Shown: positions 1-64,000 of the stretch, one piece after another
Position numbering within the stretch: position 1 is the stretch's first letter
How the letters are laid out: every line of letters starts with the position of its first letter
From: Acidocella sp.
Lineage (GTDB): Bacteria > Pseudomonadota > Alphaproteobacteria > Acetobacterales > Acetobacteraceae
Reading direction: 5' to 3'
NCBI GenBank assembly: GCA_031291755.1
Contig: JARLIK010000019.1
Span: forward strand, 124,001-188,000
Length of the DNA: 64,000 nt
Made by a program: the position numbers and the translations under genes
Notes under the pieces: generated by a model
What the model was told of the DNA's origin: nothing
The model's database searches: none
The model's input: only the letters and a program-made list of their open reading frames with translations

Positions 1-242
1 TAAAACAACAATGCCGCGCGAGGGTTTTGTTTTAATTCCAATGATTTACGGGACTCCAAGTTGGTATAGAATACAAATCCTTGGTGGTCCCAGGCTTTAA
101 GGAGGAGCGTGCGGGCAGATGGTTTGCCCTCCGGCGTCGCTGTGGCCAGTATCATTGCGTTCGGATCGTTTGGCTCAGAGGTTTCGGCCTCGGCTAACCA
201 GTCGCCAAATGTAGCAAAGGGGTCGTTTTTTACTTGTTTCAC
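1..242 (-). CDS. pdxH: Pyridoxamine 5'-phosphate oxidase, N-terminal part (cut by window edge)
   Basis: The minus strand reads an open frame containing DPFATFGDWLAEAE, SEPNDPNAM, a PSARTLLLK-like segment and FYTNLESRKS, all typical of the N-terminal FMN-binding part of PdxH. The enzyme oxidises pyridoxamine/pyridoxine 5'-phosphate to pyridoxal 5'-phosphate in the cytoplasm. I chose the GTG at 242 because a GGAGAG stands about 9 bases upstream; an in-frame GTG at 275 is the alternative. Only about 80 residues lie in the window and the C-terminus continues beyond base 1. It is divergent from fabI across about 100 bp. Confidence 0.88.
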   Translation of the reverse strand, partial: MKQVKNDPFATFGDWLAEAETSEPNDPNAMILATATPEGKPSARTLLLKAWDHQGFVFYTNLESRKSLELKQNPRAALLF

Positions 243-343
243 AGCGAAGCTCTCCAAAGCGAAATTTCGTAGCACTTGATCGCATGAGATACTCTATGCC
301 ACCACCATATCACTTATGTAACGCCACTAAGGAGAGAGACCCC

Positions 344-1186
344 ATGCCTGATACCGCATCCCAGATATCGCCCCCGAAGGGGACTCTTATGCAGGGCAAG
401 CGCGGGTTGATCATGGGTGTTGCCAACAATCGCTCAATTGCCTGGGCGATTGCGCAAGCAGTCGCCGCACAGGGTGGCGAGGTTGCCTTCACTTACCAGG
501 GTGAGGCACTGGAAAAGCGAGTCCGGCCGTTGGCCGAGTCAATCGGGTCGGATTTGGTGTTGCCATGCGATGTGAGCAGCGATTCGGCGATGGATGAAAC
601 TTTTGCGGCAATTAAGGAAAAATGGGGCAAAATCGACTTTTTGGTTCATGCTATTGGATTCGCCGATAAAAACTTTCTTCGTGGTAGGTATCTCGACACG
701 CCGCGGTCAGCTTTTTTACAGGCTTTGGATATCTCTTGTTTTTCATTTACGGCGGTCGGCCAACGGGCGGCGGCGCTTATGCCCGATGGTGGTGCCCTTC
801 TGACGCTCACCTACCTGGGGGCAGAGCGTGTTGTGCCGCACTATAATGTCATGGGTGTAGCCAAGGCAGCGCTGGAGGCCTCGGTACGTTATATGGCAGC
901 GGATTTAGGGCCGAATCAGATCAGGGTGAATGCCATCAGCGCCGGGCCGATCAAGACTCTGGCGGCCAGCGGCATTGGTGATTTCAGCTACATCATGAAA
1001 TGGAACAAATATAATTCGCCGCTTGAGCGCAACGTGGAACTTGAGGAAGTCGGCGGTGCAGGGCTTTATATGCTGTCGGACCTCTCAAAGGGCGTCACAG
1101 GCGAGGTTCACCATGTGGATTGCGGCTATCACACGGTAGGAATGAAGAACCCTAACGCACCAGACATCGCGGTTGCCAGCGACTAA
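344..1186 (+). CDS. fabI: Enoyl-[acyl-carrier-protein] reductase (NADH), FabI type
   Basis: FabI catalyses the last, NADH-dependent reduction of each fatty-acid elongation round. The protein has 280 residues, slightly longer than usual because of an N-terminal extension of about 17 residues. It shows the short-chain-dehydrogenase dinucleotide motif GVANNRS near residues 25-31 and the FabI active-site spacing Tyr157, Tyr167 and Lys174, followed by ISAGPIKTLAASGI. The start at 344 is set by AAGGAG at 329-334; an open frame runs back to 284 without a ribosome site. accA follows after 46 bp, so two fatty-acid genes are probably co-transcribed. Confidence 0.95.
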   Translation: MPDTASQISPPKGTLMQGKRGLIMGVANNRSIAWAIAQAVAAQGGEVAFTYQGEALEKRVRPLAESIGSDLVLPCDVSSDSAMDETFAAIKEKWGKIDFLVHAIGFADKNFLRGRYLDTPRSAFLQALDISCFSFTAVGQRAAALMPDGGALLTLTYLGAERVVPHYNVMGVAKAALEASVRYMAADLGPNQIRVNAISAGPIKTLAASGIGDFSYIMKWNKYNSPLERNVELEEVGGAGLYMLSDLSKGVTGEVHHVDCGYHTVGMKNPNAPDIAVASD

Positions 1187-1232
1187 GCGCCTGGGTTCCC
1201 TCAACAGCTTTATGTGGTAAACGCCGGGGCAC

Positions 1233-2189
1233 ATGCGCCAATATCTGGAATTTGAAAAACCCGTCGCCGAGCTCGAAAGCAAAATCGAGGAACTGCGGCG
1301 GATGACCTCTCCCGGTGAGATAAACATCGCCGATGAGGTGCACCGGCTCTCGGATAAGGCCGATAAGCAGCTGCGGGCTCTCTATGCTAAGCTCACCCCT
1401 TGGCAGAAAACTTTGGTGGCACGTCATGCGGAGCGGCCCAAGGCTGCTGCTGTGATTTCAGCTCTCATTGATGATTTTATTCCGCTCGCCGGAGACCGTG
1501 CTTTTGCCGATGATGCGGCTATCATCGGCGGCATGGGGCGGTTTCGAGGCACGCCGGTGATGGTGATCGGCACCGAAAAAGGCACCGATACCGAGACTCG
1601 GATTAAGCATAATTTTGGCATGGCTCGGCCTGAAGGCTACCGCAAGGCGCATCGGTTGATGGATCTGGCCGGCCGGTTTGGCTTACCGATTTTAACATTT
1701 GTCGACACGTCCGGTGCATTTCCCGGCATTGATGCCGAGGCGCGTGGCCAGGCGGAAGCCATTGCACGCGGTATCGAGGTTTGCCTCAGTGCGCCGGTGC
1801 CGCTGATCGCTTCAATCATCGGTGAAGGCGGCTCGGGTGGCGCGATTGCGTTGGCGGCCGGCAATACGGTTCTGATGTTTGAACACGCAATTTACTCGGT
1901 TATTTCGCCGGAAGGCTGCGCTTCAATTTTATGGCGCGATGCCGCGCAAGCGCCGTTGGCGGCTGAGGCCATGCGGATTACCGCCCAGGATTTGAAGAGG
2001 CTCGGGCTGATTGACGAAATTGTACCCGAACCGATGGGCGGCGCTCAGCGTGATCCCGATCAAGCTCTGGCGAGTCTGGCCGACGCCATTGCGCTGGCGT
2101 TAGCACCACTGAAACCGATGACCGCCGAAGCACTGAAGGCACGCCGGCGCGAGAAGTTCCTCGCGATGGGTAAATTAGGCCTGGTTTGA
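1233..2189 (+). CDS. accA: Acetyl-CoA carboxylase carboxyltransferase subunit alpha
   Basis: AccA, with AccD, transfers the carboxyl group from biotin to acetyl-CoA to give malonyl-CoA, the committed step of fatty-acid synthesis. The 318-residue product begins with the typical LEFEKPVAELESKIEELR coiled segment and carries GDRAFADDAAIIGG, FVDTSGAFPG, GEGGSGGAIAL and SPEGCASILW, all hallmarks of the alpha subunit. Length is normal for the family. It follows fabI in the same direction. Its last 15 bases overlap the 3' end of a convergent small membrane-protein gene. Confidence 0.96.
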   Translation: MRQYLEFEKPVAELESKIEELRRMTSPGEINIADEVHRLSDKADKQLRALYAKLTPWQKTLVARHAERPKAAAVISALIDDFIPLAGDRAFADDAAIIGGMGRFRGTPVMVIGTEKGTDTETRIKHNFGMARPEGYRKAHRLMDLAGRFGLPILTFVDTSGAFPGIDAEARGQAEAIARGIEVCLSAPVPLIASIIGEGGSGGAIALAAGNTVLMFEHAIYSVISPEGCASILWRDAAQAPLAAEAMRITAQDLKRLGLIDEIVPEPMGGAQRDPDQALASLADAIALALAPLKPMTAEALKARRREKFLAMGKLGLV

Positions 2190-2567
2190 CGTCTGGTAAC
2201 GGCCGGTTTTTAAGCTGACCCAGGTGAATAAGCCGAAAGCAGCGCCCAATATACCATAGGTTCCATTGTAATTTACCACGGCTGCCACGCCGATGCCGAT
2301 GGCGAGAGCCGCCAACAACCGGCCCCCAAGAATGAAAGCGAGGAGCCCGAGGGCGAGCGCGATCCAGCCAAATGCATGAAAATACTGCATTTTTAATATC
2401 ACCTCTCGGGGGCCGCAAAACCCAGGGGCGTTGGCGGCGGCGCAAATGCCCACCGTGGCACGCGGCACAATGGCCAGTTGCCGGAACATGATGGCGCTGC
2501 CGCCGATCGCCATGGCGAGCACGGCACAAAGACCGTCTGTGCCGTTGAACCTGTTTGTCTCCGCCAT
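2175..2567 (-). CDS. Small multi-pass membrane protein of unknown function
   Basis: A 130-residue hydrophobic protein that I do not recognise. The N-terminal segment ([16 protein letters not shown]) and the C-terminal half ([45 protein letters not shown]) suggest about four membrane segments, with a short Cys-containing loop ([11 protein letters not shown]) between the first and second. The start at 2567 is supported by AGGAG about 7 bases upstream; the open frame extends further upstream without a ribosome site. It is convergent with accA (15-bp overlap) and divergent from glyQ over 77 bp. I infer a real gene from the ribosome site and coherent hydrophobic pattern, but no function. Confidence 0.7.
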
Positions 2568-2644
2568 GCTCTTGTCTCCTTGCTCTGAGGCCGCTGGGGC
2601 CGTATTGCTGCGCCGCGCCACAACAACAATTTCATACACGGTTC

Positions 2645-3523
2645 ATGACAGAGCACGCACCTAACGCCAAGCCAAAGAGCTTCCAGGAGATCATCCTCAC
2701 CTTGCACGCCTTCTGGGCGCGGCAAGGTTGCGTGATTTTGCAGCCTTATGACGTGGAAATGGGCGCGGGCACCTTCCACCCGGCCACCACGTTGCGGGCT
2801 TTGGGGCCAAAGCCTTGGTCCGCCGCCTATGTGCAGCCCTCGCGCCGGCCTTCGGATGGCCGTTACGGCGAGAACCCGAACCGCTTGCAGCATTATTATC
2901 AGTACCAGGTGATCGTGAAGCCAAGCCCGGCGGCAGCGCAGGATTTTCTGTTGCAGAGCTATCAGGCGATCGGGCTGGATTTGAACAATCATGATTTCCG
3001 CTTCGTCGAGGATGACTGGGAAAGCCCTACCCTGGGCGCCTGGGGGCTGGGCTGGGAGGTCTGGTGCGATGGCATGGAGGTGGGGCAATTCACCTATTTC
3101 CAGCAGGTGGGCGGTATTGCGGTGGATCTGCCGAGCTTTGAGATGACCTACGGGCTGGAGCGCCTGGCCATGTATGTGCAGGGCGTTGAGAATGTATATG
3201 ACCTGGATTTCAACGGCGCTGGCGTAACCTATGGCGACGTGTTCCTGCGGGCCGAGCGCGAATATTCCGCCCATAATTTTGAATTTGCCAACACGGATAT
3301 GCTGATCCGGCATTTTTCCGATGCTGAGGCTGAATGCGCCGCCCTGGTAGGCCATAAATTGGCGCTGCCGGCGTATGACCAGTGCATCAAGGCCAGCCAT
3401 TTGTTCAATTTGCTGGATGCGCGGGGTGTAATCTCGGTGGCGGAGCGAGCCTCCTATATTGGCCGGGTGCGGGCGCTGGCGAAGGCGTGTGCTGAAACCT
3501 GGGTTGCCGGGGAGGCTGCGTGA
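2645..3523 (+). CDS. glyQ: Glycine--tRNA ligase alpha subunit
   Basis: GlyQ is the catalytic subunit of the bacterial alpha2beta2 glycyl-tRNA synthetase that charges tRNA-Gly. The 292-residue protein begins [20 protein letters not shown] and contains [38 protein letters not shown] and [19 protein letters not shown], which are diagnostic of the class II alpha subunit. ATG 2645 fits the family N-terminus; an in-frame upstream extension to 2555 would run antisense through the divergent gene's start and is rejected. The stop overlaps the glyS start codon by one base, so the subunits are translationally coupled. Confidence 0.97.
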
Positions 3524-5526
3524 TGGCTGAGTTTTTTATCGAGCTGTTCTCGGAAGAAATTCCGGCGCGGATGCAAGCGGGTGCTGCGGCTGAACTGGCG
3601 CGGATTTGCGGTACGGTGCTCGCAGATTTAAATATCAGCGACGTTCGGACATTCTGCGGCCCTCGCCGGATTGCGCTGGTGGCGACGGTGGCGGCCGAAA
3701 AGCCCGGTGGCGTGATTGAAGCACGGGGGCCGCGTGAAACCGCGCCAGAAGCCGCACTCGCGGGGTTTTTGGGCAAATATAAAGCCGGCCGTGATGAGGT
3801 GGTGACAGAAGGCGGATTTTTCCTGCTGCGCCGCAACGAGTCAGCGATGGCGGCAGCGGATTTGATCGCATCAGCCTTGCCGGGGGCTCTGGCGAAATTC
3901 TCATGGCCCAAATCCATGCGCTGGGGCCAGAGCGGCGATTTTACCTGGGTACGACCTCTGCGGCGGATGGTGTGTCTGCTCGATGGCGCGGTGGTGCCTA
4001 TTACCTTGGGGCCGGTGACGGCGGGCCTTGAGACCGAGGGCCATCGCTTTATGGCGCCGGGCGCGTTTAGCGTGACATCGACGGCGGATTGGCAGGCGCA
4101 ATTGCGCACGCGCAAGGTGATCGCCGACCAGGCCGAGCGCCGGGCATTGGTGGTTGAGGGGCTGAACGCTGTGGCTGCTAAAGCTGGCCTGACCGTGGCG
4201 GAAGATGCCGGGCTGGTGGATGAAGTGACCGGGCTGGTCGAATGGCCGGTAGCGCTGCTGGGCAAAATTGACGCTGATTTCATGAGCCTGCCGCCGGAAG
4301 TGCGGGAGCTTTCGATGAAGGTGAACCAGCGTTATTTCGCGCTGCGCGACGCGGCGGGCCAACCGGCCCCGTATTTTGCCTTTGCGGCGAATATTGAAGC
4401 CCGCGATGGCGGTGCGGCGATAATCGCGGGCAATGAGCGGGTGCTGCGGGCACGGCTTTCCGATGCGCGGCATTTCTGGGATTTGGACCTGAAAACCCCG
4501 CTGAATGAATTGTTGCCAAAGCTCGCCAAAATCACCTTTCACGCGAAAATTGGCACGCAATTAGAACGTTCGGAGAGAATTGCGGTATTGGCAGAAAAAA
4601 TCGCCTTGGCGCTAGGGGCGGATGCGCCGGCGGCTGATGCTGCAAAAACTGCTGGGCGCTTATGCAAAGCTGATCTTGTCACCGGCATGGTGGGCGAATT
4701 TCCTGAGCTGCAAGGTATCATGGGTGGTTATTACGCCGGGCAGATGGACAACGGCAGCGTCATCGGCCCTGCCATCAAAACCCACTACCAGCCTAAAGGC
4801 CCTTCGGATGCTGTGCCGTCCAGCATTGTGGCGGTGAGTGTCGCGCTGGCGGATAAGCTTGATACGCTCATCCAGTTTTTCCAAATTGGCGAAAAGCCAA
4901 CCGGCTCGGGCGATCCCTACGCGCTACGACGGGCGGCGTTGGGTGTGATTCGGATTATTTTGGAAAATGACCTGAATCTTTCGTTAAAATCCTTCATCAG
5001 CAATGATGAGTTATTCGCTTTCATCATTGAGCGTCTACGGGTGAAACTGCGCGGTGAGGGCCAGCGGTTTGATGTGCTGGATGCCGTGCTGGCGGCGGGT
5101 GATGATGATAATTTGGTGCGGGTGATGCAGCGCGTGAACGCGGTTTCGGCATTTTTGGCGACCGAGGACGGCGCCAATTTGCTCATCGCTTACCGCCGGG
5201 CGGCGAATATTCTGCGGATTGAAGATGCCAAGGACGGCCCGCACAAGGCTGAACCTGTGCTCGGCCCGCTGCCGCTGCCGGAGGAGGAACAGTTGCGCGA
5301 CATGCTGGCGTTGCTGGCGGGCGAGACGGTGAATGACTTCCGTGAGGGCAATTTTGCCAGCGCTATGGCGGCGTTTTCAAAGCTGCGTACTTTGGTGGAC
5401 GCCTTTTTCGATAAAGTAACCGTCAACGACCCGGTGCCCCAAATACGCCAGAATCGTTTGCGATTGCTCGCCCAAATGCGTGATACCATGCACCAAATTG
5501 CTGATTTTTCTAAGATTGAAGGCTGA
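3523..5526 (+). CDS. glyS: Glycine--tRNA ligase beta subunit
   Basis: GlyS binds and recognises tRNA-Gly in the tetrameric synthetase. The 667-residue product starts AEFFIELFSEEIPARMQ, the canonical beta-subunit N-terminus, and contains LSMKVNQRYFALRD, NERVLRARLSDARHFW and a GDPYALRRAALGVIRI segment. The C-terminal part (about residues 560-660) carries the anticodon-binding helical domain. ATG 3523 overlaps the glyQ stop; a GTG one codon earlier is also possible. ppdK follows after 15 bp and may belong to the same transcript. Confidence 0.97.
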   Translation: MAEFFIELFSEEIPARMQAGAAAELARICGTVLADLNISDVRTFCGPRRIALVATVAAEKPGGVIEARGPRETAPEAALAGFLGKYKAGRDEVVTEGGFFLLRRNESAMAAADLIASALPGALAKFSWPKSMRWGQSGDFTWVRPLRRMVCLLDGAVVPITLGPVTAGLETEGHRFMAPGAFSVTSTADWQAQLRTRKVIADQAERRALVVEGLNAVAAKAGLTVAEDAGLVDEVTGLVEWPVALLGKIDADFMSLPPEVRELSMKVNQRYFALRDAAGQPAPYFAFAANIEARDGGAAIIAGNERVLRARLSDARHFWDLDLKTPLNELLPKLAKITFHAKIGTQLERSERIAVLAEKIALALGADAPAADAAKTAGRLCKADLVTGMVGEFPELQGIMGGYYAGQMDNGSVIGPAIKTHYQPKGPSDAVPSSIVAVSVALADKLDTLIQFFQIGEKPTGSGDPYALRRAALGVIRIILENDLNLSLKSFISNDELFAFIIERLRVKLRGEGQRFDVLDAVLAAGDDDNLVRVMQRVNAVSAFLATEDGANLLIAYRRAANILRIEDAKDGPHKAEPVLGPLPLPEEEQLRDMLALLAGETVNDFREGNFASAMAAFSKLRTLVDAFFDKVTVNDPVPQIRQNRLRLLAQMRDTMHQIADFSKIEG

Positions 5527-5541
5527 GGAGCTTTATTTGCC

Positions 5542-8202
5542 ATGACCAAATGGGTTTATAATTTCGGCGCCGGCGTAAATGACGGCAGTGCCGCACTGCG
5601 TAATTTGCTGGGTGGCAAGGGCGCGAATTTGGCGGAAATGGCCAGTATCGACCTGCCGGTGCCGCCGGGCTTTACCATCACCACTGAGGTTTGCACCGCC
5701 TATTATGACAATGGCCAGAAATACCCAGTGGAATTGCAGGCTCAGGTCAGTGCGGCTTTAGCCCGCATTGAAACCGCTGTGGACCGTAAGTTTGGCGATA
5801 AGGACAAGCCGCTGCTGGTCTCAGTACGCTCCGGTGCCCGCGTTTCCATGCCGGGGATGATGGACACCGTATTGAACCTTGGCCTTAACGACGTGACCGT
5901 GCGCGGGCTGGAATCCAACTCGGGTGACTCCCGCTTCGCCTGGGATTCTTACCGCCGGTTTATCCAGATGTATGGCTCGGTGGTGCTGGGGGTGGATCAC
6001 CACCGGTTCGAGGAAATCATCGAGACCGCCAAGATGGACGCTGATGTGATCGAGGACACCGCCCTCACGCCGGCGCATTGGCGCCAAGTGGTGGAAAGCT
6101 ACAAGGACATGGTGGCCGAGGAAACCGGCAAGCCGTTCCCGCAGGACCCGCATGACCAGTTATGGGGTGCCATCGGGGCGGTGTTTGGCTCCTGGATGAA
6201 CCCGCGTGCCAATGTGTATCGTCGCTTGCACGATATTCCGGCAAGCTGGGGCACCGCGGTTAACGTGCAGGCCATGGTATTCGGCAATATGGGCGACGAT
6301 TGCGCCACCGGCGTGTGCTTTACGCGCGACCCGTCCACCGGCCTGAATGAATTCTACGGCGAGTATCTGGTGAATGCGCAAGGTGAGGACGTGGTGGCGG
6401 GCATCCGCACGCCACGCCCGTTGAGCCAGGCCTATGCCAAGCCGGGTGAAGTGAGCATGGAGCACGCCATGCCGGAAGCCTACGCTGAGTTGAACAAGGT
6501 GCGCGATGTTCTTGAAAAGCATTACAAGGACATGCAGGACATCGAATTCACCGTGCAGCAAAACAAGCTCTACATGCTGCAAACCCGCTCAGGTAAACGC
6601 ACCGCTGCTGCTTCGCTGCGCATCGCCGTTGAAATGGCGGAGAGCGGGTTGATCGACCGTGACACCGCCATTATGCGCGTGAATCCGGCCTCGCTCGACC
6701 AATTGCTGCACCCCACCTTAGACCCCAAGGCCACGCCGAAGCTGTTTGCCAAAGGCTTGCCGGCCAGCCCGGGCGCTGCATCGGGCGCGGTGGTGTTCAC
6801 CGCCGATGAAGCTGAGTTGCGTGCCCAGAAAGGCGACTCGGTAATTTTGGTGCGCATTGAAACTAGCCCGGAAGATATTCATGGCATGCACGCCGCCCGC
6901 GGCATTCTCACCACCCGTGGCGGCATGACCAGCCACGCCGCCGTGGTGGCGCGTGGTATGGGGCGGCCCTGCGTGGCGGGTGCTGGTGGCATCAGCGTTG
7001 ATTACGGCGCGCAAACCCTCTCGGCCGGCGGCGTTGTGGTGCGGGCCGGGGATATTCTCACGCTCGATGGCGCGACGGGTGAAGTGTTCGTTGGCGCGGT
7101 CAAGATGATCGAGCCGCAATTATCCGCCGAATTTGGCACGCTGATGGGCTGGGCCGATTCCGCCCGCCGCCTGAAGGTGCGCGCCAATGCGGAAACTCCG
7201 CTGGATGCCGATACCGCCCGCAAGTTTGGGGCTGAGGGCATTGGTCTGTGCCGCACCGAGCATATGTTCTTTGACCCCGCACGGATCGGCGCGGTGCGTC
7301 AGATGATCATGGCGAAGGATGAAGCGGGCCGCCGTGTCGCCCTTGAGAAGTTACTACCCTTCCAGCGCGAAGATTTTGTCTCCTTGTTCAAAATCATGGC
7401 TGGTTTGCCGGTGACCATCCGCCTGCTTGACCCGCCTTTGCATGAATTCCTGCCCCATGGCGCCGCGGAATTGGCGGAAGTGGCGCAGGCTTTGGGGATG
7501 GATGCGCATGCCATCGCCGAGCGTGCTGCCGAGCTTTCGGAAACTAACCCGATGCTGGGGCATCGCGGCTGCCGGTTGGGCGTTTCTTACCCGGAAATTT
7601 ACGAGATGCAGGCACGGGCGATTTTCGAGGCCGCCGTTGAAGTCGGCAAAACCGGTGCAGCGCCAGTACCGGAAATCATGATTCCGTTGGTGGGGATTAA
7701 GCGTGAGCTGGATATTACCCGCGCCCAAGTGGAAAAAGTGGCCAAGGCGGTGTTCGCCGAAACCGGCACCACCATTGAATACAGCATCGGCACCATGATC
7801 GAACTGCCGCGTGCCGCGCTGACCGCTGACTCCATCGCCGAAGCAGCTGACTTTTTCTCGTTCGGCACCAACGATTTAACCCAGACCGTGTTTGGCCTCT
7901 CGCGTGATGATGCCGGCAAGTTCTTGCCGCATTATGTCGAGCAAGGGATTTTGTCGAAAGACCCGTTTGTCTCAATCGATGTGGAAGGTGTTGGCACCCT
8001 GGTGCGGATTGCTGCCGAGAAAGGCCGTTCCACAAAGCCCGCGCTGAAGCTGGGGATTTGTGGTGAGCATGGCGGCGATCCGGCTTCCATCACCTTCTGT
8101 GAATCGGTTGGCCTGGATTACGTCTCATGCAGCCCGTACCGCGTGCCGGTGGCGCGTCTGGCGGCGGCGCAAGCGGCCATCGAGGCTAAAAAAGCCGCGT
8201 AA
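5542..8202 (+). CDS. ppdK: Pyruvate, phosphate dikinase
   Basis: PPDK interconverts pyruvate, ATP and phosphate with phosphoenolpyruvate, AMP and pyrophosphate, linking glycolysis and gluconeogenesis. The 886-residue length is normal. Domains in order are an N-terminal ATP-grasp nucleotide-binding region, the phosphohistidine domain with GGMTSHAAVVARGMGRPCV (catalytic His near residue 465), and the C-terminal PEP/pyruvate barrel with GLCRTEHMFF, FGTNDLTQ and the catalytic Cys in LGICGEHGGDP. A GAGGAG lies upstream of ATG 5542. A hotdog-fold gene begins six bases after the stop. Confidence 0.97.
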   Translation: MTKWVYNFGAGVNDGSAALRNLLGGKGANLAEMASIDLPVPPGFTITTEVCTAYYDNGQKYPVELQAQVSAALARIETAVDRKFGDKDKPLLVSVRSGARVSMPGMMDTVLNLGLNDVTVRGLESNSGDSRFAWDSYRRFIQMYGSVVLGVDHHRFEEIIETAKMDADVIEDTALTPAHWRQVVESYKDMVAEETGKPFPQDPHDQLWGAIGAVFGSWMNPRANVYRRLHDIPASWGTAVNVQAMVFGNMGDDCATGVCFTRDPSTGLNEFYGEYLVNAQGEDVVAGIRTPRPLSQAYAKPGEVSMEHAMPEAYAELNKVRDVLEKHYKDMQDIEFTVQQNKLYMLQTRSGKRTAAASLRIAVEMAESGLIDRDTAIMRVNPASLDQLLHPTLDPKATPKLFAKGLPASPGAASGAVVFTADEAELRAQKGDSVILVRIETSPEDIHGMHAARGILTTRGGMTSHAAVVARGMGRPCVAGAGGISVDYGAQTLSAGGVVVRAGDILTLDGATGEVFVGAVKMIEPQLSAEFGTLMGWADSARRLKVRANAETPLDADTARKFGAEGIGLCRTEHMFFDPARIGAVRQMIMAKDEAGRRVALEKLLPFQREDFVSLFKIMAGLPVTIRLLDPPLHEFLPHGAAELAEVAQALGMDAHAIAERAAELSETNPMLGHRGCRLGVSYPEIYEMQARAIFEAAVEVGKTGAAPVPEIMIPLVGIKRELDITRAQVEKVAKAVFAETGTTIEYSIGTMIELPRAALTADSIAEAADFFSFGTNDLTQTVFGLSRDDAGKFLPHYVEQGILSKDPFVSIDVEGVGTLVRIAAEKGRSTKPALKLGICGEHGGDPASITFCESVGLDYVSCSPYRVPVARLAAAQAAIEAKKAA

Positions 8203-8208
8203 CTTAAC

Positions 8209-8685
8209 GTGATAGCTGCACCTTTTGTCGGCCACCGGGGAGAGGTTCTCCCCGGTTGGGCTGACGATAACGCGCACATGAATTTGGCGTATTATCTGGT
8301 GATGTTCGATGCCGCGTCTGACGCGATTTTTGAGGCATTGGGCATTGGACAGGATTATCGGCGTAGTGCCAACAGCACTTGTTTTGCAGCCGAAACGCAT
8401 TTGGTTTACGAGCAGGAGATGAATGTAGGCGACCGGGCACGCATTCTTACAACCATTATCGATGTGGATGCTAAACGGTTGCATTTGGCGCATGAGATGC
8501 TGAGGGAGGGTGAGATGACCCGGGCCTGCCTGCAGGAGATCATGTTTGTGAACGTGAGCCTTGCGACCAGGCGGGTGGTGCCCTGGACAGCACTAGCACT
8601 AGAAAATTTGCAGGCTGCATTGGCGGTGCATAATGCTTTGCCGCGCCCGGCTAAGCTGGGCCGTGCGATTGGGATTAAGCGTTAA
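8209..8685 (+). CDS. Hotdog-fold thioesterase-like protein
   Basis: The 158-residue protein resembles the 4HBT acyl-CoA thioesterase family. An early HRGEVLPGWADDNAHMNLAYYLVMFD segment has the Asp/Asn-His-Met-Asn pattern of the hotdog active site, and a later stretch around VYEQEMNVGDRARI fits the central strand. The likely role is hydrolysis of a CoA or carnitine thioester, but the substrate is not predictable. Translation appears to start at GTG 8209, six bases after the ppdK stop, without a clear ribosome site, so coupling to ppdK is likely. It ends with a 4-bp overlap against a convergent DedA-like gene. Confidence 0.75.
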   Translation: MIAAPFVGHRGEVLPGWADDNAHMNLAYYLVMFDAASDAIFEALGIGQDYRRSANSTCFAAETHLVYEQEMNVGDRARILTTIIDVDAKRLHLAHEMLREGEMTRACLQEIMFVNVSLATRRVVPWTALALENLQAALAVHNALPRPAKLGRAIGIKR

Positions 8686-9284
8686 ATCAGCTTGAGTATA
8701 AAAAAGCCGCCGATGATTCCGGCAGCCAGCAGCGTGGTAACCAGCATAAGCCGTTTTTCAATGAAGTTTGCGATTCGCTCTCCAAACAGCCTCAGCAATG
8801 TTGCCAGCAGGAAGAACCGCCCGCCTCGCGTAATAATGCTGGCCATCATGAACAGCGGGAAATTGAACGCCGCGGCGCCAGCGGCGATGGTGACGATTTT
8901 ATAGGGAATGGGCGTGAGGCCTTTGATGAGAATAACCCACAACCCATACTGCGCAAATTTTTGCTGAAACGCTACAAAAGCTGCGTGGTAGTGATAAAAA
9001 TTGATAATTGGTTGTGCAAGCTTCGCGAAGAGCCAGAACCCGATCGCATATCCCAGTGCGCCGCCGATGACACTGCCGACAGTTGATATAGACGCAAACC
9101 AGAAGGCGCGGCGCGGTCTGCCAAGGGCCATTGGTATCAAAAGGGCGTCTGGTGGTATTGGAAAAAAGCTGGCTTCAGCGAAAGCAATGCAAAGTAACCA
9201 GACAGCGGCTGCCGGCCGTTCGCTGAGGGAGATGATCCAGTCATAAAACCGTTTGAGCATGGGCTTGCCATGCCATAGCGGCAT
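8682..9284 (-). CDS. DedA/YqaA-family (VTT/SNARE-associated) inner-membrane protein
   Basis: A 200-residue polytopic protein with the VTT-domain signature: FAEASFFPIPPDALLIPMAL near the N-terminus, a glycine-rich GSVIGGALGYAIGFWLF helix, then KGLTPIPYKIVTIAAGAAAFNFPLF and an Arg-containing ITRGGRFFLLATLLRLFGE. Members of this superfamily act as lipid scramblases or flippases and support envelope homeostasis; the substrate here is unknown. Its ATG overlaps the stop of the histidine-kinase gene (TAATG), so it is the third gene of a response-regulator-kinase-dedA operon and is probably co-regulated with that system. Confidence 0.85.
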   Translation of the reverse strand: MPLWHGKPMLKRFYDWIISLSERPAAAVWLLCIAFAEASFFPIPPDALLIPMALGRPRRAFWFASISTVGSVIGGALGYAIGFWLFAKLAQPIINFYHYHAAFVAFQQKFAQYGLWVILIKGLTPIPYKIVTIAAGAAAFNFPLFMMASIITRGGRFFLLATLLRLFGERIANFIEKRLMLVTTLLAAGIIGGFFILKLI

Positions 9285-10723
9285 TAAAGCGGCAATGTGA
9301 TTCTGGCGCGAAGTCCTCCGCCATGCATATTCAATAGAGCGATATCTCCGCCATGCGCTCGTATGATGTTCCGGGCAATCGAGAGTCCCAGACCAGAGCC
9401 TCCGGTCTCACGGTTTCGGCTCGATTCAAGCCGCCGGAAAGGTTCGAACACAACTTCGGAGTCTGCAGTGGGAATACCTGGACCATTATCCTCGACGTCG
9501 ATCTGAATTGTTCCGGGGTCTTTTTGGGTTAGCCGTATTCTGGCGGCATCGCCGTATTTCAACGCGTTATTGACGAGATTTACGATCGCGCGTTTGAGGC
9601 TCAATGGCCGCGCATTGATGGCGAGATGCTCCGGTCCGTCGTAACTTAGCGCCCCAGCCCTCTCGGGCAAGCCGTCACCAGCCTCATCGAGAATGGTCCG
9701 TAACAGGCTGGGAAGATCGATGCGAGTAACGGCTTCAGTCGCAGCGATATCGCGCCCAAAAGCCAGTGTGGCTGCGACCATGGCTTCCATTTCATCCAAA
9801 TCGGCCAGCATTTTAAGGCGCTGTTCATCATCATCCATATACTCGGCTCGCAGTTTCAGCCGTGTGATGGGTGTCCGCAAATCATGACCAATGGCAGTAA
9901 TCAGAAACGTTCGATCTTCAACGAACTTTCGGATTCGGGAAGCCATCGTGTTAAACGCGACGGCAGCCGTGACAAGCTCAGCTGGTCCCGTTTCAGGAAG
10001 GTCGGGCGCGTTTGCCACGTCGCGGCCCAGTCTTTCTGCAGCGAAGGCCAATGTGCGAACGGGAATGAGCAATTGCCGGACCGCCCAGAAAATCATCACG
10101 CCACCGAGCAAAGACATGACAATGAAGGCCGTGCCGAATTCCGGCGATCGCCATGGTTCAGGGCGTGTAATGGGCGACTCGATGCTGAGCCACATCATAG
10201 GTGCCCGTAGTTGCAGCTTTGGGCCAGAATTTGGCGACGGAGATTCCTCATCATCCGGTGGTAAGGTAAATGGCGGATGGATGTCCGCTTGGTTGTCGGG
10301 AAGAGCAAAACTGACGATATAGCGTGTTGGATTTACGGCGCCGCGCAGTTCCAGCCCACGAGGGCGAATGGCGGGTGGAATACCATATCCGATGATGCTT
10401 GCTCGCAGAATTTGTCTTGCCGCCAAGGGGAGGGCAAATGTGGTATTACGGGACGGTGGCGAATTGCTGAGGCTAATCACATCGCCACTGGGAATTGGTT
10501 CTGTTCCGAGCAGGGCAGCTCGCTGGTCCGGCGCAATGGCTGCAACGTGACGGTAAATGATGACGTCTTGAGTGGCTATGACACGTTGCTGTTCGATGCG
10601 GGCGAGATTGATCTGGTTGACAGTATGAATGCCTAGACCGAGCGCTTGTATGATCGCGAAGCCGAACAATAAAATGAGAATTGTCCTGCCGGCGAGACTT
10701 TGCGGCCGGAGAGACAATGTCAC
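9284..10723 (-). CDS. Two-component sensor histidine kinase, EnvZ-like
   Basis: A 479-residue membrane kinase. An N-terminal transmembrane helix (TILILLFGFAIIQALGLGI) is followed by a periplasmic sensor region of about 150 residues, a second helix (FIVMSLLGGVMIFWAV, near 200-215), a HAMP linker, a HisKA dimerisation helix with the phospho-accepting His in AIGHDLRTPITRLKLRAEY near residue 280, and a HATPase domain with NLVNNALKYGD, DNGPGIP and GGSGLGLSIARNI. The organisation matches EnvZ-type kinases paired with OmpR-family regulators. Its ATG overlaps the regulator's stop by 4 bp. The periplasmic domain is proline-rich and unlike classical EnvZ, so the stimulus cannot be assigned. Confidence 0.92.
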   Translation of the reverse strand: MTLSLRPQSLAGRTILILLFGFAIIQALGLGIHTVNQINLARIEQQRVIATQDVIIYRHVAAIAPDQRAALLGTEPIPSGDVISLSNSPPSRNTTFALPLAARQILRASIIGYGIPPAIRPRGLELRGAVNPTRYIVSFALPDNQADIHPPFTLPPDDEESPSPNSGPKLQLRAPMMWLSIESPITRPEPWRSPEFGTAFIVMSLLGGVMIFWAVRQLLIPVRTLAFAAERLGRDVANAPDLPETGPAELVTAAVAFNTMASRIRKFVEDRTFLITAIGHDLRTPITRLKLRAEYMDDDEQRLKMLADLDEMEAMVAATLAFGRDIAATEAVTRIDLPSLLRTILDEAGDGLPERAGALSYDGPEHLAINARPLSLKRAIVNLVNNALKYGDAARIRLTQKDPGTIQIDVEDNGPGIPTADSEVVFEPFRRLESSRNRETGGSGLGLSIARNIIRAHGGDIALLNMHGGGLRARITLPL

Positions 10724-11439
10724 GTGCGCTCGACCGGTGTCGACAGAACGTAGCCGCCGCCTCGTACTGTTTTTATGAGTTGGGCGTTTCGTCCGTCATC
10801 TTCTAATTTGCGCCGTAACCGGGATACGGCAACATCGATCGCGCGGTCAAAAGGTCCTGCTTGCCGCCCACGCAACAAGTCCAACAGCATGTCCCGGGTG
10901 AGGACCCGGTTTGGCCGGTCCAGGAGGGCTAGCAACAATTCATACTCACCGCCGGTGATAGCAACTTCGATACCCGATGGGTCCAATAGCCGGCGGCGGG
11001 CTGTTTCAAGTAACCAGCCCGAAAACCGGTAAGTTTTGGCCGTGTTTTCGGATACGCGGTCTTCCGTTTCACTGGTCCGGCGCAGCACAGCACGAATCCG
11101 CGCCAGCAGTTCGCGTGGATTGAATGGTTTTGTGACATAATCATCAGCGCCTAACTCAAGGCCGATAATTCGGTCAGTTTCTTCAGCCATCGCCGTCAGC
11201 ATAACAATCGGGACATTTGTCTCAGATCTGAGCCAACGCGCCAAGTCTAACCCACCCTCGCCGGGCAGCATCAGATCAAGTACAACAAGATGAAAATGCC
11301 CATTCATAAAGGCCCGGCGTGCCTCCTTGCCGTCTCGCGCTGTCGTGACTCTTAGCCGTTGGCGTTCAAGGAATTTTGCAAGCAAGTCACGGATTTCACG
11401 GTCATCATCAACGACCAAAATATGCGGCATGGTTTCCAT
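10720..11439 (-). CDS. OmpR-family response regulator
   Basis: A receiver plus winged-helix regulator of 239 residues from ATG 11439; ATG 11430 is equally possible because neither has a strong ribosome site. The receiver has the acidic pocket VVDDDRE, the phospho-acceptor Asp near residue 55 in LVVLDLMLPGEGG, and LGADDYVTKPF with the conserved Lys. The C-terminal Trans_reg_C domain contains GGEYELLLALLDRPNRVLTRDMLLDLLRG and the recognition region FDRAIDVAVSRLRRKL. It is the first gene of the regulator-kinase-dedA operon. A tandem 10-bp repeat about 40-60 bp upstream is a candidate autoregulatory site. Confidence 0.93.
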   Translation of the reverse strand: METMPHILVVDDDREIRDLLAKFLERQRLRVTTARDGKEARRAFMNGHFHLVVLDLMLPGEGGLDLARWLRSETNVPIVMLTAMAEETDRIIGLELGADDYVTKPFNPRELLARIRAVLRRTSETEDRVSENTAKTYRFSGWLLETARRRLLDPSGIEVAITGGEYELLLALLDRPNRVLTRDMLLDLLRGRQAGPFDRAIDVAVSRLRRKLEDDGRNAQLIKTVRGGGYVLSTPVERT

Positions 11440-11481
11440 AGCTGTTACAATAGCGTCTGATGGGTGTGTTTGGCAGTCTGT

Positions 11482-11501
11482 GTTGCAATTAGTTGCAATT
11501 T
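11482..11501. promoter_or_regulatory. Tandem GTTGCAATT repeat, candidate response-regulator operator
   Basis: Two copies of GTTGCAATT stand head to tail with a 10-bp period (11482-11490 and 11492-11500), 43 bp upstream of the response-regulator start. OmpR-family regulators commonly bind direct repeats spaced about one helical turn apart, so autoregulation of the operon is a reasonable inference. Regulation of the divergent ornithine decarboxylase transcript from the same site is also possible. Binding is not shown by sequence alone. Confidence 0.5.
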
Positions 11502-11640
11502 GCACCACCGCGCCCCACCGGCATTCCGCTGCCGTGGCCGGTAAGGCTTGGTAAAAATTTCTCTTGCGTTGGCATGCTATTGGCCCTATTGGGCCGCTCA
11601 CGCAGCAACGCACGTGCCTCTGCCGCTTCTTCAAGCTTTT

Positions 11641-11694
11641 ATGGAGGGTGGTTACGCAACGACGTCAAGCGTTCTGGCAGCACTGCTGGCTTAA
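11641..11694 (+). CDS. Possible 17-residue upstream peptide in the decarboxylase leader
   Basis: ATG 11641 opens a 17-codon frame reading MEGGYATTSSVLAALLA and ending at TAA 11692-11694. There is no convincing ribosome site before it, so it may be fortuitous. I list it because it ends just before the AAGGAG that serves the next mini-frame, an arrangement that would allow translational coupling within the leader. Confidence 0.2.
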   Translation: MEGGYATTSSVLAALLA

Positions 11695-11715
11695 CCTGCA
11701 AAGGAGAAGCCGAAA

Positions 11716-11766
11716 GTGGCTGGTTCGTTGGACCGTTTTGTAACCTATGCCCGTCGCCTTATCTGA
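11716..11766 (+). CDS. Possible 16-residue leader peptide upstream of ornithine decarboxylase
   Basis: GTG 11716 is preceded by a consensus AAGGAG at 11701-11706 with 9 bases of spacing and reads MAGSLDRFVTYARRLI before TGA 11764-11766. It ends 31 bases before the decarboxylase ATG. A ribosome site this strong in front of a 16-codon frame suggests a translated leader. In enterobacteria the speF gene is controlled by a translated leader peptide that arrests in response to ornithine; equivalence here is inference only. Confidence 0.4.
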   Translation: MAGSLDRFVTYARRLI

Positions 11767-11797
11767 AAGGCGGGCTTCCATAGAAAGGCTCGTTGTG

Positions 11798-12922
11798 ATG
11801 ACCCCAAAAGTCGCCGCTTTCCTTGATTCTTCGGCCTTGGCTACGCCGTTTCTGGCGCTCGATCTTGAAAAGGTTGCGGACAACTATGCCGCCATGCGCC
11901 GTGCGCTCCCGACGGCTAAGATCTATTATGCTGTGAAGGCCAATCCAGCGGAGCCCATTTTGCGCTTGCTGGCGGGCTTGGGCTCTTGCTTTGATGCCGC
12001 CAGCATTCACGAAATTGAACAGTGTATTGCTGTGGGGGCACCAGCGGCCGCAATCAGCTTTGGTAACACTGTGAAGAAGCCAAGTGCCATCGCGGCGGCT
12101 TATGCCTTGGGTGTGCCTCTCTATGCCTTTGATTCTATTGAAGAATTGCAAAAAATTGCGCTCCATGCGCCGGGCTCAAAGGTTTATTGCCGGATCGCTG
12201 TCAATAACACCGGGGCTGAATGGCCGCTGTCCAAAAAGTTTGGAACGACGCTGGATTTGGCACGGGATCTGATGTTGAAGGCAGGTGAATTTGGCCTCAT
12301 CCCCTACGGGCTCTCGTTTCATGTGGGTAGTCAACAGACCGCCACAGACGCTTATGAGCTGGCAATTTCCGAGGTGGCGATGCTGTTCACGGATTTGAAA
12401 GCCGCCGGTATCGAGTTGAAAATGCTTAATTTAGGCGGCGGTTTCCCGATTCGCTATCAAGATGATGTTCCGAGCACCGATATGTTTGGTGACGTGATCA
12501 TGCACGCGATGACCAGCCATTTTGGCAATGATCTTCCTGACATGCTGATCGAGCCAGGCCGTGCGATGGTCGGCAATGCAGGGGTGGTTGCCGCGGAGGT
12601 CGTGTTGGTTTGCCGCCGGATGCCGCAGGATGAGCGCCGTTGGGTGTATCTTGATATTGGCCGGTTTGGTGGGCTTGCTGAAACCGAAGGCGAGGCGATC
12701 CGCTACAATATTACGGCGGGATCAGGGGCCACCGGGCCGGTTGTTCTGGCGGGACCCAGCTGCGATGGCGTGGATATAATGTATGAAAAAACTCCATACC
12801 GGCTGCCGCTTGATCTGCAGGCGGGAGAACGGGTGCTGATCCATAACGCCGGCGCTTATGTGACAAGTTACGCCAGCCAGAATTTTAATGGTTTCGCTCC
12901 GCTGACTGAATACTATCTGTAA
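11798..12922 (+). CDS. Ornithine decarboxylase, alanine-racemase-fold (group IV) type
   Basis: This PLP enzyme decarboxylates ornithine to putrescine, the first step of polyamine synthesis in this lineage. The 374-residue protein has the PLP lysine in YYAVKANPAEP (Lys47), SCFDAASIHEIE, the glycine-rich phosphate loop LNLGGGFPIRYQ, EPGRAMVGNAG and the dimer-interface Cys in GPSCDGVDIMYEK. The CDGVD version favours ornithine/lysine over diaminopimelate decarboxylase. ATG 11798 has GAAAGG 11 bases upstream. A long untranslated leader precedes it. The ABC importer at 19.4-21.7 kb is of the basic-amino-acid class and could supply substrate. Confidence 0.88.
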   Translation: MTPKVAAFLDSSALATPFLALDLEKVADNYAAMRRALPTAKIYYAVKANPAEPILRLLAGLGSCFDAASIHEIEQCIAVGAPAAAISFGNTVKKPSAIAAAYALGVPLYAFDSIEELQKIALHAPGSKVYCRIAVNNTGAEWPLSKKFGTTLDLARDLMLKAGEFGLIPYGLSFHVGSQQTATDAYELAISEVAMLFTDLKAAGIELKMLNLGGGFPIRYQDDVPSTDMFGDVIMHAMTSHFGNDLPDMLIEPGRAMVGNAGVVAAEVVLVCRRMPQDERRWVYLDIGRFGGLAETEGEAIRYNITAGSGATGPVVLAGPSCDGVDIMYEKTPYRLPLDLQAGERVLIHNAGAYVTSYASQNFNGFAPLTEYYL

Positions 12923-12976
12923 GGGGTCGTGCGGGCCATAAGGCTCGCGCCAACCTCGCAACAGGGAGTTTATGGC

Positions 12977-13675
12977 ATGTCGGATATCAAACTTAACGCC
13001 GCCGACGGTTCGGGGCAGTTCAATGCTTATGTAGTTGAACCAAAGGGTAAGCCTGCCGGTGCTGTCGTGGTCATCCAGGAGATTTTTGGCGTTAACGACT
13101 CGCTGCGTGCCACCTGTGAGGAGCTGGCGGCCATGGGGTTTATCGCGGTAGCCCCGGATTTGTTTTGGCGGCAGGAGCCGGGCGTGAATTTGACCGATAA
13201 ATCTGATGCTGAATGGCAGAAGGCCTTTGCCTTGATGAATGGGTTTGACCAGGGCAAGGGCGTTGAGGACCTCAAGGTCACGCTGGCAGCCGCCCGGAAA
13301 CTGCCGGGATGTAATGGCAAGGCCGGGACCATTGGTTTTTGCCTGGGTGGCCGGCTGGCGGTGATGATGGCAACACGCTCGGACGCGGATGTGAATGTCT
13401 CATATTATGGGGTGGGCCTTGACGGGCTGGTCCCGGAATTTGAAAATATTAATGCTCCCCTGATGCTCCATATTGCTGAAAAGGATGAATTTTCGTCGCC
13501 GGCGGTGGTGGATGCGGTTCTTGAAGGCATCGAGGATAGTGAGTTTGTGGATGCCTTTGTGTATCCGGATGTCCAGCATGCGTTTGCCCGGGTAAATGGC
13601 GTGCATTACGACGCACGGGCGGCAACAATCGCCAATGGCCGGACGGCGGAAATTTTAGCTGACATCCTCGGTTGA
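12977..13675 (+). CDS. Dienelactone hydrolase-family protein
   Basis: A 232-residue alpha/beta hydrolase of the carboxymethylenebutenolidase family. The catalytic Cys sits in the nucleophile elbow GFCLGGRLAV, the acid is probably Asp in HIAEKDEFSSP, and the His is in PDVQHAFARVN. An early VVVIQEIFGVND motif is typical of the family. The natural substrate of such chromosomal copies is often unknown, so I do not infer aromatic degradation. CAGGGAG precedes ATG 12977. The last bases overlap the TTG start of the next gene, suggesting translational coupling. Confidence 0.88.
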   Translation: MSDIKLNAADGSGQFNAYVVEPKGKPAGAVVVIQEIFGVNDSLRATCEELAAMGFIAVAPDLFWRQEPGVNLTDKSDAEWQKAFALMNGFDQGKGVEDLKVTLAAARKLPGCNGKAGTIGFCLGGRLAVMMATRSDADVNVSYYGVGLDGLVPEFENINAPLMLHIAEKDEFSSPAVVDAVLEGIEDSEFVDAFVYPDVQHAFARVNGVHYDARAATIANGRTAEILADILG

Positions 13676-14832
13676 TATCTCGCCGCGCTTTCGCCGCTGG
13701 GGTTGCGCTGATCCCGGCGGCGGCTTGGTGTGAAGATAAGCCGCTGGCGATGCGGCTCGCCAGTGCCATTCAGAACGCCATGGCCGTGTTGCCGGCGGGA
13801 CCGGTGTTGCTGAATAGTTTTGTGGTCGATACCGGGCCGAATTTGGGTGATTTTGACCTTACCCAGGCCAATGCGGCTTATGTGTATGACAACGCTCTGG
13901 CTGGACTCGCGCTGCTGGCGGTGGGCGACCGGGGAAATGCGTTACGCATCGGCGACGCGCTGGCAATCGCGCAGTCGCATGATCGTTATTGGCATGACGG
14001 CAGATTGCGAAATGCCTATCAGGCTGGGGTGATGTCGGTGCCGGCGAAGCTACCGGGCTGGTGGGATACCAAAGCGAGAAGTTGGCAGGAAGATCCCTAC
14101 CAGGTGGGCTCGCAAACCGGCCCTGTGGCCTGGGCGATGTTGCTATGGTCGGCGCTCGGGCAAGCCGATGCTGCCAACCGGGCGGGTAACTGGCTGGACG
14201 AACAATTGCGGGCCAGCAACGGCTATTATGGCGGATTTTATGGCTTCGAGCCTCATCAGGTGAAATTATCCTGGCAGAGCACTGAGCAGAATACCGACCT
14301 AAGCGTTGCGTTCGGAAAGTTGAGCCGCCTGGAAGATTCTCATCATGCGGAGCATTTTGTTCGCGCCATGTTTGATCAACAAAGGGGGGTATTTAACGCT
14401 GGCACGTCACCCTCTGGAACGCAGAATATATTATTGGCGGCTGATGCCGGAATCTGGCCGTACCTGGCCGGTATCGGCTCGGCCAATTCCGCTCTTGCGG
14501 CGATAAAGTCTTTGACGCGTGGTGCAGGAATTGGATTCTCGGCGGTAAGTTCCGGCACATGGATGGAAGGCACAGGCTTTGCCGCCTTAGCCTTGCATGG
14601 GCTTAATGATCGTTTGGCTGGTAGGTTCATGGCTACGATCGAGGCCAATATATCCCCGTCGGGCTATATCTATGCTTCGGTTGAACCGCGGCTTTCGACT
14701 GGGTTGACGGTAGGGCCTTCTTTGCAGGCGGGTGTTCCGGAACAGACATTCAACTATTTCCGGCGTCCGGCCTTGGCGCCAACGGCTTGGGCGGTACTGG
14801 CAGCACTGGATGTTAATCCGCTGGCGCGATAG
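13672..14832 (+). CDS. Exported protein with Tat-like signal, probable alpha-toroid (glycosidase-like) fold
   Basis: The 386-residue product starts at TTG 13672, overlapping the previous stop TGA (TTGA). That start places SRRAFAAGVALIPAAAW at the extreme N-terminus, a twin-arginine-like signal peptide; any later ATG would delete it. The body has repeated Trp/Tyr-rich helical segments such as AAYVYDNALAGLALLAVGDRG, LRNAYQAGV, GGFYGFEPHQ and TGFAALALHGLNDR, reminiscent of (alpha/alpha)6 toroid glycoside hydrolases. I see no confident family match or catalytic pair. Coupling to the dienelactone-hydrolase-like gene suggests a joint transcript, not necessarily a joint pathway. Confidence 0.65.
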   Translation: MISRRAFAAGVALIPAAAWCEDKPLAMRLASAIQNAMAVLPAGPVLLNSFVVDTGPNLGDFDLTQANAAYVYDNALAGLALLAVGDRGNALRIGDALAIAQSHDRYWHDGRLRNAYQAGVMSVPAKLPGWWDTKARSWQEDPYQVGSQTGPVAWAMLLWSALGQADAANRAGNWLDEQLRASNGYYGGFYGFEPHQVKLSWQSTEQNTDLSVAFGKLSRLEDSHHAEHFVRAMFDQQRGVFNAGTSPSGTQNILLAADAGIWPYLAGIGSANSALAAIKSLTRGAGIGFSAVSSGTWMEGTGFAALALHGLNDRLAGRFMATIEANISPSGYIYASVEPRLSTGLTVGPSLQAGVPEQTFNYFRRPALAPTAWAVLAALDVNPLAR

Positions 14833-14873
14833 GCTGGTGTTGTTGGATTAAAATAATTTGGTGAACCGCCTAC

Positions 14874-17800
14874 ATGCCAAGACCCGCCCGCGAAATATTG
14901 GTTTCACCGGACAGTTCGCGACCTTCGTGGGCTGTGTTTGATGCGCATTGGTATTTACGCCGCTACCAGGCGGCAAGAGAGCGTTGTGAAAATCGAATCG
15001 AAGCCGCTTTGGACGATTATCTGAATATTGGTGCCTCGTTGGCTTATTCACCAAATCCGTATTTTGATGAGGCGTTCTATTGTGCTCAAAATCCAGATGT
15101 TCTGGAACTGGTTCGCGCCGGTCATTACCAATCAGGATTTGATCATTTTTGTCAGTATGGGCATCGGGCACTATCACCGCACTGGTTGTTTGATGACCAG
15201 CATTATCAGCGGCTATACGAAGATATGTCGATTGAAAATTTGGATCAGAATGGATTTGCGGGCCGGTACGATCATTATTTGAAGTTTGGCCAATTTGAAG
15301 GCCGGCAAGCTCATTTTATTTTTGACGGCAGCTACTATCGGCAGCAGGCAATCAAAGCAGGGATTGACGCTGGTGATCTTGACACCTTTGGACCTTACAG
15401 CCTTTTTTTGAATCGACTGTACTCCAATACAACAGAACTTCCACCATCGATATATTTCAATCCGCAATGGTATATTGAGACAGGCGTGGGAGTGCAGTCA
15501 GACATAAAGAGTGGGGTGTTTCATTCGGCTATTGAGCATTATCTTTGCAATTTGAATCCTGAAATAAGAGATCCTGTTCCCGAATTTTCGGAAGTGTATT
15601 ATTGTGAAGCTAATCAAGACATAAATAGTGCTATTCAAAATGGCACATTTCGATGCGGCTATCAGCACTTTGTGCAATTTGGGGCCTTTGAGCTCAGGCG
15701 GCCAAGTCCCAATATTGATCTAGTGTATTATCGGGATATGAATCCACAAGTACGGGATGACTTGAACTCAGGCGCAGTGCGCGACGCATTTGCACATTTA
15801 CGACTAATAGGGCTTCCACAGCATCTTGTATTTATACCGGCGCAGTTGAGTCAAAGGTTGCGGGAAGACGACGCCAAACAGCTTTTTTTTGATAAAGCTC
15901 GAGATCAACTTATTTCATTTTCACGGCAAAAGATAGATTTTACTTCGGTCGATCCAGCTGTGTCTGTCGTAATGGTTTTGTTTAATAAATTTGAATTGAC
16001 GATGCAGGCGCTGGCCTCATTACGAAATAATATGGTTGGTGATATCCAGCTTATTGTTGTTGATAATGCGTCTGTTGATGATACTCGTTGGATCGACAAA
16101 TACATAACGGGAGCATCGATCCATCATCTTTCAGAAAACATCGGCTATTTGCGGGCGGCAAATCTGGCTCTTAAGGAGGTTAAAGCTGGTGCAACACTTT
16201 ATTTGAATAATGATATCGAGCTTGGTTATGAAGCCTTAAAATCAGCGCTTGCTCGGTTGGAGTCATCGCCGGATATCGGCGCGGTTGGAGGTAAAATTAT
16301 TCGTACGCATGGACTATTGCAGGAGGCGGGGTCAATTATTTGGAGTGATGGAACGACAACGGGATACATGCGCGACACTGCTCCGTCAGCACCGGAGGTA
16401 AATTTTGTCCGCGACGTTGATTATTGCTCGGCAGTATTTTTGCTTTGTCGATCAAGCATTCTGCGTACTATGCATGGTTTCGATGAAGACTACAGCCCCT
16501 CATATTACGAAGACGTTGATCTTTGTGTTCGAATTTTTCAAGCTGGTCATCGGGTCATTTATGATCCAGCCATTACGATTTATCATTATGAATACGGAAG
16601 TGCCGTTCATTCAGATGTTTCGGTCGCGTTGATGCGCCGGGGGCATAAAATATTTCAAAAAAAACACAGAGATTTTTTGGCAAAAAAATGCAATAAATTT
16701 GAAAATAATATCCTCAGAGCGCGCTCTGTTGATACTCGAGGAAAAAACATTTTATTCTTGGAAGATACTTTGCCATTACGGCATCTTGGGTCAGGCTTTG
16801 TTCGTTCCAATGATATTGTAAATGCTCTTGCACAGTTTGGATATAAAGTCTCGGTATTCCCGATTAACGGTACCGCTCAGGATTTGATCAAGATTTATGC
16901 TGATTTTCCATCTACGTCCGAACTTCTGTACAATTCTGATATAAACGGACTTGAAAAATTCCTTCGAGATCGTGAAAATTATTATGATCTACTATGGATT
17001 TCGAGAACTCATAATCTCTCCCGTATTTTGCCGATCTTATCGGAGGTTGGCATTGATCCAGAATGTTTGCCGATCATCCTTGATACCGAAGCGGTGACAT
17101 CAAACCGTGATTTTTTGAGAACTCAACTTAACGGCGAGTCGGACCAATGTGCATTTCAGAAGATGCTGGCAACTGAATTCTCCGAAATAGGGGCTTGCCG
17201 TCATGTCATTGCGGTAAACCAGATTGAGTACGAGCAGCTTCGCAGTGAGGGCGTACAAAATGTCTCGATATTAGGTACAATGCGGAAGATCGATCCAACA
17301 CAACGTGATTTTCAATCGCGAACTGACATTTTAATTGTGGCAAGCATACATCAAGCCGATAGTCCTAATCTGGATTCACTGATTTGGTATATGAACGAGA
17401 TACTTCCCGCGCTTTCTTCCGAAATGGATGAGGTTCCGGTTTTGAACGTGGTCGGCTACGTGGATCCAAGCATCGATCTATCGGTCTTTAACCATCAGTT
17501 AAAAATTAAATTTCATGGCACGGTAGCAGATCTGGCTCCCTTTTATGATTCTAATCGGCTATTTATCGCGCCAACCAGATTTGCAGCGGGTACACCTTAC
17601 AAGGTGTATGAGGCTGCCTCATTTGGGCTACCGTGCGTTGTCACGGATATTCTGGTGAAACAGTTGGGCTGGCGGGATGGCGTTGAATTGTTCTCCGCGT
17701 CGCGCAGAGATCCAAAGCGCTTTGCTGCACAGATTGCAAAATTATACGGTTCAGCAGCATCGTGGCAAATGGTTAGAAAAAATGCCATTGAACGTATTGA

Positions 17801-17930
17801 ACGCGAGAATTCAAAATCAGGCTTTGATCGAGCTCTCGGCGATATTCTTGAACAAGTGTTTGCCTCTAATCTAGTTTTGGGTACTGGCAGCCAACGCAAC
17901 GCGCCCCGGAAACCGATGGCGGTAGGATAG
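14874..17930 (+). CDS. Multidomain glycosyltransferase (repeat region + GT2 + GT-B-like)
   Basis: A 1018-residue protein in three parts. Residues about 20-315 hold six or seven degenerate 50-60-residue repeats around (F/Y)D..(Y/W)Y....N.DV....G....HY..(Y/F)G..E.R, seen in several proteobacterial polysaccharide glycosyltransferases. Residues about 362-620 form a GT2 domain with VSVVMVLFNKFELT, IVVDNASVDDT, YLNNDIELG and a DVDLCVRIFQAGH motif. The C-terminal third is GT-B-like, with LFIAPTRFAAGTPYKVYEAASFGLPCVV near residue 895. It probably adds two sugars to a surface glycan. Codon use and base composition are clearly more AT-rich than the flanks, suggesting transfer. No other glycan genes adjoin it. 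Confidence 0.82.
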   Translation: MPRPAREILVSPDSSRPSWAVFDAHWYLRRYQAARERCENRIEAALDDYLNIGASLAYSPNPYFDEAFYCAQNPDVLELVRAGHYQSGFDHFCQYGHRALSPHWLFDDQHYQRLYEDMSIENLDQNGFAGRYDHYLKFGQFEGRQAHFIFDGSYYRQQAIKAGIDAGDLDTFGPYSLFLNRLYSNTTELPPSIYFNPQWYIETGVGVQSDIKSGVFHSAIEHYLCNLNPEIRDPVPEFSEVYYCEANQDINSAIQNGTFRCGYQHFVQFGAFELRRPSPNIDLVYYRDMNPQVRDDLNSGAVRDAFAHLRLIGLPQHLVFIPAQLSQRLREDDAKQLFFDKARDQLISFSRQKIDFTSVDPAVSVVMVLFNKFELTMQALASLRNNMVGDIQLIVVDNASVDDTRWIDKYITGASIHHLSENIGYLRAANLALKEVKAGATLYLNNDIELGYEALKSALARLESSPDIGAVGGKIIRTHGLLQEAGSIIWSDGTTTGYMRDTAPSAPEVNFVRDVDYCSAVFLLCRSSILRTMHGFDEDYSPSYYEDVDLCVRIFQAGHRVIYDPAITIYHYEYGSAVHSDVSVALMRRGHKIFQKKHRDFLAKKCNKFENNILRARSVDTRGKNILFLEDTLPLRHLGSGFVRSNDIVNALAQFGYKVSVFPINGTAQDLIKIYADFPSTSELLYNSDINGLEKFLRDRENYYDLLWISRTHNLSRILPILSEVGIDPECLPIILDTEAVTSNRDFLRTQLNGESDQCAFQKMLATEFSEIGACRHVIAVNQIEYEQLRSEGVQNVSILGTMRKIDPTQRDFQSRTDILIVASIHQADSPNLDSLIWYMNEILPALSSEMDEVPVLNVVGYVDPSIDLSVFNHQLKIKFHGTVADLAPFYDSNRLFIAPTRFAAGTPYKVYEAASFGLPCVVTDILVKQLGWRDGVELFSASRRDPKRFAAQIAKLYGSAASWQMVRKNAIERIERENSKSGFDRALGDILEQVFASNLVLGTGSQRNAPRKPMAVG

Positions 17931-19397
17931 TGCTTCTGCGATGTGATTTTGCTGTACAATATCTAACCCGGCCAAATCTGCAATGGTTCTGGCGACGCGA
18001 AGTGTCCTTGTGTAACCGCGAGCGGAAAGCCGTAATTTAGTCGCGGCCATTTCAATAAAGCTTTTTGCTTCTGGGCTTAACAATATTGCATCAGCCAGGG
18101 CCTCGGCATTTGTTGAGGCACCAGCTTCACCATAGCGCTCGCGCTGGAGGTTGCGTGCTGCCGCTACACGTTTGGCTACGACGTAGCTTGCCTCGCCGAT
18201 CGGGGCTCGTAATAGTTCGGCTGGGGTGACCGAAGAAATTTCGATAATTAAGTCGATACGGTCAAGCAGTGGGCCACTGACCTTACTCTGATAATCTTCA
18301 CCGCAGCGCGGCGCTCTACCGCATTCGCGCGAGGCGTCGCCTAGATAGCCGCAGCGGCAAGGGTTCATGGCCGCTACCAGTTGGAAGCGAGCGGGGTAGG
18401 TAATATGTGCCGCTGCCCGGGCAACCGTTGTCTGCCCGGCCTCCAGCGGCTGTCTCAGAGCCTCTAATGTCGCGCGCGGAAATTCGGGTAGCTCGTCCAT
18501 AAACAATACGCCGCGATGTGCCAGTGAGACCTCCCCAGGTTTTGCCCGGTTTCCGCCGCCTGATATTGCCGCCATGCTGGCTGAGTGGTGTGGCTCGCGA
18601 AACGGCGGCCGCGTGACCAACCGGCCTTCATCGAGAAGCCCGGCTACCGAGTGAACCATACTGACTTCCAATGCCTCCCGCGGTGAGAGGTCTGGGAGGA
18701 GACCCGGCAGACGAGACGCGAGCATAGATTTGCCTCCACCTGGCGGGCCGATCATCAGCAAATTATGATTACCGGCGGCAGCAACTTCCAGTGCCCGGCG
18801 TGCCGTTTCCATGCCGCGGACGTCCGCCAGGTCAAGAGTTTTATAACCGGCTCCGAGTTTACCCATGGGTGGAGGAGAGATGATTTGTGTGCCGCGAAAA
18901 TGATTGATCAATGCCAGCAAATCAGGGGTTGCCAGTACTGAGAGATCTCCCGCCCAACCCGCTTCAGGGCCTTGGGATTGTGGACAGATTAGGCCAAGCT
19001 CTCGTTCGCTGGCAGCAATTGCCGCAGGTAAAACGCCCGCTACAGGGTTTAAGCGGCCGTCCAGAGATAACTCCCCCAGCGCTGCATATTGGGCGAGGTC
19101 TTCCATCGGCAGCACATCCATGGCGGCGAGTACGGCGAGGGCGATCGGCAAGTCGAAATGGCTGCCTTCCTTGAGAACATCTGCCGGCGCTAAATTTACC
19201 AGTACGCGCTTAGGTGGCAATGCGAGCCCCATCGAGGTGAGCGCGGCGCGAACCCTTTCGCGTGCTTCTCCGACGGCTTTGTCCGGGAGGCCAACCATTA
19301 AAAAATTAGGCAATCCGCTGGAAATCTGGACCTGCACCTCAACCGGTAATGCATCAATCCCGGCGAACGCGAAACTTTGAACACGCGCTATACTCAC
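17871..19397 (-). CDS. YifB/ComM-family Mg-chelatase-like AAA+ ATPase
   Basis: The 508-residue protein has the family's N-terminal Lon-protease-like fold (MSIARVQSFAFAGIDALPVEVQVQ, LPNFLMVGLPDKAV), a Walker A GPPGGGKSMLASRLPG, REPHHSASMAAISGGG, a Walker B VLFMDELPEF, a Cys-containing NPCRCGYLGD loop and the C-terminal Mg_chelatase_C domain. ComM members are helicases promoting branch migration during natural transformation and recombination. Its 3' end overlaps the convergent glycosyltransferase gene by 60 bp, long for this window and possibly a result of that gene's arrival. Confidence 0.92.
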   Translation of the reverse strand: MSIARVQSFAFAGIDALPVEVQVQISSGLPNFLMVGLPDKAVGEARERVRAALTSMGLALPPKRVLVNLAPADVLKEGSHFDLPIALAVLAAMDVLPMEDLAQYAALGELSLDGRLNPVAGVLPAAIAASERELGLICPQSQGPEAGWAGDLSVLATPDLLALINHFRGTQIISPPPMGKLGAGYKTLDLADVRGMETARRALEVAAAGNHNLLMIGPPGGGKSMLASRLPGLLPDLSPREALEVSMVHSVAGLLDEGRLVTRPPFREPHHSASMAAISGGGNRAKPGEVSLAHRGVLFMDELPEFPRATLEALRQPLEAGQTTVARAAAHITYPARFQLVAAMNPCRCGYLGDASRECGRAPRCGEDYQSKVSGPLLDRIDLIIEISSVTPAELLRAPIGEASYVVAKRVAAARNLQRERYGEAGASTNAEALADAILLSPEAKSFIEMAATKLRLSARGYTRTLRVARTIADLAGLDIVQQNHIAEALSYRHRFPGRVALAASTQN

Positions 19398-19447
19398 AAC
19401 CTATGTGCCATCATAGGTTGTAATTTAAGGGTTTCGAAAGAAATTGT

Positions 19448-20152
19448 CTAGGGTTTTAGAAAGGCCAGAAAATGCTGCTCGGCTTTGCGGAAAGCATAAA
19501 TCAGCCCGAAGGAAATGCATAAATACAAGGCTGCCGCGATGCTGAATGATGCGAAAGGGTTGTAGGTTGCGGAATAAGCGTCTTTCGCGACCTTCAATAT
19601 ATCGGGTACGGTCGCGGTAAAGGCCAGGGTGGTGGCATGCAGCATGAGGATTACCTCGTTGCTGTAAACCGGCAAGGCACGGCGAAGAGCGCCGGGAATT
19701 ATGATGCGTTGATAAAGCTTGAATTGGGACATCCCAAGCGAGCGCGCCGCATCGATTTCGCCGAAGGCCGTTTCACGAATAGCGCCGGCAAAAATCTCGG
19801 TTGTGTAAGCGCCGGTGTTAAGGCCGAACGCGAAAATCGTACAATTAATGCCCTGGCGGAAAAATTCATTCAGCGGCGCCGTGTCGCGGACAAAATCAAG
19901 GCTGTAGAACCCAGTGTAAACGATGAGCAATTGCACGTAGAGCGGGGTGCCGCGGAAAATAAACGTGTAAAGCCAAACAGGAAACCAGATGATTGGGTTG
20001 CGGGCATTCCGGGCGATCGCCAGCGGTATGGCAATAAAAAATCCGATGACGCATGAGCTGACGAGTAGCCATAACGTCATGGCCACGCCGGTCATGCGAT
20101 AGCCGTCTGAGTACAAAAGCGCCTGCCAGTAATTCTGGAGAATGTAGATCAT
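19448..20152 (-). CDS. Polar amino-acid ABC transporter permease (HisM-like)
   Basis: A 234-residue inner-membrane permease of the His/Glu/Gln/Arg family with five or so membrane helices. It shows FRGTPLYVQLLIVYTGFYSL and the EAA-loop region GEIDAARSLGMSQFKLYQRIIIPGALRRALPVYSNEVILMLHATTL, which contacts the ATPase. It pairs with the HisQ-like permease whose stop it overlaps by 4 bp. It is the last gene of the cluster: the next gene, on the same strand 50 bp downstream, is the unrelated YifB, so no ATPase gene is present. Confidence 0.9.
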   Translation of the reverse strand: MIYILQNYWQALLYSDGYRMTGVAMTLWLLVSSCVIGFFIAIPLAIARNARNPIIWFPVWLYTFIFRGTPLYVQLLIVYTGFYSLDFVRDTAPLNEFFRQGINCTIFAFGLNTGAYTTEIFAGAIRETAFGEIDAARSLGMSQFKLYQRIIIPGALRRALPVYSNEVILMLHATTLAFTATVPDILKVAKDAYSATYNPFASFSIAAALYLCISFGLIYAFRKAEQHFLAFLKP

Positions 20153-20862
20153 AGCACCGCTTTGCGAACGCCGACGGCAAATTTACGCTCCAACACGAAT
20201 AATACGCCATTGGATATCGTGGTTAGCGCTAAATAAACGAGGCCTGCGAGACTCATGAAATAGAAGGTGCGGAAAGTGCCTTCGCCAGCATTTTGCGAGG
20301 CCTTCACCACGTCGGTTAAGCCAATAAGCGAGACCAAGGCAGTAGCTTTTAGGATCACTTGCCAGTTGTTAGCCAAGCCGGGTAAAGCGAAACGCATCAT
20401 TTGCGGAAACAATATTCTGCGAAAAACCTGAATTGGCCTCATTCCAAAAGATCGGGCAGCTTCGAGTTGGCCGCGCGGCACCGCCAGGAATGCACCCCGA
20501 AAAGTTTCGGTGAAATAGGCGCCATATATGAAACCGAGAGTTATAACACCGCTCGCGAATGGATCGAGATTGATCTGCTCAATATCGACGTAGCTTTGAA
20601 CATTGCCAAGATAATCAGTGAAACTGTTAAGCCATATTTGGAGGCTATAAAAAATCAGGAGCATCAGCACGAGGTCAGGCACACCACGAACAATGGTTGT
20701 ATAAATTGTTGCGATAGTGGACACGACCCGGCCTTTTGATAATTTGGCGGAAGCGCCGGCCAGGCCGATGAAAAATGATACCAGTAACGATAAAACGGAT
20801 AATTCAACGGTCGTGATGGTTCCCGCAAAAATTTGCGGGCCATAACCATTTAGCGTCAGCAT
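20149..20862 (-). CDS. Polar amino-acid ABC transporter permease (HisQ-like)
   Basis: This 237-residue permease has the family features VRGVPDLVLMLLIFYSLQIWLN and the EAA loop RGQLEAARSFGMRPIQVFRRILFPQMMRFALPGLANNWQVILKATALVSLIGL. The heterodimer with the HisM-like protein forms the translocation channel for basic or polar amino acids. It lies 72 bp downstream of the binding-protein gene, and that gap holds an 11-bp inverted repeat, so its expression is probably lower than that of the binding protein. Confidence 0.9.
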   Translation of the reverse strand: MLTLNGYGPQIFAGTITTVELSVLSLLVSFFIGLAGASAKLSKGRVVSTIATIYTTIVRGVPDLVLMLLIFYSLQIWLNSFTDYLGNVQSYVDIEQINLDPFASGVITLGFIYGAYFTETFRGAFLAVPRGQLEAARSFGMRPIQVFRRILFPQMMRFALPGLANNWQVILKATALVSLIGLTDVVKASQNAGEGTFRTFYFMSLAGLVYLALTTISNGVLFVLERKFAVGVRKAVL

Positions 20863-20891
20863 CGCTGAATACCGGCGAATATTGAAAGGCG

Positions 20892-20930
20892 AAGGGCGGT
20901 CATGCCTTTCCTTGAGACTTGACCGCCCTT
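20892..20930 (-). terminator. Intercistronic hairpin after the ABC binding-protein gene
   Basis: An inverted repeat with perfect 11-bp arms (AAGGGCGGTCA at 20892-20902 and its complement at 20920-20930) and a 17-base loop lies between the binding-protein stop and the first permease start. It lacks a long T tract on the minus strand, so it is more likely an attenuator or an mRNA 3'-end stabiliser than a full terminator. Such elements are known to give excess periplasmic binding protein over permease in ABC operons. Confidence 0.7.
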
Positions 20931-20934
20931 ATCG

Positions 20935-21741
20935 TTATTTGGCAGGTGTTGCAGCGTAAACATCAAAGTTGAAATACTTCGACTCGATTTTCTTGTAGGT
21001 GCCGTTTTTGATAATGGTGGCAATCGCCTTATCAATTTTTGCCTTTAGGTCCGGTTCATCCTTACGGATGCCAATGGCAATATACGAGCCTAACACGTCC
21101 TTGGGATCGTCAGTAACATTTCCCGCCAATGCGTAACCCGCCCCCTTCGGGGTTTTTAGGAACCCATAATCGGCTTCAACGGAATCCTGCAACGAGGCAT
21201 CTAAACGGCCTGACAGAAGGTCAGCATAAACCTGGTCCTGGCCAGGATAGGACACTACGTTGACGCCAAACGGCTTCCAATAGGTATTTGCATAGGTTTC
21301 CTGGATGGTGCCGGCCTCGACCCCAACAGTCTTGCCTTTGAGACTATCCACGGTCGGTTTCAAGCCGGAACCTTTTTTAGCGATTAAGCTCGTTGGTTCA
21401 TTATACATTTCAGATGAGAAATCGATCTGTTGCTCGCGTGCCGGGGTCACGGTCATTGATGAGAGAATGGCATCAAATTTCCGGGCTTCGAGCGCCGGGA
21501 TGATGCCATCGAAACCCTGGGCGACAAACACGCATTTGACTTTCAGGTCAGCGCAGATTGCTTTGCCAAGTTCGATATCAAAGCCAACGAACTGCCCACT
21601 CGGAGACATGCTTTCAAAGGGCGGGTAGGTTGCGTCGACGCCAAATTTGATTTCGGTGAGGGTTTTGGCATTTGCCGGCGAATTCATCGCAAAACCAAGT
21701 GCCAAAACGGTCATCGCACCCGTGGCCAAAATTTTCTTCAT
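20935..21741 (-). CDS. Periplasmic polar amino-acid binding protein (lysine/arginine/ornithine type)
   Basis: A 268-residue SBP_bac_3 family protein with a cleavable signal peptide (KKILATGAMTVLALGFAMNSPANA). The mature part begins with a ligand-binding lobe IKFGVDATYPPFESMSPSGQFVGFDIELGKAICADL and continues with MTVTPAREQQIDFSSEMY, the usual pattern of HisJ/ArgT relatives, which suggests basic amino acids, though ligand choice is uncertain. GGGAG precedes ATG 21741. The 5' UTR contains an extended stem-loop, and a second hairpin follows the gene. Confidence 0.9.
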   Translation of the reverse strand: MKKILATGAMTVLALGFAMNSPANAKTLTEIKFGVDATYPPFESMSPSGQFVGFDIELGKAICADLKVKCVFVAQGFDGIIPALEARKFDAILSSMTVTPAREQQIDFSSEMYNEPTSLIAKKGSGLKPTVDSLKGKTVGVEAGTIQETYANTYWKPFGVNVVSYPGQDQVYADLLSGRLDASLQDSVEADYGFLKTPKGAGYALAGNVTDDPKDVLGSYIAIGIRKDEPDLKAKIDKAIATIIKNGTYKKIESKYFNFDVYAATPAK

Positions 21742-21763
21742 AGATAGCTCCCAGTTGAATTGA

Positions 21764-21822
21764 CGCTAAAGTCTGCTGGCCTGACACATTACGTGCGGGA
21801 CGCATCCCGTGTCACTTTAGCG
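21764..21822 (-). promoter_or_regulatory. Structured 5' UTR element before the ABC binding-protein gene
   Basis: Nested inverted repeats occupy 21764-21822, ending 22 bases upstream of the ATG and about 10 bases before the ribosome site. The outer arm CGCTAAAG (21764-21771) pairs with CTTTAGCG (21815-21822). TGACAC (21782-21787) pairs with GTGTCA (21809-21814). An inner CGGGA/TCCCG pair (21796-21800 and 21805-21809) closes a four-base CGCA loop. The arrangement gives a long stem with a 10-base bulge. It could be a cis-regulatory RNA or a protein operator. I do not recognise a known riboswitch class. Confidence 0.5.
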
Positions 21823-21925
21823 CAATAATACTGGTTAGCAACTTATATTCGGGCTGGGGATAGATCGATGTCGAGCGCTTCAACGGCCGAATGGTCATGA
21901 ATCTGACCGAAAAGATCGGATAAAA

Positions 21926-22444
21926 TCAGACCGGTGAGCGAAGCGCCGCTGGGACGCCCGCGATGGCGCGGTTGATCATATCGGTGTCTGTCTCGGCGGC
22001 AAAGCCGGCTCGGAGAAGTTGGGTCGAGGCGGCGGTTGCTACGTCGATGGCGACGTTTCTGACCTCCTCGAGCGCGGCCTTTTCGGCGGCGGCGATCCGA
22101 TCCAGGGCGAGACGCTCACGGCGCTTGGTCATCGCGTGGGCTTCAGTCGCCATTTCAAGGCGCGTGCGGGTGGCTTCCGCTTCGGCGTGGGCAATGATTT
22201 GCTTAGCATCTTCGATAGCCTGCGCTTGCCGCGCTTTAGCTTCAGCCAGCATAGCTTCGGCCTCAGCCTTCAATTTGGCCGCCTCGTCCAGGGCCGACCG
22301 AACCGCGCTCGTCCGTGCATCCAGCATGGCTGTGACAGGTGCAATGATTTTTTTTGCAAACAATACGGCAAAAATGACAATCGCAACGGCGACCCAGAAG
22401 GAACCATGTTCCCAAGGTATGTCATGAAAGGCTTGATATTCCAT
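21926..22444 (-). CDS. atpF: F0F1 ATP synthase subunit b
   Basis: A 172-residue stator subunit: one N-terminal membrane helix (FWVAVAIVIFAVLFAKKI) followed by a long charged, alanine-rich coiled coil (KLKAEAEAMLAEAKARQAQAIEDAKQI and onward). Subunit b links the membrane a-c motor to the F1 head. It is the last gene of the Fo operon, after atpF', as usual where bacteria carry two unlike b subunits. F1 genes are not in this window, matching the split ATP synthase loci of Alphaproteobacteria. Confidence 0.92.
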   Translation of the reverse strand: MEYQAFHDIPWEHGSFWVAVAIVIFAVLFAKKIIAPVTAMLDARTSAVRSALDEAAKLKAEAEAMLAEAKARQAQAIEDAKQIIAHAEAEATRTRLEMATEAHAMTKRRERLALDRIAAAEKAALEEVRNVAIDVATAASTQLLRAGFAAETDTDMINRAIAGVPAALRSPV

Positions 22445-22459
22445 AGTATTATCCTCGCC

Positions 22460-23032
22460 TTAGGCCGCTTTGCGGGCCGCGAGCGCCGCTTCTATTTCAG
22501 GGGCAAGTACAGCTTGATCGGGCGCTTTTCCAGTCAACCGTGCCATCAAGGTGGTGGCCACATCGGCCGCGACGGGCTTTATAGCTGCCAAGGCGGTAGT
22601 CCGCGCCTCAGCAATTTGCTTTTCTGAATATTCGAGCTGCGCGTCTAATTTGTCATTCAGCACCTTAGCGTCGGTAAAAGCCTTCGCCTTCGCGTCCGCT
22701 TCCGCCTTGGCGATGTCTGCCTGGGCCTTTTCACGCGCTTGTTTCATCGTGGCATGCAGTTCAGCCACGGCACGGTCGGCCTCAGCTTTGGCTGCGTGCG
22801 CGGCGGCAAGGTCGCTGGCAATCTGGTGTTCCCGACGTTCCAGAATATTGCCGATCTGCGGTAACCCCCAGCGCGACAGTGTCAGATACAGCACCACCAT
22901 AATCACCACCATCCACAGCACCTGGGCCGTGGTCAGCGGATTCTGGAAATCCATCTGCGGCATGGTGCCCTCCGCCATGGCGGCGGCGGGAACCATGCTG
23001 AGCGCGAGCGCGAAGGCGGTGCGACGGATCAT
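22460..23032 (-). CDS. atpF': F0F1 ATP synthase subunit b'
   Basis: The 190-residue b' subunit has a signal-like N-terminus (IRRTAFALALSMVPAAAMA), a membrane helix (VLWMVVIMVVLYLTLSRWGLPQIGNIL) and a long Glu/Ala/Lys coiled coil that pairs with subunit b in the peripheral stalk. ATG 23032 is one base beyond the atpE stop (TGATATG), so translation is probably coupled. An upstream in-frame extension to 23080 would run through atpE and is rejected. The extended, alanine-rich N-terminus is common for b' in this class. Confidence 0.92.
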   Translation of the reverse strand: MIRRTAFALALSMVPAAAMAEGTMPQMDFQNPLTTAQVLWMVVIMVVLYLTLSRWGLPQIGNILERREHQIASDLAAAHAAKAEADRAVAELHATMKQAREKAQADIAKAEADAKAKAFTDAKVLNDKLDAQLEYSEKQIAEARTTALAAIKPVAADVATTLMARLTGKAPDQAVLAPEIEAALAARKAA

Positions 23033-23033
23033 A

Positions 23034-23270
23034 TCAGGTGAAGAGAATAACCAGAGCGATGACCAGCGCGTACAAGGCAACCGCTTCGGTCAACGCAAAG
23101 CCTAACAACACGTCACGGAACATCGTGTCGCGCGCGGCCGGGTTACGGCCAACGGCAGAGACGAATGAGCCGAACAGATTGCCAATACCAACACCGGCAC
23201 CGGCAACGCCGATTGTGGCAAGACCCGCACCAATGTCTTTGGCGAGAAGGGCGGTTTGAGCTGCGTCCAT
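23034..23270 (-). CDS. atpE: F0F1 ATP synthase subunit c
   Basis: The 78-residue proteolipid forms the rotor ring. It has two membrane helices: a glycine-rich first (GAGLATIGVAGAGVGIGNLFGSF) and a second carrying the ion-binding carboxylate Glu62 in GFALTEAVALYALVIALV, joined by the RNPAARD polar loop. The first helix lacks the Gln/Glu of Na+-type rings, so proton coupling is expected. atpB ends 43 bases upstream of its start; atpF' begins immediately after its stop. Confidence 0.97.
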   Translation of the reverse strand: MDAAQTALLAKDIGAGLATIGVAGAGVGIGNLFGSFVSAVGRNPAARDTMFRDVLLGFALTEAVALYALVIALVILFT

Positions 23271-23313
23271 TTAATGTTCCTTTCCGAAACTTCTAAGCAA
23301 AATCAGTAGTCGA

Positions 23314-24066
23314 TTAGTGCATATGCACGGCGTCGTGCAGATACAAACAGGTGAGAATGGCGAAAACATAAGCTTGCAAGCCCGCCACCAGCAACTCCAA
23401 AGCCACCAGCGCTACGTTTAGCCCCAAGGGTACAATCGAAGCAAAAGCCCCGAAAATTCCGAAGCTTGCCGTCAGCAGCAGCATGAAACCGGCAAATACT
23501 TCCCACATCACGTGGCCGGCGGTCATGTTGGCAAACAAACGAACCGAAAGTGAAACCGGGCGCGATAGGTAGGAAATGATCTCAATGGGCACCAGCAAAG
23601 GCAGCAACCATACTGGCACACCTTCGGGCACGAAGAATTTGAAAAACCGGAATCCGTGGGTGTAAAAACCGACGCCGGTTGAGAACGCGAACACAAACAG
23701 CGCCAACGATAACGTGACAGCGATATGGCTGGTGAAGGCAAAGAAATATGGAAATAGCCCAAGTAAATTGCCGAGCAAAATGAAGCTGAATAGCGTGAAC
23801 ACCAGGGGGAAAAACCGCAGCCCTTCCTCGCCGATGGTATCGACGCACATATTGCGGACGAACTCGTAAAGCAGCTCGATCAAGGCTTGCAGCCGGCCTG
23901 GTACGATGGCGCGGGAACGTAAGCCGAGCACGAAGAGCACCACGATGATCGCAGCACTGGCGAGCATGGCTTCGTTCGAATTGGTGAAATTGATCGCCGC
24001 CCCCAGAGGCCCCAGGCCCGTTGAGAGACGAAATTGTCCAAGCGCGTCGATCGATGGGCCCGCCAT
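23314..24066 (-). CDS. atpB: F0F1 ATP synthase subunit a
   Basis: Subunit a (250 residues) holds the proton half-channels beside the c ring. The essential Arg is visible in VSLSVRLFANMTAGHVMWEVF, and the last helix region LELLVAGLQAYVFAILTCLYLHDAVHMH is characteristic. Five to six membrane helices are apparent, starting with AMLASAAIIVVLFVLGL. It starts two bases after the atpI stop and precedes atpE, giving the standard order I-a-c-b'-b. Confidence 0.97.
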   Translation of the reverse strand: MAGPSIDALGQFRLSTGLGPLGAAINFTNSNEAMLASAAIIVVLFVLGLRSRAIVPGRLQALIELLYEFVRNMCVDTIGEEGLRFFPLVFTLFSFILLGNLLGLFPYFFAFTSHIAVTLSLALFVFAFSTGVGFYTHGFRFFKFFVPEGVPVWLLPLLVPIEIISYLSRPVSLSVRLFANMTAGHVMWEVFAGFMLLLTASFGIFGAFASIVPLGLNVALVALELLVAGLQAYVFAILTCLYLHDAVHMH

Positions 24067-24068
24067 AG

Positions 24069-24386
24069 TCAGTCTTCCCTGTTACCCGTTTTCGACCCGG
24101 TGGCGCGAACCAAATTGCGCAACCCAGCCGCCATACCCACTGGCACCATCAGGACCATCAACCAGGGTTTGGTATGAAAAAGCCGGTCTAGGCCCCACCC
24201 AATTACCACGGCGATGACCATTGCGGCCACCAGTTCAACCCCCAGACGCATGGCGAGATTGATTGCCTTTTGCGCAGCACCGGCACCAGATTGTGCCTCG
24301 TTCGCCTTTGGCCGAGTCATTCCCGCTTTGTCTTGCGCTGCCGCCAGACGTTGCTCGAATGTGTCTTTGTCTCGACTTTCGTTCAT
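24069..24386 (-). CDS. atpI: AtpI / AtpZ-like ATP synthase accessory protein
   Basis: A 105-residue protein with a charged N-terminus (NESRDKDTFEQRLAAAQDK) and two membrane helices (LGVELVAAMVIAVVIGWGLDRLF and PWLMVLMVPVGMAAGLRNL), the standard layout of AtpI, which assists c-ring assembly and Mg uptake in other bacteria. ATG 24386 has AGGTG upstream; the open frame extends to 24461 without ribosome site. It is the first gene of the Fo operon, 115 bp after the smc stop. Confidence 0.88.
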   Translation of the reverse strand: MNESRDKDTFEQRLAAAQDKAGMTRPKANEAQSGAGAAQKAINLAMRLGVELVAAMVIAVVIGWGLDRLFHTKPWLMVLMVPVGMAAGLRNLVRATGSKTGNRED

Positions 24387-24500
24387 GCACCTGTTTTCAG
24401 CGCCCTTGTAACAGACGCTGGTAATTGAGGGGTTGCTACCCATACCCCCCACCTGTGTCAAGAATGCCAGGAGATATAAAGCGATACTTAGGAATATTCC

Positions 24501-27500
24501 TTATTCGGCAGCCATCGCGTGGCCTGCAGGCTCGACCATATCAACCGCCCGGGCGAGATCGACGGACAGCAGACGGGAAACGCCGCGCTCCTGCATGGTA
24601 ACGCCATACAGCCGGTCCATTCGGGCCATCGTGAGATGATGGTGGGTTACCACCAGGAACCGCGTGCCGGTCGCGCGGACCATATCTTCAAGCAGGGTGC
24701 AGAACCGTTCCACGTTGGCATCATCCAGCGGCGCATCCACCTCATCGAGTACCGAGATTGGTGCCGGGTTGCACATAAACACCGCGAAAATCAATGAAAG
24801 CGCTGTCAAAGCCTGCTCGCCGCCCGACAGCAGGGAGAGGGTTGCGAGCTTTTTGCCGGGCGGCTGCGCATAAATTTCCAGCCCGGCCTCGAGAGGGTCA
24901 TCGGATCCAACCAGCGCCAAATGCGCCTTCCCACCGCCGAACATCCGGGAAAACAGGGTCTGGAAGTGCTTATCTACCTCGTTGAATACGGCAGAAAGCC
25001 GCTCCCGACCTTCCCTGTTGAGATGGCCGATGGAGCCGCGCAGCTTGGCAATGGCGGAGGTAATTTCGTCGCGTTCGCGCTCGATTGTAGCGATGGCGGC
25101 TTCAGCTTCCTCGGCTTCGATATCGGCCCGCAGGTTGACGGGCCCCATCTCTTCGCGCTCACGGGTCAGGCGCTCCCAGCGTTTGCGAGCTTTGTCCTCT
25201 GAGTCCGGGGTAAGGTCTGCCGGTGGGTCAGGGAGCGCCGGAGTCGCGCCCAAACGTTCCAGTATTCTCTCCGCGACTGTCCCCCAGGCGTGGTTGGCAG
25301 CGGCAATGTTACCTTCTTCGCGGGCGCGGCCTTCTCTAGCATGGCTCAGAGCGGTTTCAGCGGCGCGCGCCTGACGGGCTGCTGTATCGGCTGCTGTTTG
25401 CGCGATGTGAAGCGCTTCGGCGGCGCGCCGGTGATTCGCTTCTGCAACACCGAGCGCATCTAAAGCGTCGCGGCGCGCTGCGGCTGCGATGGCAGGGGCG
25501 TCAGTGAGAGCCGCAGCCGCGGCCTCAGCTTCGGTACGCCGGGCTGTCAGGTCGGTCAGGCGTTCTTCTGCATCTCGCGCCCGCTCAACCCAGTCACTGC
25601 GTTCCCTTTCCAGGATCTCTAACCGTTTGGTCCTTCCAGCGTCAGCAGATCGTAGGGCTTCTAGCTCGCGGCGGGCGGTGGCTTCAACTTGCCTGGCCGT
25701 ACTGAGTGCTGTCCGAGCGCTCTCTACGGCTGTTCGGGCGACGCCGATATCGGGTAATTGTGCAGCGCTAGCGCGAACATTTGCCAAATTACTGTTGGCG
25801 TCGGCGGATTCTGCCGAAACTTGATCATATTGTGCCTGAACCGCAGCGAGTTTCGTGCCCGCCCGTTCGGCCTCTGCCGTTAGCCGGACCGCCTCGCTAC
25901 GGGTGCGATCGAAGTGCTGTTCGGCATTACGCCGTGAGTCCCGCGCGGTCTGTTCTGCGGAACGGGCGTTACGTTCCGCCACTTCAGCCTCGGTGCGGGC
26001 GCTTCGTAAAGCCTCGGCGGCCTTTAAGGTTGTTGCGCGTTCAACTTCGAGGGCGTTGAGGCGGTTGCGCTGGGCAAGCCGGACCGCCGCTTCGGATGTC
26101 GCGCCAGGGCGGATGGTATAACCATCCCAACGCCAAACAGCGCCGCCGCGTGACACCAGAATCTGGCCAGGTGTCAGATTACCCTGGTAAATATTGCCAT
26201 CAGCGCCTTCCGGCAGCAGTAATATATGAGACAGGGCGCGGGTAAGAGCGGCCGGACCTGAGACCAGGTTTGCAAAGGACTTCAACGGTACAACGGAAAG
26301 TTCGAGCGGCGGCAGTTGCCGCCAGTGCCGGGCTGCCGTTGGTTCGGCTGAAGCAGACAACTCTTCGCGCAGCGCGGCCCCCAAGGCTACCTCTAACCCA
26401 GGCGGCACTGAAAGCGAGTCGAGTATGGGGGCAGCCTCGCGGCCAAATTTCTGCGCTAGTAAGGCTGCGAGAGCATCATATTCCGTAGCGATTTTGGTGG
26501 CGGCGGAGTCTGCGGCAGCAGCGTCGGTTCGGGCGCTAGCCAAAGCTGACTCAGCCTTGACGCGTTCCGCTTCTGCCGCCGTGACGGCTTCTCGCGCCTC
26601 AAGTAATGCCGCCTCTGCAGCTGCCCGTTCAGCCTCTGCTGCTGTGACACGCTCGGCAGGGATGAGGCTTGCGGAGACCCTGTTAAACTCAACCTCAATC
26701 TCAGCGAGGCGGCTGGCGGTCCGCTTTGCCCGTGATTCGGCTTCAATCAACGCTCGCCGGGCAGCCTCAGATTCTGCGGCAATGCGCGCGGCATCTTCAG
26801 TTGCCCGGTTGGCGGCGGCTTCCGCGTCTCGCACCGCTTCCAAAGCTGCATCCTCAGCCTGTCCCGCTGCTGCCAGTAGCGACGGCGCGGTGACGAGTTC
26901 AGTGAGTAGCCGCGATTGTTCCTCGTCAAGCCGGTTCTGTGCCGCTTGCGCATCGGCGGCGATCTTGCTGGCGTGGGCATGGTCGCGGGCGAGCATATCC
27001 AACCTGGTTCGCGCCTCGGTCAGGCTGGCGCGGGCCCGCGTTTCCGCCTCGGCGGATTGTTCCTGAGCAATGCGGGCGCGTTCCAGCAAGGTGCGGGCCT
27101 CAGATTCCGTGCTGCGCAGTTGCGGGAGCAAGGCTTCAGTTTCAGCGGCGCGTGCAGCGGCTTCAGCCGCCGCCATGGTGGATTCGGTAACGCTTGTATC
27201 GGCAAGGTTGAAAGCGGCCTGTGCGGCTATTTGCGCCGCCTGTGCCACGGCCCGCTGGATGGTTAAAAGCTCAGCTTCCGCAGACCGGATGGCACCCGAT
27301 AAATTGCGATACCGGCTCGCCTGCCTCGATTGCTTTTTTAATTCAGCAAGGCGCGACTCGATCTGGCCTTTAAGGTCTTCGGCCCGTGATAGGTTTTGCT
27401 CGGCAGCCTTCAGCTTCAATTCCGCTTCATGCCGGCGGGCATGCAGGCCGGTGATGCCGGCTGCTTCCTCTAGTAAAGCCCGGCGCTCGTCGGGGCGAGC

Positions 27501-27968
27501 ATTCACCAGTGCACCGACTCGGCCTTGGCTGACCATCGCCGAAGCTCTGGAGCCAGACGCAAGGTCGGCGAATAAGGTCTGCACATCGCGCGCTCGCGCT
27601 TCCTTGCCGTTGACTCGGTATGCGCTGCCCGACCCGCGCTCGATTTTCCGTGAGATTTCCAGGTCCGCTGCCTCATGAAACGGTGGCGGCGCCAAGCCGG
27701 CTGTATCCTCCAGTGTGAGCGTCACCTCGGCCAGATTGCGGGACGCCCGACCGGCTGTTCCGGCAAAAATCACATCCTCCATTTCGGCACCGCGCATGTT
27801 GCGGGCGTTAGCCTCGCCCATTGCCCAGCGTAATGCCTCGATAACATTGGACTTGCCGCACCCGTTCGGCCCGACCACGCCTGTCAACCCGGGCAGTATT
27901 TCCACGGTCGTCGCATCGGCGAAGCTCTTAAACCCGGCGATGCGCAGGCGGGCAAAACGAGCGGGCAT
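24501..27968 (-). CDS. smc: Chromosome segregation protein SMC
   Basis: The 1155-residue condensin subunit organises and segregates the chromosome. It has the N-terminal Walker A GPNGCGKSNVIEALRWAMGE, two long coiled coils rich in Ala, Glu and Arg flanking a hinge around residues 500-650, and the C-terminal ABC signature LSLLSGGEQALTALSLIFAV with Walker B PISVLDEVDAPLDD. Length is normal for alphaproteobacterial SMC. It starts two bases after the dsbA stop and is the last gene of a dciA-dsbA-smc unit. ScpA/ScpB genes are not in the window. Confidence 0.96.
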   Translation of the reverse strand: MPARFARLRIAGFKSFADATTVEILPGLTGVVGPNGCGKSNVIEALRWAMGEANARNMRGAEMEDVIFAGTAGRASRNLAEVTLTLEDTAGLAPPPFHEAADLEISRKIERGSGSAYRVNGKEARARDVQTLFADLASGSRASAMVSQGRVGALVNARPDERRALLEEAAGITGLHARRHEAELKLKAAEQNLSRAEDLKGQIESRLAELKKQSRQASRYRNLSGAIRSAEAELLTIQRAVAQAAQIAAQAAFNLADTSVTESTMAAAEAAARAAETEALLPQLRSTESEARTLLERARIAQEQSAEAETRARASLTEARTRLDMLARDHAHASKIAADAQAAQNRLDEEQSRLLTELVTAPSLLAAAGQAEDAALEAVRDAEAAANRATEDAARIAAESEAARRALIEAESRAKRTASRLAEIEVEFNRVSASLIPAERVTAAEAERAAAEAALLEAREAVTAAEAERVKAESALASARTDAAAADSAATKIATEYDALAALLAQKFGREAAPILDSLSVPPGLEVALGAALREELSASAEPTAARHWRQLPPLELSVVPLKSFANLVSGPAALTRALSHILLLPEGADGNIYQGNLTPGQILVSRGGAVWRWDGYTIRPGATSEAAVRLAQRNRLNALEVERATTLKAAEALRSARTEAEVAERNARSAEQTARDSRRNAEQHFDRTRSEAVRLTAEAERAGTKLAAVQAQYDQVSAESADANSNLANVRASAAQLPDIGVARTAVESARTALSTARQVEATARRELEALRSADAGRTKRLEILERERSDWVERARDAEERLTDLTARRTEAEAAAAALTDAPAIAAAARRDALDALGVAEANHRRAAEALHIAQTAADTAARQARAAETALSHAREGRAREEGNIAAANHAWGTVAERILERLGATPALPDPPADLTPDSEDKARKRWERLTREREEMGPVNLRADIEAEEAEAAIATIERERDEITSAIAKLRGSIGHLNREGRERLSAVFNEVDKHFQTLFSRMFGGGKAHLALVGSDDPLEAGLEIYAQPPGKKLATLSLLSGGEQALTALSLIFAVFMCNPAPISVLDEVDAPLDDANVERFCTLLEDMVRATGTRFLVVTHHHLTMARMDRLYGVTMQERGVSRLLSVDLARAVDMVEPAGHAMAAE

Positions 27969-27970
27969 GA

Positions 27971-28582
27971 TTATCCTTTCGCTGCGGCGGCGACAGTTGA
28001 GGCAAACTCATCATATTCCATGGCACCGGTATGAAGCGTGCCATTGATGATGAAGCTGGGTGTGGCGTTGATGTGATACATTTTTTCTGCTTCCTGCTGA
28101 TCTTGCAGGATAAAATTTTTCAGCTTGTCATCAGCCAGTGCCGCGTCGTAGGTGCTGCGGTCCATCCCCGCCAGCGCGGCATATTTATAGATCGCCTGCT
28201 TATAGTCGATGCCAGGGGTGAACGCCCAATCACTCTGGCTGGCGAAGAGAGTTTCAATAAATGGATAATACTCTTCGGCAGGGAGATAACGCGAAACCTG
28301 AGCGGCCATCAGGGCCACCCCGTCCAGAGGAAAATCCTTATAAATGATTTGCAGTTTCCCGGTATCGACCAGTTTTGGCTTCACCTGCGGCATGACAACC
28401 GTGCCGAAATAAGCACAATGGGTGCAGGTCAGGGAAAAATATTCGACTGCTGTGACGGGTGCCTTTGGCGAGCCGATGGAACGTTGGCTGAACGGGTCGA
28501 CCGAGCTACTGGCGGCAAAAGCCGACGGCGACAAAACAGTAGCACCCACAAGGGATAGTATAGAACGGCGTGATATCTGCAT
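27971..28582 (-). CDS. Periplasmic DsbA-family thiol:disulfide oxidoreductase
   Basis: The 203-residue protein starts at ATG 28582 after GAGGAAATT and has a signal peptide (QISRRSILSLVGATVLSPSAFA) with a twin-arginine-like SRRSI. The thioredoxin fold carries the CTHC active site in EYFSLTCTHCAYFG and the cis-Pro loop NATPSFIINGT. It belongs to the DsbA/DsbG-like group frequent beside smc in Rhodospirillales and probably catalyses disulfide formation or isomerisation in secreted proteins. It sits between dciA and smc with short spacing. Confidence 0.92.
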   Translation of the reverse strand: MQISRRSILSLVGATVLSPSAFAASSSVDPFSQRSIGSPKAPVTAVEYFSLTCTHCAYFGTVVMPQVKPKLVDTGKLQIIYKDFPLDGVALMAAQVSRYLPAEEYYPFIETLFASQSDWAFTPGIDYKQAIYKYAALAGMDRSTYDAALADDKLKNFILQDQQEAEKMYHINATPSFIINGTLHTGAMEYDEFASTVAAAAKG

Positions 28583-28637
28583 AATTTCCTCTACATGTAG
28601 TTTAGCCAGGATTCCGAAGAAGAGTCGAATCGTAAGT

Positions 28638-29105
28638 TCAGCCCCGCCGCGAGATACCCTCATATAATTTTGCGAGAGCCTCACCTAAAGGACCTTCGGG
28701 CAGATTTTGGGGCGGCTTGGCAGCGGCGTTCGCGGGAATTTTCTGGGTGGTAAGGCTGGCGGCCGGGGACAACTGAACAAACCGCAGCCGCTCGACCATT
28801 TGTTGGCCGATGCCCACATTAAGCCGGCTGATCAAAGTAGCACTCTGGTACTGCAATTTCATCGCGGCCGGCCCGTTGCAGGCCAGGGTGAGGGTTCCAC
28901 CGGCAAATTTAACCGGCACGGCGCGGGCGCTGAATTCCGGACCCGCCAGACTATCCCAGTCGGCCAATAGCTGTGCGGCGGCAGGGGCGCGGCGACGGAA
29001 GGCGGGGCGGACGATGGGGGCGATCAGCGCCGCAATGCCGCGTGCCGCGAAGTTGCGCGGCGGCGGCTCAAGAGGCACATCCTTGCGGGGTGACGCTTTT
29101 ACCAT
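28638..29105 (-). CDS. DciA-like protein (DUF721), putative replicative-helicase loader
   Basis: A 155-residue protein with the DUF721 pattern: RPAFRRRAPAAAQLLADWDSLAGPEFSARAVPVKFAGGTLTLACNGPAAMKLQYQSATLISRLN. DciA is the ancestral DnaB loader in bacteria that lack DnaC/DnaI. ATG 29105 and GTG 29111 are both possible; AGGAG is 5 bases before the GTG and 11 before the ATG. Its 5' end overlaps the 5' end of mutY on the other strand. The C-terminal tail is Pro/Ala-rich and probably unstructured. Confidence 0.8.
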   Translation of the reverse strand: MVKASPRKDVPLEPPPRNFAARGIAALIAPIVRPAFRRRAPAAAQLLADWDSLAGPEFSARAVPVKFAGGTLTLACNGPAAMKLQYQSATLISRLNVGIGQQMVERLRFVQLSPAASLTTQKIPANAAAKPPQNLPEGPLGEALAKLYEGISRRG

Positions 29106-30097
29106 CAGCACGTAAGCTCCTGTTCTGGTATGCCCGCCACCGGCGGCATTTGCCCTGGCGTTCTGCACCCGGCGAGACGGCAAATCCATATCATGTCTGG
29201 CTCTCCGAGATCATGCTGCAGCAGACTGTGGTTGCTACCGTGATACCCTATTACGCGAAATTTCTGGAGGCGTATCCCGGGATAGAAAATTTAGCTGCGG
29301 CACCCTTGGATGAAGTGCTGGGGTTGTGGGCCGGGCTCGGCTATTATGCGCGAGCTCGCAATTTGCACGGCTGCGCTCAGCAAGTGGCCGCGGCCGGCGG
29401 TTTTCCGCAGAGCATTGAGGGTCTGCGCGCGCTGCCTGGCATTGGCCCTTATACTGCCAACGCCATTGGCGCGATCGCGTTTAATCTGCCGGTATTGCCC
29501 GTGGATGGTAACATCGAGCGTATTGCTGCCCGGATTTTTGGCGTCTCGGCAGCGATTCCCGCCGCCAAACCGGAAATTGCCCGCATTGCATTGCGCTTGA
29601 TGCAACACAAGGCTGCCATTGCCGCACCAGGCGATTTTGCCCAGGCTCTGTTTGATCTGGGAGCTACAATCTGCACGCCGCGTAGCCCGGCCTGCGTTGA
29701 GTGTCCCTGGCAGAGTGCTTGCCAAGCCCACGCTTTGGGTATTGCCGCCACCCTGCCGGTGCGCACCAAAAAGACGCAGCGTCCGCACCGTACCGGGGTT
29801 GCCTATGTGCTGCTGGATAAATCCGGAAATATATTGCTTATCCGGCGGCCACCTTCAGGCTTGCTGGGTGGGATGCTAGCTTTGCCGGACGTGCCGCCGG
29901 TTAAAGCGAAATGGCGAGACGTCGGCGAAATTCAGCATGTGTTCACCCATTTTTCTCTTACCATGCAGGTTAAGGTGGCGGTGGTGGCCAAATTGCCCCC
30001 TGGTGCCTTGGCGGCCCCCGCCAAAACCGCGCCCTTACCCTCCGTGATGCGCAAGGCGCTTGACGCTGGACTGAACTCAATTGACGATTGCGCATGA
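29090..30097 (+). CDS. mutY: A/G-specific adenine glycosylase MutY
   Basis: MutY removes adenine mispaired with 8-oxoguanine. The protein (335 residues from GTG 29090) has the N-terminal RRHLPWR segment, SEIMLQQT, the helix-hairpin-helix LPGIGPYTANAIGAIAFN with the catalytic Asp in VDGNIER, and the [4Fe-4S] ligands C-x6-C-x2-C-x5-C in CTPRSPACVECPWQSAC. A C-terminal NUDIX-like 8-oxoG recognition domain follows (VAYVLLDKSGNILLIRR). The start is uncertain: GTG 29090 is the only reasonable codon before the conserved N-terminus and has only a weak ribosome site. The stop overlaps the next gene's ATG. Confidence 0.93.
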   Translation: MTLLPSARKLLFWYARHRRHLPWRSAPGETANPYHVWLSEIMLQQTVVATVIPYYAKFLEAYPGIENLAAAPLDEVLGLWAGLGYYARARNLHGCAQQVAAAGGFPQSIEGLRALPGIGPYTANAIGAIAFNLPVLPVDGNIERIAARIFGVSAAIPAAKPEIARIALRLMQHKAAIAAPGDFAQALFDLGATICTPRSPACVECPWQSACQAHALGIAATLPVRTKKTQRPHRTGVAYVLLDKSGNILLIRRPPSGLLGGMLALPDVPPVKAKWRDVGEIQHVFTHFSLTMQVKVAVVAKLPPGALAAPAKTAPLPSVMRKALDAGLNSIDDCA

Positions 30098-31173
30098 AAG
30101 AATTTTCCCCGCACGACGGTTTGCTTGCCATCGATACCCATGTGGACATCCCCTGGCCCAACGGCCCCAGCCCGTTTGAGGATGGCCCGCGCTGTGTGGA
30201 TTTACCCAAGCTGAAAGCGGGCCATATCGCGGCGGTATGTTTTGCTGCCTATATTCCGCAAGGGCCGCGCGATGCTGCTGGCCATGAACAGGCCGCGATC
30301 AGGGTGCGGGCCATGTTGGACAGCATTGCCGCGATGGCTCCGAAAGACGGCACCGGCGGCGTGCTCACCAGCACGGCGGATGCCATCGAGGCAGCTTTTG
30401 CGGCGGGTAAAACCGGCATCATCCCCGCCATCGAGAATGGCTACGCCATGGGCGAGGATTTAGCAGCACTTGATGAGTTTGCCGCGCGTGGTGTGCGCTA
30501 CATGACACTCACGCACAACGGCCATAACGCTTTGGCCGATGCCGCCATTCCACTGGCCAGCCTGGGCAACGCCGCCGCCGAGCATGGCGGGCTCTCAGAG
30601 CTTGGCCGGGCGGCGGTCGCGCGGATGAATGAGTTAGGAATTTTGGTAGATATTTCGCACGCCGCCAAATCCACCATGTTGCAAGCAGCAGAACTCTCAC
30701 GCACGCCGATTCTAGCTACCCATTCCTGCATTCGTTCGCTTTGCGACCACCCGCGCAACCTCGATGATGAGCAATTGGAAGTGCTAGGCGCCACCGGCGG
30801 GCTGGTGCAGATCACCATTGTTTCAAATTTTTTACGCCCGAAAGCCCGCGCCAGCGATTTAACCGTGGCCGATATTGCTGACCATGTGGATTACGCCGTG
30901 AAAAAAATCGGCATCGACCATGTTGGAATTGGCACGGACTTCGACGGCGGTGGTGGTGTGCGGGGTTTCATGAACGCCGCGCAAGCGCCAAATTTAACCA
31001 AGGAATTGTTCAGACGCGGGTACGACCGGGAGGCGTTGAGCAAGATTTGGGGCGGGAATTTTTTGCGGCTGTTACGGGCGGCGGAGACAGAAGCTAACAT
31101 CGGAGGGTTTAATGGGGGTTTACGCCCCCAAACGCCCGGGGCTTACCCTCCGCGTCAATCGCCACAAACGTAA
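30094..31173 (+). CDS. Membrane-dipeptidase-like metallopeptidase (M19, renal dipeptidase family)
   Basis: The 359-residue enzyme has the M19 zinc motifs: DTHVDIPW near the N-terminus, a bridging Glu in IPAIENGYAMG, THNGHNALAD, ILVDISHAAKSTM, ATHSCIRSLCDHPRNLDDEQL and HVGIGTDFDGGGGV. Family members hydrolyse dipeptides, often L-D or D-containing ones, and in some species act on cell-wall-derived or secondary-metabolite peptides. It starts in a 4-bp ATGA overlap with mutY. There is no signal peptide, so a cytoplasmic role is expected. The 3' end overlaps the convergent thioesterase gene by 65 bp. Confidence 0.92.
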   Translation: MKEFSPHDGLLAIDTHVDIPWPNGPSPFEDGPRCVDLPKLKAGHIAAVCFAAYIPQGPRDAAGHEQAAIRVRAMLDSIAAMAPKDGTGGVLTSTADAIEAAFAAGKTGIIPAIENGYAMGEDLAALDEFAARGVRYMTLTHNGHNALADAAIPLASLGNAAAEHGGLSELGRAAVARMNELGILVDISHAAKSTMLQAAELSRTPILATHSCIRSLCDHPRNLDDEQLEVLGATGGLVQITIVSNFLRPKARASDLTVADIADHVDYAVKKIGIDHVGIGTDFDGGGGVRGFMNAAQAPNLTKELFRRGYDREALSKIWGGNFLRLLRAAETEANIGGFNGGLRPQTPGAYPPRQSPQT

Positions 31174-31516
31174 ACACCGCTCGCGTCACACGGTATTCTT
31201 CCGCGGTAATTCGTGCCCTGCGCCAGGCTTCAACGTTAATTTTCATCGAGGTGCGGCCCTGCGAGAGCAATTCGCAGTAAACGCTTACCTCGTCACCGAT
31301 TTTTACCGGGCGCAGAAAGCTCATGGCGTCCACGGAGACGGTCACGCAGCGGCCATGTGAGACCCGCGACGCCAGGTTCCCGGCCGCCAAATCCATCTGG
31401 CTCATCAGCCAGCCGCCGAAAATATCGCCATTGGCGTTAGAATCGCCTGGCATGGCGATGGTGCGGATCATCGGGATGCCGGCTGGCGGTTGCTCATCCG
31501 GCATTGGGGTCGTCAT
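31109..31516 (-). CDS. YciA-type acyl-CoA thioesterase
   Basis: A 135-residue hotdog-fold enzyme with the YciA/BACH signature MPGDSNANGDIFGGWLMSQMDLAAG and the later SFLRPVKIGDEVSVYCELLSQGRTSMKI. It probably hydrolyses a broad range of acyl-CoA esters in the cytoplasm. It is the last gene of a minus-strand run tsaE-nucleotidyltransferase-addB-addA-trxA-thioesterase, with a two-base gap after trxA. Its 3' end lies inside the convergent dipeptidase gene. Confidence 0.92.
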   Translation of the reverse strand: MTTPMPDEQPPAGIPMIRTIAMPGDSNANGDIFGGWLMSQMDLAAGNLASRVSHGRCVTVSVDAMSFLRPVKIGDEVSVYCELLSQGRTSMKINVEAWRRARITAEEYRVTRAVFTFVAIDAEGKPRAFGGVNPH

Positions 31517-31518
31517 CC

Positions 31519-31836
31519 TTAGAGGCTTTTCTCGATCCAGGCTTTTAGGGCGCTTTTCGGGGCAGCGCCTACCTGGGTGGCGGCGGGTTTGCCGTCCTTG
31601 AAGATGATCAGGGTTGGAATGCCGCGCACGCCGAACTGGCTAGGCGTGAGGGGGTTTTCATCGATATTCACCTTCACGATGTCCAATTTGCCCGCATATT
31701 CAGTGCCAAGTTCTTCGAGGGAAGGGGCAATCGCGCGGCACGGGCCGCACCATTCGGCCCAGAAATCCACCAGCACTGGGCCGGAGGATTTTAGCACGTC
31801 AACAGCGAAAGTTTCGTCGGTTACCGGTTTGCTCAT
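31519..31836 (-). CDS. trxA: Thioredoxin
   Basis: The 105-residue protein is a canonical cytoplasmic thioredoxin with the redox motif WCGPC in [22 protein letters not shown], the buried Asp, and cis-Pro in [14 protein letters not shown]. It donates electrons to ribonucleotide reductase, peroxiredoxins and methionine sulfoxide reductases. It follows addA by 53 bases, as is common in Alphaproteobacteria, and was probably moved as part of the same conserved block. Confidence 0.95.
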
Positions 31837-31889
31837 GATAATATCCTAGAATTGCGTTGCGTTGAACATGGCGGGAATGGTCACGTTGA

Positions 31890-34800
31890 TCAAGCGGTCT
31901 GGCTGGTTTCGAATGGCTGTGCGCGCCCGGGTGCATGGCGGGCCAATAGGGCGGTGGAGATGGGCATGACAGCCGCGGTTTCGGTCCATATCAGCAGGCA
32001 TGTAATTGGCTTGGCCGGAAAAATTTGTTCCAAAACAGCTTGATATGCCGCCAATTGGCGTAAGTAAGCGGGTGGGACCGCGTCTGGACTGGAGGGTGGG
32101 AGCCGGTCGGTTTTGTAGTCGGCAACCAAAATAGCATCGTCTTGGACCGCCAACCGGTCCACCAGCCCGCCAATTTCAATGTCATCCAGAACCCCCGCCA
32201 GCGGGACTTCCGCCTTCGAGCCAGGGGCGAACAAGGGTTGCAACGCCGATGCCTCAAGGACGCTCATCACCGAATTAAGTATCTGGTCCTGCTGCGCAAT
32301 ACTCAGCGCAAGGCCAGGTTGCGCCAGATATTTCCGGCCAGCCGCATGCCTTGCCGTGGGCGCAATATCAGGCAAATGCTGCAGCAGCGCGTGGATCAGC
32401 CGGCCTTTTGCCAATGCGGCCTGCTGGGTCAGCCGCATGGCCGCGCTGCCGCTGCCTAACGGTGAGGCGGCCATCGCCCGCCGGGCTGGATCATCGGTGT
32501 TTCGGCTAGGCGCCAGTGGCTCAGGCTTGGTTGTTTCTGTCCTAGGCGATAAAGCTCGCCAGTCAGGCGCCATTCCTGCCCAAGCCGGGAGTGCTGCTGC
32601 ATAACTCGTTTCGCGCGTCTCCACACGGTCGGGCGCGGCGGTTTGCGCAATTCGGTAAGACAACACCCCCGCAGAATCGACCTGTATTTCGAGGGCGTTG
32701 AAGCCGGTTTTGATTAAATTATACCAGCACTCACTGGGCAGGGCTTGCCGGCTTTCTGCTCCGCAAATGATCAGTTCATCTTCCGCCCGAGTCAGGGCCA
32801 CATAGAGCAGGCGGTTATGCTCGGCCATCTGGCGTGTCTTGCTGGCCGCCACGGCCAGTGCGACGGCACCGGAACGTAATGCCGTGCGCGGACAAAAAAC
32901 CGGAACGTGAATACCTTGTTGCGGTACCGGCAGGCGGAACAGCGTGTTTTTAGGTTTGGGAACCGCGGTGGTGTCCGGCAAAATCACGATAGGCGCTTGC
33001 AAGCCCTTCGCTCCGTGCACCGTCATGATCCGTACCATGCCGCCACTGGCCTCAGCCTCACGCTTGATAGTGGCGCTCGATTGACGAAGCCAGGCCACAA
33101 AATGTTGCAGGGAAACCGGGTTGTTGCGGGCATGCGCTTGGGCTTCCGCCAGCATTTCATCAATCGGCTCGGCGGCTTCGGCCCCTAGCCGCTGCAGCAG
33201 CTTTGCCCGCCCCCTCAGCGGGCCGAGCGCCTGTGAGAGCAAACTATAGGGCGAAACGAAATCAACTTGCCTGAGCAATGTTTGGAAAAATGTGTCGGCG
33301 GCGGCCCAGTCAGGGCGTTCGGTCCGGCGCGTGAATAAGGCGGCTGCCAAGCTGCTGCGCCGGCCAAGCGCCAGCGCCATCAGGCTTTCATCCGAAAGCC
33401 CTCCGAGCGGCGATACCAGGAACTGTCCGAATGCTAGGTCATCGCTGGGCAGCAGTAGCGCATCGCAAAGCGCTAACAGGTCGCTGACCGCCTGCTGTTC
33501 AGGCAGCACCATGCGGTCCATGCCGGCGATTGGTATGTCGGCGGCCTTACAGGCGCGGGTGATGGCGCTGACAAGCTCGTCACGCCGACGCACCAAAATC
33601 AGGAAATCACCCGCCATTGCCAGCCGCTTGCGGCTAGGCAACTTATGTCCGGATGCTAGTGCATTCTTGATATAGGCGGCGATCTGTCCGGCGAGAGTCG
33701 CCTTGGCGGACTCCGCCAGCGCGTAATCGTCTGGCACTTCCCAAGGAGCCAGCGCCGTAGCCAGTGCTGGTTTGCTCAACGGCCAGAGCGTGACACCACC
33801 ATCTTGGCCGGTACGGCTGACCTCATGGTGCAGGCTGGCGGGGTCGCAAACGCCGTAGCAGGCTGGAGGTTGTGCAAATACTGCATCCACGAGTGCAAGG
33901 ACGGGCGCCGTCGAGCGGAACGAAACCGAGAGCTGCCCGTCCAGCCAGGATTGCCCTGCTGCTTTTGCCTTGTCGCGGAAGGCGGCGCGGTAAGTTTGAA
34001 AACTTTCCAGGTCGGCGCCCTGAAACGAGAAAATTGATTGTTTCGGGTCGCCCACGGCAAAAATGCTGCGGTGAACATCACGCGCACCGGCTCCGGCAAA
34101 AAACTCACCGGCGATGGCGTCAGCAATTTGCCATTGGGCCGGCGCGGTATCCTGCACCTCGTCCAGCAATAAATGGTCGATACCGCCATCAAGCTTATAT
34201 AATATCCAGGCTACATCATCAGGCTTTTTGAAGAGACTCAGCGTGATCGAGATTAAATCGGCGTATGTCAGCGTTGCGTGCTCGGATTTTTGTACTTCAT
34301 GAGTTCGCAAAATCGGTGCGGCGAGGGCGAGCAGGTGAGCATTGAAGGAAGCTAGGCCGGCGGCAAGCCTGGCTTCCTTAATCATTTCGATCCGTGAGCG
34401 TTCGGCTTCAATTTCTATAATCCAAGCATTGCACTCGTCATTCAGATGTTTGCCAAAAAATCCTCTGAAGGATCGTCGCTCGCCTTTATCCGTAAAATGC
34501 GCACCAACCCATTCCGCCCAGTTGGCTAGCCGTGTCTCGAGGTCGTTGCTCAGCCAGTCCAGGCATAGCCGCGCCCATTTTATCCCACTTGGATTCCCCA
34601 ACGCGGCGATGCGGCGTAGCACACTCACTAACTGGCCTTCCTGTGGGAGACTGACCGCTTCGATCAGGAGGTTTTCAAGCGAAGTTTCGGGTGCATTCAG
34701 GGCGGCGCGTTGCATCGCTGCAACGGCACTTAGCGAAAATTGCTTTAACAGGGTTTGAAATTCACCTTCACCTGCCAACTGCGCGACCAAGTTGGCGAAA

Positions 34801-35348
34801 TCCAGCTCGTTAGTTTCCTCAGCCAAGGCTTCAATATTGGGCTGTTGGTCCGGGTTGGACAGTTCCGCCTCGCGGGCCTCACGCAGGCGGCTTGCGGACT
34901 CGAAATCATCTTCCAGTTTGAAGTGAGGCGAGAGCTGAGCTTCCAGCGGAAATCGCCTTAATAAGGATTGGCAGAACGCATGAATGGTGTTGATACGCAT
35001 TCCACCCGGCAGGTCCAGAACATCGGCGAATAGTTGGCGGGCGGTACTGCGCGACTTGGCAGTTGCGGGCATATCCAGCCTGGCCAGCTCCGCGTCCAAT
35101 TGGCCATCGGACAACACCACCCATTCACCCAGCTTCCGATTCAGCCTGATCGCCATCTCTGCAGCGGCGGCCTTGGTATAGGTGAGGCACAGAATTTTAT
35201 CGGGCTTGGTGCCAGTCAGCATCAGGCGCAATAGCCGGTCGGTGAGCAGCTTGGTTTTACCGCTCCCAGCCGAAGCCGAGACGAAAGCTGAAATTTGCGG
35301 ATTTGAGGCGCTCAGTTGTTCGCGGTTGGCGAGGTCAATCGCTTTCAT
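31890..35348 (-). CDS. addA: Double-strand break repair helicase-nuclease AddA
   Basis: AddA, with AddB, resects double-strand breaks before RecA loading. The 1152-residue protein has the UvrD-type Walker A SASAGSGKTKLLTDR, LCLTYTKAAAAEM, Walker B LLLDEVQDTAPAQW and GDPKQSIFSFQGA. Helicase motif V appears as VHGAKGLQAPIVILPDT, motif VI as RLLYVALTRAEDELI, and the C-terminal nuclease centre as DAILVADYKTDR. ATG 35348 has a strong AAGGAGG; the longer frame to 35462 is antecedent coding of addB. Its start overlaps the addB stop by 14 bp. Confidence 0.96.
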   Translation of the reverse strand: MKAIDLANREQLSASNPQISAFVSASAGSGKTKLLTDRLLRLMLTGTKPDKILCLTYTKAAAAEMAIRLNRKLGEWVVLSDGQLDAELARLDMPATAKSRSTARQLFADVLDLPGGMRINTIHAFCQSLLRRFPLEAQLSPHFKLEDDFESASRLREAREAELSNPDQQPNIEALAEETNELDFANLVAQLAGEGEFQTLLKQFSLSAVAAMQRAALNAPETSLENLLIEAVSLPQEGQLVSVLRRIAALGNPSGIKWARLCLDWLSNDLETRLANWAEWVGAHFTDKGERRSFRGFFGKHLNDECNAWIIEIEAERSRIEMIKEARLAAGLASFNAHLLALAAPILRTHEVQKSEHATLTYADLISITLSLFKKPDDVAWILYKLDGGIDHLLLDEVQDTAPAQWQIADAIAGEFFAGAGARDVHRSIFAVGDPKQSIFSFQGADLESFQTYRAAFRDKAKAAGQSWLDGQLSVSFRSTAPVLALVDAVFAQPPACYGVCDPASLHHEVSRTGQDGGVTLWPLSKPALATALAPWEVPDDYALAESAKATLAGQIAAYIKNALASGHKLPSRKRLAMAGDFLILVRRRDELVSAITRACKAADIPIAGMDRMVLPEQQAVSDLLALCDALLLPSDDLAFGQFLVSPLGGLSDESLMALALGRRSSLAAALFTRRTERPDWAAADTFFQTLLRQVDFVSPYSLLSQALGPLRGRAKLLQRLGAEAAEPIDEMLAEAQAHARNNPVSLQHFVAWLRQSSATIKREAEASGGMVRIMTVHGAKGLQAPIVILPDTTAVPKPKNTLFRLPVPQQGIHVPVFCPRTALRSGAVALAVAASKTRQMAEHNRLLYVALTRAEDELIICGAESRQALPSECWYNLIKTGFNALEIQVDSAGVLSYRIAQTAAPDRVETRETSYAAALPAWAGMAPDWRALSPRTETTKPEPLAPSRNTDDPARRAMAASPLGSGSAAMRLTQQAALAKGRLIHALLQHLPDIAPTARHAAGRKYLAQPGLALSIAQQDQILNSVMSVLEASALQPLFAPGSKAEVPLAGVLDDIEIGGLVDRLAVQDDAILVADYKTDRLPPSSPDAVPPAYLRQLAAYQAVLEQIFPAKPITCLLIWTETAAVMPISTALLARHAPGRAQPFETSQTA

Positions 35349-38244
35349 CGAGTCCTCCTTCTCCGCCCCATTCACTGCGCCGCGATAATCCACGGAAGGG
35401 ATCATCATATGTAGAGCGGTCGGGGTGCGGAGCCGAGAGATAGGCGGTGTCCGGGTCAGCAAATTTTATAAATAATTCAGGCAGGCGTTGAGCGGCTTTC
35501 TCAATAACATCGCGTAATATTTCAGGTTTCTTGAATAGCGGCGTATCGTCGCCGGCAACATGGCGGCCCGAGAGTTTCCAGAAGGCGAGTTCAGTAACGG
35601 TCCCTTGAAATTCTTCACCGAAAGCTCCCGCTTCAGCCATCACCGCCTCTAGCGGTAGTTGAGGGGCGCCGCCTGATATAACCTGATTTCCGCTTGGCGG
35701 TGAGCCGGTTTTATAATCCATGATAAAAATGCTGCCGTCCTGACGCCGCTCAATCCGGTCCACACGGCCAGTCAGGGTGAATAACTCAGCCACACTCAAT
35801 GTTGCTGGTTTTTCCAGGGCGATATCCGCAGGTGTGCCTGTCAGTTGCCGCCTCTCACGTTCGGCTTCGACAATCCAAGCTGCCATCCGCTCAAGCCGGG
35901 CTTCCCACCAATGCTGTAAGGCGGCGCGTGGCCGGTGAGTCCGCATGGCGGTGTGCAATGCCAATGTTAGTTGTGTGGTACAGTCGGCTGCATCGAAATC
36001 GGGGGATCGCAAGAAGAATTCAGCAAGCCCGTCGTGCACGATATTGCCGAACAGGCTGGCATCGCTTTCTTCGTCCAACCCATCAAGCTCATGAATGCGC
36101 AGAATTTTCCGGACATAAATGGCATAAGGATCGGCCATCAAGGTGGCGACATCCGAGATGCTGAGGCTGCGCGGCCTGACATTGGTGGGTGGTTTTGGTG
36201 TGGGTTTCGCGCGCAATAGCCGCTGTGCTGGAAGGTCGATTTGTGTGGCCCACGATTCCGCCGGATGCCGCGCAAGTGAGAGGCCGTTGCCTGCCAGTAA
36301 GGCCTCCAGCCGGGTGATCCAACGCGCCGGAACGGCCGGCGCCCGTTCGCGCCGCACCGGTGCGGCCAGCACCACAACGGGGCAGCGGCAACACAGGCTG
36401 AAAAAATCATGCGCAGCGAAGCCGGTCCGTTGTTCGGTTGAGGGCAGGCCGGCTGCCTTACGCATCGGGCGGCTCAGCCAGGGGCCGGGGTCTGTTATGG
36501 CAGGCCAGATTCCTTCCACCAACCCGCCCAGCACGGCGACATCGACGGTCTGCAAATCGGCTTCCTGTACCCCCCAGATGGCGACGCGCGGATGGCCGTC
36601 CTTGGTTCGTGGCTTTCGCACAGCCTGACCAGCGAATAAGACGTCCAGAAGGTCGCCCAGATCTTTCTTTGGCATGTCTGGCAGGCTCTCCAGCCTCGCC
36701 AGCGCGTCGATCAACAGTTCAGACAAGGCAGATCCCGCCTCGCCGTGCCACAGCCGTTCAGCACCTGTTTCGGCCTCCGTCCTGGCAAGATTTTCACCAG
36801 CCTGGATCAAGCAGCGCAAAGCTTCCGCCGCGTTGAGAGTTGCAGGCAGGGCGCTGACGGGACGCAGGCATAATTCCAGCCGGTCAAGAAAATCCCGTAC
36901 GCCAGATGAATTTTGCGCATTCAAACGGAATTTTATCTCATCAAATCCTGGCGCGGGCCTGGGTCCACGCAGCGCCGACAGTTCTAAGCTTCGCGCATGA
37001 TCGCGGCATATTTCCGGTGGCTCACCAGCTGCGGAGAGCGGATGTTTCAGCAAGGCCAGCAGAGGCAATGGCGCATATTCGGTAATCGCCGCTTGCGCCA
37101 GCAACCGCAAAAATACCGCTGGCGGCGTGTCACTCAAGGGTTCACCGGCGCTGTCATCGGCAATAATTCCAAAGCGCCGCAATGCGGCGGCAACCCTTAC
37201 GGCCTGGCCGCGGTCGGGGGTAATCAGCGCAGCGATTCGCCCGGGCGTTTCCAGCGCATCACGCAGCACCATGGCAATCGCGATCGCCTCCTCATGCTCA
37301 TCGCGTGCCGCCAGCCGGAACAAGCCTGATGAATTCAGCGTTGTTGTCGTCTGCCACTGGGTTAAATGAGCGCCCGGAAGCAGGGCCATCGACATCAGCT
37401 CGCGCCGGCCGGACGGAACGGCTGCCGTAGGTCCAGGCCAAAGCTCAATTTCTTCGTGCCGTACGCCTAAATCCACTAGAAGTTTCGCAATGCCGGCTTG
37501 TGCGTGGGAATCATCGACTTCGTCCCACATCGCTTTTGGCATTGCCGCATCATAACCTGGCAAAATCACAGCACCTTGCGGCAACCCGGCAATGGTTTTG
37601 GCGAGGCGTTCCAACGCAGGCGTTGCGTCGCGCGCCACCAGCCAGATTTTATGGTGGGGTGGTTTCTTGGCCCAAGCCTGAGACTGAGAACGGATCAACG
37701 AAACTTGCTGAAGTGCCGGATCGATCAAGCCTATTTCAGATAGAATTGATGGCCACGCCTGCGTAATGATTTCGAGAAATTCCAGCGTCGTTTGCCAATG
37801 CAGCGCCAGTTCCGCACTCACTACATTTGGTAGAGCAGCGCGCAGGTCAATCTCTGCGGTTATCGATTCATCCAGCAGGGAAGCCAGGTCGCCCGCAAGC
37901 GACCACGCATTATGCAGCCTTTTGGGCGCTCCGTTCTGGCCGTGGCGCGCCAAAATCAATTTGGCTAAAATTGCTTGCCGCAGCATGGATGGTACGGCAG
38001 GGGGCGAGTCCAGAGCGCTCGCGAGAGCCAGCGCCGTCTCGTCAAGTGCGGCCCACGCGATGATGCGCGGCAATAATAATGGTTTGCCGTTATTGGCTTG
38101 CAAAAACGCCCCGGCCAGTGCGCGCGCCGCTCGCCGGTTGGGGAGAATGATTAGCCCGTCACTGGCATCGCCACCGGTTGCCAGCCACGCCTTTGCTAAG
38201 GCAGGAAGAAACGCAGCATCAACCGGGAACGCGGCAACCCTCAC
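35335..38244 (-). CDS. addB: Double-strand break repair protein AddB
   Basis: The 969-residue AddB starts at a GTG that overlaps the upstream gene's stop (GTGA). The N-terminal region has LIILPNRRAARALAGAFLQ, GRIAALITPDRGQAVRVAAALRRFGI in the middle, and WGVQEADLQTVDVAVLGGLVEGIWPA further on. The C-terminal PD-(D/E)XK nuclease carries DRIERRQDGSIFIMDYKTG. As in other alphaproteobacterial AddB proteins there is no obvious helicase Walker A. It acts as the second nuclease and probably recognises the recombination hotspot. Confidence 0.94.
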   Translation of the reverse strand: MRVAAFPVDAAFLPALAKAWLATGGDASDGLIILPNRRAARALAGAFLQANNGKPLLLPRIIAWAALDETALALASALDSPPAVPSMLRQAILAKLILARHGQNGAPKRLHNAWSLAGDLASLLDESITAEIDLRAALPNVVSAELALHWQTTLEFLEIITQAWPSILSEIGLIDPALQQVSLIRSQSQAWAKKPPHHKIWLVARDATPALERLAKTIAGLPQGAVILPGYDAAMPKAMWDEVDDSHAQAGIAKLLVDLGVRHEEIELWPGPTAAVPSGRRELMSMALLPGAHLTQWQTTTTLNSSGLFRLAARDEHEEAIAIAMVLRDALETPGRIAALITPDRGQAVRVAAALRRFGIIADDSAGEPLSDTPPAVFLRLLAQAAITEYAPLPLLALLKHPLSAAGEPPEICRDHARSLELSALRGPRPAPGFDEIKFRLNAQNSSGVRDFLDRLELCLRPVSALPATLNAAEALRCLIQAGENLARTEAETGAERLWHGEAGSALSELLIDALARLESLPDMPKKDLGDLLDVLFAGQAVRKPRTKDGHPRVAIWGVQEADLQTVDVAVLGGLVEGIWPAITDPGPWLSRPMRKAAGLPSTEQRTGFAAHDFFSLCCRCPVVVLAAPVRRERAPAVPARWITRLEALLAGNGLSLARHPAESWATQIDLPAQRLLRAKPTPKPPTNVRPRSLSISDVATLMADPYAIYVRKILRIHELDGLDEESDASLFGNIVHDGLAEFFLRSPDFDAADCTTQLTLALHTAMRTHRPRAALQHWWEARLERMAAWIVEAERERRQLTGTPADIALEKPATLSVAELFTLTGRVDRIERRQDGSIFIMDYKTGSPPSGNQVISGGAPQLPLEAVMAEAGAFGEEFQGTVTELAFWKLSGRHVAGDDTPLFKKPEILRDVIEKAAQRLPELFIKFADPDTAYLSAPHPDRSTYDDPFRGLSRRSEWGGEGGLDESD

Positions 38245-38966
38245 GTAGTGTTGCCAACTTCGCGTGCTTCAAGCACGGCATCGGCATGGGCGAGGTCTTC
38301 TGGAGTTGAAAGATGAAACCATACTCCGTCATGCACGATAGCTCCCAGCCTGCCGGTTGCCAGTGCTTGATCCCAAAGCACGTTCATACTGAACGGCGCA
38401 GGCGGAGCTTCAGCAAATAAGGTTGGGCTGACGATCTGCACCCCGGCGTATAAATATGGTGCGACGTCGCGTTCTTCGCGCCGTTTTAAATTGCCGCCGC
38501 GCGGCCATAGGAAATCCCCCAGGCCGGTCTCTGCCATGGCACCGGCCGTGCGTGCCAGCAGCAGCATGGCATCAAGTTGTTTGGCATCAAATGCGTTTGC
38601 CAGTCGCGCCAGCGTGTCGGTTGGTCCATCGACCCAGAAGGCATCACCGTTGACCACGTAAAATGGCTCATCCGGCAGTAGGTGTTTCGCTTGCATGGCC
38701 ATGATGGCGCCGCCGGTGTCCAACAGTTGTGGTTCCCGGTTCAACACCACATCCGGTTGGTCCGCCAAAAACGCCCCGATCTGATCCGCCAGATAATGGG
38801 CGTTCACCACAATTTTCTGGACCCCGGTAGCTCGCAACCGGTCCAGCGCATGCGCCAATATAGGGCGGCCAGCCAAGTGCAGCAGCGGTTTTGGTGTGGT
38901 CAGGGTTAGCGGGCGCATTCTGGTCCCGAGTCCTGCGCTAAGAATGACTGCTGTATCAGGACGCAT
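38241..38966 (-). CDS. Sugar-1-phosphate nucleotidyltransferase, MurU-like
   Basis: The 241-residue protein has the nucleotidyltransferase signature ILSAGLGTRMRPLTLTTPKPLLHLAGRPIL, DTGGAIMAMQ and VVNGDAFW with the metal-binding Asp. It matches MurU, the N-acetylmuramate-1-phosphate uridylyltransferase of the cell-wall recycling bypass. In many relatives the sugar kinase AmgK gene stands between tsaE and this gene; here tsaE overlaps its start by 11 bp and no kinase is present. The assignment to MurU is therefore by sequence and partial context only. Confidence 0.85.
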   Translation of the reverse strand: MRPDTAVILSAGLGTRMRPLTLTTPKPLLHLAGRPILAHALDRLRATGVQKIVVNAHYLADQIGAFLADQPDVVLNREPQLLDTGGAIMAMQAKHLLPDEPFYVVNGDAFWVDGPTDTLARLANAFDAKQLDAMLLLARTAGAMAETGLGDFLWPRGGNLKRREERDVAPYLYAGVQIVSPTLFAEAPPAPFSMNVLWDQALATGRLGAIVHDGVWFHLSTPEDLAHADAVLEAREVGNTT

Positions 38967-39399
38967 CGAACCACCTTGAATCGCCTTGCAGTCTTATCTC
39001 ACGACCCGCGGGGTTGAGCGAGATGGTGATTGATAAACTGTTGAGTGGCATTTGGGCGCCGAGCCGCTCCGGCCATTCGACCAGCACAATTCCGGCCTGC
39101 GCCTCATCCCAGGCCAATTCCTCAAGCGCCTCAGGCCCGGTCAGCCGCCAAAGGTCAAAATGCCAGATGTTGCCATCGTGGTGTTCATATATTTGTACCA
39201 GCGTGAAAGTGGGGCTGGGGACTTCGAGGGCCGGGTTTTTGCAGCGAGCCCGAATGAAGGCGCGAGCAAAGGTGGATTTTCCAGCGCCCAGGGGACCGCT
39301 TAAGCATAAAACATCGCCTGGGCGCGCCCTGATAGCCAGTTGCGCGGCCAATTCGGCTGTGGTGGCTTCGTCGGGCGATATCAAACTCGAGTCGGACAT
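38956..39399 (-). CDS. tsaE: tRNA threonylcarbamoyladenosine biosynthesis ATPase TsaE
   Basis: TsaE is the ATPase of the TsaBDE complex that makes t6A37 on ANN-decoding tRNAs. The 147-residue protein has Walker A LSGPLGAGKSTFARAFIRA, SPTFTLVQIYE, HFDLWRLTGPEALEELAWDE and VEWPERLG, all standard. It is the first gene of a minus-strand block and is divergent from the ferredoxin-NADP reductase gene over 58 bp. Confidence 0.94.
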   Translation of the reverse strand: MSDSSLISPDEATTAELAAQLAIRARPGDVLCLSGPLGAGKSTFARAFIRARCKNPALEVPSPTFTLVQIYEHHDGNIWHFDLWRLTGPEALEELAWDEAQAGIVLVEWPERLGAQMPLNSLSITISLNPAGREIRLQGDSRWFDAS

Positions 39400-39457
39400 A
39401 GGTTAAGTTTCACCTGTTCCGCTTGATTGTGAAAGCGCTCTGCGGCACATCCGTTAT

Positions 39458-40471
39458 ATGGGTGACACGATTAAAACGGATGTGGCAATTATTGGCGCAG
39501 GCCCTGTTGGCTTGTTCGCGGTGTTTGAATGCGGCATGTTGAAGCTGAGCAGCGTGCTGATCGACGCGCTCGGTGAGGTGGGCGGCCAGTGCGCTGCTTT
39601 GTATCCAGAAAAGCCGATCTACGATATTCCAGCCCATCCGGCGATCCAAGCGGCGGATTTGATCGTGAGTTTGGAGCAGCAAATTGCGCCGTTCCTGACC
39701 CCGCGTTTGTTGAACCGGCGGGTCGAGACGCTGAGCGGCTCAGCGGGGGATTTTGTCCTTACCACGTCCGCAGGTGATACCATTCATGCTAAGGCGGTTA
39801 TTATTGCCGCCGGAGCCGGCGCGTTTGGGCCAAACCGTCCGCCGCTGGAGGGGCTTGCCGCCTATGAGGAAACCGGGGCTGTCCAGTATTACGTGAAAAA
39901 ACGTGAAGATTTCCGTGGCAAACGGGTGGTGATCGCCGGTGGCGGTGATTCCGCCGTGGATTGGGCGCTGGCGTTGAAGGACATTGCCGCTTCAATTCAC
40001 GTTATCCATCGGCGGCCCAAGTTCCGCGCTGCCCCTGAAACCGCCGCCCAACTTGATGCGGCTGCGGCTAAAGGTGAGATTGACCTTGTTATTCCCTACC
40101 AACTGCATGCGTTACATGGGCTGAATGGCCGTTTGACTCATGTTGAAGTTGCAGACCTCGATAATGTGACGAAGCATCTCGAAGCCGATGTTTTGCTGCC
40201 ATTTTTCGGTCTGGCGATGGAACTGGGACCAATTGCCGATTGGGGGCTGGCACTGGAGCGTCATCACCTGACTGTCACGCCCGCAACCTGTGAAACCTCA
40301 GTCCCGGGTATTTTTGCGATTGGGGATATCGCCACCTATGCTGGTAAGTTGAAACTTATCCTACAAGGGTTCTCAGAAGCGGCGATGGCGGCTCACGCCA
40401 TTTATCCCATCGTGTTCCCCAATATCGCTCTGCATTTCGAATATTCCACCAGCAAGGGCGTTCCGGGCTAG
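39458..40471 (+). CDS. Ferredoxin--NADP reductase, thioredoxin-reductase-like type
   Basis: The 337-residue flavoprotein has the FAD motif IIGAGPVGLFAVFECGML, GGQCAALYPEKPIYDIPA, the NADP motif VIAGGGDSAVDWALAL and the C-terminal FAD site FAIGDIATYAGKLKLILQGFSEAAMAAH. It lacks a CxxC active site, separating it from thioredoxin reductase and matching the homodimeric FNRs of Firmicutes and Alphaproteobacteria. It passes electrons between NADPH and ferredoxin. It stands alone between tsaE (divergent) and ssb (convergent). Confidence 0.92.
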   Translation: MGDTIKTDVAIIGAGPVGLFAVFECGMLKLSSVLIDALGEVGGQCAALYPEKPIYDIPAHPAIQAADLIVSLEQQIAPFLTPRLLNRRVETLSGSAGDFVLTTSAGDTIHAKAVIIAAGAGAFGPNRPPLEGLAAYEETGAVQYYVKKREDFRGKRVVIAGGGDSAVDWALALKDIAASIHVIHRRPKFRAAPETAAQLDAAAAKGEIDLVIPYQLHALHGLNGRLTHVEVADLDNVTKHLEADVLLPFFGLAMELGPIADWGLALERHHLTVTPATCETSVPGIFAIGDIATYAGKLKLILQGFSEAAMAAHAIYPIVFPNIALHFEYSTSKGVPG

Positions 40472-40475
40472 GCTT

Positions 40476-40961
40476 TCAGAACGGAATTTCGTCATCCATG
40501 TCGTTGCTGGGCCTAGTATCCCAGCCGCCACTGCTGGCCTTGGCAGCCGGAGCTTTTGCCGGAGCGCTGGCTCGAGGGGCGTAGTCTTCATTGCCGGATG
40601 CCCCGCCCTGAGCACGGTCGAGCATTACCAACTCGCCACCGAATCGGCCCAGCATAACCTCGGTCGTGTATTTTTCCTGGCCCGATTGGTCGGTCCATTT
40701 GCGGGTTTGCAATTTACCTTCGAGGTAAACTTTAGAGCCTTTGCGTAAATATTTTTCGGCGACGTCGGCAAGCCGTTCGTTCATGATGACGACTTTATGC
40801 CACTCCGTTTGCTCTTTGCGCTCACCGCTAGCCTTGTCGTTCCAGGATTCCGATGTGGCAACGGAGAAGCTGACAACCTTTGAGCCAGACGGCATGCTGC
40901 GAACTTCCGGGTCCTTGCCTAAGTTCCCCACCAATGTGACTTTGTTTACGCTACCTGCCAT
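40476..40961 (-). CDS. ssb: Single-stranded DNA-binding protein
   Basis: The 161-residue SSB begins [20 protein letters not shown], has the OB fold with [31 protein letters not shown] and [16 protein letters not shown], then a Gly/Pro/Ala-rich linker, and ends in the acidic tail MDDEIPF that binds partner proteins. ATG 40961 has AGGGG seven bases upstream; ATG 40967 is less well placed. It is divergent from uvrA, a classic pair whose shared 140-bp region holds an SOS operator. Confidence 0.97.
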
Positions 40962-41073
40962 GGTCATCCCCTACAATCTGAAGTTGCCATCAGATTAACC
41001 GGTTTCATGCGGTCATACCAGCAGGCAACATATTTCATGTTTGCATTATGGATTGTCCCCCCATATCTTGCAA

Positions 41074-41088
41074 GAACATTGCACGAAC
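41074..41088. promoter_or_regulatory. LexA (SOS) box upstream of uvrA
   Basis: GAAC-ATTGCAC-GAAC is an exact match, on this strand, to the reverse complement of the alphaproteobacterial LexA consensus GTTC-N7-GTTC. It lies 13 bases upstream of the uvrA ATG, in the ssb-uvrA intergenic region, so it most likely represses uvrA and possibly ssb until DNA damage. Confidence 0.85.
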
Positions 41089-41101
41089 ATTTGGGGCTAA
41101 G

Positions 41102-43978
41102 ATGGCGAAGTTGGCAGGCGCTGGGTTTATCACGGTCCGGGGAGCACGTGAGCATAATCTGAAGAATATCGACATTGCGATCCCGCGCGAACAACTTACT
41201 GTCATCACGGGCTTATCTGGGTCGGGGAAGTCATCTCTGGCGTTCGATACCATCTACGCCGAAGGTCAACGCCGCTATGTGGAGAGCCTGTCTTCCTACG
41301 CGCGGCAGTTTTTGGAGTTAATGGGTAAGCCTGATGTAGATTCGATTGAGGGTCTATCACCGGCGATCTCGATTGAACAAAAAACCACGTCGAAAAACCC
41401 CCGCTCGACCGTCGGCACCGTCACCGAAATTCATGATTACATGCGGCTGCTGTGGGCGCGGGCAGGGGTGCCGTATTCGCCGGCGACGGGTCTGCCGATC
41501 GAGGCGCAAAGTGTCGCGCAGATGGTGGACCGCGTGATGGCGATGCCTGAGGGCACCAAATTATTGCTGCTGGCGCCGATTATTCGTGACCGCAAGGGTG
41601 AATACCGCAAGGAGCTTGCCGAGTTGCAACGCCGGGGCTTCACCCGCGCCAAGGTCGACGGCAAACTTTATGAGATCGATCAGGTTCCCGCGCTGAATAA
41701 AAAGCTCAAGCACGAAATTGAAGCGGTGGTGGATCGCGTCGTGGTACGCGCCGGCATTGAAAAGCGGCTGGCTGATTCATTCGAGACGGCCTTGGGACTC
41801 TCTGATGGCATCGTGTATGCGGAAGGAGCCGACGATGCAGCCCGAACGGTATTCTCCTCGCGCTTTGCCTGTCCAGTTTCCGGCTTCAGCATCGAGGAAA
41901 TCGAACCGCGGCTTTTCTCATTCAATTCGCCGCATGGTGCTTGCCCTGTATGCGATGGCTTGGGCGCCGAGACTTTCTTTGACCCGCATCTGGTGGTGCC
42001 CGATGAGCAGCGGGCGCTCAATGAAAGTACCGTGCTGCCATGGGCGAACGCGCAATCGCCCTATTACGACCAAACGCTTGCCAGCCTGGCCAAACATTTT
42101 GGCGTGAAGATGACCACCCCGTGGGAGGCGCTGCCCGAGGACGTACGAGACGCCATTCTCTATGGTACCGGCAAGCAAGTTGTTGAGTTTACTTATAAAG
42201 ATACGGCACGCGCCTACAAGGTTGAAAAGCCATTTGAAGGCGTGATTAAAAACCTCGAGCGCCGCTTGCGGGAGACAGATTCCGCCTGGGTGCGGGAAGA
42301 ACTATCGCGTTACCAGGCGCATCGCCCCTGCGGCACATGCCACGGTGCCCGCTTGAAGCCCGAGGCTCTGGCGGTCAAAATCGCTGGAAGAAATTTGGCC
42401 GAGGTGGCCGAGCTTTCAATCGCCAAGGCGCATGATTGGTTTGCGAGCGTTGATAGAACACTCACGCCGCAGCGTCGTGAAATCGCCCGGCGTATTTTAC
42501 GCGAGATCAACGACCGTTTGCAGTTTCTTGTTGATGTGGGCTTAAATTATCTCACCCTCGCGCGTGGCTCCGCGACACTCTCGGGTGGTGAAAGCCAGCG
42601 CATCAGGCTGGCCAGCCAAATTGGTTCCGGTCTGACGGGCGTTTTATATGTGCTTGATGAACCATCCATTGGCCTGCACCAGCGTGATAACGAACGCCTA
42701 CTCGGCACGCTGCAACGTTTGAAAAATCTTGGCAACACGGTGCTGGTGGTTGAGCATGACGAAGACGCCATTCGTAGTGCCGATCACCTCATCGACATGG
42801 GTCCCGCCGCCGGTATGAATGGCGGCTATGTGGTGGCTGAAGGCACGCCGGCGGAAGTGGCGGCGAATCCTAAATCCATCACCGGGGACTACCTTTCCGG
42901 CCGGAAAATGATACCGATACCTAATCCAAGACGGCCCATCAAAAAGGACCGGATGATTAAAGTTCTTGGTGCTCGCGGAAATAATTTAAAAGATGTCACG
43001 GCAGCTTTCCCGTTAGGCGTATTTACCTGCGTCACCGGTGTCTCGGGCGGCGGTAAATCCACCTTAGTGGTTGACACACTCTATAAAGCTGTCTCCCGGC
43101 GCTTGATGGGCTCCGGCGAAGTGCCGAGTGCTTTCGATAAATTGGAAGGTCTCGAGCAGCTCGATAAAATCATCGATATCGACCAATCGCCTATCGGCCG
43201 CACCCCACGCTCCAATCCGGCAACATACACGGATTTATTCGCGCCCATCCGCGACTGGTTTTCCGAAATGCCGGAAGCCCGCACCCGCGGCTATAAGCCT
43301 GGCCGCTTCAGCTTCAACGTCAAAGGCGGGCGCTGCGAGGCTTGCCAAGGCGACGGCGTTTTAAAAATCGAAATGCACTTCCTGCCCGACGTGTTCGTGA
43401 CCTGTGATACCTGCAAAGGCAAGCGCTATAATCGCGAAACCCTGGAAGTAAAATTCCGCGAAAAATCAATCGCCGATGTGTTGGATATGACCGTTGACGA
43501 AGCCAAGGAGTTCTTTAAGGCGGTTCCCAAAATTCACGACCGGCTCAGCATCCTGCAAAAAGTTGGTCTGGGGTATATCAGCCTCGGTCAGCAGGCCACA
43601 ACACTTTCAGGTGGTGAAGCGCAACGTATCAAACTCTCAAAAGAACTTGCCAAACGCCCGACTGGCCGGACATTGTACTTTCTGGACGAGCCGACGACCG
43701 GCTTGCATTTTGATGACATCCGCAAATTATTGGATGTGCTGCATGCGTTGGTTGACGCCGGCAACACCATCATCGTCATCGAACATAATCTCGAAGTCAT
43801 CAAGACGGCAGACCATGTGATTGATCTTGGCCCTGAAGGCGGCGATGGCGGTGGACGCATCGTTGCCACTGGTACGCCTGAGGAAATTGCTGCCAATCCA
43901 GAGAGTCACACTGGCCGGTTTTTGGCTCCGTTATTGGTGCCGGTAAAGCCGGCGCGCGCCAAAAGGAAGGCCGGTTGA
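41102..43978 (+). CDS. uvrA: Excinuclease ABC subunit UvrA
   Basis: UvrA recognises bulky DNA lesions and loads UvrB. The 958-residue protein has two ABC modules: Walker [21 protein letters not shown] and [16 protein letters not shown], signatures [12 protein letters not shown] and [12 protein letters not shown], and Walker [14 protein letters not shown] and [13 protein letters not shown]. Zinc-finger Cys pairs occur in [25 protein letters not shown] and [12 protein letters not shown] 41102 is preceded by GGGG; the frame is open to 41048, but that extension covers the LexA box. It is SOS-regulated by inference from the operator. Confidence 0.97.
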
Positions 43979-43983
43979 GCAAT

Positions 43984-44820
43984 TTACCGATTGGTCGCGG
44001 TGACAACATAAACCGTTGCCGGCAGTCTGATACCGTGAGGACCATCAAACTGCGCCAATGCGGTGCCGATTTCCTCGCGCAGGATTTGCCGGGTGGCTTC
44101 ATCAGCCTGTTTCTCATCCGTTAGCGCGCCGGAAGGGCCAAGCAGGCAGGCGATCTGCGCTTCTTCGGTAAGATTTTTTCCAATGATCGGCACCGGCGTT
44201 GGCGTGACCGCAATGTCTGAATATCCAGCCATGACTAAAATCTCAGCAACATAACCAGCATCGGCAAAAGCCATCGGGCCAGGCGCACGCGCTGGTCGCT
44301 CCTCAGGATATCCCAGCCGCTGGGCAACCAGTTGAAACGGAATGTTCCAATGCGGGTTTTCATCCAGCGTTGCCCAACACACGAAGCATACTCTGCCACC
44401 AGGAACCAGCGCGGCGCGTAAGTTTGTGAAAGCCGCCACCGGGTCACCAAAGAACATCACCCCAAAGCGCGAGGCAAGAACATCAAATTTTGCCGCGCCG
44501 AACTTAAAAGTCTGGGCGTCAGCCAACAAAAAATCCAAGTGCGGAATTCCAGCGCCGCGCTCCCGCGCCACGTTGAGCATCGGCGTTGATATATCGATCC
44601 CGGTGACGTGGCCATCAGGTCCGGCTTTATCGGCGAAGCGGAAGGTCGTCGGTCCCATGCCGCAGCCGATATCGAGCACGTGCTCGCCTTGTTTCACATT
44701 TGCTCGCGTGACCAGCAAGTCGGTAATTGCAGCGAACCGCGAGTCCATTTCATCGCCAATTTTAACCCATTTCGGGCCGGCGACTTCATTCCAGTAAGTA
44801 AATTGTTTTTCGTTTGCCAT
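43984..44820 (-). CDS. Class I SAM-dependent methyltransferase
   Basis: A 278-residue protein with a Rossmann-fold methyltransferase core: VKQGEHVLDIGCGMGPTTFRFAD (motif I), VTGIDISTPMLNVAR, and FDVLASRFGVMFFGDPVAAFTNLRAALVPGGRVCF. It resembles the UbiE/Coq5-like small-molecule group; the substrate cannot be told. It is the last gene of the long secB-his-HIT-chrA run, starting one base after the chrA stop, and is convergent with uvrA (5-bp gap). Confidence 0.85.
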   Translation of the reverse strand: MANEKQFTYWNEVAGPKWVKIGDEMDSRFAAITDLLVTRANVKQGEHVLDIGCGMGPTTFRFADKAGPDGHVTGIDISTPMLNVARERGAGIPHLDFLLADAQTFKFGAAKFDVLASRFGVMFFGDPVAAFTNLRAALVPGGRVCFVCWATLDENPHWNIPFQLVAQRLGYPEERPARAPGPMAFADAGYVAEILVMAGYSDIAVTPTPVPIIGKNLTEEAQIACLLGPSGALTDEKQADEATRQILREEIGTALAQFDGPHGIRLPATVYVVTATNR

Positions 44821-44821
44821 G

Positions 44822-45991
44822 TTAAATCAGTACAGCCGTAATGGCGCAAAAGCCAACCACCAATATTGGAGGCAAGTTGCCAATCATCAGCGCCCAGCTA
44901 GCGGCCACCACAATCAGTATATCATAAAAACTATGCATACTGCCAAGCAAAACGAGATTGAGCAGCGCATAGCCCATGATCCCCACCACAATGGAATTTA
45001 ACCCTCTCATCGTCATGACAACGTTCAGCTTGTTTCGCAGCCCGTGCCAAAAGGGCAATATGCCAGCTACCAGCAACAGGCCCGGCAGGAAAATCGCGAC
45101 CAAGGAAATGCCAGCGCCGGCTACACTGGGGGATTTCGTCATGGCGAGGGCACCCAGATATGCGGCGAAGGTGAACAACGGGCCGGGCATCGCTTGTGCT
45201 GCGCCATAGCCCGCTAAAAATAATTTCGAGGATACCCAGCCGGGAAGCACAATGGCATCGTTCAACAAGGGCAGCACAACATGGCCGCCCCCGAACACCA
45301 AGGCCCCGGTGCGGTAGAAGGCGCCAAACAGGCCCCAATTTCCCGCAGCCGGAATGGTGAGTGTCGCCACCAGGATGAGAAAAAAAATTCCGATGCACAC
45401 AATGCCAACCTTGTGCGACAATCCAAATCCGGGTGCTGCCATCGCGGCTAGCGGCTTGGCGGGCCGGTCGAGTAAATAGCGGCCTACCAGGCCGCCAATG
45501 GTCAAGGCAAAAATTTGCCCCTCGGTGCCCGGCAGTAATATGACCAGTAGCAGGCCGATCACCGCCAGCGTCCGGCACGAAAAATCCAGGCACAGGCTAT
45601 TGGCCATGGTTCGTACCGCCTGCGCGACCACCGCCAGTGTCGCCAGCTGCAACCCATGCAGCACTCTTTGGCCGGCGGCTGAGGCTTCCACCCCGCTGGC
45701 CTCCATCGCGATGGCAAACATCAAGACAGCAGATGGCAGGGTAAATCCAACCCAGGCCGCGAGCCCACCCAACCAGCCTGCCCGCAAAAGCCCAATACCA
45801 AAGCCGGTCTGACTGGAGCCGGGGCCGGGTAAAAACTGGCATAGTCCGATTAACGATGCATAATCGGAATCGTTCAGCCAGCCGCGTTTTTCAACAAATT
45901 CGCGCCGGAAATAACCAAGATGCGCCACTGGTCCGCCAAAACTGGTGACCCCAAGCTTAAGGAAGACCCAAAAGACTTCCAGTGCCTGCAT
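44822..45991 (-). CDS. chrA: Chromate transporter family protein (ChrA-like, two-domain)
   Basis: The 389-residue membrane protein has two homologous halves. The first carries LGVTSFGGPVAHLGYFRREFVEKRGWLND and QFLPGPGSSQTGFGIGLLRAGWLGGLAAW; the second carries GALVFGGGHVVLPLLND and GAAQAMPGPLFTFAAYLGAL. Both motifs are typical of the CHR family, which exports chromate in studied cases. ATG 45991 overlaps the HIT gene stop (TAATG); a longer frame to 46081 lies inside that gene. Membership of the histidine run looks like hitch-hiking rather than pathway linkage. Confidence 0.9.
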   Translation of the reverse strand: MQALEVFWVFLKLGVTSFGGPVAHLGYFRREFVEKRGWLNDSDYASLIGLCQFLPGPGSSQTGFGIGLLRAGWLGGLAAWVGFTLPSAVLMFAIAMEASGVEASAAGQRVLHGLQLATLAVVAQAVRTMANSLCLDFSCRTLAVIGLLLVILLPGTEGQIFALTIGGLVGRYLLDRPAKPLAAMAAPGFGLSHKVGIVCIGIFFLILVATLTIPAAGNWGLFGAFYRTGALVFGGGHVVLPLLNDAIVLPGWVSSKLFLAGYGAAQAMPGPLFTFAAYLGALAMTKSPSVAGAGISLVAIFLPGLLLVAGILPFWHGLRNKLNVVMTMRGLNSIVVGIMGYALLNLVLLGSMHSFYDILIVVAASWALMIGNLPPILVVGFCAITAVLI

Positions 45992-46377
45992 TAATCCTGG
46001 CTCGGTGTCAGCATCGCACCCAGTTTGCGGCCGCCGAGGATATGCACATGGTAATGCGGTACTTCCTGGTGACTGTTCCATCCCATATTGGCAATCAAGC
46101 GGTAGCCGGTTTCTTCGAGCCCGAGTTTTTGGGCGACAAAGGCAATGGCGCGGTTGAAGCCATGTACAAATTCAGCCGGTGCACTGCTGCCGAAATCAGC
46201 AAAGCTGACATATTTGCCCTTAGGGATGACCAGTGCATGAACGGGTGCCTGCGGCCTGATATCATGGAATGCAAGCGCGAATTCGTCCTCGTAAATTTTG
46301 CTGCACGGAATCTCTCCCCGCAGAATTTTCGCAAAGATATTTTCATCGTCATAGGGGGGCATGCCACTGACAACCAT
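45991..46377 (-). CDS. HIT-family (histidine triad) nucleotide-binding protein
   Basis: The 128-residue protein has the HINT pattern: NIFAKILRGEIPCSKIYEDEFALAFHDI, NMGWNSHQEVPHYHVHILGG with the H-x-H-x-H triad. HIT proteins hydrolyse nucleotide phosphoramidates and acyl-nucleotides. AGGAG lies seven bases before ATG 46377. HIT genes frequently follow hisE in Alphaproteobacteria, as here. chrA starts on its stop codon. Confidence 0.95.
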   Translation of the reverse strand: MVVSGMPPYDDENIFAKILRGEIPCSKIYEDEFALAFHDIRPQAPVHALVIPKGKYVSFADFGSSAPAEFVHGFNRAIAFVAQKLGLEETGYRLIANMGWNSHQEVPHYHVHILGGRKLGAMLTPSQD

Positions 46378-46389
46378 AAAGCGCTCCTG

Positions 46390-46878
46390 TTAGGGTATTT
46401 TCGTTGTGGCAACAGCTTTATAAGCTGGCTTGCGCGCAGCTTTTTCGGCAATCCCGCTGACCCCCTCACGGCGGGCAAGCTCTGCCCAGATCTGCTCGGG
46501 CCGGAGTCCGGCATCAACCCACAGCACCAGCAGATGGTAAAGTACGTCAGCGCTTTCACCGATCAGTGCGCTGCGTTGTCCACTCACGGCTTCAATCAGG
46601 CACTCAACGGCTTCCTCACCAAATTTCTGCGCAATTTTAGCGGTTCCGCGCGACAACAGCCGTGCCGAGTGGCTCAGAGCCGGGTCAGAATTTTTACGCG
46701 ACAGCACAGTACCCCAAAGCCGGTCCAGCACGCGGGCATCAATCGAAGCGCTCGGAGGCGGGACGATTTGGGTCGACGCTTTGCTTGCCGATTTAGCTTT
46801 CGGCTTCACTTTGGCTTTCACCTTTTCCTTAACTTTTGCCTTAGCTGGAGCGCCGGATTTAAGAACTTTCTTGGCCAT
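46390..46878 (-). CDS. hisE: Phosphoribosyl-ATP pyrophosphatase with Lys-rich N-terminal extension
   Basis: HisE hydrolyses phosphoribosyl-ATP to phosphoribosyl-AMP, the second step of histidine synthesis. The C-terminal 115 residues hold the all-alpha NTP-pyrophosphohydrolase fold with [19 protein letters not shown] and [15 protein letters not shown]. Residues 1-36 are an unusual Lys/Ala-rich stretch ([20 protein letters not shown] and further), giving 162 residues in place of the usual 105-115. Such a tail resembles those of nucleic-acid-binding proteins; alternatively it is a neutral repeat expansion. The start is fixed by the absence of a closer ribosome site. Confidence 0.9.
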
Positions 46879-46896
46879 CTATGATCAAAATTTCCT

Positions 46897-47670
46897 TCAT
46901 GCAGCGATAGGCCGCGCCCTGCGAATCGGGAGATGGGCTTGGCTCAACGCTGTCTTAACGTCATCTATCTTAAATGTACCAAAATGGAAGACGCTAGCGG
47001 CTAACAGGCCGGTTGCTCCGGCTTTGGCGCCTTCGACAAAATGCTCCAGCGTGCCAACGCCGCCGGATGCTACCACCGGCAGCCGTACCGCCCCGCAAAC
47101 TGCCCGCAGCAGATCAAGGTCGAATCCTTTACCTGTGCCGTCGCGGTCCATCGAGGTTAACAATATCTCGCCTGCCCCTAAGGCTGCCATCTGCTGAGCC
47201 CATTCAACCACGTCCAGGCCGGTGTTTTGCCGCCCGCCGTGTGAGAAAACCTGCCATTTGCCGGGGGCTGATCGCCGGGCGTCGATGGCGACCACCACGC
47301 ATTGGCTGCCAAATTTCTGCGCCGCCTCAGCCACCAATTCCGGGCGGGCAATGGCGGCCGAGTTGATGCTGCACTTGTCAGCCCCGGCGAGTAGTAAGCG
47401 CCGCATATCTGCCACCGAGCGGATGCCGCCGCCGACCGTGAGGGGCAAGAATATTTTTTCGGCGGTGCGGGCCACCACGTCGAGAATCGTGTCACGGTAA
47501 TCGCTGCTGGCAGTGATATCCAGAAAGGTCAGTTCATCGGCTCCGGCAGCGTCATATACCGCTGCCTGCTCCACCGGGTCACCGGCGTCACGCAACGAGA
47601 CAAAATTGACGCCTTTGACGACCCGTCCATCCTTGACATCCAGGCACGGAATGACCCGCAGCTTCAGCAT
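46897..47670 (-). CDS. hisF: Imidazole glycerol phosphate synthase cyclase subunit
   Basis: HisF (257 residues) closes the imidazole ring using ammonia from HisH, giving IGP and AICAR. The (beta/alpha)8 barrel is complete, with catalytic Asp11 in [15 protein letters not shown] and the second catalytic Asp in VVVAIDARR, plus LTVGGGIRS and VASGGVG phosphate-binding loops. It overlaps the hisA stop by 7 bp and precedes hisE by 18 bp. Confidence 0.96.
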
Positions 47671-48395
47671 GCGGCCAACGCCTGGGCAGCATTCAGACGG
47701 CCATCGTATAAAGCCCGGCCGATAATGGCGCCGGAGAGGTTTTGAGTGGTCAGCGAAGCCGATTTCAGGGCAATAATATCCGCTACATCGGCAACGCCGC
47801 CGGAGGCAATCACCGGCACCGTGAGACGCGCTGCCAAGGCCGTAGTTTCAGCGAGGTTTAAACCGCTTAACATACCGTCGCGGGCAATATCGGTGTAGAT
47901 AATCGCCGAAATCCCGGCATCTTCCAATCGTGCCGCCAGTTCGGTGGCTGCCAGCGTCGAGGTTTCGGCCCAACCCTCGGTGGCGACCATGCCGCTGCGC
48001 GCGTCTATGCCGACCACAATCCGGTCTGGAAATTTTGCACAGGCATCACGGACCATAGCCGGGTTTTTGGCGGCTGCACTGCCTAGAATCACCCGGGTTA
48101 CTCCAGCATTCAGCCAGGCCTCGATGCCAGCCAGGTCTCGAATGCCGCCGCCGAGTTGCACCGGAATTTTCACCGCTTTTAAAATCGCCCTTACAGCTTC
48201 GGCGTTCACCGGCTTACCCGCAAAGGCGCCGTTTAAATCCACCACATGAACCCAGGCAAACCCCATGGCTTCCCACGCCGCAGCTTGGGCTCCTGGGTCA
48301 TCAGCATAGATCGTTGCCTGGTCCATCTCGCCGCGCTTGAGGCGAACGCACGCACCGTCTTTCAGATCAATCGCGGGGTAGAGAGTCAGTTTCAT
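47664..48395 (-). CDS. hisA: ProFAR isomerase (HisA)
   Basis: HisA (243 residues) isomerises ProFAR to PRFAR. The half-barrel pattern [22 protein letters not shown] carries the catalytic Asp, and [39 protein letters not shown] and IASGGVADV form the expected phosphate loops. The start overlaps the GNAT gene stop by 4 bp, and hisF starts within its last codons. Confidence 0.95.
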
Positions 48396-48937
48396 TTCAT
48401 CAGCCGTTTGTAATAAAAATGCCCCTGCACCATGGCGCCTTTTACCCGCGCATAAGCGGGGTGGGTGCCCCAGCGGATGAACCCGGCGGATTCATACAGC
48501 GCAATGGCGGCGGTTTGGGATTCGCGGACATCGAGATTCAGCACATGGAACCCTAACGCCCTGGCTCTTTCCTCGGTCTTTTGAATGATCATCGCCGCCA
48601 GCCCATGGCCTCGTGCGTAAGGTGCCACAAAGTTATGCAGTATGGTGGCGGCAAAAGCCTGCGCCTCATTGTTTCGAGAGGGCTTGAGCAATTGCGCGGC
48701 CCCGTAGATCACCCCATCCATCCTGCCGATGATCAACTCGCGTTCCGGCACCAACAGCACGCCGCGGAAATATTGTTCCAATACCGTGGCTTTTGGGGGT
48801 TTTACCCAGCCGAATCCACCGCCATCCAGTATTGCTGCTGTGGCGGCTTCGGCGATGGCATGCACATCAGCCTCGTCATCGAAGCGGATGAGGTGCTCGG
48901 CGGTCAGAGTCGCGGGTCTGGGCATATCTTGTTTCAC
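48392..48937 (-). CDS. GNAT-family N-acetyltransferase embedded in the histidine cluster
   Basis: The 181-residue protein has the acetyl-CoA loop region [55 protein letters not shown], characteristic of GNAT enzymes. GTG 48937 has GAAGAGG five bases upstream; ATG 48925 is an alternative. It stands between hisH and hisA, overlapping hisA by 4 bp, so it is very likely co-transcribed. The substrate is unknown; nothing here shows a role in histidine synthesis. Confidence 0.85.
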
Positions 48938-48996
48938 GGCTGCCTCTTCGCAGCGGTGGCCCTGCTAATCAAGCCATGCCGCATTAAACTTCGGAA

Positions 48997-49632
48997 TTAC
49001 GGGTTCCAGGTAAGGAAATTACCCAGAATTTGGATGCCAACCTCCTGGCTTTTTTCGGCATGAAACTGAGTGCCGGCCCGGTTGCCCCTGGCCACCATGG
49101 CAGTCACGGTGCCGCCGTAATCGGTGGTGGCGAGCAGGTCAGAGTCATTGCCGCCGCTGAGGGCAAAGGAATGCACAAAATAGGCGTGATCGCCGGGCTG
49201 TAGCTTGTCGAGCAAATGATGCGATCCGGGCGTAAAAGCCAACTCATTCCAGCCCATATGCGGCAGCCGCAGGCCAGGTGCCGGCAGTGGCGCAATATCG
49301 CCCGCGATCCAGCCGAAGCCGGGCGTGATTTGGTGCTCAAGCCCGCGCATGGCCATCAGTTGCATGCCAACGCAAATGCCCAGAAACGGTGCGCCCGCCT
49401 CGACGCGCGCCATCATGGCCTCTTGCAGCCCATCAAAACTGGCAAGACCGGCCGCGCAGTCAGCGAAGGCGCCTTGCCCAGGCAGCACAATCCGATCAGC
49501 TTTGCTGACAATTTCGGGGTCGGACGTTATCCGAATATCGACGGTAATACTCTGCCGTTCCGCTGCCAAAGCCAGCCCGCGTGCCGCCGAGGCCAGGTTG
49601 CCGCTTGCATAGTCAATGACAGTGACGAGCAA
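48997..49632 (-). CDS. hisH: Imidazole glycerol phosphate synthase glutamine amidotransferase subunit
   Basis: HisH (211 residues) supplies ammonia to HisF. The class I amidotransferase triad is present: Cys in FLGICVGMQLMA, His in GTQFHAEKSQEVG and the Glu that follows it. The start is TTG 49632, directly abutting the hisB stop TAA; no ATG or GTG lies before the conserved VTVIDYASGNL, so the TTG assignment is firm. Low initiation strength is probably offset by coupling to hisB. Confidence 0.95.
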   Translation of the reverse strand: MLVTVIDYASGNLASAARGLALAAERQSITVDIRITSDPEIVSKADRIVLPGQGAFADCAAGLASFDGLQEAMMARVEAGAPFLGICVGMQLMAMRGLEHQITPGFGWIAGDIAPLPAPGLRLPHMGWNELAFTPGSHHLLDKLQPGDHAYFVHSFALSGGNDSDLLATTDYGGTVTAMVARGNRAGTQFHAEKSQEVGIQILGNFLTWNP

Positions 49633-50223
49633 TTACAGGCTGCCCTTGGTCGAGGGTATCTCCCCGGCCACACGCGGCTCGATGGCAACCGCCATCTTTA
49701 ACGCCCGCCCCATCGCCTTGAATGCGGCTTCCGCAACATGGTGGGCATTGCTGCCGGCCTTCTGAACAACATGCATTGTCATTAATGCATTGCCAGCCAA
49801 CGCACGGGAAAATTCCTCAAACAGTTGGGTATCCATCTCGCCCAGCATCGGCCGGGGGAACTCAACGCTCCAGCTTAAATGCGCACGGCCCGATAGATCC
49901 ACTACGGCTTCAACCAGCGCCTCATCCATCGGCACAATCGCTTGGCCAAATCTCGTAATGCCGCGCTTATCGCCCAAAGCTTTGGCGAAAGCCTGGCCCA
50001 GCACGATGCCGACATCCTCGACCGTATGATGCGCATCGATATGCAGATCGCCCGCCGCAACCACTTTCAGGTCGAACAACCCGTGGCGGGTGAAGGCGGT
50101 AAGCATATGATCGAAGAACCCAACCCCGGTGGCAATCTCGGCCTTGCCGGTGCCATCCAGGTTTAAAGCCAGCGAAATGTTGGTTTCGCTGGTCTTGCGG
50201 GAGATGTCGGCGGTGCGGCTCAA
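49633..50223 (-). CDS. hisB: Imidazoleglycerol-phosphate dehydratase
   Basis: HisB (196 residues, monofunctional) dehydrates IGP to imidazole acetol phosphate. It contains GVGFFDHMLTAFTRHG, DAHHTVEDVGIVLGQA, the His/Glu metal motifs around SRALAGNALMTMH and HHVAEAAFKAMGRAL. The start is TTG 50223 overlapping the secB stop (TTGA); no ATG precedes the conserved SETNISLALNLDG, so the TTG is likely correct. Confidence 0.95.
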   Translation of the reverse strand: MSRTADISRKTSETNISLALNLDGTGKAEIATGVGFFDHMLTAFTRHGLFDLKVVAAGDLHIDAHHTVEDVGIVLGQAFAKALGDKRGITRFGQAIVPMDEALVEAVVDLSGRAHLSWSVEFPRPMLGEMDTQLFEEFSRALAGNALMTMHVVQKAGSNAHHVAEAAFKAMGRALKMAVAIEPRVAGEIPSTKGSL

Positions 50224-50714
50224 GCGTTCGCCACCGTTTTCATGTTCTGGGCAGCGCGTGCCTGCCAGAGACCAACGAAGTCGATCGGGCCCAGCATCAC
50301 CGGCGGGAAGCCGCCATCACGGGTCACGTCGGCCAGAATGTTGCGGGCAAACGGGAACAGGAGGCGCGGGCATTCAACCAGCAAAATCGGCTCCTGCTGG
50401 TTATCCGGGATGCCGTTGAGGGTGAAAATTCCGGCATAGGCGATGTCAGCGATGAACACGACCATCGGCTTTTCATCAGCTTTGGCGCCTTCTGCCGGCG
50501 GCATGGTGGCCTCGGCGCGGGCGGCCAGGGTGACTTCGAACACGGTCTGACCCTCCTCGATTTTGCGCACCTGCACATCCAGATTAATATTCACCTGCGG
50601 TGCCGAACGCAGAACAGTATAGATTGCGGGAGCGTTTGGTACTTCGAAAGACAGATCTTTGGTGTATTGAATATTCAGGACAAGTGGCGCAACGGCCGGT
50701 GCGGCTTCAGACAT
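50220..50714 (-). CDS. secB: Protein-export chaperone SecB
   Basis: SecB (164 residues) is a tetrameric cytoplasmic chaperone that keeps preproteins unfolded and delivers them to SecA. The sequence shows LNIQYTKDLSFEVPNAP, the strand pattern VNINLDVQVRKIEEGQTVFEVTLAARAEA, and FPFARNILADVTRDGGFPPVMLGPIDF, all family hallmarks. It is the first gene of the secB-hisB-hisH-GNAT-hisA-hisF-hisE run and is divergent from argC over 74 bp. Confidence 0.95.
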   Translation of the reverse strand: MSEAAPAVAPLVLNIQYTKDLSFEVPNAPAIYTVLRSAPQVNINLDVQVRKIEEGQTVFEVTLAARAEATMPPAEGAKADEKPMVVFIADIAYAGIFTLNGIPDNQQEPILLVECPRLLFPFARNILADVTRDGGFPPVMLGPIDFVGLWQARAAQNMKTVANA

Positions 50715-50788
50715 GAATGGTTTCCCTGGTATAAGTTCTCGGACCGCCTAGCACGGCAGGTGTATCGTTGCCAGTATCGGAGAGAAGA

Positions 50789-51739
50789 ATGGCGAGACTG
50801 TTCATAGACGGCGAAGCGGGCACTACGGGTCTGGGTATCCGTGAGCGCGTGTTGCCGCTGGCTGGCATCGAGTTGATTAGCTTGTCTGATGCTGACCGCA
50901 AGGACGAGCGCGCCCGGCTGGATGCCATGCGGTCGGCCGATTTGGTGGTGCTGTGCCTGCCTGACGAGGCCGCCCGTCAGGCCGCCGCGATGGTGGAATC
51001 CCTAGGAGACTCCGCTCCTAAACTGCTGGATGCAAGCTCCGCTCACCGGGTGTCGCCAGGCTGGGTGTATGGTTTCCCGGAACTCTCAGCAGTTCAAGCC
51101 GCCTCCATCGCCAGTGCGAAAAAGGTTTCCAACCCCGGCTGCTATGCCACTGGGGCAATTGCACTATTGTGTCCCCTTATCGATGTGGGCATCATCGCCC
51201 CAGACCACGATATCAGTATCAACGCCATTTCCGGCTATTCGGGCGGCGGAAAAGCCATGATTGCCGCCCATGAAGCCGATGGCGGCCCAGCCTTTGAAAT
51301 CTACGCGCTCGGCCTGGCGCATAAGCATGTGCCCGAGATTATCAGCTATAGCGGCTTATCCCGCCGCCCTATTTTCGTGCCCTCGGTCGGGCATTTCCGG
51401 CAAGGCATGCTGGTTTCAATTCCACTGTTCCTTGATCGTTTGCCAGGCCGGCCAAGTGGCCATGAAATTGTTGAAGCCTATCATGAACGTTTCGCCGGTA
51501 CTCTGCGGGTCCGCCCACCCGCTGGTATCAGTGCTGCCGAAATTGAGCCGCAGGCCCGCAATAATACGGACCTCATGGATATTTTTGTCTGTGCTAACTC
51601 TCTGTACGATCATGCCGTCCTGATCGCCCGGTTGGATAATCTGGGCAAAGGAGCCTCTGGTGCCGCCGTTCAGAATATTGCTCTGATGCTCGGTCTGCCT
51701 GACCCTCTGGCCTCACACAAGGAACTTCACCATGCCTGA
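50789..51739 (+). CDS. argC: N-acetyl-gamma-glutamyl-phosphate reductase (short type)
   Basis: ArgC (316 residues) reduces N-acetylglutamyl phosphate to the semialdehyde in arginine and ornithine synthesis. It begins ARLFIDGEAGTTGLGIRERV, a short-type NADP motif, and has the catalytic Cys in SNPGCYATGAIALLCPL, SGYSGGGKAMI and VPSVGHFRQGML. GGAG six bases before ATG 50789 fixes the start. The last 8 bases overlap the next gene's start. Confidence 0.95.
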   Translation: MARLFIDGEAGTTGLGIRERVLPLAGIELISLSDADRKDERARLDAMRSADLVVLCLPDEAARQAAAMVESLGDSAPKLLDASSAHRVSPGWVYGFPELSAVQAASIASAKKVSNPGCYATGAIALLCPLIDVGIIAPDHDISINAISGYSGGGKAMIAAHEADGGPAFEIYALGLAHKHVPEIISYSGLSRRPIFVPSVGHFRQGMLVSIPLFLDRLPGRPSGHEIVEAYHERFAGTLRVRPPAGISAAEIEPQARNNTDLMDIFVCANSLYDHAVLIARLDNLGKGASGAAVQNIALMLGLPDPLASHKELHHA

Positions 51740-52286
51740 CACTCACGCCCCCGCCAAAGCCGGTGGTTTGCTTTATCCATTCAAAGGCGTCTGGCCCACC
51801 ATCCACCCAACCGCCTGGATTGCCCCCACCGCCGTGCTGATTGGTGACGTGCGGGTGGGGCCGGAGGCTAACATCTGGTTCAATTGCGTGCTGCGTGGCG
51901 ACACTAACCCCATTATCGTTGGGGCCCGCTCCAATATCCAGGACGGCACCATCATCCATGTCGACCACGGCGAGAACTTCACCGACATCGGTGATGATGT
52001 CACCATAGGTCACGCCGCCATTATCCACGCCTGCAAACTTCGCCATCGCGCGTTCGTGGGCATGGGGGCCACCATCCTGGATGGTGCTGTCATCGAAGAA
52101 GCCGGCCTCATCGGCGCCCGCGGCCTCCTTGGCCCCGGCAAGCGGATTGGCCCGCAGGAACTCTGGGCCGGCGCGCCCGCCCGCCTCGTCCGCGTGATGA
52201 GTCACGAAGAACGCGCCCGCTGGGACGAAACCGTCCCGCACTACATCGGCCTCGCCAACCAATACCGCAGCGGGTTGAGTGGGTAG
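51732..52286 (+). CDS. Gamma-class carbonic anhydrase-like hexapeptide-repeat protein
   Basis: The 184-residue protein folds as a left-handed beta-helix: VLIGDVRVGPEANIWFNCVLRGD, IIVGARSNIQDGTIIHVDHG, IGDDVTIGHAAIIHACKLRHRAFVGMGATILDGAVI. The metal-ligand His residues (one in the HVDHG segment and two in GHAAIIHAC) are in place, so it may bind zinc or iron. Carbonic anhydrase activity varies in this group. It starts inside the argC stop region and is followed by a bidirectional hairpin before recA. Confidence 0.9.
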   Translation: MPDTHAPAKAGGLLYPFKGVWPTIHPTAWIAPTAVLIGDVRVGPEANIWFNCVLRGDTNPIIVGARSNIQDGTIIHVDHGENFTDIGDDVTIGHAAIIHACKLRHRAFVGMGATILDGAVIEEAGLIGARGLLGPGKRIGPQELWAGAPARLVRVMSHEERARWDETVPHYIGLANQYRSGLSG

Positions 52287-52294
52287 GGTTAGAT

Positions 52295-52323
52295 AAGTTC
52301 AGGGGGCTTTGCCCCCTGAACTT
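52295..52323. terminator. Strong bidirectional hairpin between the gamma-CA-like gene and recA
   Basis: AAGTTCAGGGGGC at 52295-52307 faces its exact complement at 52311-52323 across a TTT loop, giving a 13-bp GC-rich stem. Its position between convergent stops (52286 and 52336) makes a transcription terminator the obvious role. No long T tract follows in either direction. Confidence 0.8.
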
Positions 52324-52335
52324 CCTAACTCTAAT

Positions 52336-53400
52336 TCAATCAGCCGCTTCGGCTTCGCTGTCGGCTTCGCTTTCGGGGGCGACCATGAGGGCTTCGGCGA
52401 CGACGGCGGATTGGTCGCGGATGCGTTTTTCGATGGCGTCGGCCATTTGGGGGTGGTCACGGAGGAATTGTTTGGCGTTTTCCCGGCCCTGGCCGATGCG
52501 CTGGCTGTCGTAGCTGAACCAAGCGCCGGATTTCTCCACCACATTGGCTTTTACGCCGAGGTCGATGAGTTCGCCAACCTTGCTGATACCTTCGCCGAAC
52601 ATGATGTCGAACTCGATTTGCCGAAATGGTGGGGCGAGTTTGTTTTTGACCACCTTCACGCGGGTATGATTGCCGGTGACTTCCTCGTGGTCCTTAATAG
52701 AACCGATCCGGCGAATTTCCATCCGGATTGAGGCGTAGAACTTCAACGCGTTGCCACCTGTGGTTGTTTCTGGGTTGCCGAACATCACGCCGATTTTCAG
52801 GCGGATCTGGTTGAGGAAAATCAACATGGTGTTGCTGCGCGAGACTGAACCGGTGATTTTGCGCAGTGCCTGGCTCATCAGACGGGCGTGCAGGCCAACA
52901 TGGGTATCGCCCATTTCGCCTTCGAGTTCAGCGCGTGGCACCAGGGCTGCCACCGAGTCGATAACCAGCACGTCGATCGAACCAGAGCGCACCAAAGTGT
53001 CGGCAATCTCTAACCCTTGCTCGCCGGTATCGGGCTGGCTGATGAGGAGGTTATCGACGTCGACGCCAAGCTTGCGGGCATAGGTGGGATCAAGTGCGTG
53101 CTCGGCATCAATAAAGGCGCAGACACCGCCGCGTTTTTGAGCTTCGGCGATAGCGTGCAGGGCCAGGGTGGTTTTGCCCGAGCTTTCCGGGCCATAAATT
53201 TCAACGACCCGGCCGCGCGGCAAGCCGCCGATGCCGAGTGCTAGATCAAGGCCCAGCGAACCGGATGAAATGACGTCAAACGCCTCACCGGTGCCCTTTG
53301 AGCCCATCCGCATGATGGAGCCTTTGCCAAAGGCGCGTTCAATCTGCGCCATGGCGGCGTCGAGTGCCTTGCTTTTTTCGGGGTCGAGTTTTTTAGCCAT
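52336..53400 (-). CDS. recA: Recombinase RecA
   Basis: RecA (354 residues) forms the strand-exchange filament and activates LexA self-cleavage. It shows [18 protein letters not shown], Walker [34 protein letters not shown], the Walker B-like [10 protein letters not shown], loop L1 and L2 regions ([21 protein letters not shown] and [25 protein letters not shown]), and an acidic C-terminal tail. ATG 53400 has a near-perfect GGAGG five to six bases upstream. The in-frame start at 53475 lacks one. A LexA box lies 193 bp upstream. Confidence 0.97.
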
Positions 53401-53592
53401 TGTTACCTCCGGTGCGTCCGACACCGATTCAACGGCTGCCAAACGGCGTTTTGCTGCTGTAGGAGATACAACCATAACGTGTTCCGATCAAATTGCTAAG
53501 GGCCAAATTTCGGCGCGAATCGAGCGCATAAATTGAGGCTCCCATGGCAGGAACAAATTAGCAACAGAAAAAATGGGATTTGTTAATAAATT

Positions 53593-53607
53593 GTTCTTAT
53601 CTTGTTC
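53593..53607. promoter_or_regulatory. LexA (SOS) box upstream of recA
   Basis: GTTC-TTATCTT-GTTC matches the alphaproteobacterial LexA consensus GTTC-N7-GTTC exactly. It lies just downstream of the phoB stop codon and 193 bp before the recA ATG, within the 209-bp recA upstream region, so it marks the recA promoter and the 5' UTR must be long (about 150 bases or more). Confidence 0.85.
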
Positions 53608-53609
53608 CG

Positions 53610-54326
53610 CTACGCGGCAGCCACAGCGCCGTCGAGGTCCAGCGCATAGCCGGCAGCCCGCACGGTGCGAACAATATCGGTCTCGCCCGGGCCGTTGATG
53701 GCTTTGCGCAACCGGCGGATATGCACATCCACGGTGCGGGGTTCCACATGAATATCCCGGCCCCATACGGCGTTCAGCACATCCTCGCGCGAGAATACCC
53801 GCTTAGGGTGACGCAGGAAGAATTCCAGCAGACGGAACTCTGTCGGGCCTAAATGCAGCGCCCGGCCGTTGCGCAACACCCGGTGCGAGGCCGGGTCGAG
53901 TGAAATGTCGTGGAAATTCAGCTTGAGCTTGGTCGGCACCGTGCCGGAGCGGCGCAACAGCGCCCGAATACGGGCAATCAGCGCCTCAGTGGAAAATGGC
54001 TTAGTGATATAGTCATCAGCGCCGGTATCCAGCCCGCGCACCGCATCCTGATCCTCGGCGCGGGCGGTTAGCATGATAATCGGCAGAGTCCGGTTGGCGG
54101 GCCGGCGGCGCAATTGCCGGCACAACTCGATGCCCGACATGGTGGGCAGCATCCAGTCCAGCAACAGCAGATCAGGCGGCGCTTCGGTGATGCGGGTCAG
54201 CGCCTCGCCGCCGTCGCCGGCATCTTCTACCCTAAAGCCCTGCTTCTCAAGATTATAGCGCAGCAGCGTTACCAGCGGCGCCTCGTCCTCAACGATCAGA
54301 ATATAGGGTTTGTTCTGTTCGCTCAT
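53610..54326 (-). CDS. phoB: Phosphate regulon response regulator PhoB
   Basis: PhoB (238 residues) activates phosphate-starvation genes when phosphorylated by PhoR. The receiver has ILIVEDEAPLVTLLRYNLE and DLLLLDWMLPTMSGIELCR with the phospho-acceptor Asp, GADDYITKPFSTEALIARIRALLRR, and the DNA-binding domain has GPTEFRLLEFFLRHPKRVFSREDVLNAVWG and VDVHIRRLRKAI. It is the last gene of pstB-phoU-phoB. PhoR is not in the window. Confidence 0.94.
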   Translation of the reverse strand: MSEQNKPYILIVEDEAPLVTLLRYNLEKQGFRVEDAGDGGEALTRITEAPPDLLLLDWMLPTMSGIELCRQLRRRPANRTLPIIMLTARAEDQDAVRGLDTGADDYITKPFSTEALIARIRALLRRSGTVPTKLKLNFHDISLDPASHRVLRNGRALHLGPTEFRLLEFFLRHPKRVFSREDVLNAVWGRDIHVEPRTVDVHIRRLRKAINGPGETDIVRTVRAAGYALDLDGAVAAA

Positions 54327-54329
54327 GTC

Positions 54330-55052
54330 TCACTTCGCTGGGTCAATATGCACATAGGCTGAAGTCTGGTCGCCCTTCGGGCGGAAATCAGGCAAAGTCT
54401 CGCCGGTCACGGCATAATAGGTCAGCTCCGCAATGTTGGTTGCGTGATCGCCGATCCGCTCCAAGTTTTTGGCGATGAACAGCAAATGCGTGCAGGCGGT
54501 AATGCTGCGGGCGTCTTCCATCATATAGGTGATGAGTTCGCGGAAGATGGTGTTGTAGAGATCATCCACTACCTGGTCAGCGCGCCAGATGCTGATTGCC
54601 TTTTGCGGGTCAGCTTCACCGGCCGCGTCGATCACGGTTTTTAAATTCTGCTGCACCAGGTTGGCCATTTGACCTATGCCTGAGAGCGAATAGGCGCTGG
54701 CCACCTTGTTCAGCACCATGCTGCGCTTGGCAACATTCGCCGCATAATCGCCAATCCGCTCGAGGTCGGTGATGATCTTCAAGGCGGTAACCACCTGGCG
54801 TAAATCATCCGCGACCGGCTGGCGTAATGCCAGCAGTTTGACCGCGAATTGGTCGACCGCACGTTCTTCGGCGTCAATTTTTGGATCTATCGCCACCACC
54901 CGCGCAGCGAGTTCGCTGTCATGGGTCAGCAAGGCGGTAGTTGCATCTGCGACGGAGCGCTCCACCAGTCCACCCATTACCGCAATCATGTCGCGGAGCT
55001 TCTGTAAATCAAACTCGAAGCTTGAGACGATATGTTTGGTATCTTCACCCAT
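54330..55052 (-). CDS. phoU: Phosphate signalling complex protein PhoU
   Basis: PhoU (240 residues) bridges the Pst transporter and PhoR and represses the Pho regulon when phosphate is plentiful. Two repeats of the three-helix metal-binding fold are visible around ITDLERIGDYAANVAKRS and FIAKNLERIGDHATNIAELTYY. It lies 11 bp after pstB and 3 bp before phoB. Confidence 0.95.
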   Translation of the reverse strand: MGEDTKHIVSSFEFDLQKLRDMIAVMGGLVERSVADATTALLTHDSELAARVVAIDPKIDAEERAVDQFAVKLLALRQPVADDLRQVVTALKIITDLERIGDYAANVAKRSMVLNKVASAYSLSGIGQMANLVQQNLKTVIDAAGEADPQKAISIWRADQVVDDLYNTIFRELITYMMEDARSITACTHLLFIAKNLERIGDHATNIAELTYYAVTGETLPDFRPKGDQTSAYVHIDPAK

Positions 55053-55063
55053 GTCTGTGTTCC

Positions 55064-55888
55064 TTAGCCAAACCGGCCAGTAATATATTCCTGCGTGCGG
55101 CGCTCACGCGGGGCGGTGAAAATCTGGCTCGAGGAGCCAACTTCCACCAGCTCGCCGAGGTAGAAAAACGCCACCTGGTCGGCGCAACGGCCAGCCTGCT
55201 GCATGTTGTGGGTTACGATGATGATGGTGAAGTCTTTCTTCAACTCATCAATCAACTCTTCGATCTTCAATGTGCTGATCGGGTCAAGTGCGCTGGTCGG
55301 CTCATCAAGCAAAAGTACTTCCGGGCGCACCGCAATGGAGCGGGCAATACAAAGCCGCTGCTGTTGACCACCGGAGAGGCCGATCGCTGAAGTACCGAGA
55401 CGATCCTTCACCTCACCCCAGAGTGCCGCGCGGGTGAGAGCCCACTCGACCCGCTCATCCATTTCGGATTTCGAGAGTTTTTCGTGCAGACGCACACCGA
55501 AAACCACGTTCTCATAAATCGATTTCGGAAATGGCGTCGGCTTCTGGAACACCATGCCGACACGGCGGCGCAGGCGGTTCAAATCCACGCCGGAAGCTAC
55601 GATATTCTGGTCGCCCAGCATCACTTCGCCCTCAGCGCGCTGGCCGGGGTATAAATCATACATGCGGTTCAAGACCCGCAGCAGCGTGGATTTCCCGCAA
55701 CCGGACGGGCCGATCATGGCGGTGGTTTTGCGATCCAGATAGTCGATATTAATGTCTTTGAGCGCGTGATTATCACCGTAATAGAAATTAAGGTTACGGA
55801 TAGAAACCCTTACTTTATCCATCGCCGCGGCGGCTTGCAGGTCGGCGGGCAGAGGAACTGTGGACATTGGGTGACTCGCTATTTCCAT
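55064..55888 (-). CDS. pstB: Phosphate ABC transporter ATP-binding protein PstB
   Basis: PstB (274 residues) powers high-affinity phosphate import with PstSCA. It has Walker [20 protein letters not shown], the Q-loop [15 protein letters not shown], the signature [17 protein letters not shown] and Walker [14 protein letters not shown], with the His switch in [16 protein letters not shown] five bases before ATG 55888 fixes the start; other upstream Met codons lie nearer the PHO box. No pstS, pstC or pstA is adjacent. Confidence 0.95.
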
Positions 55889-55911
55889 GTGCGCCTCCAT
55901 AAGCGCGTTTC

Positions 55912-55960
55912 GTGACAGAGCGATGACAGTACCGTGAAGGTTCCATGACACACTATGACC
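55912..55960 (-). promoter_or_regulatory. PHO-box array upstream of pstB
   Basis: On the minus strand CTGTCAT-cgct-CTGTCAC (55912-55929) is a near-perfect PHO box: two 7-bp half sites with 4-bp spacing. Further TGTCAT (55945-55950) and GGTCAT (55955-55960) half sites lie in approximate 11-bp register, with a degenerate site between. The core ends 23 bp before the pstB start. PhoB, encoded at the end of this same operon, should bind here, giving positive autoregulation. Confidence 0.85.
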
Positions 55961-55978
55961 GTTAGGTTTTTATTATGA

Positions 55979-55998
55979 CGGGCCGGAAACGCGGCCCG
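55979..55998. terminator. Short GC hairpin after the peroxiredoxin gene
   Basis: CGGGCCG (55979-55985) faces CGGCCCG (55992-55998) across a six-base loop, 14 bp beyond the peroxiredoxin stop. No T-rich tract follows it on the minus strand, so termination would be weak or Rho-assisted. It separates peroxiredoxin from the PHO-box promoter. Confidence 0.5.
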
Positions 55999-56012
55999 CC
56001 ATAATCGTCAAA

Positions 56013-56657
56013 TCAGCTGCGCGGCAATTTCGGCTGCTTCACAATCCGCAGGTAGGGTTTCAGCGTCTTCCAGCCTTCAGGGAAGCGGGTTTTGGCATCC
56101 TCGTCGGAGAGTGACGGTACGATGATCACGTCCTCACCGTCTTTCCAGTTCACCGGCGTCGCCACTTTATGGGCATCGGTGAGCTGCAAGCTATCCACAA
56201 CCCGCAGAATTTCCAGGAAATTCCGGCCGGTGGAGGGTGGGTAGGTGAGGATCAGCCTGACTTTTTTGTTCGGGTCGATCACAAATACAGAACGCACGGT
56301 TACTGAGGGATCAGCATCGGGGTGAACCATACCGTAAAGGTCGGACACCTTGCGGTCATGGTCGGCCAGCACAGGGAAGTTCAGAGCCTGACCTTGGGTC
56401 TCCACGATATCAGCCGCCCAGCCGGCGTGGTTTTCGCCGGTATCAACCGACAAGCCAAGCGGTTTCACATTGCGCTTCTTCCATTCCGGCATCAGCCGCG
56501 CCACTTCGGCCAGTTCTGTGGTGCAAACCGGGGTATAGTCCTTCGGGTGGCTGAACAGGATGCCCCAGGACGAGCCCAGGTAATCGTAGAATTTAATTTT
56601 CCCCTGGCTGGAATCCTGTTCGAAATCAGGTGCCAGCTGGCCGAGTTGAATGGTCAT
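56013..56657 (-). CDS. 1-Cys peroxiredoxin (Prx6 type)
   Basis: The 214-residue protein reduces peroxides in the cytoplasm. The peroxidatic Cys45 is in HPKDYTPVCTTELAEVAR, and the Prx6-specific C-terminal dimerisation domain is present (FPVLADHDRKVSDLYGM, YPPSTGRNFLEILRVVDSLQ, VNWKDGEDVIIVPSL). No resolving Cys is seen. AGAGGA precedes ATG 56657. It is monocistronic, bounded by the PHO-box promoter of pstB and a tRNA gene. Confidence 0.94.
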   Translation of the reverse strand: MTIQLGQLAPDFEQDSSQGKIKFYDYLGSSWGILFSHPKDYTPVCTTELAEVARLMPEWKKRNVKPLGLSVDTGENHAGWAADIVETQGQALNFPVLADHDRKVSDLYGMVHPDADPSVTVRSVFVIDPNKKVRLILTYPPSTGRNFLEILRVVDSLQLTDAHKVATPVNWKDGEDVIIVPSLSDEDAKTRFPEGWKTLKPYLRIVKQPKLPRS

Positions 56658-56790
56658 GTTTCGTCCTCTTGTGAAATAAAGTCAGCAATTAAGCCTCGCG
56701 CCACTGCGTATGGCGGGCAGAGGAGGCATTGTCCAACAACAGGAGACCACTGCCAATAGGCGCGAAATGAGAGAAAATTTTTCTAAATTT

Positions 56791-56865
56791 TGGTGGGCGC
56801 GACAGGGATTGAACCTGTGACCCCCACCATGTCAAGGTGGTGCTCTACCGCTGCGCTACGCGCCC
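56791..56865 (-). tRNA. tRNA-Val (GAC)
   Basis: The minus strand folds as a complete 75-base tRNA. The acceptor stem GGGCGCG pairs with CGCGCCC, the anticodon stem CCACC/GGTGG encloses the loop TTGACAT with anticodon GAC, and the T arm carries GGTTCAATCC. CCA is encoded in the DNA (56791-56793 on this strand). It lies between dnaE and the peroxiredoxin gene on the same strand, and an AT-rich tract follows immediately. Confidence 0.95.
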
Positions 56866-56916
56866 ATTCCGGGGCGGGTTCTAGCCGTGTTGCGTTTTGG
56901 TGGCAAGCCTTGGAGC

Positions 56917-59900
56917 CTACACATCCTCCACCAGTTCCACCCCAGGGACCATCTTCAGGGCCTGGGCCAAACGCGGTGAGACGTTAAATAACCCTGGCAA
57001 CACCACGTCTAAACTGCGCTCCACGCCTAATTTGGGCACCAAGGCTATCTTGCCACGGCCTTTGCCTTCGCGGTCCAGCAGCGCTTTGATGTGCGGCAGA
57101 GCCTCGGTGCGGTCTAGCCAAATGCGTAACCCAGCCCCTGCCTTAGAGGCCGCTTCATCCAGCAACCCGATATCCTGGGCGGTAATCCTGAGTGCTTCGT
57201 TCTCGATCTTCACATCGGCGGTCACCAGCAGGGCGGTTCCTTCGCTCAGAATTTCCCGGCTGCGGTTCAGCACCTCGGCGAATAAGGTCACCTCAAAACT
57301 ACCTGCCATATCGGAGAGCGTCACCCACATCATCCGGCTGCCGGTGCGGGTGATGCGTTCCTTCTTGGCGGTCATGGTTCCAGCTAATTTGATCCGGCTG
57401 CCGGTTTGCGCCCAGCGCTCGATGGCGCTGGAGGCCACCACGCCCAGGCGCTTCAGGGCAATGGCGTACATGTCCAGCGGATGCGCACTGATATGAAACC
57501 CAATGGCCTCGGCTTCAAAAATCAAACGGTCGGTTTGCGGCCAGTCCGGTATATCCGGCAAGCGGATGGCTTCCGGTTCGCCACCACCAAACAAACCAAC
57601 TTGGCCAGATTCGCGCTCCTCTGCCTGGGCTTGCGCACGGCGGATGATTGTCTCCGCCAAGGCGAAAACCTGCGCACGGTTGGGTAAGATTGAATCGAGC
57701 GCGCCGGCTTTGGCCAGCGTTTCCAATTGGCCCTTGGTGGCGGCCCGTGGGTCGAGGCGGGCGGAGAAATCGGCAAGGCTTTTGAATTTTTTGGAACCCC
57801 TGGCAGTAACAATCTGTCCCATCGCCGCAGCACCCACGCGTTTGATGGCACCTAGCGCGTAACGAATCGCCAAGGTTCCTTCTTCCTGCTTCTCCACAGT
57901 AAAATCAGCGCCGGAGACATTAATATCAGGAGGCAATACAGCAATCCCCAGCCGCACCGCGTCCTGCCGCAATGAGGCGAGTTTTTCAGTGTTGGCCTGC
58001 GCCAGGCTCATGCAGGCGGCCAAAAACGCCACCGGATAATTCGCCCGCAAATAGGCGGTTTGGTAAGAGACCAAGGCATAGGCTGCCGCGTGCGATTTGT
58101 TGAAGCCGTAGTCAGCAAACTTTGCCATCAAATCGAACACTTCTTCGGCCTTGGCGGCTTCAAACCCTTGCGCTTTCGCGCCGTCGGTGAAGATTTTGCG
58201 TTGCGCGTCCATTTCAGCACGGATTTTTTTGCCCATCGCGCGGCGCAGTAAATCAGCGCCCGCCAGCGTATAGCCGGCCATCACCTGGGCGATCTGCATC
58301 ACCTGTTCCTGATAGATCATGATGCCGAAGGTTTCGCTCAATATCCCCGCCAGCGCCGGGTGCGGCGGCTCCCACGGCGCCCCTCGCTTGCGGGCGCAGT
58401 AATCCGGGATATTGGCCATCGGGCCGGGGCGGTTGAGCGCCTGGATGGCGACGAGGTCTTCAAACTTGTCAGGGCGCATTTGCAATAACGCACCGCGATA
58501 TAGCTGTGTTTCAAAGGTGAACACGCCCCCGGTGTCGCCTTTGGAAATCATCTCGTAGGTTTTGGCATCATCTAGCGGCAGGGAGGCGAGATCGATCTCC
58601 ACGTCTTGCTCACGCAAAAATTTCAGTGCGCGGTCCAGCACGGTCAGGGTGGTCAGCCCCAAAAAGTCGAACTTCACCAGCCCGGCTTGCTCGACATATT
58701 TCATCGAATATTGCGTGACCAATAAATCCGAACGCGGGTCTTTATACAGCGGCACCAACTGGTTGAGCGGCCTGTCGCCGATCACCACACCGGCGGCGTG
58801 CGTACTGGCGTGGCGGTACAGCCCTTCCAGTTGCAACGCAATTTCCATCAATCGCCGCAACGCTTCATCCTGCGCGCGTAATTCCTGCAGCTTTGGCTCG
58901 CCATCAATCGCCTGTTGCAAGGTTACCGGTTTGGCCGGGTTGTTGGGGATCAACTCCGCCACCTTATTCACCTGCCCATACGGCAGCCCCAGCACCCGCC
59001 CGACATCGCGCACCGCGGCACGCGCCTGCAATTTTCCAAACGTGATGATCTGCGCCACGCGGTCTTTGCCATATTCGCGCGTCACATAGGCGATCACCTC
59101 ATCGCGCCGCTCCTGGCAGAAATCGATATCGAAGTCCGGCATCGAGACACGTTCAGGGTTTAAAAACCGCTCGAACAAAAGTCCAAAATGGATCGGGTCC
59201 AAATCGGTGATCAGCAGCGCCCACGCCACCACCGAGCCAGCACCCGAGCCGCGCCCTGGCCCCACCGGAATTTTCTGTGCCTTCGCCCATTGGATGAAAT
59301 CTGCCACGATCAGGAAGTAGCCGGGGAAGCCCATTTGCTCGATCACGCCCAGCTCAAATGCCAGCCGCTCGCGGTAGGGGGCGCGTAAATCCTCGGTTAG
59401 TTTTATCGCATCCAACCGGGCTTCCAGCCCTTCGGCGGCCATGGCGCGGATGGTCTGCGCCTCAGTGGCGCCCTCGCGTACTTTGGGGCAGGTGGGTAAT
59501 AACGGCTTGCTGGTTTCCGCCATGGCGGCGCAAGTTTTGGCGATGGCGATGGTGTTGTCACACGCTTCCGGCAAATCGGCGAATAATTGGCGCATATCGG
59601 CTGCCGGTTTGAACCAATGTTCCGGCGTCACGCGGCGGCGCTCGGGTTCGGCCAGCACCCGGCCCTCGGCGATGCACAGCAGCGCATCATGCGCCTCATA
59701 CATTCCCGGGGTGGCAAAATAGCATTCATTGGTGGCCACCAAGGGCATGGCGAATTTATCCGCCAGCGTGATCAACCCCGGCTCAACCGCTTCCTCCAAT
59801 TTCTCGCCATGGCGCTGCAACTCCATGCCAATCCGGCCGGGGAATAGCGCCTGCAATGCGCCTAAAAGCGTCTCCGCCTCCGCCACCTGGCCCTCAGCCA

Positions 59901-60330
59901 GCAGCCGGCCGATAGGCCCATGCGCCCCGCCGGTGAGCAAGAATAACCCCTCAGCGTGCGATGCCAGCATGTCCATCGAAATCTGCGCTTTCGCACTCGC
60001 CTCATCGCCCAAAAAGCTCAACGAGGAGAGTTTTTGTAAATTGGCAAAGCCGGTGGGGGTTTGCGCCAGCAGCACCACGTAATCCGGTGCCAGCAACGCG
60101 CTGCCCTTACGGGCCAGGCCCAACTGGCAGCCGATGATGGGCTGGATGCCCTTGCCCACGCAATATTGCGAAAATTCCAGGGCGCCGAACATGTTGGAGG
60201 TATCGGTAATGGCCACCGCCGGCATGTTCCCGGCCCGCGCGAGAGCGGGGATTTGGTCCACTTTGATGGCGCCCTCGGACAGCGAATAGGCCGAATGCAC
60301 CCGTAAGTGGACAAAATTCTCAAAAGGCAT
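56917..60330 (-). CDS. dnaE: DNA polymerase III subunit alpha
   Basis: DnaE (1137 residues) is the replicative polymerase subunit. The N-terminal PHP domain begins FVHLRVHSAYSLSEGAIK and AVAITDTSNMFGALEF; the polymerase core has PVGPGRGSGAGSVVAW and the catalytic Asp residues in MPDFDIDFCQERRDEV; later come the helix-hairpin-helix region and an OB-fold domain near residue 970 (GTMTAKKERITRTGSRM). Length fits the family. AGGAG eight bases before ATG 60330 fixes the start. It stands alone, with 128 bp before the RAYT remnant on the other strand. Confidence 0.97.
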   Translation of the reverse strand: MPFENFVHLRVHSAYSLSEGAIKVDQIPALARAGNMPAVAITDTSNMFGALEFSQYCVGKGIQPIIGCQLGLARKGSALLAPDYVVLLAQTPTGFANLQKLSSLSFLGDEASAKAQISMDMLASHAEGLFLLTGGAHGPIGRLLAEGQVAEAETLLGALQALFPGRIGMELQRHGEKLEEAVEPGLITLADKFAMPLVATNECYFATPGMYEAHDALLCIAEGRVLAEPERRRVTPEHWFKPAADMRQLFADLPEACDNTIAIAKTCAAMAETSKPLLPTCPKVREGATEAQTIRAMAAEGLEARLDAIKLTEDLRAPYRERLAFELGVIEQMGFPGYFLIVADFIQWAKAQKIPVGPGRGSGAGSVVAWALLITDLDPIHFGLLFERFLNPERVSMPDFDIDFCQERRDEVIAYVTREYGKDRVAQIITFGKLQARAAVRDVGRVLGLPYGQVNKVAELIPNNPAKPVTLQQAIDGEPKLQELRAQDEALRRLMEIALQLEGLYRHASTHAAGVVIGDRPLNQLVPLYKDPRSDLLVTQYSMKYVEQAGLVKFDFLGLTTLTVLDRALKFLREQDVEIDLASLPLDDAKTYEMISKGDTGGVFTFETQLYRGALLQMRPDKFEDLVAIQALNRPGPMANIPDYCARKRGAPWEPPHPALAGILSETFGIMIYQEQVMQIAQVMAGYTLAGADLLRRAMGKKIRAEMDAQRKIFTDGAKAQGFEAAKAEEVFDLMAKFADYGFNKSHAAAYALVSYQTAYLRANYPVAFLAACMSLAQANTEKLASLRQDAVRLGIAVLPPDINVSGADFTVEKQEEGTLAIRYALGAIKRVGAAAMGQIVTARGSKKFKSLADFSARLDPRAATKGQLETLAKAGALDSILPNRAQVFALAETIIRRAQAQAEERESGQVGLFGGGEPEAIRLPDIPDWPQTDRLIFEAEAIGFHISAHPLDMYAIALKRLGVVASSAIERWAQTGSRIKLAGTMTAKKERITRTGSRMMWVTLSDMAGSFEVTLFAEVLNRSREILSEGTALLVTADVKIENEALRITAQDIGLLDEAASKAGAGLRIWLDRTEALPHIKALLDREGKGRGKIALVPKLGVERSLDVVLPGLFNVSPRLAQALKMVPGVELVEDV

Positions 60331-60458
60331 GGGGGCGACTCCTGTGGAGGGCCATGTTCGGCGGTTTTGACGGGGGATTCAAGGTTTAAGCGGAAAGTGT
60401 GGCACGGCCAAGCTCTTCCACGCTTCCGTATCGGAACCGATATGTCTAAGCTGTGCTG

Positions 60459-60746
60459 ATGCCCGATTATCGACGTTATCGCGTGGCTGGTGTCACGTAC
60501 TTCTTTACGGTTAACTTGGCTAACCGGGATACAAGTTTGTTGACCGAGCACATTGACGTAAGAAAAACATGTAATCTTCAGGAAAAACCTCTATCTTTCT
60601 TTGCTCGGAACCTAAACGACAAGGGATTGGTTATCTTGATGAAGATTGCCGGAGAAAATGCGCAGATCCAGCTGTTACGAGATGACGGCTACGCGCAAGA
60701 GGTGGATCGGGCGGGCATGAAAATAATGGTGTCAAGTGATGTCTAG
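60459..60746 (+). pseudogene. Remnant of a REP-associated tyrosine transposase (RAYT)
   Basis: The first 35 or so residues (MPDYRRYRVAGVTYFFTVNL, then ANRDTSLLTEHID) match the conserved N-terminus of RAYT (TnpA-REP, Y1-transposase) proteins. Homology stops near 60560; the rest of the frame is unrelated and I do not recognise it. The His-x-His and catalytic Tyr parts are missing, so the enzyme is dead. A REP inverted pair 1.2 kb downstream is consistent with past RAYT activity here. Confidence 0.7.
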
Positions 60747-61515
60747 GAATATATGCGTTATTTTATGTGTTTTGTGCCTGCTTGTTGGGGGCAATTCTAG
60801 ATCCGCAGCGGCTAGCCTTCCATATGTTAATTGTGAGATAAGCGATCAACCAGAACAGGTTGCACCGCCTAAAGAGGTAATTGATATCAGCCTTCCCGTC
60901 GCAATAGCAGCGAAGCTGGCGTATTATTACTTCCATGGGGATATTGTCCTCGCGCCTCGAGGATGGAGTTGTTTTGATAAAAGTCACTTCGGTTCAACTC
61001 TAGAGATTCTGGAGGTAAACCCTAAGGATTCTAATTCTCCTCTTTATGGGGTTTATAGTGGATCCATTATAAACGGAACTATTGGCAATCAAGCAGAAAT
61101 ATATGATTGGACAAAGGCATACTTTCCGCAATTTCCACAATACGTTCCTGATCAGTATCAGGTTGGCCCGGGCACCTTTTCGAGTCGAGAAGAAATAAGC
61201 ACCATACCGAGATATCCCAGTGATACTTTAAGGAACAATAATCCATTCCTAGTCAGATATTTAACGCAGCGTTTTAATGGAGGCATTGGGCTCTATATCA
61301 TAGATCACGTAATGAATACCCAAGCAAAGCGGCAATCTCCAGCCGTCCCGATACAAGGGTTTATTGCGATTTCAACCTCACCACAAGCTAGGGCTTGTAC
61401 ATTATTCCTGTATGCGATGACATTGCCTCCAGAGTTCTCCGAACTGGAGCCGTACCTGTTAGAAGAGAAAGAGCACAAGACAGATACAATTATCCAATCC
61501 GGTCAAGGATGTTAA
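60739..61515 (+). CDS. Exported protein of unknown function
   Basis: The 258-residue protein has an N-terminal signal peptide (SRNICVILCVLCLLVGGNSRSAAA) and a soluble body with Tyr/Pro-rich segments such as AAKLAYYYFHGDIVLAPRGWSCFDKSHFG and FPQYVPDQYQVGPG; five Cys follow the likely cleavage site, near both ends of the mature part. I recognise no domain. GTG 60736 is an alternative start. Base composition is AT-rich compared with core neighbours. It follows the RAYT remnant directly and a 94-residue gene starts 32 bases after its stop, so the two may form an accessory pair. Confidence 0.6.
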   Translation: MSRNICVILCVLCLLVGGNSRSAAASLPYVNCEISDQPEQVAPPKEVIDISLPVAIAAKLAYYYFHGDIVLAPRGWSCFDKSHFGSTLEILEVNPKDSNSPLYGVYSGSIINGTIGNQAEIYDWTKAYFPQFPQYVPDQYQVGPGTFSSREEISTIPRYPSDTLRNNNPFLVRYLTQRFNGGIGLYIIDHVMNTQAKRQSPAVPIQGFIAISTSPQARACTLFLYAMTLPPEFSELEPYLLEEKEHKTDTIIQSGQGC

Positions 61516-61547
61516 TATACTAAATTCTTAGTTTAGGAGAGTTTCGT

Positions 61548-61832
61548 ATGGCAGCGGCTACTAGCGCAATTAAGGTTGGTCCAGGCGAAGTTCAATACAG
61601 TTTTTCTGATGGTTCGGTGATTATTTGGAGTGGATATAATAGTCCACAGGCAGATAATAATCTCGCCAATCAAGTTGTTGGAAGCTTCACCGATATTGGT
61701 GAATATGTCGATGGCACCCATACTTGGTCTATCTTTCAGGGTCGTGCTATTGGCGTTCAGGACCTCGAAAGTTATCTTTTATCTGTATCGAGCAAGCGTA
61801 GGATGGGTGAGCGGAGCGCTACCCATCACTAA
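61548..61832 (+). CDS. Small unknown protein whose C-terminus is encoded by a REP element
   Basis: A 94-residue protein that I do not recognise. TAGGAG eight bases before ATG 61548 is a good ribosome site. The central part (VQYSFSDGSVIIWSGYNSPQADNN and GEYVDGTHTWSIFQG) looks like a small beta-rich domain without signal peptide. The last 11 residues, RRMGERSATHH, and the stop are read from the left REP arm (61797 onward), so the original C-terminus was probably replaced when REP arrived. AT-rich like its upstream neighbour. Confidence 0.55.
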   Translation: MAAATSAIKVGPGEVQYSFSDGSVIIWSGYNSPQADNNLANQVVGSFTDIGEYVDGTHTWSIFQGRAIGVQDLESYLLSVSSKRRMGERSATHH

Positions 61833-61882
61833 TTCGGTGCCGGTAAAATTGATGGGTAACGCTTGCGCTCACCCATCCTACG
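61797..61882. repeat. REP inverted pair (BIME-like)
   Basis: CGTAGGATGGGTGAGCG at 61797-61813 is exactly inverted at 61866-61882, and inner arms around CTACCCATCA and TGATGGGTAACGC extend the symmetry. The GTAGGATGGGTGAGCG...ACCCATC type is typical of RAYT-associated REP sequences in Proteobacteria. It lies between the small orphan gene and the antitoxin stop, and could also act as a terminator for both convergent genes. Confidence 0.85.
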
Positions 61883-61891
61883 TTAGAGTGG

Positions 61892-62215
61892 TTAACTTAA
61901 AACCTCAATTCCGTGCTTTTTGACGATATCTAGTAATTTCAGCGCCATGTTGCTTGGCCGTTTGGCGCCGGTTTCCCATTTTTCCACTGTGCTCTCGCTG
62001 GTGTTGAGATAGCGGGCAAAAACCGGCTGGCTGACTTTGTTGGCCTCGCGGATTTGCTTAATCTGCTGCGGGCCGATTTCGGCAGGCACAGTGAGACAGG
62101 AGGCATCAAAATCCCGCATCGTTGCTTTGTCGATAGCGCCAACTTTCAGCAACGCCGTTGCTGACGTGTGGATGGCCTCGAAAGCATCAGTTTTGAATTT
62201 GGTCTTTTTCGCCAT
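61892..62215 (-). CDS. HTH (XRE/NadS-like) antitoxin of a type II toxin-antitoxin module
   Basis: A 107-residue protein with an N-terminal segment FKTDAFEAIHTSATALLKVGAIDKATMRDFDASCL and a C-terminal helix-turn-helix IREANKVSQPVFARYLNTSESTVEKWETGAKRPSNMALKLLDIV. This layout is standard for antitoxins of RelE/HigB-like toxins encoded toxin-first. GGAG is eight bases before ATG 62215. It overlaps the toxin frame by 29 bp. It should neutralise the toxin and repress from the palindrome upstream of the operon. Confidence 0.85.
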   Translation of the reverse strand: MAKKTKFKTDAFEAIHTSATALLKVGAIDKATMRDFDASCLTVPAEIGPQQIKQIREANKVSQPVFARYLNTSESTVEKWETGAKRPSNMALKLLDIVKKHGIEVLS

Positions 62216-62582
62216 GACAAATCTCCACAAAATCTCCGTTCGTTACCAATCCTCCGATTTGCTGGTCGGTCAGCGCCTCGTAGGCTTTTGCCAGTTTCCT
62301 GAACGCTTCAAGTTCATCGGCTTCGATGTTGTCGCGGTCTTTTTTGGCAAACAGATATTGGTAAACCCAAACCTTGCCGCCTTCGGCGAGAATGATGCTG
62401 CGGTGCATATTCTCATTCAGCCGCTTCTTATAAACACCGCCACCGAGGTCTGCTGCCTGCCCGCGCATGACCTCGCTGATGGCCGCGCATAATTCCTCGT
62501 CTTTAATGCGCGCCTTTTTGGCCCCTTTAGAAAACAGGGCCGTTTTGAAGGCCCGCGCGATTTTCTTTCGGGAGGTAGGCAT
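62187..62582 (-). CDS. RelE/HigB-like toxin of a type II toxin-antitoxin module
   Basis: The 131-residue protein has the RelE (PF06296-type) pattern: ARAFKTALFSKGAKKARIKDEELCAAISEVMRGQAADLGGGVYKKRLNENMHRSIILAEGGKVWVYQYLFAKKDRDNI. Basic residues and the central beta-strands fit an mRNA-cleaving toxin. ATG 62582 is preferred over GTG 62597, which lies within the operator. It is the first gene of the module, immediately downstream of truA. Confidence 0.82.
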   Translation of the reverse strand: MPTSRKKIARAFKTALFSKGAKKARIKDEELCAAISEVMRGQAADLGGGVYKKRLNENMHRSIILAEGGKVWVYQYLFAKKDRDNIEADELEAFRKLAKAYEALTDQQIGGLVTNGDFVEICHGEKDQIQN

Positions 62583-62591
62583 TTGGTTATG

Positions 62592-62606
62592 TAGCACCAG
62601 GTGCTA
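62592..62606. promoter_or_regulatory. Palindromic operator of the toxin-antitoxin module
   Basis: TAGCACC-A-GGTGCTA is a perfect 7-bp inverted repeat around one central base, 9 bp before the toxin ATG and inside the 30-bp gap after truA. Position and symmetry fit a binding site for the HTH antitoxin. It also means the toxin's promoter, if separate, lies within the truA 3' end. Confidence 0.65.
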
Positions 62607-62612
62607 TTAAAA

Positions 62613-63371
62613 TCAAGCGCGGCCGAACACATCCCGCTCATACGTCACACTCACAAAATACAGCCCCTCCGCTGGTGCCGTTGGCCCCGCCACGGCGCGG
62701 TCCCGCGCTGCCAGTACCTCGGCCACACGCTGTTCAGGCCAAGTGCCTTCCCCCACCATTTTCAACGACCCCACCATGTTGCGCACCTGGTGGTGCAGAA
62801 AACTCCGGGCGCGGGCCTTCACCACAATCTGCGTGCCGGTGCGCGTCACGGTCAGCTCATCGAGGGTTTTGATCGGGGATTTGGCCTGGCAGGCGGAAGC
62901 TCGGAAGGAGGAGAAATCATGGTGGCCAACCAGCATGTCAGCGGCCCGCTGCATCGCCGCGGCGTCTAACGGCTGGCGCACATGCCAAACCCGGTTGGCC
63001 TCGATGGTGGGCCATACTTCGCGGTTGGAAATAATGTAGCGATAGGTGCGCTCAATGGCGGAGAACCGCGCACTCCAATTCTCAGGTGCCGGCACCGCCC
63101 GCAGCACCACCACCGGGTGCGGCTTCATATGGTAGTTCAGTGCCTCGCGGATGCGCTTTGCAGGCAAGTCCGGCAGTTCCATCTGCACCACCTGGCCTAG
63201 CGCATGCACCCCGGCATCGGTGCGGCCGGAGGCCACCGCCGCTGGCACCACGCCCTCGCACAGCATGGCGCCGGCTTCCTCCATTACCTGTTGAATGGCC
63301 AGCCCATGCTTCTGGCGCTGCCAGCCCATGAAGGGTGTGCCGTCATATTCAACTTCCAGCGCCCACAGCAA
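62613..63371 (-). CDS. truA: tRNA pseudouridine(38-40) synthase TruA
   Basis: TruA (252 residues) makes pseudouridine at positions 38-40 of many tRNAs. The protein opens ALEVEYDGTPFMGWQRQ, has the catalytic Asp in ASGRTDAGVHALGQ, RTYRYIISNR, and FLHHQVRNMVGSLKMVGEG. The start is most likely TTG 63371, one base after the fmt stop; the frame is open to 63491 but that extension lies inside fmt. No ATG or GTG sits nearer. Coupling to fmt explains the weak codon. Confidence 0.92.
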   Translation of the reverse strand: MLWALEVEYDGTPFMGWQRQKHGLAIQQVMEEAGAMLCEGVVPAAVASGRTDAGVHALGQVVQMELPDLPAKRIREALNYHMKPHPVVVLRAVPAPENWSARFSAIERTYRYIISNREVWPTIEANRVWHVRQPLDAAAMQRAADMLVGHHDFSSFRASACQAKSPIKTLDELTVTRTGTQIVVKARARSFLHHQVRNMVGSLKMVGEGTWPEQRVAEVLAARDRAVAGPTAPAEGLYFVSVTYERDVFGRA

Positions 63372-63372
63372 T

Positions 63373-64000
63373 TCAGGAGAACCTGGAGCCCGCAGCCACT
63401 GGAAAGCCGCGCAGGAATTCCACCGTGGACATGGCGGTTTTGCCCGCCCGTTGCAGGCGGGTGGGGCGAAGCGCGCCTTCACCACAGGCAATCGTCAAGC
63501 GGTCATCCAGAATTTCCCCCGGCTCGCCCTCGCCCTCCACCAGTTCGGCGCCGAGAAACTTGATAACGGCGGTGCCCAGCAAAGCCAGGCTGCCGGGCCA
63601 GGGGTGGTACGCCCGGATTTGCCGTTCAAGCAGCGGCGCCGGTTTGGTGAAATCGAGCCTGGCATCCTCGCGCGATAGTTTCGGCGCATAGGTGGAGGCG
63701 GCATCATCCTGCGGCATCGGGGCCGGCGGGTGGGCAAGGGCCTGCAAAATCAGCCGCCCGCCGATTTCGGCCAGCCGGTCGTGCAAATCCGCCGCAGTGT
63801 CGTGTGGGCCAATCGGGGTGGTTTCGCGCAACAGCATCGCCCCGGTATCCAGCCCGGCATCCATTTGCATGATGGTGATACCGGTCTCGGTGTCGCCCGC
63901 CAGAATCGCGGCCTGGATGGGGGCAGCGCCGCGCCAGCGCGGCAGCAGGCTGGCGTGGATGTTCAAGCAACCCAGCCGGGGTGCGCTGAGAATCACCTCC
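63373..64000 (-). CDS. fmt: Methionyl-tRNA formyltransferase, C-terminal part (cut by window edge)
   Basis: Fmt formylates initiator Met-tRNA. The visible 208 residues begin in the catalytic domain with GCLNIHASLLPRWRGAAPIQAAILAGD, TGITIMQMDAGLDTGAML and continue into the C-terminal OB-like domain (AYHPWPGSLALLGTAVIKFLGAELVEG). The N-terminal formyl-donor site lies beyond base 64000. The fmt-truA order is a common pairing (often def-fmt-truA). Confidence 0.95.
   Translation of the reverse strand, partial: EVILSAPRLGCLNIHASLLPRWRGAAPIQAAILAGDTETGITIMQMDAGLDTGAMLLRETTPIGPHDTAADLHDRLAEIGGRLILQALAHPPAPMPQDDAASTYAPKLSREDARLDFTKPAPLLERQIRAYHPWPGSLALLGTAVIKFLGAELVEGEGEPGEILDDRLTIACGEGALRPTRLQRAGKTAMSTVEFLRGFPVAAGSRFS

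Follow-up and report, generated by a model that had tools for sequence, protein, structure and literature searches.

In enterobacteria, the SpeFL/speF leader controls an ornithine decarboxylase (ODC) gene and is peptide-based. The speF RNA of Corbino et al. (2005; RF00518) lies upstream of alphaproteobacterial ODC genes; as described in the text of that report, conservation begins near the transcription start, and a stem with a variable insertion is followed by a long bulged stem-loop of about 80 nt (PMC1273637). The same text reports that the A. tumefaciens speF RNA bound none of ornithine, lysine, diaminopimelate, putrescine, cadaverine and spermidine, and homospermidine does not appear in its list of compounds tested (PMC1273637). 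Passages on speF in a Bartonella paper (PMC7717549) and in a 2024 review (PMC11477304) leave its function open. The odc1 motif (uORF-25-1) of Sphingomonas is described as having the UUG start of an 11-residue uORF two bases before the UUG main start (PMC8632094), and the text of an RNA-seq study of Gluconobacter oxydans gives seven Rfam-predicted elements, none of them at ODC (PMC5756330).

Here we describe a leader in a 64,000-nt stretch of Acidocella sp. DNA, hereafter the window. That positions 11600–11797 encode a conserved structured 5′ leader of an ODC gene, with kinship to speF, is well supported; our literature search, which covered mainly open-access sources, yielded no description of this Acetobacteraceae element. 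We conclude that the leader is real and conserved, and that it looks like a lineage variant of the alphaproteobacterial speF leader.

Results

The leader in Acetobacteraceae

The gap at 11440–11797 (358 bp) lies between a divergent response-regulator gene on the minus strand (OmpR-like by best score, under the NCBIfam cut-off) and an ODC gene whose closest solved relatives are lysine/ornithine decarboxylases, the best being 5gjm at 8e-61. An earlier note on this DNA had read the gap as a regulatory ODC leader, very probably rightly: a conserved structured element stands before the gene. Its features are as follows.

11564–11592, plus strand: putative promoter (−35 TTGCGT at 11564–11569, 17 nt, −10 TATTGG at 11587–11592)
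11600–11620, plus strand: block A (ACGCAGCAACGCACGTGCCTC), which opens the leader and is near-invariant; candidate strand for sequestering the ODC start region (putative outer helix P0)
11621–11654, plus strand: hairpin P1, TGCC...GGTTA with a variable loop; 92.7% of cells paired
11641–11694, plus strand: 17-codon ATG frame and stop, not conserved and probably due to chance; its ATG, at 11641, lies in the P1 loop
11655–11678, plus strand: block B (CGCAACGACGTCAAGCGTTCTGGC), 5′ strand of the long bulged stem P2
11679–11718, plus strand: variable apical part of P2, with the GGCTT/AAGCC hairpin and AAGGAG
11716–11766, plus strand: 16-codon GTG frame and stop, ending ARRLI; not conserved, probably due to chance
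11719–11740, plus strand: block C (GCTGGTTCGTTGGACCGTTTTG), 3′ strand of P2; 99.8% of P2 cells paired in 99 sequences
11749–11775, plus strand: hairpin P4, GCCCG...CGGGC, directly 5′ of the ribosome site; two-sided changes at 5/5 pairs, 95.7% of cells paired
11784–11797, plus strand: ODC ribosome site AAAGG and spacer, presumed to pair with block A as the 3′ strand of P0
11798–12922, plus strand: ODC (type III PLP decarboxylase), ATG start; PF02784 at 8.4e-52

The transcription start near 11600 is predicted from the promoter-like sequence that sits directly 5′ of the conserved blocks. TTG[CA] is present in the −35 region of 100/105 aligned leaders, and a permissive pattern gives a −10-like site, likewise in 100/105; a strict sigma-70 consensus scan gave no match.

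We oriented 113 family loci; with the mis-oriented L077, L079 and L085 and L098, which has no block A, taken out, 109 rows and 105 distinct leaders remained, 47 of the latter making up the MAFFT alignment A1. The element was found by our covariance model R1 in the three mis-oriented loci, and L098 gave no R1 match. Three blocks stand out in the aligned family leaders, A (ACGCAGCAACGCACGTGCCTC), B (CGCAACGACGTCAAGCGTTCTGGC) and C (GCTGGTTCGTTCGACCGTTTCG), with variable hairpins between them. Over 40 genomes, blocks B and C together are 96.8% identical, compared with 72.2% for the ODC coding DNA, which falls to 54% at third positions and reaches 85% in its best 50-nt window.

RNAalifold on the 47 leaders paired B with C as the long bulged stem P2 and also found hairpin P4; in A1, 99.2% of P2 cells are paired and P4 has two-sided changes at 5/5 pairs. 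Pairing figures from the larger alignment of 99 leaders call for caution, as it was fitted to a covariance model: the 18 P2 pairs comprise 11 that are invariant, five with one-sided variation and two with single unpaired cells only, and 21 of the 24 cells that differ from the commonest pair still form a standard pair. No two-sided change occurred at any P2 pair in these Acetobacteraceae leaders; support for P2 comes from the pair-keeping one-sided changes together with a different paired sequence in other families. The most variable columns inside blocks B and C are the unpaired ones. P4 covaried at all five pairs in the same 99 leaders, and P1 showed two-sided change at two of five pairs, in one sequence each.

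The predicted fold of the window leader holds P2 and a closure of block A with the ODC start region (z −2.89), and the leader of a short relative folded no better than its shuffles (z −0.15). For the 94 family B-to-C segments of at most 140 nt, longer ones having been left out of the folding scores, the mean z was −1.95, with 40/94 below −2.

Distribution in the family

R1 matched 107 of 120 family genomes, a sample spanning 102 genera and including the window's own genome, with one match per genome except for two genomes with a second weak match. Of the 13 genomes missed, eight lack a strong ODC match (best E 2.1e-12 to 1.3e-26); the other five carry an ODC-like gene of 48–58% identity without the element; G050 has an R1 match and no strong ODC match. 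Run on 100 sources, R1 matched 99, and no match ended more than 25 nt from the ODC start. Searching public genomes for the exact pattern gave at least 118 stretches, and among the 80 listed all but one are named Acetobacteraceae, Rhodospirillales or simply Proteobacteria. Species of Acetobacter, Gluconobacter, Komagataeibacter and Roseomonas are among the carriers, and congeners of G. oxydans have the motif.

Three side observations belong here. A weak second R1 match in an Acetobacteraceae genome (G016:C1:79604-79717, 28.8 bits) lies directly before an ODC-like paralogue; one stretch with the motif (L149) is on a contig titled as a Nitrosovibrio MAG, possibly a misbinned Acetobacteraceae contig; and a match to sul1 RNA (RF03058, 61.5 bits) lies near the ODC locus of a relative (L021:2957-3012).

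Relation to speF

The earlier note had also proposed a speF-type RNA. The Rfam speF model RF00518 gave no match at E ≤ 10 around the gap (10900–12100) and none at the gathering score across the whole window, none at E ≤ 5 in 15 relatives, and 0/60 in family genomes, where the control genomes gave no match either. In a class sample it matched 8/240 genomes, six above the gathering score, under five family labels; these eight loci come from six genera, and the matches, of 118–157 nt, lie 3′ of a 5′ domain that the leaders share.

That domain reads GACGCA..CGCACGTGCC.NTGGCCC-hairpin-GGTTATGCAACGACG in other-family leaders. Among 68 class loci read, blocks A and B, with at most one mismatch each, occurred together in 32 (30/65 outside Acetobacteraceae and 2/3 inside). 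R1, whose E-values, like those of R2 below, are rough because calibration was shortened, matched 11 of 28 other-family ODC loci (worst E 0.013) and missed 17, all four speF-type ones included; in a class sample of 230 genomes it matched 17 other-family genomes. By eye only, several class loci lacking A and B seem to have another polyamine-synthesis gene directly upstream of ODC.

We built a second model, R2, from 21 of 24 candidate other-family leaders (alignment A2), with neither Acetobacteraceae nor speF sequences in it; P1 shows no covariation in this alignment. R2 matched the window at 39.1 bits (E 1.5e-6) and 9/10 of the other Acetobacteraceae loci given to it (22.2–57.6 bits), L098 being unmatched. 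It also matched the Rfam-speF loci, 8/8, at 14.9–26.7 bits and E-values from 6.5e-4 to 0.21, above 0.01 in six of the eight; in all eight the match ends 5–6 nt inside the start of the RF00518 match, and GCAACGACG and CGCACGTGCC are exact in 4/4 speF loci read. The weaker E-values alone are unconvincing; the shared position and the identical GCAACGACG and CGCACGTGCC are what we find convincing. Because R2 matches the window and also, though mostly weakly, all eight speF loci, the leader looks like an Acetobacteraceae variant of a wider speF-type polyamine leader.

R2 matched 36/230 genomes of the class sample, under 27 family labels; in a phylum sample (n = 249), the eight matching genomes are the window's own and seven of the same class, in a listing silent on the number out of class. 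Two further ODC leaders, L253 and L254, have diverged blocks A and B and may be another branch; R2 gave 12.5 bits for L254 and no match for L253.

The finding that the earlier note had named as counting against its reading, namely no speF match and no conservation of its two mini-frames or of AAGGAG, is formally what we obtained. Membership of RF00518 falls with it, but the kinship survives on other grounds, because the 5′ domain is common to the window leader, the other-family ODC leaders and the sequence 5′ of 8/8 RF00518 matches.

Leaders in other families

To our knowledge, the ODC leaders of other alphaproteobacterial families do not form an Rfam family. By a permissive pattern, an SD-like run and an ATG follow P2 in 32/33 of them; the single exception, L335, is probably mis-anchored, as the same locus read as L258 shows the SD-ATG. 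In 29 of the 32 leaders folded (mean z −2.4), the pairing partner of the SD is the strand that opens with block B, and because of this pairing in the folds we suggest that P2 would act as a translational gate in those lineages. In Acetobacteraceae, block C, on the right shoulder of P2, is without SD or start, and the ODC ribosome site comes after P4.

The ATG after P2 opens a separate ORF in 25/32 leaders; in the other 7/32 its frame continues into the downstream protein, and among these L297 was counted by its ODC-like end and L341 runs into an amidotransferase. In L336, L342, L345, L354, L357 and L297 the ATG after block B is in frame with a decarboxylase, and the stem would gate the enzyme directly. 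By eye, ODC's own SD-ATG follows block B in four loci of family group f23, and, by eye only, the ATG after block B in L359, L360 and L362 is in frame with the decarboxylase. The odc1-type double start, sought by eye and by pattern in the four f23 loci, was not found at the ODC start.

Among leader ORFs of 20–80 codons, 12/19 (lengths 30–59) have [ST]-S-[IMLQ] near the stop, among their final 13 residues (L329, L330, L331, L333, L334, L337, L338, L346, L349, L241, L255 and L259), the second residue always being an AGT serine; the count excludes seven shorter ORFs (9–16 codons) and seven that continue into the enzyme or up to the end of the sequence. Codon shuffling gave an expectation of 0.6, and 0/2000 shuffles reached 12, figures to be read knowing that the pattern was picked after the peptides had been seen and that some genomes share a family or genus. 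The ending suggests a translated peptide, possibly a polyamine-linked arrest peptide, or an in-frame constraint on the RNA.

The genes downstream of 30 R2 matches given loci are an ODC of at least 48% identity in 21, an ODC-like paralogue of 31–37% in five (L339, L343, L347, L350 and L351), a homospermidine synthase in L352 (2.7e-146 to PDB 4xq9) and a glutamine amidotransferase in L341 (under the NCBIfam cut-off); in the short loci L356 and L358 no ODC-like match was found beside the R2 match. The occurrence of the shared domain before homospermidine synthase and the ODC-like paralogue suggests a polyamine regulon and, for the same reason, a signal that would be polyamine status rather than ornithine alone.

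The ODC start region

GTGCG forms the last five nucleotides before the ODC ATG in 48/105 leaders and lies within 8 nt of it in 51/105, against a mean of 1.3 and a maximum of 6 in 300 shuffles; the pattern was noticed first and tested afterwards, and the leader counts are not independent events, because the genomes share ancestry. The helix that it could form with block A, CGCAC/GUGCG, has 81.2% of cells paired compared with 6–62% when slid along; since block A is invariant, no compensatory change was found for P0. Expected pairs between block A and the start region average 8.43, compared with 5.65 for shuffled tails, and are higher in 89/105 leaders. For the window the corresponding values are 10.7 and 5.0; it keeps GCCU/AGGC, and the second part of P0 is weaker, with TTGTG in place of GTGCG.

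In 30 other-family leaders GTGCG was not enriched (11, with 11.2 expected), CGTGCG occurred in 8 (expected 4.7) and GTGCGG in 9 (expected 3.6, maximum 8 in 50 shuffles). We therefore rejected it as a general P0 partner outside Acetobacteraceae, and P0 as drawn may be specific to the family or have another cause.

Discussion

Comparison across genomes argues for a functional leader through its conservation, the covarying P4, the P2 pairing kept by almost all variation, the adjacency to ODC and the shared 5′ domain. Our preferred reading, which we consider probable though well short of settled, is that a structured cis-regulatory leader of the speF type, in its Acetobacteraceae variant, precedes ODC in the mRNA and most likely controls translation of the enzyme. 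The mRNA would begin near 11600 and fold into block A, P1, the long bulged P2 made by B and C, and P4. In an OFF state, block A would pair with the ribosome site of ODC and the nucleotides just 5′ of its AUG (GCCU/AGGC, and CGCAC/GUGCG in many relatives), closing the outer helix P0 around P1, P2 and P4; in an ON state, the near-invariant P2 core would read a signal and block A would be freed. We infer this outer-helix switch from the pairing described above, and the signal probably reflects polyamine status in some way.

That the P2 core itself directly binds a polyamine or pathway metabolite, as in a strict metabolite riboswitch, is possible but on the doubtful side. Paired and bulged P2 nucleotides alike are near-invariant in 99 leaders, and the genes in context serve polyamine synthesis, as such a sensor would lead one to expect; the A. 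tumefaciens speF RNA, however, bound none of the six metabolites in the tests described by Corbino et al. (PMC1273637).

Transcription attenuation, with P4 as a weak terminator and the leader setting read-through, draws on the GC-rich covarying hairpin and the few U that follow it in some relatives. We judge it improbable: the U runs are short, an antiterminator partner looked for by eye was not found, and the terminator scan placed no site at P4, on which ground we rejected a terminator there. The scan gave a single weak site, at 11721–11735, where shuffled sequences gave 0.6 sites on average.

Conservation might instead be transcriptional, with a DNA operator formed by the palindrome GCACGTGC, a sequence located at the predicted transcription start that a regulator would recognise. 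Nearly all leaders do carry this perfect 8-nt palindrome, in block A beside promoter-like sequence, but an operator would leave blocks B and C, their pairing, the P4 covariation and the ribosome-site pairing of other families unexplained, and three loci of the same genus (L003, L100 and L101) carry GTACGTGC, in which the palindrome is broken. We regard this explanation as very unlikely.

The earlier note had favoured a translated 16-codon leader peptide, ending ARRLI, with ribosome movement as the means by which arginine, ornithine or polyamines would control ODC. The mini-frame features that it pointed to are there: both frames, the AAGGAG at 11701–11706 nine bases 5′ of the GTG, and the hairpin arms GGCTT (11688–11692) and AAGCC (11707–11711) with AAGGAG in the loop, a hairpin that is the variable apical loop of the larger conserved stem P2. 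The frames and AAGGAG are nearly private to the window's genome: counting the window each time, the aligned codon is GTG in 1/105 distinct leaders (84 have GTC), 3/105 have an SD-like site upstream of it (the window, L019 and L094), and 1/109 rows has a start codon where the second frame has its ATG. The start codon, SD and reading frame that ribosome-mediated attenuation would conserve are thus not conserved in the family leaders, and spacers between the conserved blocks vary by non-multiples of three, leaving the peptide explanation unsupported and, in our estimate, extremely improbable. We also dropped the idea of one reading frame spanning all three conserved blocks: the spacers differ in length out of phase, and in L022 the frame meets a stop.

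Beyond the preferred reading for Acetobacteraceae, one ancient alphaproteobacterial RNA superfamily may control polyamine synthesis genes, with the Acetobacteraceae element as its RNA-only branch; we offer this tentatively, as a possibility somewhat short of an even chance. The shared block A, P1 and block B would make a stem hiding a ribosome site, that of a leader ORF in most lineages and the enzyme's own in some; the longer leader ORFs, often ending [ST]-S-[IMLQ], would perhaps encode arrest peptides. The rhizobial-type speF and the Acetobacteraceae element would be branches without a leader ORF, the latter having become a purely RNA-based switch that covers the ODC start when closed. Judging by the breadth of the shared domain (27 family labels in 230 genomes, compared with 5 in 240 for RF00518), the Rfam model seems to describe a single branch, and that one incompletely. 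In the wider set, the ribosome site paired into P2, the link to homospermidine synthase and the putative leader peptide in some lineages are clues to sensing that can be tested.

With the enterobacterial SpeFL/speF leader the window leader would share control of an ODC gene and a polyamine logic, but that system belongs to another taxon and is peptide-based, whereas the Acetobacteraceae leader is without a peptide.

As far as its description goes, the odc1 motif is similar in being an alphaproteobacterial ODC leader with an extended stem, a large loop, a ribosome site on the right shoulder and suspected translational control. The same description sets it apart: ODC in the window starts with ATG at 11798, has no conserved mini-frame before it, and shows neither the UUG-NN-UUG double start nor the 11-residue uORF.

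The other-family alphaproteobacterial leaders have block A, P1, block B and the P2 stem in common with it and differ in that their P2 pairs the SD of an ATG that opens either a leader ORF or the enzyme, an SD-ATG that is absent in Acetobacteraceae. As for speF, no Acetobacteraceae leader tested matches RF00518; block C, the 3′ strand of P2, is another sequence in Acetobacteraceae, and P4 with direct abutment on ODC replaces the 3′ part of speF. The window leader nevertheless shares CGCACGUGCC ... GCAACGACG with speF and, compared with the text description of the extended speF element of Corbino et al. (2005), has block A, P1, P2 and a COG0019 ODC, with a start that is predicted, in agreement with that element.
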